A DNA stretch of 21,419 nucleotides. It comes from a virus. Made by a program: the position numbers and the translations under genes. The notes under the pieces are model-generated. The model saw only the letters and a program-made list of their open reading frames with translations, was not told the DNA's origin and ran no database searches. This document shows positions 1-21,419 of this stretch, piece by piece (the first letter of the stretch is position 1; every line of letters begins with the position of its first letter). The stretch is from IMG/VR virus record IMGVR_UViG_3300042313_000137, positions 1 through 21,419 of that record; one strand, 5' to 3'.

Positions 1-207
1 GTGTCCTAATTGCTCTGCTAAAATGATTAAAACTATTGCACAATCACCGATCGCATCCTGCTGTTCATAAGGATCTTTATTCAATATTCCAATTAATAAC
101 TCATTACTTTCTTCCTGGAGCTTGCTATATTGTTTTAAAGCATTTTCGTTGTGTAAAAGGTTCCTTTCAGCACCCCATTCTAATACTTTCTCTTTTATAT
201 TTTTCAT
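1..207 (-). CDS. MazG-like nucleotide pyrophosphohydrolase, C-terminus cut by window edge
   Basis: The frame opens at ATG 207-205 and runs without a stop through base 1, giving the first 69 residues. Residues 30-36 read LQEESNE and residues 51-55 read DAIGD. These match the two helical metal-binding signatures of MazG-like all-alpha NTP pyrophosphatases (EExxE, then [DE]xxxD). Such enzymes hydrolyse NTPs or dNTPs to the monophosphate and pyrophosphate, and phages often carry small versions. It starts 6 bases after the stop of the VRR-NUC gene, so it is probably the next gene of the replication operon. Because the end is missing, the full length and any second domain are unknown. A dUTPase-like member of the same fold is the main alternative. 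Confidence 0.72.
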   Translation of the reverse strand, partial: MKNIKEKVLEWGAERNLLHNENALKQYSKLQEESNELLIGILNKDPYEQQDAIGDCAIVLIILAEQLGH

Positions 208-213
208 ATCTAT

Positions 214-558
214 TTAGTTTTGTTCGGCTAATATAACTATTTTTTTGAATTCGTCAAGCGAACGTACTAAAAAATATTTAAAACCTAAATTATTAACTTC
301 TAATTCAAATCTTTTTTGGTGTTCGCTTTGTCTTCCTGTTGGTGTTTTAACCTCAAAGAATAGTGTTTTTCCATTAGGTAAATAAATATTAAAATCTGAA
401 TGTCCTACCTTCATTCCTGTAGCTTTTTTTCTCATTTGTTCTTTAGCATCTTTACTGTCATTTGGTATGCTTGCAAATAAACCTAATCCATTTATTGTGT
501 AAGTATTATTAAACCAAATAAACATTTCTTGCTGAATTTTATTTTCTGTTTTTTCCAT
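214..558 (-). CDS. VRR-NUC domain nuclease
   Basis: The product has 114 residues and looks like a small, stand-alone VRR-NUC endonuclease. This PD-(D/E)XK-type family is linked to branched-DNA and Holliday-junction processing, and phages commonly encode single-domain forms. Visible features are Glu11 in the first helix, a GHSDFNIY segment with Asp55, the catalytic-type E-V-K at 69-71, and TGRQSEHQ at 74-81. The open frame extends upstream to 666, but the ATG at 558-556 overlaps the helicase stop as TAATG. This fits the tight spacing of the operon, and the extra 36 residues are basic and unlike the family. The helicase upstream and the MazG-like gene downstream support a DNA metabolism role. 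Confidence 0.85.
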   Translation of the reverse strand: MEKTENKIQQEMFIWFNNTYTINGLGLFASIPNDSKDAKEQMRKKATGMKVGHSDFNIYLPNGKTLFFEVKTPTGRQSEHQKRFELEVNNLGFKYFLVRSLDEFKKIVILAEQN

Positions 559-1985
559 TATAAACCTTTTAATTTTAATTGATGATAAGCCCAACCTTTT
601 CCATAAGCCATAAATTTTTCGTATTCGTAAAAATCTTCTTTTGTTTTTAATTGATGATATATCCAATTCTTTGCATAACCTTTTGCTTTTTGAATAATTT
701 GTAAATCTTTAAATGATGCTATTGATATTGCTTCGTGTAATTGTCGTTTATTCATTTTTTGCAATTCGATTATAATTAAATCTTCCTTTTCAATTTCTGA
801 CTTTTCAAATTGATAACCACAAGAAGGACATTCCATTATTCTAGAATGTAATAAATAATAACATTCTGGACATTCTTTAATTGGCGCTTCTCCTTCCTTT
901 TTTTCTTTTTTATCTAAACTCCAAAATCTATTTTCTTCCCAATATTTATGAGTTTTAATATTATTACCAAAATCTAAAATAGTAAATGTATTTTTTGTTT
1001 GTGTAACCCTTGATCCTCTACCTACCATTTGAAGGAATAAAGGTAAACTTTTTGTAGCTCTATACAATATAACTACTTCAATACTAGGACAATCAAAACC
1101 TGTTGTTAATATTCCATAATTAGAAAGTATAGCTCCTGGTGTTTCTTCAAACCATTTTAAAGTATCTTTTCGATCATTATCAGTCATATAACAATCAACG
1201 TGTTTAGATTGCAATCCTTTCTCTAAAAAACTTTCTACTAATTCTCGACTTGCATCTACATTTGGTGCAAATACTAAAGCCTTTTGATTAGGTGTCAATC
1301 TTTGATAATTGTCATAAACTCCATGAAATAATTTAATTTCACTAAATTTATCAGCCATAGATTTTTCGTCAAAATCACCTCCTTTTGTTTTTATTCCTTT
1401 TAAATTTATAGGAACTCCATAACTTTCAGGTGCTGATAAATTACCTTTTTTAATCAATTCAGGAGTATCAATAACCTGAACTATATCAGTATAAAATGTT
1501 TTTAAACTTAATTGTTTACCTTCTCTATGTGGTGTGGCTGTTGCACCTACTACATAAGTTTTAACATTTATAAAAGAAAATAAATTATCAAATATTGTTT
1601 TATGTGCTTCATCAATAATTATTAAATCTAGATCATTTATAAAAGAAATATAATCTTCTTTATTTAATCTTCTCATAATTGTTTGCACCATAGCAACGTG
1701 TAAATTATGATTTAAATCTATTTTGCAATTAGGTTTAATTTCATTTGCCTTTAAACCCATATTAGAAATTGATCCTGTTGATTGACTAAATAATTCTTTT
1801 CTATCTGTTATAATTAATATTTTTTTATTCTTATCAAATGCGTTTTTTGTCATAAAAGAAAACATAATTGTTTTTCCTGCTCCTGTGGGTGCGCAAAGAA
1901 TAATCTTTTTGTTTCCTTTACCAAATGATTTTTGAATTTCAATAATATATTTTTCTTGGTAATCTCTTAATTTTAATCCATCCAT
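558..1985 (-). CDS. DEAH-box superfamily 2 DNA helicase with zinc ribbon (UvsW-like)
   Basis: The 475-residue product is an ATP-dependent SF2 helicase. It has LRDYQ at 6-10 (Q-like motif), Walker A APTGAGKT at 32-39, DEAH at 125-128 and ATATP at 148-152. The second RecA-like lobe carries TTGFDCPS (motif V) and QMVGRGSR (motif VI arginine finger). After it come four cysteines at 372, 375, 386 and 389 in CxxC pairs, forming a zinc ribbon. The C-terminus carries a motif twice: WIYHQLK near 441-447 and WAYHQLK near 465-471. Phage relatives such as UvsW remodel forks and branched DNA. The ATG lies inside the last codons of the primase gene (13-base overlap), so the two are probably translated together. 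Confidence 0.9.
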   Translation of the reverse strand: MDGLKLRDYQEKYIIEIQKSFGKGNKKIILCAPTGAGKTIMFSFMTKNAFDKNKKILIITDRKELFSQSTGSISNMGLKANEIKPNCKIDLNHNLHVAMVQTIMRRLNKEDYISFINDLDLIIIDEAHKTIFDNLFSFINVKTYVVGATATPHREGKQLSLKTFYTDIVQVIDTPELIKKGNLSAPESYGVPINLKGIKTKGGDFDEKSMADKFSEIKLFHGVYDNYQRLTPNQKALVFAPNVDASRELVESFLEKGLQSKHVDCYMTDNDRKDTLKWFEETPGAILSNYGILTTGFDCPSIEVVILYRATKSLPLFLQMVGRGSRVTQTKNTFTILDFGNNIKTHKYWEENRFWSLDKKEKKEGEAPIKECPECYYLLHSRIMECPSCGYQFEKSEIEKEDLIIIELQKMNKRQLHEAISIASFKDLQIIQKAKGYAKNWIYHQLKTKEDFYEYEKFMAYGKGWAYHQLKLKGL

Positions 1986-4111
1986 GGTGCTGATTGTATT
2001 TGATTTGAATTTCCGTATTTTTCTTGTACTTTATATTTATAACCTTGTCTTGTACTAACAGAGTCGCCGAATAAATTCTTTAATTCAGTACCTAATTTTT
2101 TAAGTGATAAAATCTTTTGTTTTGAATTGCATTCTATTACTTCTTTTATATCGGTTGCTGTCATCATAGAACCTGCTCCACTTGTCGGTATATCAAAGAA
2201 TTTTAATATTAATTCACGTTCAAATGGTATTGTTTCAAATTCTCCTGAAACCTCCTTTAAAACGCTTATTTCATCTTTATTCAATTGCCATTCTTCACCG
2301 CTTGTATAAAGTCTATATAATTCCATAAATAATTCATCTTTATCAATAGAGTTATATAGTTCATGATTAATAGAAATAACCTCAACTGGTAAAATTCTAG
2401 TGTTTCCTGTTGGATCATTTATTACAGCCTTTTCATTTGTTGTTCCACCTAATAAAGCAAGTCTTTTAAAATCTTCATTATGTCTACCATAAGCAGCACG
2501 AAGTGAAAAGAAATTTTTTGAGGTTAATTCTTTAAATCTTTTTTCATCCTGTTTAGATTTTCCACCCATTTCATCATCCATAACAATCAATTTTTCACAC
2601 ATCAAAAGTTCATCATCTTTCCCCTTATCCATATTAGACTCTGCATAATAACATTGAAGTGCAGAGGGTAATAAACGTCTAAAAAATTCTGTTTTACCCG
2701 TATTTTGACCGCCTGTAAGACATAAAACTGAACGAGCAGGAAAACCTGAATAACAAGCAATAATAGATAATAACCATTTTTTTATAAATCTATTTTTAAT
2801 ATGTGTTTTTGATTCAATTGAATTACATATTGCTTCTACATTACCCGTTGTATTTCTCCATTTATTAGCTTCAATATATAATTGTATAGGATTATATTCA
2901 ATAGTACCCTCCGACATTATTATTCTTTGACATAAATCAAATGTTACTGCGTTATCATCAAAAGTCATACGAGCTTTTAAATACAAAGAATTAAAATGCT
3001 TATCTTCCATTTGTTCATTATTTATCTCATATTTTCTAGTTATTAGATTTTTTTTAATAACTGCTGTTTTATGAATATAATTTGAAACATTAATTATTAT
3101 GTTTTCAGTACCTCCTGAATTTCTAATATCAATATCTGAACGTTCATAAATTTCATCAACTATATCTTTTGCTTCTAATTCAGTTAAATTTTTATCATTT
3201 ATTAATAAATTAATAGACTCCGCCTTTGATAAATTTAAACGTTTATTTAATGCAATTTCTTTTATTTTATCATCTGAATTATATTTAGTTAAATCAGCTC
3301 CACCTTGTTTTAAATAATAATAAAATGTACCTACTGTTATTCCTTGACTTTTAGATTTTAAAAATACATTATAAGAATGATTACAAATATCAAATTCATA
3401 TTTATTTGAAAACATAGACATTTTATGAAAGTAATTCCTTCCATCTTCTCCAAAACCTTTAGCACATGAAAAACCAAAGTTTCTCCAATCTTCATAGTTT
3501 TCTAAAACATTACTTTGAACTTGGTTTAATAGTTCAGAAATATCTGTTTTAGGTATAATTAAAGCTAATGTATTTGCTTTTTTTATTTTTTCAACTTTAG
3601 TTTTTGCTTTCTTACTTTTTGCATTTACTATTATTTCAGAATCAAAAGATACAAATCTAGCACTCGCAACGTTTGAAGGTGCAGGATCTACTTCTATTCC
3701 AAATAAATTAAAATAATATTCTGATAACCATCTATAAGACTCTTTATGTTTAGTTGGATCAATCTTTACAATTACTGCAATACCTTTTCCACTTACTGAA
3801 TTAAAACAAGCATAGGTATAAGGATCATCTTTTAATAATGATTTGTCTGTAAAATAATCAATGTCAACACAAATAAAACCTGAATGTTTTTCAAGTTTTG
3901 ATTGAGTACGTTCATTAAATACTCCGCTAATTGTAACTGCAGGTAATAACTTTTTTAAATCATCACGCTTTTGTTTGTCTTGTTCAATTCTAACTTGCTG
4001 AATAGTTTCCCTCCAGTAACCATTTTTAACCCTAGAAATAAAATCATCAATTGACCCCCTTTCTAATTCTGTTTTTGTTTCATTTACTTTTTTCCAATAA
4101 CTAATTTGCAT
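1973..4111 (-). CDS. Primase-helicase: BT4734/VirE N-terminal domain plus VapE-like ATPase
   Basis: This 712-residue protein has three recognisable parts. Residues 50-165 resemble the BT4734/VirE_N primase-like domain, with an acidic VDID at 82-85 and SVSGKGIAV at 105-113. Residues 200-265 resemble the PriCT-2 primase C-terminal region (DWRNFGFSCAKG). Residues 440-630 form a virulence-associated-E type P-loop ATPase, with Walker A GGQNTGKT at 467-474 and Walker B LIVMDDE at 508-514. An Asn-Thr-Arg-Ile-Leu-Pro segment follows, in a position typical for these proteins. It probably combines primer synthesis with replicative unwinding. The ATG overlaps the stop of the small lipoprotein gene upstream, and a candidate origin lies just beyond. 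Domain limits are estimates by eye. Confidence 0.88.
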   Translation of the reverse strand: MQISYWKKVNETKTELERGSIDDFISRVKNGYWRETIQQVRIEQDKQKRDDLKKLLPAVTISGVFNERTQSKLEKHSGFICVDIDYFTDKSLLKDDPYTYACFNSVSGKGIAVIVKIDPTKHKESYRWLSEYYFNLFGIEVDPAPSNVASARFVSFDSEIIVNAKSKKAKTKVEKIKKANTLALIIPKTDISELLNQVQSNVLENYEDWRNFGFSCAKGFGEDGRNYFHKMSMFSNKYEFDICNHSYNVFLKSKSQGITVGTFYYYLKQGGADLTKYNSDDKIKEIALNKRLNLSKAESINLLINDKNLTELEAKDIVDEIYERSDIDIRNSGGTENIIINVSNYIHKTAVIKKNLITRKYEINNEQMEDKHFNSLYLKARMTFDDNAVTFDLCQRIIMSEGTIEYNPIQLYIEANKWRNTTGNVEAICNSIESKTHIKNRFIKKWLLSIIACYSGFPARSVLCLTGGQNTGKTEFFRRLLPSALQCYYAESNMDKGKDDELLMCEKLIVMDDEMGGKSKQDEKRFKELTSKNFFSLRAAYGRHNEDFKRLALLGGTTNEKAVINDPTGNTRILPVEVISINHELYNSIDKDELFMELYRLYTSGEEWQLNKDEISVLKEVSGEFETIPFERELILKFFDIPTSGAGSMMTATDIKEVIECNSKQKILSLKKLGTELKNLFGDSVSTRQGYKYKVQEKYGNSNQIQSAPWMD

Positions 4112-4280
4112 TTTGTAAAGATTTAATTTTTGGGTTATTCACTACTGTTAATGTCGTTCCATCATTTAAAACTGTTGTTTCAATTGTGTACGCTACATTT
4201 TTTAAAACCATTGGTTTGGTTTCTTTCTTATAACAACTAGATAAAGTTGTTAATACTACTACTACTACTACTTTTTTCAT
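4101..4280 (-). CDS. Small predicted lipoprotein (59 aa), first gene of the replication operon
   Basis: This short frame, read from ATG 4280-4278 to TAG 4103-4101, encodes 59 residues. It begins MKK, has a hydrophobic stretch of six valines, and then LTTLSSC, which fits a lipobox with Cys16 as the lipidated residue. The mature part is about 44 residues, polar, with no recognised domain. Its stop overlaps the primase start by 11 bases, which suggests coupled translation. The six valines are all GTA, giving a perfect 18-base trinucleotide repeat. The start codon sits directly against GGGGCAG, the last element of the structured leader. Its function is unknown; superinfection exclusion or envelope roles are known for other phage lipoproteins, but nothing here proves one. 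Confidence 0.66.
   Translation of the reverse strand: MKKVVVVVVLTTLSSCYKKETKPMVLKNVAYTIETTVLNDGTTLTVVNNPKIKSLQNAN
4255..4272 (-). repeat. Trinucleotide repeat, six GTA codons
   Basis: On the minus strand the signal-peptide core of the 59-residue lipoprotein is encoded by six consecutive GTA triplets. Slippage would change the length of the hydrophobic core in steps of one valine without breaking the frame. Confidence 0.85.
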
Positions 4281-4380
4281 CTGCCCCTATTTAAACTGCG
4301 AAAAGCTTGTCAATTTTCGGAGGGCAGTCCTACTAATTAACAAGCTTTTCTAATAATTTCTTTATATCTCTGCCCTGATA
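4281..4380 (-). promoter_or_regulatory. Structured 5' leader with interleaved and alternative pairings (candidate riboregulator)
   Basis: The transcript expected from the promoter at 4387-4416 would start near 4380 and has about 100 nt before the lipoprotein start. In RNA order it holds AGGGCAG (4376-4370), GAAAAGCUUGU (4350-4340), CUGCCCU (4327-4321), ACAAGCUUUUC (4310-4300) and GGGGCAG (4287-4281, touching the AUG). The first and third pair perfectly over 7 bp and the second and fourth over 11 bp. The order is interleaved, as in a pseudoknot. The third element can instead pair over 6 bp with the element at the start codon. A local CGAAAA/UUUUCG hairpin (4319-4314 with 4304-4299) competes with the 11-bp helix. 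This looks like a switch controlling translation, but no known riboswitch class was recognised. Confidence 0.5.
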
Positions 4381-4400
4381 TGTTTACAAATATAAACATA
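4379..4400. promoter_or_regulatory. Palindromic operator candidate over the promoter
   Basis: Perfect 8-bp arms, TATGTTTA (4379-4386) and TAAACATA (4393-4400), are separated by six bases. The palindrome is centred on the TATATTTG promoter element. A dimeric repressor bound here would block RNA polymerase. No obvious repressor gene was seen in the window. Confidence 0.5.
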
Positions 4401-4416
4401 TTATTTCAATTAGCAA
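4387..4416 (-). promoter_or_regulatory. Bacteroidota-type promoter for the replication operon
   Basis: On the minus strand TTG (4416-4414) is followed after exactly 19 bases by TATATTTG (4394-4387). This matches the Bacteroidota -33/-7 pattern (TTG, then TAnnTTTG). It would drive the lipoprotein, primase, helicase, nuclease and MazG-like genes. The spacing is identical to the two other promoters in the window, at 8655-8684 and 11196-11225. Confidence 0.75.
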
Positions 4417-4689
4417 TCATATTTTAAAAAATAATTAAAAATCAAAGGTAAAAGTATAAAATCAAAGGTAAAAACAGTAAAATCAAAGGTAAAAATAATC
4501 TATCCTTCTACGCTTTTCATCAATGGTGGTGTAACTTTCAATACTTTGTCAAAGGATTCAAAGATAAAAATTATAAATTTATATAGAATTAATAATTTAT
4601 TTATTAATATATTTTATTTTATTTTATTTTCAATTGAAAGTTTAAAAGTATATGTTTTTACCTTTGATTTTTTGTTAATTACTTAATAA
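4417..4689. other. Gene-free control region
   Basis: With the leader and promoter this forms the only gene-free stretch longer than 300 bases (4281-4689). I found no credible coding frame in it on either strand. It holds the repeat array and the AT-rich tract described separately. The remaining part, about 4495-4548, shows no motif I recognise. Confidence 0.6.
4438..4668. repeat. Iteron-like repeats (ATCAAAGGTAAAA) with adjoining AT-rich tract, candidate replication origin
   Basis: Three perfect direct copies of ATCAAAGGTAAAA lie at 4441-4453, 4461-4473 and 4482-4494. They are spaced 20 and 21 bases apart, so they sit on the same helix face. A one-mismatch copy, TCAAAGATAAAAA, lies at 4558-4570, and an inverted perfect copy, TTTTTACCTTTGAT, at 4655-4668. 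Between these last two lies a stretch that is nearly all A and T (about 4561-4630), suited to easy unwinding. The block sits in the largest gene-free gap, just upstream of the primase-helicase operon. Direct repeats plus an AT-rich element are the usual layout of iteron origins. An operator array for a transcription factor is the alternative. Confidence 0.55.
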
Positions 4690-4887
4690 TTAGTTATTTA
4701 TGAATTTTCTATCCTTTGACATTTTACGTTTTTTCACTCTTTTTTTTCTGCTATCTCTAATTTTCTGCTGTTCGTTCCTACTTTTTTGATCAAATTGTAG
4801 CATTGTTTTTTGTTGTTGGACTAAATTAGTTTCGTGGACGCTGTATGATCTGCAGGAAAATAGTAGTAAAATTAAAAGGTATTTCAT
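4690..4887 (-). CDS. Small basic predicted lipoprotein (65 aa)
   Basis: The product begins MKYLLILLLFSC, a short lipoprotein signal peptide with lipobox-like LLFSC and Cys12 as the probable lipidated residue. The mature part is Gln-rich around 24-40, probably helical, and very basic at residues 45-62 (RDSRKKRVKKRKMSKDRK). No domain is recognised. It follows the methyltransferase terminator by only about 12 bases and no promoter is visible between, so it would depend on read-through. Its stop borders the candidate origin region. An outer-membrane spanin subunit or an exclusion lipoprotein are possible roles, but only the signal peptide supports them. The ATG is the sole reasonable start. Confidence 0.65.
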   Translation of the reverse strand: MKYLLILLLFSCRSYSVHETNLVQQQKTMLQFDQKSRNEQQKIRDSRKKRVKKRKMSKDRKFINN

Positions 4888-4899
4888 AGAATGTAAAGG

Positions 4900-4931
4900 T
4901 ACAAAAAAACCTCGCTACTAATAACGAGGTT
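4900..4931 (-). terminator. Intrinsic terminator after the methyltransferase
   Basis: On the minus strand AACCTCG (4931-4925) and CGAGGTT (4914-4908) form a perfect 7-bp stem around a 10-nt loop. A run of T residues follows directly. The methyltransferase stop lies about 22 bases upstream. Confidence 0.85.
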
Positions 4932-4953
4932 AAAACGATAAATAAAGGAAAAA

Positions 4954-6243
4954 CTACAATTTTAATTTATCTAAAATTTTTTCCAGCACTCTAACTGTTA
5001 TAGAATTTCCAGCTTGTTTATATGCTTGTGAATCTGATACGCAACTAAAATCAAATGTATCGGAAAAGTCTTGAAGTCTAAAACATTCACGAGGGGTAAG
5101 TTTTCTTACTTTAAAATCATTTAATATCTTAGGCTCTAAATTACCACCTTGCATTGTGTGTATAGTAGGGCTGTAAGTTTCAATGTTATACACCCTTCTT
5201 GCTGATTCATGTATTTTATCCCATTTACCACCTGATAAGCTCCCAACTACATTTGATTGATTTATGTTAACTATTACATCTTGATTACATTGAGTATCTA
5301 ATGTTTGAGCTACACCTATTCCTACTCGTCCTCGTCTTGTTTCTGAACTCGGTACACTAAAATTAATTGAATCATTTTCAGTTGCAATATCAAAACCTTT
5401 TTTAGTATTTGATTTAACCAATATTTGTTTAGGTTGTTTGCAATCCGTTGCCGTTAAACAAGACATATAAGATTCTGGATTATGAACATTATCCCTCTCT
5501 CCAATAGTCCTAAATTCTGGCTTAGTAGTTCCTATTACAGAACCTTGTTTATTATTTAAAACAAATTGATTTTGAATCTTCTCGCTCAAAAAATACTTTT
5601 CGTCAACTTCTTTTTCTAAAATATCTTTTAATTTTATTTTTAAAGGTTCTTCTTTCGGGAATTGAAAAATATTATCTTGATTGTCACGAATACCAACTAA
5701 AAAAATACGTTCTCGATTTTGTGGTACTCCATGTTCTTTTGAATTTAAAACTTTAAAATATAAATGATATGGAACTGAATCTTCATAAGCAAAAATAATT
5801 GGGTTACCATTTACAGACTTTCCACCTAACATATTAACCCATTCGTTAAAAGTATTTCCATTGTCATCAGAAAGTAAACCCTTAACATTTTCAAATATAA
5901 AATATCTTGGTTTGTTTTTTTTAATAAATTCGTGTGAGTTAAAGAATAATATTCCTTTAGGATCATTTTTACCTTTTCTTTTTCCAGCCAAACTGAAACT
6001 CTGACAAGGTGGAGAAGTCATATAAATGTCTAAACTTTCTGTTGGTATCTCACGTTCATATACATCTTTAGGGAAATATTTAGGCTCTCCGTGATTGTGT
6101 GCGTATGTTATTCTAGCATATTTATCCCAATCACACGAAAATATAGTTTCTAAATATAAATTCTTTTTTTCTGCAATTCTTTTTATAGCATAATCAAAAG
6201 CTCCTACCCCACTAAAATCAGAACCTATTTTAATTTTCTTCAT
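4954..6243 (-). CDS. DNA (cytosine-5-)-methyltransferase, orphan
   Basis: The 429-residue product has the ordered C5-methyltransferase motifs. FSGVG at 10-14 binds S-adenosylmethionine (I). SPPCQSFS at 77-84 carries the nucleophile Cys80 (IV). ENV is at 118-120 (VI), QNRER at 175-179 (VIII), RKLTPRECFRLQDF at 380-393 (IX) and QAGNS at 410-414 (X). The long segment between VIII and IX should be the target recognition domain, so all parts of an active enzyme are present. It would transfer a methyl group to carbon 5 of cytosine in a specific site that cannot be read from sequence. No restriction endonuclease gene is adjacent, so protection of phage DNA from host restriction is the likely role. 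Its start overlaps the upstream small gene by 14 bases, and a terminator follows. Confidence 0.95.
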   Translation of the reverse strand: MKKIKIGSDFSGVGAFDYAIKRIAEKKNLYLETIFSCDWDKYARITYAHNHGEPKYFPKDVYEREIPTESLDIYMTSPPCQSFSLAGKRKGKNDPKGILFFNSHEFIKKNKPRYFIFENVKGLLSDDNGNTFNEWVNMLGGKSVNGNPIIFAYEDSVPYHLYFKVLNSKEHGVPQNRERIFLVGIRDNQDNIFQFPKEEPLKIKLKDILEKEVDEKYFLSEKIQNQFVLNNKQGSVIGTTKPEFRTIGERDNVHNPESYMSCLTATDCKQPKQILVKSNTKKGFDIATENDSINFSVPSSETRRGRVGIGVAQTLDTQCNQDVIVNINQSNVVGSLSGGKWDKIHESARRVYNIETYSPTIHTMQGGNLEPKILNDFKVRKLTPRECFRLQDFSDTFDFSCVSDSQAYKQAGNSITVRVLEKILDKLKL

Positions 6244-6451
6244 TATTCACATATTTTTTACGGTAATTTTGAATTGAATATCCAAAGTATTCCTTCTTAC
6301 AATGTTTTAACACTATTCTAGCTCTTATCTTGCTTGACTTACAGAATAAAGTTTTAAAGTCTTTACATCGCATATATGCCAGTCTATGTTTATTCCTAAT
6401 TAACGAGTTACGTTTGACGTAATTTTCGTATTTTATTTGTTGGTCTAACAT
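6230..6451 (-). CDS. Hypothetical basic protein (73 aa)
   Basis: I do not recognise this 73-residue protein. It is strongly basic, with many Lys and Arg, and has three cysteines (CKDFKTLFCKSS, then LKHC) that are not arranged as a clear zinc site. The ATG overlaps the stop of the upstream gene by 7 bases and its own stop overlaps the methyltransferase start by 14. This makes it a genuine member of the operon rather than a chance frame. Nucleic acid binding would fit the charge but is only a guess. Confidence 0.6.
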   Translation of the reverse strand: MLDQQIKYENYVKRNSLIRNKHRLAYMRCKDFKTLFCKSSKIRARIVLKHCKKEYFGYSIQNYRKKYVNNEEN

Positions 6452-6774
6452 TTAGCTTTTAGTTTAAATGATTGCTCTATAATTAATCTAAATTCTTTTA
6501 AATTATCGACGTGTTCTTGAGCTAATTCCGCTTTGTCCTCCTTTGAGTTTTTCCAATACAAACTATTTGCATTGCGTTCAACTACTTTTATAACATCATT
6601 TGTAAAGAATTCAGGCATAACGTTATTAAGTTCTTCATAGTATTCTAAATACAAAGGTGTTAATGTCACAACTATACCAATTAAACTTTCATAATATTCT
6701 TTATTTTTGGCAAATTCTTTATTCCTTAATTCAGTTTCAATTTTCTTTTTTAGTTTTATTTCTTGCTTTGTCAT
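6445..6774 (-). CDS. Hypothetical helical protein (109 aa)
   Basis: This 109-residue protein is not recognised. It opens with a highly charged, probably coiled helix (residues 1-30, rich in Lys and Glu). A more hydrophobic middle (IGIVVTLTPLYLEYYEEL) follows, then another charged helical stretch. No signal peptide, zinc site or catalytic motif is visible, and the IGIVVTLTPLYL part is too short and polar-flanked for a confident membrane segment. It lies 18 bases after the 132-residue gene and overlaps the next gene by 7 bases, inside the run of small accessory genes transcribed from the promoter at 8655-8684. Confidence 0.7.
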   Translation of the reverse strand: MTKQEIKLKKKIETELRNKEFAKNKEYYESLIGIVVTLTPLYLEYYEELNNVMPEFFTNDVIKVVERNANSLYWKNSKEDKAELAQEHVDNLKEFRLIIEQSFKLKAKC

Positions 6775-6792
6775 TTTTTATCTATTTTAAAT

Positions 6793-7191
6793 TTACTTAA
6801 TATGCTTTTCAAAGAATTTTTCTATATTTCCTTTATTTAACTTATAGTAATGGTCTAATTTTTTTAAAGCTGACTCTTTAGCCTCCTCAATTGTGTTAAA
6901 AATATCTTCGCAAGTTCTTGAAACTCTATCTTTTTCACCATATTGGATGTAACTTTCACCCTCTCTTTTTTCAATTAATTCTTGAGGAAGTTCAATTTTA
7001 TAGATGTACTCTGGGTTATCTGCGGGCGGAAGTTCAATTCCTATAATTCGACATTGATACATATTTTCATCACATAAAATGAAAACTTTTTGTAACATTT
7101 CAAACTTTTTTTCATTTCTTAAAGTGCCTGCAAACTCAATTATATTTGAGTATGTTTTGTAAGTTTCAATTTGTACTATTCTATCGTTCAT
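6793..7191 (-). CDS. Hypothetical protein (132 aa)
   Basis: This 132-residue soluble protein is unrecognised. The first two thirds look like beta strands: IVQIETYKTY, KVFILCDENMYQCRIIGIEL, and EYIYKIELPQEL. The last third is helical and charged (FNTIEEAKESALKKLDHYYKL). The arrangement resembles many small phage proteins with a beta-sheet body and a helical tail, but no family can be named. It starts 14 bases after the 50-residue gene upstream. Its codon use and AT content match its neighbours, so nothing points to recent transfer separately from the cluster. Confidence 0.7.
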   Translation of the reverse strand: MNDRIVQIETYKTYSNIIEFAGTLRNEKKFEMLQKVFILCDENMYQCRIIGIELPPADNPEYIYKIELPQELIEKREGESYIQYGEKDRVSRTCEDIFNTIEEAKESALKKLDHYYKLNKGNIEKFFEKHIK

Positions 7192-7205
7192 ATTTTATTT
7201 ATTTT

Positions 7206-7358
7206 TTAACTTAATCTATAAGTTGATTCCTGGCCTTTTTTAAATGCTTCGTTTATTTGCTCTACTTCCATTTTTTTAGCTTGTTCAATAACAGAAAATA
7301 AAGATGCTCCAAAAGGTCTTTGTTCTAATTGCTCAACTAACCATTCAATTGCTGTCAT
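7206..7358 (-). CDS. Small hypothetical protein (50 aa)
   Basis: Reading from ATG 7358-7356 to TAA 7208-7206 gives 50 residues, starting MTAIEWLVEQLEQRPFG. The start overlaps the stop of the 37-residue gene as ATGA, a typical coupled junction. The sequence resembles short helical proteins that recur in flavobacterial phage genomes, with an EWLVEQL opening and a lysine-glutamate-rich second helix (FSVIEQAKKMEVEQ). No function can be assigned. The next gene starts 14 bases on. Its length puts it below usual gene-calling limits, but context and composition support it. Confidence 0.65.
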   Translation of the reverse strand: MTAIEWLVEQLEQRPFGASLFSVIEQAKKMEVEQINEAFKKGQESTYRLS

Positions 7359-7468
7359 TTTTTATCTATTTTAAATTTTGAACTATCTTTTTTTATACTT
7401 ACTAAATAATATTCTAAACTTTCAAAGTGAATAAAGTAAGTTGTTTTGTCTATTTTAATTTTCTGCAT
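7355..7468 (-). CDS. Very small hypothetical protein (37 aa)
   Basis: ATG 7468-7466 to TGA 7357-7355 encodes 37 residues (MQKIKIDKTTYFIHFESLEY, then a lysine-rich end). The ATG lies within the last codons of the zinc-finger-like gene (14-base overlap), and the TGA overlaps the next ATG as ATGA. It fills the only space between two better-supported genes, which is the main argument that it is translated. It may act simply to carry ribosomes across the junction. No domain or function is recognised, and confidence is limited by its length. Confidence 0.5.
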   Translation of the reverse strand: MQKIKIDKTTYFIHFESLEYYLVSIKKDSSKFKIDKK

Positions 7469-7760
7469 ACTCTTTTAATATTTCTGTTAGTGTTGGTGCA
7501 ATATATTCGTAATTTTCGCCTTCAAAATAAGGTTCTTCTTTATAACCTATAATCGCCTGTCTAATGTAGTGCATTCCTTTACTGGGCTTTATGACATTCC
7601 TACGGTCTTTGCGTTTTTGTACTTCGTTCTTGTAGTGGCATTGTCTACATTTATATGTAAAGTATTGCCTTTCTTCTGATCTATGTTTGTTATAACCCTC
7701 CAAAAAGTTAAGTACATTCAACTTTTTGGTAGTTTTACATTGTTTACATTCTCTATTCAT
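7455..7760 (-). CDS. Zinc-finger-like small protein (101 aa)
   Basis: The 101-residue protein has two CxxC knuckles, Cys5/Cys8 and Cys38/Cys41, separated by 29 residues. This is the pattern of a zinc ribbon or treble clef. The segment after the second pair is basic (KNEVQKRKDRRN) and could contact nucleic acid. Treble-clef proteins in phages include HNH-type endonucleases and transcription regulators, but I see no HNH catalytic histidine motif, so a binding or regulatory role is as likely. The start overlaps the upstream stop by 4 bases (ATGA). It sits in the accessory cluster near the methyltransferase. Confidence 0.75.
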   Translation of the reverse strand: MNRECKQCKTTKKLNVLNFLEGYNKHRSEERQYFTYKCRQCHYKNEVQKRKDRRNVIKPSKGMHYIRQAIIGYKEEPYFEGENYEYIAPTLTEILKEYAEN

Positions 7761-7990
7761 AAGATTGAAGGTTCTGTTAATACTATAACTATATTTTCAC
7801 TCTCAAATCGGTAGTTCTTATACTCATCATTCCATTGAACTTGATAACCTTTGTCAAATAATATCTGCTCTAAATGTGCATTGTGATAACCAAGCAATGT
7901 AACCTTCCATTTTGTAATACCTACATTGAAGAAATTATCTAAATTCAATTCGTAGTGTAATTTCGTCGCTAAGTCTAAATTCGTTTTCAT
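7757..7990 (-). CDS. Hypothetical protein (77 aa)
   Basis: This 77-residue protein is unrecognised. It contains two tryptophans and a run of alternating residues consistent with a small mixed alpha/beta fold: WKVTLLGYHNAHLEQILFDK, then YRFESENIVIVL near the end. No metal site, signal peptide or membrane segment is visible. It begins 4 bases after the stop of the 52-residue gene, and its own stop overlaps the zinc-finger-like gene start as ATGA. The acidic to neutral composition contrasts with the basic neighbours. Small phage proteins of this size sometimes inhibit host defence, but there is no specific evidence here. Confidence 0.7.
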   Translation of the reverse strand: MKTNLDLATKLHYELNLDNFFNVGITKWKVTLLGYHNAHLEQILFDKGYQVQWNDEYKNYRFESENIVIVLTEPSIL

Positions 7991-7994
7991 AATA

Positions 7995-8153
7995 TTATTT
8001 TTTAATTGTGTAAGTATTTCTGTCCCAACTTTTAATATTTTTTACTCGATCTAATTCTTTACCGTATAGGCCCCAAAAAAATTGAGCCCATTCGTTAAAG
8101 TCACTTGGTCGATCTTTTGGAAAAATTGTTTTGCTAATTCTTAAAGTTTTCAT
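7995..8153 (-). CDS. Small hypothetical protein (52 aa)
   Basis: ATG 8153-8151 to TAA 7997-7995 encodes 52 residues starting MKTLRISKTIFPKDRPSDFN. It is aromatic-rich for its size (EWAQFFWGLYGKEL) and ends basic. The spacing supports it: it lies 12 bases after the 66-residue gene and 4 bases before the next start. The A-rich stretch before the ATG (TTAAAAACTAGAAATTATG) is nearly the same as that before the 8620 start, suggesting a shared ribosome-binding context. The protein family and function are not recognised. Confidence 0.65.
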   Translation of the reverse strand: MKTLRISKTIFPKDRPSDFNEWAQFFWGLYGKELDRVKNIKSWDRNTYTIKK

Positions 8154-8165
8154 AATTTCTAGTTT

Positions 8166-8366
8166 TTAAAGTTTATTGATTTGTTCTTTTACTTCTTTCC
8201 AATATTCAATAGTTTTTACTATGCTTTTTGTATCATAAATAAATAAATGACTTTCTATTATTTCATCTACTATTTTATTTGTAATTAATTTTGCTTTTTC
8301 ATCATTTGCAATAATATCTCTAATTATGCTAAAATATATGTGAAAGGCTTTTGATTGTGTATTCAT
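8166..8366 (-). CDS. Small helical protein (66 aa), paralogue of the gene at 8756-8965
   Basis: The 66-residue product is all-helical in appearance. Its C-terminal half reads VDEIIES, then EYWKEVKEQINKL. The protein encoded at 8756-8965 reads VDELIES, then EYWIEVRKEIEKL, so the two are likely paralogues. Small proteins of this type, ending in a YWxEVKxEIxKL-like helix, recur in flavobacterial phage genomes without known function. A short hairpin (GTGCG/CGCAC, 8373-8389) lies just before its start codon. It is the second gene after the promoter at 8655-8684. Confidence 0.72.
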   Translation of the reverse strand: MNTQSKAFHIYFSIIRDIIANDEKAKLITNKIVDEIIESHLFIYDTKSIVKTIEYWKEVKEQINKL

Positions 8367-8372
8367 AATATT

Positions 8373-8389
8373 GTGCGTTACAGTCGCAC
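8373..8389 (-). other. Short GC-rich hairpin before the 66-aa gene
   Basis: GTGCG (8373-8377) and CGCAC (8385-8389) form a 5-bp stem with a 7-nt loop, directly upstream of the ATG at 8366. It stands out in AT-rich sequence and may affect translation or RNA processing. It has no T tract and is not a terminator. Confidence 0.4.
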
Positions 8390-8401
8390 CCCTGATTTTA
8401 T

Positions 8402-8620
8402 TTAGTTTAAACCTTGTTGTGTCATATAGTCATCAAACATCATATCCATACATTGTTTATTTTCAGTTACTTTTTTCATTAATTTTAAACCATTATTAAC
8501 CCAGTCTTTTAATAATTGTTTCATATCTTCTTCAGTTTCTAAAATGTAGTTATTTAATTTAGCAAACATCATTAAGTTTTCTAATTGCTCTTGATCTTTT
8601 TGTGTAAATTCTGCGTTCAT
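8402..8620 (-). CDS. Hypothetical acidic helical protein (72 aa), first gene of the accessory operon
   Basis: The protein from ATG 8620-8618 has 72 residues (MNAEFTQKDQEQLENLMMFA and on). It is helical, acidic and methionine-rich near the end (CMDMMFDDYM). The open frame extends to 8665, but that ATG lies inside the promoter elements at 8655-8684, so those 15 codons cannot all be transcribed. The start at 8620, with its A-rich leader, is therefore preferred. As the first gene after a strong-looking promoter it should be well expressed early in infection. Its function is unknown. Confidence 0.72.
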   Translation of the reverse strand: MNAEFTQKDQEQLENLMMFAKLNNYILETEEDMKQLLKDWVNNGLKLMKKVTENKQCMDMMFDDYMTQQGLN

Positions 8621-8654
8621 AATTTCTAGTTTTTTAGTTATTGTTTCCGTTCTA

Positions 8655-8684
8655 CAAATATACATACTTTTTTTAAATATACAA
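8655..8684 (-). promoter_or_regulatory. Bacteroidota-type promoter for the accessory/methyltransferase operon
   Basis: TTG (8684-8682), 19 bases, then TATATTTG (8662-8655) on the minus strand. The region is nearly identical to the promoter at 11196-11225, sharing AAGTATGTATATTTGT. It lies between a terminator (8711-8747) and the start of the 72-residue gene. Confidence 0.85.
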
Positions 8685-8710
8685 GCGTTTATTTAAAATA
8701 AATGTAAAAT

Positions 8711-8747
8711 AAAAATTAACTACCTAGATTTGAGATAGTTAATTTTA
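8711..8747 (-). terminator. Intrinsic terminator ending the recombination operon
   Basis: Perfect 11-bp arms AAAATTAACTA (8712-8722) and TAGTTAATTTT (8736-8746) flank a 13-nt loop. On the minus strand the stem runs into TTTTTATTTTA. It is AT-rich, so may be only moderately efficient. The upstream gene stops at 8756. Confidence 0.7.
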
Positions 8748-8755
8748 AAAATAAT

Positions 8756-8965
8756 TCATAGTTTTTCAATTTCTTTGCGTACTTCAATCCAATATTCACT
8801 AGCTCCGCAATTTTCATATAAATCTTTATTCCAGCTTTCTATTAATTCATCAACTGCAATTAAGGCACATTGTTTACTATGTTGTGGGTGCATAAAATAA
8901 ATAGGTTTAATTGGTTTTAATTTAAATTTATTAAATAGTTCTATTGCTTTATCTTTAGGATTCAT
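8756..8965 (-). CDS. Small helical protein (69 aa), paralogue of the gene at 8166-8366
   Basis: The ATG at 8965-8963 overlaps the upstream TGA as ATGA, so it is preferred over the ATG three codons earlier. The 69-residue product starts MNPKDKAIELFNKFKLK and continues with HSKQCALIAVDELIES and EYWIEVRKEIEKL. The last part matches the 66-residue protein at 8166-8366. The organisation (MNPKxKAxEL, KQCALIAVDEL, then YWxEV) is familiar from many flavobacterial phage genomes, where its role is undetermined. It is the last gene of its operon, followed by a terminator. Confidence 0.75.
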   Translation of the reverse strand: MNPKDKAIELFNKFKLKPIKPIYFMHPQHSKQCALIAVDELIESWNKDLYENCGASEYWIEVRKEIEKL

Positions 8966-9177
8966 AAATAACATTTAAACACGTTTAATACTTTTTCGCT
9001 AACTGGCATCTTATAAATTATGAATTTGTTGTAAGTCACCCTATTAATACTTTCTAAAACTTTCTCCCTTAATGGTGACTTTGACTTTAACCCAACTACT
9101 ATTCTTTGTTGAAATTCAAGTGCGACAAAGCTATTTCTAACTTCGTCACATTTGTTTTGATCTACTAGTAATTTCAA
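8962..9177 (-). CDS. Hypothetical basic protein (71 aa)
   Basis: This 71-residue protein is not recognised. It is basic, with a first part rich in charged helices (DQNKCDEVRNSFVALEFQQR) and a second part that may be beta (YNKFIIYKMPVSEKVLNVFK). Two cysteines are far apart and do not form an evident metal site. Its start overlaps the stop of the SSB-like gene as ATGA and its stop overlaps the following start in the same manner, so it is co-translated with both. A partner role in the recombination module is possible only by position. Confidence 0.68.
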   Translation of the reverse strand: MKLLVDQNKCDEVRNSFVALEFQQRIVVGLKSKSPLREKVLESINRVTYNKFIIYKMPVSEKVLNVFKCYL

Positions 9178-9503
9178 AATGGTGGTTCTTCTAAAATTGT
9201 ATTCTCAATCTTAACATCGTTTGTCACTGGCTCAATTCTCCACGCATCCAATGTTAGGAAATTGCTTATAATTTGAGTAGTTGGATTAGTCCAATCTCTA
9301 CCGTTTAAATTACAACTTACATTAACCTCGTCGTTAACTTTGAATTTGTCCAATAAAGCACATTTATCCTTAGTCACTTGAATTTTAAACGTGTTCGGGT
9401 ACGTTTCATCCGTTAATACTTTAAATTCTCTCTTTGAGAAGTTATCACTTACTACGATTGTGTCGTTAATTCCTACAATTCGACCTTTGATTTCAATATT
9501 CAT
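9174..9503 (-). CDS. DUF3127-like OB-fold single-strand DNA-binding protein
   Basis: The 109-residue protein resembles the DUF3127 family: KREFKVLTDETYP at 24-36, KDKCALLDKFKVNDEV at 45-60, NLNGRDWTN at 65-73 and LDAWRI at 85-90. The predicted all-beta barrel fits an OB-fold. The extreme C-terminus is acidic and ends LEEPPF, very like the SSB tail tip (DDIPF) that recruits replication partners. Together with the ERF annealing protein two genes upstream, this supports a role as the phage single-strand DNA-binding protein, although family members are formally of unknown function. It overlaps the membrane-peptide gene upstream by 11 bases. Confidence 0.82.
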   Translation of the reverse strand: MNIEIKGRIVGINDTIVVSDNFSKREFKVLTDETYPNTFKIQVTKDKCALLDKFKVNDEVNVSCNLNGRDWTNPTTQIISNFLTLDAWRIEPVTNDVKIENTILEEPPF

Positions 9504-9675
9504 ATTTATTTATTATTGGATTACTATTTATATACTCGTTTGGTGTTCCTGTTGTATCTATGTATAATGAACTTTCTCGCTCGTTTACATTGTATGTTTT
9601 ACTTTGTTGTTTTTGTGTACGGAGTAGCAATATAAACACTACTCCGATACTACCAATTAATAATAGTTTAAACAT
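9493..9675 (-). CDS. Small single-pass membrane protein (60 aa)
   Basis: Residues 2-18 (FKLLLIGSIGVVFILLL) form one strong transmembrane segment at the N-terminus, followed by basic RTQKQQSK, which by the positive-inside rule would place the tail in the cytoplasm. The remaining 35 residues are polar, with NVNERESS and a tyrosine-rich end. There is no lipobox cysteine. It overlaps the genes on both sides by 8 and 11 bases, so it belongs to the recombination operon. No function is recognised. An uncleaved signal sequence with an external tail is the alternative topology. Confidence 0.65.
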   Translation of the reverse strand: MFKLLLIGSIGVVFILLLRTQKQQSKTYNVNERESSLYIDTTGTPNEYINSNPIINKYEY

Positions 9676-10168
9676 TTTTAACCATTATTGATGATTTACT
9701 AAATGTAATTATTGGACGTTGTAAAACTTCTCCTGTAGTTTCGTCTAAGCTACTAACTTTTGAAAGTGCAACTTGTTTATATTTTTCCTCAATTTCTTTC
9801 AAATTATCTTTTGCAATTTTCCATTCCTCAATATCTGAATAGTCAATCATTCGTCTACCTTCAACTTTGGTTATCATTTTAGATCCATATTTGAAACTTT
9901 TTTCGGTACGATTTTCAGCTTCTTCAATTGCTAGTTCCTGGACTTCTCTATTAACTTTGTCCGCTATGTCTTTTACTTCCTTAGATATAGTGTATAGGCT
10001 AAGTGCATCTAGTTCTCCATTTCTTACAGCGTTAACCATCATTTCAAAATGGTCTTGTAGTGTTATAACAGTTGCCTCCGTAACTACTGATAAATGAAAC
10101 GGATTTTGAACTGGTGTGTTTTCCCAATGCATTTGATCTTGTTTGTCTATGTCGTTTAAATTTTCCAT
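9668..10168 (-). CDS. Hypothetical helical phage protein (166 aa) next to ERF
   Basis: The 166-residue protein starts one base after the ERF stop. It is mostly helical: VTEATVITLQDHFEMMVNAV, a VKDIADKVNREVQELAIEEA coiled-coil-like stretch near residues 66-85, and a second around 118-135 (WKIAKDNLKEIEEKYKQVA). The C-terminus contains VLQRPIITFSKSSIMVKNV, probably beta. I recognise this general type as a frequent neighbour of recombinase and SSB genes in Bacteroidota phages, but know of no assigned function. The position suggests a helper of annealing or a nuclease-inhibitor role; neither is shown by the sequence. Confidence 0.7.
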   Translation of the reverse strand: MENLNDIDKQDQMHWENTPVQNPFHLSVVTEATVITLQDHFEMMVNAVRNGELDALSLYTISKEVKDIADKVNREVQELAIEEAENRTEKSFKYGSKMITKVEGRRMIDYSDIEEWKIAKDNLKEIEEKYKQVALSKVSSLDETTGEVLQRPIITFSKSSIMVKNV

Positions 10169-10169
10169 T

Positions 10170-10802
10170 TTATTTACTTTTTTCGATTAATAATTTTTCT
10201 ACTTCACTACTTACATTGTACTTTGCTTTGATTTGCTCAATCGTTCCCTTACCTTCTTTTAAAGCATCTACGCAACGAATAAAATTAGATGAACCAACTT
10301 GTAAGACTTCTTTAACGATTGGCATTACTTTTATGTCATCTGAATGAGTTTTATCGGTATCTTCGATAGTTCCTGTTGGTACTAAGAAAGTATATAATAA
10401 GACATTCTTTAAAGCGTATGTAGTGGCTTTTCCTGCTCCTTTATCTTGTGCATCTATACCATATCCAAAACCTTGAATTTCTATATGTTCACCACTTAAA
10501 GCATATATTATTTTATAGGTAACTAATACTTCTGTAAAAACTGATTGTTTAGTTTTCATAGTTTTTGAATAGCTATCCATTTCTTCCCAACGTTCGATTT
10601 TTGTAGTTGGTTCAATTTTAATAGGAAAACAAACTAAATTATTTTTTGCCATTGCTTCACCTATTTTTTGCTTAACATCTTTGTCTGAAATACCTTTATA
10701 TGAGTTATTACCAGTTCCAATAGTCATTGATTTTTCAATGTTTTTTACTTCTTTCATAACGCAAATCATTGCATCATAAATATTTGTTATTCTTTCACTC
10801 AT
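10170..10802 (-). CDS. erf: ERF-family single-strand annealing recombinase
   Basis: The 210-residue product matches the ERF family core. The N-terminal part has helical IYDAMICVMKEVKNIEK and the ISDKDVKQKIGEAMAKNNLV region (38-57), where relatives probe single strands. The central hallmark at 111-145 contains GFGYGIDAQDKGAGKATTYA followed by LKNVLLYTFLVPTG, close to the family consensus. An acidic EDTD follows. ERF proteins form rings on single-stranded DNA and anneal complementary strands for phage circularisation and recombination. The last 50 residues are variable. It lies 6 bases after the 64-residue gene, and the SSB-like protein is two genes downstream. Confidence 0.9.
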   Translation of the reverse strand: MSERITNIYDAMICVMKEVKNIEKSMTIGTGNNSYKGISDKDVKQKIGEAMAKNNLVCFPIKIEPTTKIERWEEMDSYSKTMKTKQSVFTEVLVTYKIIYALSGEHIEIQGFGYGIDAQDKGAGKATTYALKNVLLYTFLVPTGTIEDTDKTHSDDIKVMPIVKEVLQVGSSNFIRCVDALKEGKGTIEQIKAKYNVSSEVEKLLIEKSK

Positions 10803-10808
10803 GATATT

Positions 10809-11003
10809 TTATCCTAAATAGTTAATAATTAAATCCCTTACTTCGTCCATGTCTAACAAGTCCATGATACAAGTTTCTGAATCTTCTAATGTTACTTTAC
10901 CGATGCTGAAATCGTCCTCAATTTCTTCATCACCAAATTGGATTGAACGATTTGAGATTGTACATTCCATGTTTAAATCTCGATATTTAATAAATGCTTT
11001 CAT
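10809..11003 (-). CDS. Hypothetical acidic protein (64 aa)
   Basis: The 64-residue product is unrecognised and very acidic, especially in the second half (FGDEEIEDDFSIGKV, then LLDMDEVRDLIINYLG). It looks like a small beta-rich start followed by one helix. It has no metal site or membrane segment. It begins 2 bases after the 55-residue gene and ends 6 bases before ERF, so it is part of the recombination operon. Acidic small phage proteins can mimic DNA, which would be a testable idea, but nothing specific identifies it as such. Confidence 0.68.
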   Translation of the reverse strand: MKAFIKYRDLNMECTISNRSIQFGDEEIEDDFSIGKVTLEDSETCIMDLLDMDEVRDLIINYLG

Positions 11004-11005
11004 AA

Positions 11006-11173
11006 TTATTTAACTTTATAATATTCGTCACTTTTTAAAAATTGTTTCCAGTCATTCTCTGTATTGTATTGACATGAATTGAATTCTTCTTTACTCATTT
11101 TAAATGTTCTGTAAGTTGCAGTTTCATTTTTAATCGTAAATGTTCTCGCTGATTTGTTTGATGTAATTTTCAT
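11006..11173 (-). CDS. Small protein (55 aa), first gene of the recombination operon
   Basis: ATG 11173-11171 to TAA 11008-11006 encodes 55 residues: MKITSNKSARTFTIKNE, a YRTFKMSKEEFNSCQYN middle and an NDWKQFLKSDEYYKVK end. The arrangement, with an NDWxxFLKxDxYYxV finish, is familiar from small flavobacterial phage proteins of unknown function. It lies directly after the promoter at 11196-11225 with a 20-odd base leader, which makes it a strong candidate for an early, highly expressed gene. The composition is basic and mixed alpha/beta. A DNA-binding or regulatory role would fit size and position but is not shown. Confidence 0.7.
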   Translation of the reverse strand: MKITSNKSARTFTIKNETATYRTFKMSKEEFNSCQYNTENDWKQFLKSDEYYKVK

Positions 11174-11195
11174 AATTAATTCGTTTTAGTTACCA

Positions 11196-11225
11196 CAAAT
11201 ATACATACTTATTTTAAATAAACAA
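11196..11225 (-). promoter_or_regulatory. Bacteroidota-type promoter for the recombination operon
   Basis: TTG (11225-11223), 19 bases, then TATATTTG (11203-11196) on the minus strand, the best match to the Bacteroidota consensus. It follows the terminator after the endolysin and precedes the 55-residue gene. The sequence is almost the same as the promoter at 8655-8684. Confidence 0.85.
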
Positions 11226-11246
11226 CAGTAAATTTAAATTATTTTA

Positions 11247-11287
11247 AATAAAAAAAGTGAGATAGTTTTAATTACCTCACTTTTAAT
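11247..11287 (-). terminator. Intrinsic terminator ending the virion/lysis operon
   Basis: AAAAGTGAG (11253-11261) and CTCACTTTT (11276-11284) form a perfect 9-bp stem with a 14-nt loop. On the minus strand the stem is followed by a T run and ATTTAAAAT. Because the arms start with A runs, it could also stop transcription on the other strand. Confidence 0.8.
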
Positions 11288-11326
11288 AACTTAACTAAAA
11301 ACTAATATTATGAATAATAAAGATAG

Positions 11327-11734
11327 TTATTTTATTATCAATATTTGCTTTCTATTTGGTTTTTTTTCTGTGTAACTAATATGCACCCACGAAAAATTAT
11401 ACTCATTTATGATTTGATCAAAATCTAAATTAGCTTTGCACCACTCAAATAGTTTCTTATTTTCCTCAATTGAGCCAGCATCCATATCAATAGCTTCACC
11501 TTTGCAATGTTGACTTGACAAACTACCTTTAACCGCTTTATTCAGCTTAGAACCCCTGTAAAAAGAATTAATTTTAATAGGTTTTTTATACCATTCACGC
11601 AAAGGTTCAAAGCATTTTTCAGCTACCAATTTCATACAAGCCAAATGTTCAGCTGTTGGTATGTTGTCTATACCTAATCTAGTAGCAGTAGCTGAAAATG
11701 TAGATTCTTTAAGGCTTATATGTTTGCTAATCAT
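11327..11734 (-). CDS. Peptidase M15-type endolysin
   Basis: The 135-residue protein fits the M15A zinc peptidase family, which cleaves peptide links in peptidoglycan and is used by many phages as an endolysin. SSQHCKGEAIDMD carries His76 and Asp83 in the HxxxxxxD arrangement, and SWVHIS carries His118, completing the three zinc ligands. FYRGSKLNKAVKG upstream is the usual substrate-side segment, with the conserved Arg60. There is no signal peptide, so export would depend on the holin-like protein, whose gene overlaps this start as ATGA. The gene is the last of the virion/lysis operon and a terminator follows. Confidence 0.88.
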   Translation of the reverse strand: MISKHISLKESTFSATATRLGIDNIPTAEHLACMKLVAEKCFEPLREWYKKPIKINSFYRGSKLNKAVKGSLSSQHCKGEAIDMDAGSIEENKKLFEWCKANLDFDQIINEYNFSWVHISYTEKKPNRKQILIIK

Positions 11735-11919
11735 ATCTTAGTTAATTTAGCAATTGCAGTAGCAGTCGCTCCAATTGAAACTAATATAGTCCCAGCTACA
11801 ACCGTTGCGGGTAAAGTAATTAAACCACTTCCAACAATTCCTAATATTATTCCAAAATTTATTACCTTCTTGAAAAACATCGGTGTATCTGAATTCCATC
11901 GTTTTTTTAGTTCTCTCAT
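11731..11919 (-). CDS. Holin-like two-span membrane protein (62 aa)
   Basis: The 62-residue protein has a short basic N-terminus (RELKKRW), then two hydrophobic segments: residues 19-36 (KVINFGIILGIVGSGLIT) and about 39-57 (TVVAGTILVSIGATATAIA). They are linked by a Pro-containing turn, and a basic end follows (KLTKI). Size, topology and position directly before the endolysin are typical of a class II holin, which forms holes in the inner membrane at lysis time. Its start overlaps the stop of the GAF-like membrane protein and its stop overlaps the endolysin start, both as ATGA. The function is inferred from topology and context, since holins share little sequence. Confidence 0.75.
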   Translation of the reverse strand: MRELKKRWNSDTPMFFKKVINFGIILGIVGSGLITLPATVVAGTILVSIGATATAIAKLTKI

Positions 11920-12527
11920 AACATTAATGTATTACCTATTTCGTTTGCAATTCCTTTAAATTCTTGTTTATTTATTTGTGTTTCATTTGCTTTTTTCACA
12001 AAGTCAATTCCAATATAAGCTACAAATTTACCATTCTTAAAATAAGGGGTTATATAAATTGATTTAATACCTTGATTTTTTAAATTTATTTTTGTCGCTT
12101 CTTCTTTTATTTCATCAATATTATTGTAGTTCATTCTATCTAGCAATACATCTTGAAGAAATACAGGATATAAAGATACTGCTAAATTTTGTAAATATTG
12201 TGCCTCTCTACTTACACCGTTTGAACATACTTCAAATGTCATTGATTGATGGTTACGATGACTACCATCGTAGTATTTAATAGTATTATGAAATTGAAAA
12301 ATATAACCTCTATCAGCTTTGTATTTAAGCATCAAATTGTTAAGCATCTGCTGAATTAAAACGTTGTTATTAATGTCCTCTTTTACGGGGTCGTTTTCAA
12401 TCTTTTTTTCAACTACCTTAGTAATTAAAGGTTGGTATGAATAAAGCACTAATCCAACAAATAGAAGGATTAGTGCTATATTTTTCATTTTTCTTAGTTC
12501 TGCTAGGATTGATTTAATATTGTTCAT
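11916..12527 (-). CDS. Membrane-anchored GAF-like domain protein (203 aa)
   Basis: Residues 16-34 form one transmembrane segment (NIALILLFVGLVLYSYQPL) after a basic N-terminus, and a charged linker follows. Residues 60-200 look like a GAF or related small-molecule sensor domain: LMLKYKADRGYIFQFHN at 65-81, SMTFEVCSNG at 95-104, YPVFLQDVLLDRMNY, SIYITPYFKNGKFVAYIGID, and a closing helix. This pattern, with the GYIFQFHN strand, recurs in phage-encoded membrane proteins. It sits between a small unknown gene and the holin, linked to both by overlaps. It could sense host state or regulate lysis, or be a spanin-like partner. The GAF assignment rests on the strand pattern only. Confidence 0.62.
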   Translation of the reverse strand: MNNIKSILAELRKMKNIALILLFVGLVLYSYQPLITKVVEKKIENDPVKEDINNNVLIQQMLNNLMLKYKADRGYIFQFHNTIKYYDGSHRNHQSMTFEVCSNGVSREAQYLQNLAVSLYPVFLQDVLLDRMNYNNIDEIKEEATKINLKNQGIKSIYITPYFKNGKFVAYIGIDFVKKANETQINKQEFKGIANEIGNTLML

Positions 12528-12763
12528 TATATAAATGGATTTTCAATTATTTTTGGCTCGTATATACTCAAAGATAAGTCTTTTATAAATATCAATTCTG
12601 AAGGACATTCGTCTAAATACCATAAACCAAGACATTGATAGTATTCAACTTCACTTATTACGAAATTCAAGTTTACATCCTCTATTGGATTGAAAAAACC
12701 ATCCGTTTCAAATTCTTTTCCTATTAATATATCTTTCTGTAATTCTGTTATTATAGCTATCAT
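12527..12763 (-). CDS. Hypothetical acidic protein (78 aa)
   Basis: I do not recognise this 78-residue protein. It is acidic and appears mostly beta (NLNFVISEVEYYQCLGLWYL, then ELIFIKDLSLSIYEPKII), without a signal peptide or membrane segment. It overlaps the upstream concanavalin-like gene as ATGA and the GAF-like gene as TAATG. The position between tail genes and lysis genes suggests either a small virion part, a fibre chaperone or a lysis modulator. Tail-fibre chaperones are often encoded right after the fibre gene, so this would be the first idea to test. Confidence 0.65.
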   Translation of the reverse strand: MIAIITELQKDILIGKEFETDGFFNPIEDVNLNFVISEVEYYQCLGLWYLDECPSELIFIKDLSLSIYEPKIIENPFI

Positions 12764-13545
12764 ACTTGTCTACTTAATGACGTTTGTAAAGTTTGTACCA
12801 AATTATAAAAGTTAGTATGGTCGGTGTCGTTCATTCCCTCGTCAATAAACATTAATCCGTATGACTTATTCGAAACATAAAGACCATTTGTTGAGCCGAA
12901 TGTAATAGTAATGTCCGAAGCTATAGCAGTTACTACCGTTGTATCTGTTACTAATTTAACTCCATTCTTATAAGTTCGCTTATCTGAAGTATTAACATTT
13001 TGACCTACTATTAAACCTAACGAATCTGAAGTTGCTGCTGCTGTATATCCTTGAGTTTGGAATATTATTCCTAACGTTGGATGCTTAGTGTATAATGCCA
13101 TTAGACAATTGATACCATCGCTTAGATTACCTTCTAAGTACAACCCTGTTTCGTTAGTTCTTGAATAAATACCTAACCCACCTTTGAAGAAGTCAACAAA
13201 ATTAAACTTATCATTGAAATGCGTTTGTGCTATTGTGTTCGTTCCATTTCCTAATGCTCCATTGCTTGAATGTGTCCATCCACCGTTGAAAGTTAATCTA
13301 AACGCTACATCCAAATCTCTCGCATCCATAAAGTTGTACTTATGTGTAGATGCTGTACCTCCTACTAATGGGTATAACGCTTTCATTTTAGTATCTAAAC
13401 CATTTGAAATTAAACCTAAATCAAAAGTATTTAATGCACCTAAAATAGTAGTGTCGGCAATTCCTGTTGCACTTGCGAAAGCTGTTGTCCTAGTTGTATA
13501 TGCACTACCACTTTCCTCTAAAAAAGATCTATAGTATCTACTCAT
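12760..13545 (-). CDS. Tail-fibre/appendage protein, lectin-like fold
   Basis: The 261-residue protein resembles a family of appendage proteins frequent in Bacteroidota phages. MKALYPLVGGTASTHKYNF near 53-71, AFRLTFNGGWTHSSNGALGN near 81-100 and the C-terminal FIDEGMNDTDHTNFYNLVQT with a terminal LSRQV are characteristic. The centre is Gly-, Ser- and Thr-rich beta structure (YSRTNETGLYLEGNLSDG, LGIIFQTQGYTAAATSDSLG), compatible with a concanavalin-like sandwich binding host-surface glycans. It begins one base after the stop of the 497-residue fibre gene. A role in host recognition is inferred from family and position; the ligand is unknown. Confidence 0.75.
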   Translation of the reverse strand: MSRYYRSFLEESGSAYTTRTTAFASATGIADTTILGALNTFDLGLISNGLDTKMKALYPLVGGTASTHKYNFMDARDLDVAFRLTFNGGWTHSSNGALGNGTNTIAQTHFNDKFNFVDFFKGGLGIYSRTNETGLYLEGNLSDGINCLMALYTKHPTLGIIFQTQGYTAAATSDSLGLIVGQNVNTSDKRTYKNGVKLVTDTTVVTAIASDITITFGSTNGLYVSNKSYGLMFIDEGMNDTDHTNFYNLVQTLQTSLSRQV

Positions 13546-13546
13546 A

Positions 13547-15040
13547 TTATGAAGGTTTTGTTATCCAATATTCAACTCTTGTAGAGCTTACCCACTCAGC
13601 AAATATAACATTCAATGTAGATGTTGTGTATGTAGCAGTGCCCATTTTAACCCACCCAGCAGGAAATGTTGGTGCAACCGTATGATTGTGGTATATTTTC
13701 TGAACTATACCAATTTTAGCACTTGTTAAACTATCCGTAATATTTGAGCTTGAAGGACTTGCAACTGAATTGTATATTTGTGGAACGATAAAAGATATAA
13801 CACTTCCAGTCGTTGCCGTTGTATATGGTTGGTATGTACTTAAATCTTGGTCTCCTGTATTTGTTCCTGAAGTATTACCTATAACAGTTAAATTAGCATC
13901 TGTTACATATCTTTTATTTAGGCTGTCTGCAATGTCCGCCGTTGTTATTGTTTGCAATACCCATACAGCCGTTGCCGTTGTTGTATCAGTACATACGTAT
14001 AAATCTCCGTTGTCTAATATCCATCTACTCCCAACTATGAAACCTTTTGTATTGTCATCAGTAGCACCAGGAGTAGTTGTGAAATTGTGAGATACCTCTC
14101 TAATTGTTGTACCACCGTCACCCATAACGTAAAGCCTACCCGCCTCCCATTTTAATTCGTAACCAATTGAGCAAATTTGAGCAATACCTTTAGAACCGCC
14201 ATATCCAGCGTCAATTGACCCCTTTCTTACTGCCGCTAAATTATCAAAAAGTATACCAGCAGTTCCATTGAATTGAATATTATTGTCCGTTGTATCGCCA
14301 TTGTCGGTAACACTTTGTAAATCTTGTGCTACTAAACCATCAATAAAAGTATCTACTAAGTCAGGAACAACCGCAGTTATATAAGTGTCAACAGCTTGCG
14401 TTGTTGGATATAAAGTGTCGTTAATTGTTGTGAAATCAGTTACTTTATTGTCGACATCTTCAGCATTTAAAGAAATCAATGTTTGATCGCCTGTATTAAT
14501 GCCACTTTGATTATCTAACTTAACTTTGTCGCTTGCATTAAGCAACCCAGCATCTACACTTGTAGCTTGTGGAATAGTTACATCCGAACCTGTCGAGCTT
14601 TCAATTTTAAAACTAGTTCCTGTTTTTGTCGATAAACTTAAATTAGTAGTTGACGTTAAACCAGCATCAATAAATGCTCTAATTTCGGCTACCGTTGTTT
14701 CATTTACACCACCCTCATCTAATATAGTATCTTTGTTTTTTTCGTGAGCTAAAATAGTAGGGAAAACATCATTCCATTCAGCACTACCCTCTATAGGAGT
14801 AACACCCGTAGAAATTTCAGTTGCTAACCATAAACGACCATCGTATGTTGCGAACTCGTCAACTGAATAGGTTCTATCCACATCGTATATTAATGTCGGG
14901 TCATTTGCTTGACTTAAAGAAATAAAATCGTTGTAAATGTTTATGAAATTACCATCAATTTCAGCATTTGTTAACGTGTCATCTTTATTTATTAACGGTA
15001 GATTGTCCGTTTCTCTTAATATTAAAATATCACTATTCAT
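13547..15040 (-). CDS. Tail-fibre-like virion protein with carbohydrate-binding-like segment
   Basis: This 497-residue protein has the long, low-complexity, Thr/Asn/Asp-rich make-up of phage fibres and no membrane segment. Residues 52-92 (YDVDRTYSVDEFATYDGRLW and the Trp at 89) resemble a CBM5/12-type chitin-binding pattern. Two copies of a fibre motif, SGINTGDQ (179-186) and SGTNTGDQ (near 394), flank a beta-rich middle containing YVMGDGGTTIREVSHNF. The C-terminus ends in a beta segment (FAEWVSSTRVEYWI), probably trimerising. The N-terminus should attach to the virion. It overlaps the connector gene by one base (TAATG). Fibre versus baseplate/whisker identity cannot be decided. Confidence 0.78.
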   Translation of the reverse strand: MNSDILILRETDNLPLINKDDTLTNAEIDGNFINIYNDFISLSQANDPTLIYDVDRTYSVDEFATYDGRLWLATEISTGVTPIEGSAEWNDVFPTILAHEKNKDTILDEGGVNETTVAEIRAFIDAGLTSTTNLSLSTKTGTSFKIESSTGSDVTIPQATSVDAGLLNASDKVKLDNQSGINTGDQTLISLNAEDVDNKVTDFTTINDTLYPTTQAVDTYITAVVPDLVDTFIDGLVAQDLQSVTDNGDTTDNNIQFNGTAGILFDNLAAVRKGSIDAGYGGSKGIAQICSIGYELKWEAGRLYVMGDGGTTIREVSHNFTTTPGATDDNTKGFIVGSRWILDNGDLYVCTDTTTATAVWVLQTITTADIADSLNKRYVTDANLTVIGNTSGTNTGDQDLSTYQPYTTATTGSVISFIVPQIYNSVASPSSSNITDSLTSAKIGIVQKIYHNHTVAPTFPAGWVKMGTATYTTSTLNVIFAEWVSSTRVEYWITKPS

Positions 15041-15576
15041 TAGCTCCCTATATTTCTAATTTTTATACCATTTGTAAAGTTAGCATTTTTATCACATTTA
15101 AATAGTGGATAAATAGCTTTATTTCTTTCTAAATATTTCTTAATATTTTCCTCGCAAAATGTAGCTCCTGAACGTGCCTGAGATACTAATCTACTAATTG
15201 TTTTTTCTTCTACTTTGTCACTATATTGGTTAGTCTTATGAACTAGACCAGTAGCTGTTGAAATCACGTTTGAATTAGCTAAATATCGAGCATATGTAGA
15301 ATAAACTAAATACTGTTTTATGCCGTCCAAATAATACACCTCATTTTGGTAGGTGTATTGACCACCATTGAATAATAAATCGTACTTATCTAGTGAGGGT
15401 AAAGCCGAAAAATCAGCTATTAAATCTAAATAGAAAGCATCTCCTATCAATTCACGTAAATCGAAATTTTGAGACTCTAAAATATGGGGGGTTAATTGCT
15501 TAATTTCATTTACATTTAGTGAAATTGATTTAACCGCCTGAATATTTGCAAGTGTTATAAGTTTTGTTGTTATCAT
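15040..15576 (-). CDS. Head-tail connector-like protein (178 aa)
   Basis: This 178-residue helical protein follows the portal gene with an ATGA overlap. It shows ESQNFDLRELIGDAFYLDLI near 34-53 and DGIKQYLVYSTYARYLANSN near 84-103. Helical bundles of this type, found directly after the portal in Bacteroidota phages and carrying names such as DUF6712, are probable head-completion or adaptor proteins comparable to gp6/gp15 connectors. The C-terminus has SGATFCEENIKKYLERN and two more cysteines, with no metal pattern. The assignment relies on context and the helical pattern. Confidence 0.62.
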   Translation of the reverse strand: MITTKLITLANIQAVKSISLNVNEIKQLTPHILESQNFDLRELIGDAFYLDLIADFSALPSLDKYDLLFNGGQYTYQNEVYYLDGIKQYLVYSTYARYLANSNVISTATGLVHKTNQYSDKVEEKTISRLVSQARSGATFCEENIKKYLERNKAIYPLFKCDKNANFTNGIKIRNIGS

Positions 15577-16910
15577 AATGTCAACATTTGATTTGTTTGT
15601 TCATCACTTAAGCCAAATAATACCTTCAATGTACCTTGTTTTTGTGAAATTGTTAGATTTGGGTCTGCTAAAATACTAGTCAAGGCTTGCGTACCACCAA
15701 CTCCCAAAGTAACAGCTAATAAAGTAGTATCCGCTTTTAAATCAGTTGCTTCTTCGTCTCCATTTGCTATACGAATCTCATTTTTTGTATAGTATGATAA
15801 GTATTCAGGTGCTATTGCTTTACTATATTTCAAGGGCAAAATAGAATAGTCATTTGAGGGGCAAATATTATAATAAAAATTGGTAAAAATTTCAGTTAAT
15901 ATTTCTTCAACTACTAATCTGTCATCCGAAGTAATGCCATTATAATAATCGAAAGCATCGCTAATCTCTTTTGATGTTCCTAAACTACCAGCCACTCTTA
16001 ATAAAAGAACTGGAGGTATTAAAAACATTTTAATTATCGCATCACGTGAGCTATTTTCAGTATATTCATAAAGCCCATCATAATTTTGAATATCTAATTT
16101 CTTTAATTCGATTGCCTCTTCATTACTTTCACGCTCGATTACCATTATACGACCAGCACCTTCACCACCTTGAAACGCTCGCATATTTTCATCAAACAAT
16201 TCTGCATCTTCATCACTTTCTGTTTTACCCATTACGAGTAAATGACTAGCCAAAAAGTTATCGGTTGCCGTAGAATGTTTGAATTTCTTTAATTGACCTT
16301 CTGTAAGCATATCCTCCAATACTGCATCAAAAGGAGCTAAAGGATATTCGTTCATAGGTGAATAGTAGATTTGTCCTTTATAGTTTTCCCAGCCACCAAC
16401 TTCCTCAACCTCTAATTCTACGTTTGCAGGATTATAAGGGTTAATATAAACAATATCAGTCTTGTCAAACTTCTTATGCTTAGTCATTCCCCAGTCATCG
16501 TACACCTCAATCATTCCGTAACGTTCATCGCCTTCAGGAACTAAACGACAAAATTCAAAAGGAATTAAACTAACTTCCCTTTTTTGATATAGTCCATTAT
16601 AATTAACGTGTATAGCAACCCCACCAAATTTACCGAAATCTTTAACTAATTTTCGTACAAATTTATCAGTAGTTTCACCTTTTGAGTTGATCTTACTTTT
16701 ATAGAAATCGGTATCTTTTAAACCACCACCAAAAACAAATTTTTCGTATAATTTCAAACAAGTTTTTGCAGTTCCACTATCATTGACAATATCAGTAACC
16801 CTTTGAGGATATTTATTGTCAAAGTCGTATTTCTTTACAAAGAAACCAATGTTATCAATAACATCAATTCTTTGCGTAACTTTTTGAGCTGTACTTTTAA
16901 CTTTCGCCAT
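15573..16910 (-). CDS. Phage portal protein
   Basis: The 445-residue product has portal features. An early segment forms the body (TCLKLYEKFVFGGGLKD at 50-66), and FGKFGGVAIHVNYN follows at 92-105. IPFEFCRLVPEGDERYG and a strand DIVYINPYNP come next. The segment SRDAIIKMFLIPPVLLLRVA at 288-307, followed by SLGTSKEISDAFDYYN, matches the clip and stem helices of many siphophage-like portals. The C-terminal part is Leu- and Thr-rich helix. Twelve copies would form the DNA entry ring of the capsid. Unlike the common order (terminase, portal, protease, capsid), the portal here lies downstream of the capsid gene. It starts 2 bases after the 153-residue gene. Confidence 0.9.
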   Translation of the reverse strand: MAKVKSTAQKVTQRIDVIDNIGFFVKKYDFDNKYPQRVTDIVNDSGTAKTCLKLYEKFVFGGGLKDTDFYKSKINSKGETTDKFVRKLVKDFGKFGGVAIHVNYNGLYQKREVSLIPFEFCRLVPEGDERYGMIEVYDDWGMTKHKKFDKTDIVYINPYNPANVELEVEEVGGWENYKGQIYYSPMNEYPLAPFDAVLEDMLTEGQLKKFKHSTATDNFLASHLLVMGKTESDEDAELFDENMRAFQGGEGAGRIMVIERESNEEAIELKKLDIQNYDGLYEYTENSSRDAIIKMFLIPPVLLLRVAGSLGTSKEISDAFDYYNGITSDDRLVVEEILTEIFTNFYYNICPSNDYSILPLKYSKAIAPEYLSYYTKNEIRIANGDEEATDLKADTTLLAVTLGVGGTQALTSILADPNLTISQKQGTLKVLFGLSDEQTNQMLTL

Positions 16911-16912
16911 TA

Positions 16913-17374
16913 CTATTTACGTTTAGCTCTAGTTCTTTTTACAACTGCAATAACTTCTTTTATTTCTTCAGCTAGTTCTTTAATGTCCTCTTTTATACCA
17001 ACTATTTTTTTCCAATTCTCAGGAACTTTCTCAAAGAATTTAATCAATACTGGATTATGTTTAAGTGCCGAAATACATTGTTTATCAGTTGAGTGTTCAG
17101 TAATTGTATCAACTCCGAACGACATTATAACCGCTCCCTTTTTAACGTGAAATTGTTTTTCCATTTTTTCTGTTATTTTATTTGTAATGTTTGGTCTTTT
17201 TAATGCAAAAAATAGGTCTTCTATACATTCACATTTTTGAGCCTTATTTAGACTAATTCCAAATAAGGTTATATTTAATTTATTTGATTCCTGCCACTCA
17301 TCAGAAAGGTGATTTCCTCTCCATAAATGTTTGGTTTTTTCGTAGCTTAAAACTTTGTTTATTTGTTCTTCCAT
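16913..17374 (-). CDS. Hypothetical protein (153 aa) with C-terminal helix
   Basis: I do not recognise this 153-residue protein. Its N-terminal two thirds are mixed, with LNKAQKCECIEDLFFALKRP near 42-61 and KKGAVIMSFGVDTITEHSTD near 78-97. The final part (IKEDIKELAEEIKEVIAVVK) is an amphipathic coiled-coil-like helix ending in basic RTRAKRK. It sits between a terminator and the portal gene, which suggests a virion or assembly function with lower expression than the capsid. The C-terminal helix and basic tail could bind DNA or the portal, but this is speculation. Confidence 0.7.
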   Translation of the reverse strand: MEEQINKVLSYEKTKHLWRGNHLSDEWQESNKLNITLFGISLNKAQKCECIEDLFFALKRPNITNKITEKMEKQFHVKKGAVIMSFGVDTITEHSTDKQCISALKHNPVLIKFFEKVPENWKKIVGIKEDIKELAEEIKEVIAVVKRTRAKRK

Positions 17375-17376
17375 AT

Positions 17377-17411
17377 TTAAAAAAAAAGGGCATCAAATAA
17401 ATGACACCCTT
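17377..17411 (-). terminator. Intrinsic terminator after the 190-aa virion gene
   Basis: In RNA order AAGGGUGUC (17411-17403) and GAUGCCCUU (17394-17386) pair over 9 bp, including two G-U pairs, around an 8-nt loop. A run of nine or so T residues follows. No promoter was seen between it and the 153-residue gene, so downstream genes would rely on read-through. Confidence 0.82.
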
Positions 17412-17434
17412 AAAATTAACAATTATTTTTGATA

Positions 17435-18007
17435 TTACAATATACTATCAACAACAGCTTTTGAAGTTGCATAATCTGTATTAAATAAAGAATTTGGTAA
17501 ACGAGGTTCTTTATTGTTAATTGTTGTGAATGTGAAATCAAATGCACCTTGAGTATCTGCATTGTTTGGGTCACGTTCTAAAACCGACATTTCCAATCCT
17601 GTTGTTAAACCATAGATTTCAAATGCTGAATTTCCAGCTACACCTTTGTAATAGTTTTCTGTTATAATAACAAAACGACCATCTTTCATTGAGTTAAGTT
17701 GTTCTTTAATTTCAGGTGAAATATCAAAACCTTTCATCATTACAGAATGGTCGAACATGTTGTTGAAACCAACTTTAACCATCGACGCTTTAGGTGCAAT
17801 TGAATTATTTTTTCCATCAATTTGATAGGCTAATTTCCCAGCTGCTAAAACGATGTCCTCAACTGTTGAAGTATTTGTAGCATCAAAAACAATTGAAGAA
17901 ATATCATCAAAATTGAATATTACCGCTCTGTCACGTGTCCCACCTTGCATAGGCGTTTCGCAACTAATTAAAATGTTTGATGCAATTGCACCACATACTA
18001 CTGACAT
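17435..18007 (-). CDS. Probable virion structural protein (190 aa)
   Basis: The 190-residue protein lies between two intrinsic terminators directly after the capsid gene, so it is expected to be made in large amounts. It is mostly beta in pattern: SVVCGAIASNILISCETP, DRAVIFNFDDISSIVFD, GRFVIITENYYKGVAG, and AFEIYGLTTGLEMSVLERDP. The near-repeat of NYYKGVAGNSAFEIYGLTTG around 128-147 recalls proteins next to the capsid gene in Bacteroidota phages and prophages, whose roles are usually not assigned. A tail-tube, head-decoration or head-vertex protein are the main options; tube is favoured slightly by the beta-barrel-like pattern. It has no signal peptide. Confidence 0.6.
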   Translation of the reverse strand: MSVVCGAIASNILISCETPMQGGTRDRAVIFNFDDISSIVFDATNTSTVEDIVLAAGKLAYQIDGKNNSIAPKASMVKVGFNNMFDHSVMMKGFDISPEIKEQLNSMKDGRFVIITENYYKGVAGNSAFEIYGLTTGLEMSVLERDPNNADTQGAFDFTFTTINNKEPRLPNSLFNTDYATSKAVVDSIL

Positions 18008-18033
18008 ATTTTTATTTTTTTAAAAGTGAATAA

Positions 18034-18057
18034 AAAGGGAGTTTTAACGCTCCCCTT
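18034..18057 (-). terminator. Intrinsic terminator after the capsid gene
   Basis: In RNA order AAGGGGAG (18057-18050) and CUCCCUUU (18041-18034) pair over 8 bp with one G-U pair, leaving an 8-nt loop. The stem is followed by TTATT. The U tract is short, so partial termination is likely, allowing the 190-residue gene to be transcribed. Confidence 0.7.
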
Positions 18058-18063
18058 AGTTAT

Positions 18064-19140
18064 TTAGTAAGCAACTTGAATTTCGTAATCAAGAACTACT
18101 TTTGCATCAATGTTGAATGCGAAGTCAATAAAGTTTTTCTTAGATTTTTTGTCATTGAAAACGTCCATTCCTGACATTGCAGTAACTTCTTCAGTACCTA
18201 CTTGTAAGTTTGTAGGAGTTACTAATAAAGCTCTGTGAGGTAAGAAATACTTAGTACCATCTGAGTAGTAAGAACGAATAATTCTATCCCAAAGATTGAA
18301 AGAATATACTTCGATTCCACCAGACTTAAGTAAAGTAATACCGTTTTCAAGTCTTTCAGTTGTGAAAGCCACGTTATAAGCTAACAATTCCCTTTCATAT
18401 TGATCTGCAACGGATTGAGTTACAACATAAACCAAACCAGCTTGTTCTCTTAATCTGTAATCAGCACCGAAACGTAAATTTTGAAGAGCGTTTGAAACTA
18501 CTTTGTTTGTTGTATCAGTAGAAGTGAAATTTTGAAGAGCAAATGACGCTTGACCATTTCTAGAAGTTAAATCAGTTGTTTTTCTTGTTGCATCTGCTGA
18601 AACGATTGCGAAAATTTGTTTCCAAAAACCATCGATTTTATTGAAATAAGCTAAATCCGTTCCGTCAGTAATTACACCACCGTCAGTTACATTTTCTGCA
18701 GTTGTATCACCAAACCAAGCAATACGGTAAATAGCCTCTTGAATAGCATCAGTTACCAATTCCTCAACAAAGTTCAAAAAGTCAGTTCCTGTAAGGTCGT
18801 ATTTTTCAATACCTTTTTTAGTACCGTACAAAAAGAAAGTTTCTTTTAAATCACTCCAGCAAGATTCAAATCTATCAGAAACAACCGCAGGGTTCCAAAA
18901 TTTCTCAGTGTTTACGATTGCATTAGTTGCACTTGATGGATCACATGATCCTGTACCTTTTCCAACTAATCCATTCAATCTACCTAAGATTGCAATTTGT
19001 TTTTTTGCTACTATTCCATTTACTACTGAATGAAATTTTGTTAATTCAGGTTTAGAAAATGCACTTTCAAATACCGCCTCCGATACTGCTTTGATTTCTT
19101 CTCCGTTAAATGTTAAATCTGTTACGTCTATTAAAGCCAT
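18064..19140 (-). CDS. Probable major capsid protein
   Basis: The 358-residue product lies directly after the protease-scaffold gene and before the terminator, the expected place of the major capsid protein. It contains NPAVVSDRFESCWSDLKETF near 83-102, LTGTDFLNFVEELVTDAIQE near 115-134 and FWKQIFAIVSADATRKTTDL near 172-191. YVVTQSVADQYERELLA and YFLPHRALLVTPTNLQVGT form the beta C-terminal half, giving a helix-then-sheet order consistent with an HK97-type fold. Similar proteins occur in flavobacterial phages. Two cysteines (about 66 and 95) are notable. It begins 16 bases after the protease stop. Direct proof of the fold is lacking, so the assignment depends on context and general pattern. 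Confidence 0.78.
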   Translation of the reverse strand: MALIDVTDLTFNGEEIKAVSEAVFESAFSKPELTKFHSVVNGIVAKKQIAILGRLNGLVGKGTGSCDPSSATNAIVNTEKFWNPAVVSDRFESCWSDLKETFFLYGTKKGIEKYDLTGTDFLNFVEELVTDAIQEAIYRIAWFGDTTAENVTDGGVITDGTDLAYFNKIDGFWKQIFAIVSADATRKTTDLTSRNGQASFALQNFTSTDTTNKVVSNALQNLRFGADYRLREQAGLVYVVTQSVADQYERELLAYNVAFTTERLENGITLLKSGGIEVYSFNLWDRIIRSYYSDGTKYFLPHRALLVTPTNLQVGTEEVTAMSGMDVFNDKKSKKNFIDFAFNIDAKVVLDYEIQVAY

Positions 19141-19156
19141 GTTTACTATTTATTTA

Positions 19157-19714
19157 TTATTTGTTTTTACTAATTAATTTTCTTTCTTTCATTTGTTCTT
19201 TGATAGTCTTAGGAGTCTCAATTTCTCTAAAAACCGTCGCTTGTGCAGGAGGTGTATAATTACTCCCAACTTTCGCAAGTTCTTCCATTTTAGCCACAAC
19301 TGTTTCGGCTACTCCATTTGCTTTATCTAATTCCAATTTCAAAGCCTCAACTTCAGCTTTTAAAGACTCGTTTTCAGCTATTAAAGCGTCCATTTCTTCT
19401 TGCGTAGGCATTGCAGAAAGTTCAACTTCTAATTCAATTTCTTGTTCAGGAGCTGGCATGTATTCAGAAACTAGACCGTCAAGAATAACGATTGTTGCAC
19501 CTTCAGTTGTTAAGTAAGTGCCATCTAATGCAACCGTACCATCTTCCAATAAAACGGCATCACCTACTTGAATGTCATCAAATGGTAATTCTAAATTACC
19601 TTTATCCGTTTCAACCATCATTGCTAATTGGTTACGTTCAACCGTAGCAACAATTTCTTCACCTTTTAAAATCGACATTGCTAAGGCAACACGCTCCATT
19701 AATGGTTTTTTCAT
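19157..19714 (-). other. Possible nested scaffold gene inside the protease gene
   Basis: The ATG at 19714-19712 (Met193 of the protease) is preceded by an A-rich stretch, AAAAACAAACAAATATG, and begins MKKPLMERVALAMSILKGEE. It falls exactly at the junction between protease and coiled-coil region. In-frame internal starts for a separate scaffold are known in other phages (for example lambda C/Nu3). The product would have 185 residues. Confidence 0.5.
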
Positions 19715-20290
19715 ATTTGTTTGTTTTTGATTATAAATTAGAGCCACCGCTCTTTGTTGCTGTTTTGGAACTATTGCACTTGCAAAATTCAATTTTAAAC
19801 ATTGATCAACTGTTAATGAAGTTTCAATTTTCATCAATCCACTTAGAGCTTCTTTACTAACTCCCGTAGCTTTTGAATAATTGTTAATCATTTCACTTTC
19901 AGTTTCCTTAATGTTTTTAGACATTTCTTCAAGTGCATTTGCATCACCCGTAACATTCATTAAAAATGGATTGTGAATTATGTATGCTGTACCTTCCTGA
20001 ATAAATCTGTTATTAAGTGGAACTGATAAATGAATTTCCGTAGCGATTGACGCACAAAGGTTTTCAGCTATTGTATTCACGTTCCCAAGTGAACTAAGAA
20101 ATTGAGCTATTGATCTACCTACTTCAACGTAACCGCCTTCGCTATCAATATGTACATTAATTGTGTCAACCTCACCAAGTCCTTGAACTTGTGAAACTAC
20201 ATCAATTAATTCAACACCAGTTTTTGTAATTATACCATTTTCATCGTATGAATTACCAATTTGACCTTTTATGTAGACATTTCCTATCAT
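19157..20290 (-). CDS. ClpP-like prohead protease fused to scaffold-like C-terminus
   Basis: Residues 1-175 match the ClpP/SppA-like (S14/S49) prohead protease fold. NVHIDSEGGYVEVGRSIAQF at 45-64 forms the oxyanion loop, CASIA at 79-83 gives the probable nucleophile Ser81, and IIHNP at 104-108 gives His106. The usual third residue (GfaD near 170) appears as NFAS, so the acid may be replaced or located elsewhere. Residues 193-377 form a scaffold-like region with beta-rich LEDGTVALDGTYLTTEGATI (247-266), then a long acidic coiled coil (LIAENESLKAEVEALKLELD) and a basic end. It would process the capsid shell during assembly. An internal ATG at M193 may also produce the scaffold alone. Confidence 0.87.
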   Translation of the reverse strand: MIGNVYIKGQIGNSYDENGIITKTGVELIDVVSQVQGLGEVDTINVHIDSEGGYVEVGRSIAQFLSSLGNVNTIAENLCASIATEIHLSVPLNNRFIQEGTAYIIHNPFLMNVTGDANALEEMSKNIKETESEMINNYSKATGVSKEALSGLMKIETSLTVDQCLKLNFASAIVPKQQQRAVALIYNQKQTNMKKPLMERVALAMSILKGEEIVATVERNQLAMMVETDKGNLELPFDDIQVGDAVLLEDGTVALDGTYLTTEGATIVILDGLVSEYMPAPEQEIELEVELSAMPTQEEMDALIAENESLKAEVEALKLELDKANGVAETVVAKMEELAKVGSNYTPPAQATVFREIETPKTIKEQMKERKLISKNK

Positions 20291-20343
20291 ATTGTAAAAA
20301 TAAGTTATTGTTTTTGTGTTAATTTGACTTTAAAACGTCAAAA
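20291..20343. other. Short gap with an inverted repeat
   Basis: TTTGAC and GTCAAA form a 6-bp inverted repeat with an 8-base spacer within about 20325-20345. A promoter-like TAATTTTG lies just upstream in the minus direction but lacks a TTG at the expected distance. It may be a minor promoter, operator or nothing. Confidence 0.3.
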
Positions 20344-20580
20344 TTATAAGTAATAATTAATCGCTATCTCAGGATAATAAGTTTCTAAAACATTAAATAT
20401 TTCAGGTTTGTGAATTTCGATTTCACCCACCAAAGTTTCTTCAATCGTTCCGACTATTGTATCATCGTGACCATACAATAACAAGTCTTTTAAAGCTAAA
20501 TTAGTGGGCGATAATTCATAATAAAATGTTCCGTTATTATTGTCTACTATTCTGTGAATTTCTAAGTTAAATTGTTCCAT
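20344..20580 (-). CDS. Small hypothetical protein (78 aa)
   Basis: From ATG 20580-20578 the product has 78 residues, beginning MEQFNLEIHRIVDNNNGTFY. A second ATG four codons upstream overlaps the fibre gene by 11 bases and is possible but less likely. The sequence suggests a small beta-rich acidic protein (YYELSPTNLALKDLLLYGHD, then LVGEIEIHKPEIFNVLETYY). It lies directly after the tail-appendage gene and 53 bases before the protease gene, a place where fibre-assembly chaperones or minor virion proteins occur. No family was recognised. Confidence 0.65.
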   Translation of the reverse strand: MEQFNLEIHRIVDNNNGTFYYELSPTNLALKDLLLYGHDDTIVGTIEETLVGEIEIHKPEIFNVLETYYPEIAINYYL

Positions 20581-20581
20581 A

Positions 20582-21419
20582 TTATAAAGCATATCCTATT
20601 AAATGTGACCATTGTGTTACCGTTGCTAATGCACTTGCTCCGTTTGTTCTAATTGATTGACAAGCTAATAAAGTTGTTACATCTGGCAAGTCAGTTGAAA
20701 GTGTTCCTTGATCTGTTATTCCTGTTTCTCTGTTTGTTATTCTATACTTTACATCCGTTGTGTTAGGTTCGTTATATAGATCAAAAAAGTAAAAAGCATT
20801 TAATGTAGCTCCAACCGTTCTATTTGCGGGAAAATCACTACCCAAATCTATTTGACTAGCTGTTCCTGTAGCATCGTTGTAAAATATCTGTAGGTTTAAA
20901 TCACTTGCATCACTTCCCACACCAATAAAGTTAACCAAACTTGAAACATCTACTAAATTGCTTATCGTACTTAATGAACTTGTAGGTAGTAATCCGTGAA
21001 ATTGTTTAGCACCTGTCACAAATGTAGCGTCTTGAATACACCAACCAACCGAAAAGCTAAACCCTTGCCCAACTGAATACCTTAAAGATGCCGTTCTAAT
21101 ACTAGCTTTTGACCCTGCGGTTGAACTTGTTGGAATTTGCGTTCTAATTGTACGTGTAAGATTATTTGTATTTGTTATTGAAATTCCTGAAGCCGTACCA
21201 CTTAATGCGGCTGTTGAAACGTTGCCCAATACTGAAAATGTAGCCGAACCATTATTTGAATAGTAACCACCAGGAATATCACTTGCCGAATGTGAGGGAA
21301 TAAACGAACCACCACTTGAAGGCTGTTTATTTTCCCAAAGTAAAGTTGAACTATTGTATTGAATTATGTCGTTATTTGCTAATGTGCCACTATCAATTTT
21401 AACATTATGCAACTCATCT
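20582..21419 (-). CDS. Tail-appendage (fibre-like) protein, N-terminus cut by window edge
   Basis: The frame is open to the right edge: beyond the TTG at 21412 it continues with Glu and Asp codons and no stop. The visible start, DELHNVKIDSGTLANNDIIQ, is a phage fibre motif (LxDVxI..GxLxxxDxLxY) that needs more sequence upstream, so TTG is not the real start. The rest is Ser/Thr-rich beta structure, with a GISITNTNNLTRTIRTQIPT stretch, ASIRTASLRYSVGQGFSFSV and a C-terminal receptor-binding-like region (YFFDLYNEPNTTDVKYRITN, then VTQWSHLIGYAL). It is probably a host-recognition or neck appendage. It lies before the capsid genes, which is unusual. Confidence 0.75.
   Translation of the reverse strand, partial: DELHNVKIDSGTLANNDIIQYNSSTLLWENKQPSSGGSFIPSHSASDIPGGYYSNNGSATFSVLGNVSTAALSGTASGISITNTNNLTRTIRTQIPTSSTAGSKASIRTASLRYSVGQGFSFSVGWCIQDATFVTGAKQFHGLLPTSSLSTISNLVDVSSLVNFIGVGSDASDLNLQIFYNDATGTASQIDLGSDFPANRTVGATLNAFYFFDLYNEPNTTDVKYRITNRETGITDQGTLSTDLPDVTTLLACQSIRTNGASALATVTQWSHLIGYAL

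Follow-up and report, generated by a model that had tools for sequence, protein, structure and literature searches.

Loop-pairing leaders in plasmids and phages

The replication-operon leader of phage P4, a satellite with lysogeny, carries the CI RNA (seqA-seqB-seqC), in which a complementary element lies between two direct copies and which works through premature termination. Plasmid incompatibility and prophage immunity offer known cases of selection on loop specificity; to our knowledge, none is known for virulent phages. In ColIb-P9, a comparable pseudoknot is the switch for repZ translation (PMC10724649, citing Asano and Mizobuchi 1998). According to the same paper, which also includes IncK data, a hairpin loop of the ColIb-P9/IncI-alpha repZ leader pairs near the start of the replication gene, the loop letters set the specificity, and the competitor is an antisense Inc RNA. 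Among phage RNAs, c4 of P1 and P7 (RF01695) has complementary loops and a target around a ribosome site (PMC12197685), and HK022 putRNA, which suppresses termination, forms two hairpins where an early transcript begins (PMC9378689).

Here, we describe a leader found in a viral stretch of 21,419 nucleotides (IMG/VR record IMGVR_UViG_3300042313_000137, 21.4 kb, hereafter the window). It precedes, on the minus strand, a 59-amino-acid lipoprotein-like gene from the ORF list (4101 to 4280, without a Pfam match) and a VapE/PriCT_2 primase-helicase gene (1973 to 4111; Pfam PF05272, PF08707, and PF08800), which overlap by 11 bases. As in the repZ leader, a hairpin loop pairs near the start of the gene, the loop letters would set specificity, and replication would be controlled; a co-varying third copy of the loop sequence lies at the start codon. 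In the window, the lipoprotein ORF comes first and overlaps the primase gene. However, the competing loop here belongs to a hairpin of the same molecule, many of the phage leaders would use a terminator instead, and the carrier looks like a lytic phage and is not a plasmid. An antisense promoter on the opposite strand is not supported by a search for the consensus box alone: TAnnTTTG boxes were depleted on that strand near leaders (0.17 versus 0.97 per kb) and occurred at only 2 of 41.

Like P4 CI, the leader has a loop that matches a direct copy on either side of it (in the window and about half of the class I leaders described below), but HP1, the first hairpin, presents the first copy in its loop, and the phages look virulent. 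It is likewise a phage RNA with complementary loops and a target around a ribosome site, as c4 is; in contrast to c4, it has internal loop-loop pairing and occurs in another host group and phage type. There was no RF01695 match in the window, the window leader, or eight other leader loci, and no antirepressor (ant) gene among the first genes downstream of leaders (replication genes, endonucleases, and small ORFs). With put it has in common the two hairpins at the 5' end, while neither kissing nor hypervariable loops are described for put. No Rfam 15 family matched the window or the eight other loci at the gathering score, nor the window leader at relaxed thresholds. Membership in any known family is not supported, and the closest logic is that of the repZ leader, as described in PMC10724649. 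We found no earlier description of this leader form in the open-access literature, although one may exist elsewhere; the original prediction knew of no phage riboregulator of such a form. Altogether, these leaders appear to make up a widespread and as yet undescribed RNA family heading replication operons of Bacteroidota phages.

Structure and covariation of the leader

The predicted transcript start lies 5 nt after a putative promoter -7 box of the Bacteroidota type TAnnTTTG (TATATTTG, 4387 to 4394, minus strand, like all the following parts). From there, the leader comprises a 5' hairpin (HP1, AUAUC[AGGGCAGA]GAUAU, 4364 to 4381), an A-rich linker (AAAGAAATTATTA, 4351 to 4363), and a second hairpin with the tip AGUAGG[ACUGCCCU]CCGAAA (HP2, 4300 to 4350), backed by covariation, G-U counts, and fold energies. 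The HP2 helix joins 4350-4335 with 4315-4300 through 16 pairs, one of them G-U, at about -21 kcal/mol with its loop, and has an internal loop AGUA/GAA, which resembles a loop E in sequence, with GG/CC under the apical loop. The U-tract after it is poor in the window and good in most relatives. The loop of HP1 (L1, AGGGCAG, 4370 to 4376) kisses the apical loop of HP2 (L2, CTGCCCT, 4321 to 4327), a pairing formed in 100% of the 16-sequence class I alignment. A third copy, GGGCAG (L3, 4281 to 4286), abuts the ATG at 4280, and L1-type copies near the start codon are also present in other class I leaders. From the alignment and computed duplexes, the partner of L2 can be either L1 or L3, with identical energies in the window (L1:L2 = L3:L2 = -11.7 kcal/mol). 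In the whole 21.4 kb, L1, L2, and L3 are the only three occurrences of GGGCAG or its complement. Of 200 shuffles of the 124-nt leader, 199 folded less well than the leader itself (z -2.3).

The original prediction had named these segments from the letters of the window as interleaved helices forming a pseudoknot, one of 7 and one of 11 bp, and all of them are on the minus strand where it had located them (AGGGCAG at 4376-4370, CTGCCCT at 4327-4321, and GGGCAG at 4286-4281). Both helices are real and covary, but the longer one has 16 pairs with one G-U. It had also been missed that AGGGCAG sits in a hairpin loop itself, as does CTGCCC at the tip of the long hairpin; with the 5' strand of the presumed pseudoknot in the HP1 loop and its partner in the tip loop of HP2, this is an intramolecular kissing-loop leader and not a simple pseudoknot. 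A local CGAAAA/TTTTCG hairpin proposed as a competitor of the long helix does exist, but at -1.6 versus -21.2 kcal/mol for HP2 it does not compete.

Homologs of the primase (65% identical) were found in seven viral loci, and leaders with the same layout and a different sequence lie upstream of the operon in L003, L006, L007, and L009, with none in L004 and L005. More leaders were added by sequence-pattern searches. A sequence-blind scan anchored on promoter boxes (score ≥20) returned 46 leaders among 6,970 sites and none in dinucleotide shuffles. In total, 43 distinct leaders were analyzed, with HP1 mostly starting 4 to 7 nt after a TAnnTTTG-type box; these counts include related sequences, and both promoters and transcript starts are predicted. 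Class I was defined by the AGUAGG...CCGAAA tip, and other classes have the same layout with unrelated, complementary loops (e.g., GUGAGAUG, GUGGAACG, and CAGCGAC). Compared with the conserved ligand-binding core that a metabolite riboswitch would have, short conserved elements (the linker and AGUA/GAA) are found within class I, the internal loop being replaced in other classes, where a AAAGAAATTATT-like linker nevertheless recurs beside unrelated loops. This linker was part of one search pattern, yet it is also present in L003, L006, and L007, which were found by primase homology. The distance from the HP2 base to its loop is constant in most leaders (21 to 23 nt), and a geometry test of linker length against HP2 length gave no support for a correlation. 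Five contigs (L010, L146, L193, L219, and L333) carry two leaders each, with different loops that do not cross-pair.

Covariation across homologous leaders was the check proposed with the original prediction, and compensatory changes were abundant: the class I alignment of 16 sequences had 61 compensatory cells versus 17.4 in shuffles, with 94.7% of cells paired and double changes at 17 of 27 pairs. These affect 5 of 5 stem pairs in HP1, 10 of 14 in HP2, and two of the six L1-L2 loop pairs, all six of which form in every aligned sequence. Sliding the partner by one column lowered pairing to 49 to 55%, and it collapsed for slides of one to three columns. Conservation of the loop CTG and of scaffold letters is biased, because the patterns that fetched part of the loci fixed them; none of the patterns included HP1, the third copy, or the U-tract, and the primase-homology loci are free of this bias. 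HP1, HP2, and the kissing loops of a structured leader RNA are thus strongly supported by comparative analysis, and a simple terminator or chance repeats are ruled out by the covariation and the shuffles.

We also considered that the conserved unit might be DNA, such as half-sites of an operator or hairpins of a single-stranded origin close to an iteron origin, given that iteron-like repeats lie upstream of the promoter and that the three copies could be protein sites. However, with the register set by Watson-Crick pairs only, the oppositions in HP2 included 50 G-U and no A-C, an asymmetry indicating that selection acts on the RNA of the minus strand. The fixed place at the transcript start, the U-tracts, and the conservation of the linker on one strand also argue against a DNA-level element, which we consider very improbable.

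Loop evolution and possible outputs

Loop letters change several times faster (about fivefold) than the rest of the leader. Comparing the mumin leader with that of filifjonk gave differences at 4 of the 16 loop positions and at 5 of the remaining 79; for L003 versus L007, the counts are 4 of 14 in the loops and 2 of 68 outside them, with the same trend between L021 and L022. Pooling the three close pairs, and with the loop count of the third adjusted by eye from 3 to 4, changes amount to 12/46 in loops versus 13/213 elsewhere (P 0.0002), with complementarity kept. Moreover, a change from GUGGAA to GUGAGA, each time mirrored by the partner loop, is found in three unrelated scaffolds (L003/L007, L021/L022, and L360 12700/L361 1540). 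Mumin and filifjonk have the loop types GUGGAACG and GUGAGACG, respectively. Pairing across loop types would reach only -4 to -5 kcal/mol, compared to about -11.5 kcal/mol for matched loops (computed values). That the loops change fast and yet always match suggests selection on their specificity. Neutral drift under complementarity would be expected if the leader were purely a cis device, with the kiss serving as a structural clamp or as a timer, to be read by RNA polymerase, by some protein of the phage, or by a scaffold-binding host factor. Such a device would fit the conserved scaffold (linker, AGUA/GAA internal loop, and the 21- to 23-nt spacing of most leaders) but not the excess of loop changes or the same exchange in three scaffolds; we regard it as an unlikely explanation, albeit one that deserves serious attention.

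Of 26 distinct class I leaders, 12 repeat the HP1 loop sequence immediately ahead of the start codon, no more than 45 nt past HP2, versus 0.16 expected by shuffling and 0 of 510 loop-swapped controls. In L312, a close relative of the window, GUG replaces the GGG of L1 and L3, and CAC the CCC of L2; all three segments change together between phages, which strongly supports that the CTGCCC loop can pair with either the HP1 loop or the start-codon copy but not both. The U-tracts are poorer in leaders with the third copy than in those lacking it (P 0.004 and 0.0001, values that ignore relatedness). The stronger U-tracts in the latter suggest two interchangeable outputs, start-codon masking (translation) and transcription termination, the window leader being in the masking group. 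The terminator-like U-tract that HP2 has in most members, together with the hypervariable loops, speaks against processive antitermination of the put type, in which a two-hairpin RNA binds RNA polymerase so that later terminators are ignored. An early transcript that opens directly with two hairpins does recall putL (PMC9378689); loop-loop pairing forms no part of putRNA as described, and we hold this reading to be improbable.

A regulatory role of the leader is likely from the comparative data. Our preferred model, in which we have somewhat better than even confidence, is a kissing-loop RNA that sets replication-gene expression through the alternative partners of the HP2 loop and possibly senses itself in trans. 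HP1 and HP2 form at the 5' end of the replication transcript, and their kissing is the pairing evidenced by covariation; the HP2 loop has partners of equal strength, that in HP1 leaving the leader closed on itself. In leaders with a third copy, like that of the window, the HP2 loop would pair with L3 instead and cover the first gene's ribosome site, while in the others HP2 and its U-tract would act as an attenuator whose folding is delayed or prevented by the HP1 kiss. Expression of the replication genes would be set by the competition of L1 and L3 or of kiss and terminator, and by masking or attenuating the first gene the RNA would thus determine the amount of replication protein. The L3:L2 pairing may repress or activate, since the predicted structure fits either direction. 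The absence of the third copy from half of the class I leaders counts against this mechanism. As for the RNA switch announced by the original prediction, the structured leader stands firmly on covariation, and a switch between the pairings, in either direction and in response to some signal, is presumed.

The least certain steps concern pairing in trans, which would be possible because terminated or free leader RNAs carry identical loops. Rising leader RNA might pair with nascent transcripts and shift them towards the off state, a self-sensing brake limited to phages of matching loop type. Trans sensing is argued from complementarity and is more speculative; there are no further copies of the loop sequence in the 21.4-kb window as trans targets, which counts against it, and homotypic RNA sensing, though the idea we prefer, is unproven. 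Broader still, and possible although on the doubtful side, is a self-recognition RNA code in lytic phages, by which replication-operon leaders recognize their own copies through hypervariable complementary loops and selection repeatedly switches the loop types, as with the GUGGAA to GUGAGA change of the three scaffolds. If true, replication would be adjusted, or a co-infecting phage of matching loop type affected. Fold and pairing are retained across unrelated-looking phages from one host group despite fast-changing pairing letters. This points to an RNA switch, as yet undescribed, that controls DNA replication of the phage and in which one leader would join the loop-pairing logic of plasmid copy control with two interchangeable outputs.

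Carriers and genomic surroundings

The model R1 gave about 47 credible matches in viral loci. Across 395 Bacteroidota genomes, 2 scored and L356 only kept the full layout; the matches L354 and L357, from bacterial genomes, kept the terminator-like stem alone and were excluded from the counts. No tyrosine integrase (PF00589) was detected in 28 leader-bearing records, some of them fragments, with 14 of 14 controls positive. Cultured Flavobacterium carriers are known too: 46 sequenced records of LMO6 and LMO9 phages matched the mumin leader region, and of the two phages examined, mumin6-1 has the leader ahead of a helicase and a VapE protein, and filifjonk9-1 has it ahead of a primase. These phages are described as virulent by their authors (PMC7077304). 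Since carriers of two loop types are in culture on the same two hosts, strains LMO6 and LMO9 of Flavobacterium, the model is directly testable. A lysogenic immunity RNA like P4 CI or the c4 RNA of P1/P7 would account for a complementary loop lying between direct copies in the leader of a replication operon and for the loop-type specificity. However, the absence of integrases from the 28 records, the single clear match in 395 Bacteroidota genomes, and the virulent carriers, together with the lack of RF01695 matches, disfavor it and make it distinctly improbable. In mumin6-1 (L360), a second, weaker candidate leader (11665, score 17.7) precedes the endonuclease gene gp034, the first being at 12700.

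Genes behind the leaders are for the most part replication genes or homing endonucleases. First genes encode VapE primase, helicase, DUF3987, DUF6291, and ParB-methylase fusions, and others HNH (NUMOD4) or GIY-YIG endonucleases and small ORFs. HNH (NUMOD4) ORFs directly follow the leader in L006, L010, L012, L013, L346, and L353, and GIY-YIG or T5orf172 ORFs in L177, L345, and L356. HNH genes of distinct phages are preceded by near-identical leaders, which looks as though leader and endonuclease moved as one unit.

Just upstream of the promoter, the AT-rich DNA of the window contains iteron-like repeats (TCAAAGGTAAAA) at 4438-4497, 4558-4574, and 4655-4671, three of them spaced 20 to 21 nt, one diverged, and one an exact inverted copy. 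Relatives have CCCTATACC-type repeats at the matching place, and this region is probably a replication origin. On its far side lies a second small lipoprotein-like ORF (4690-4887).
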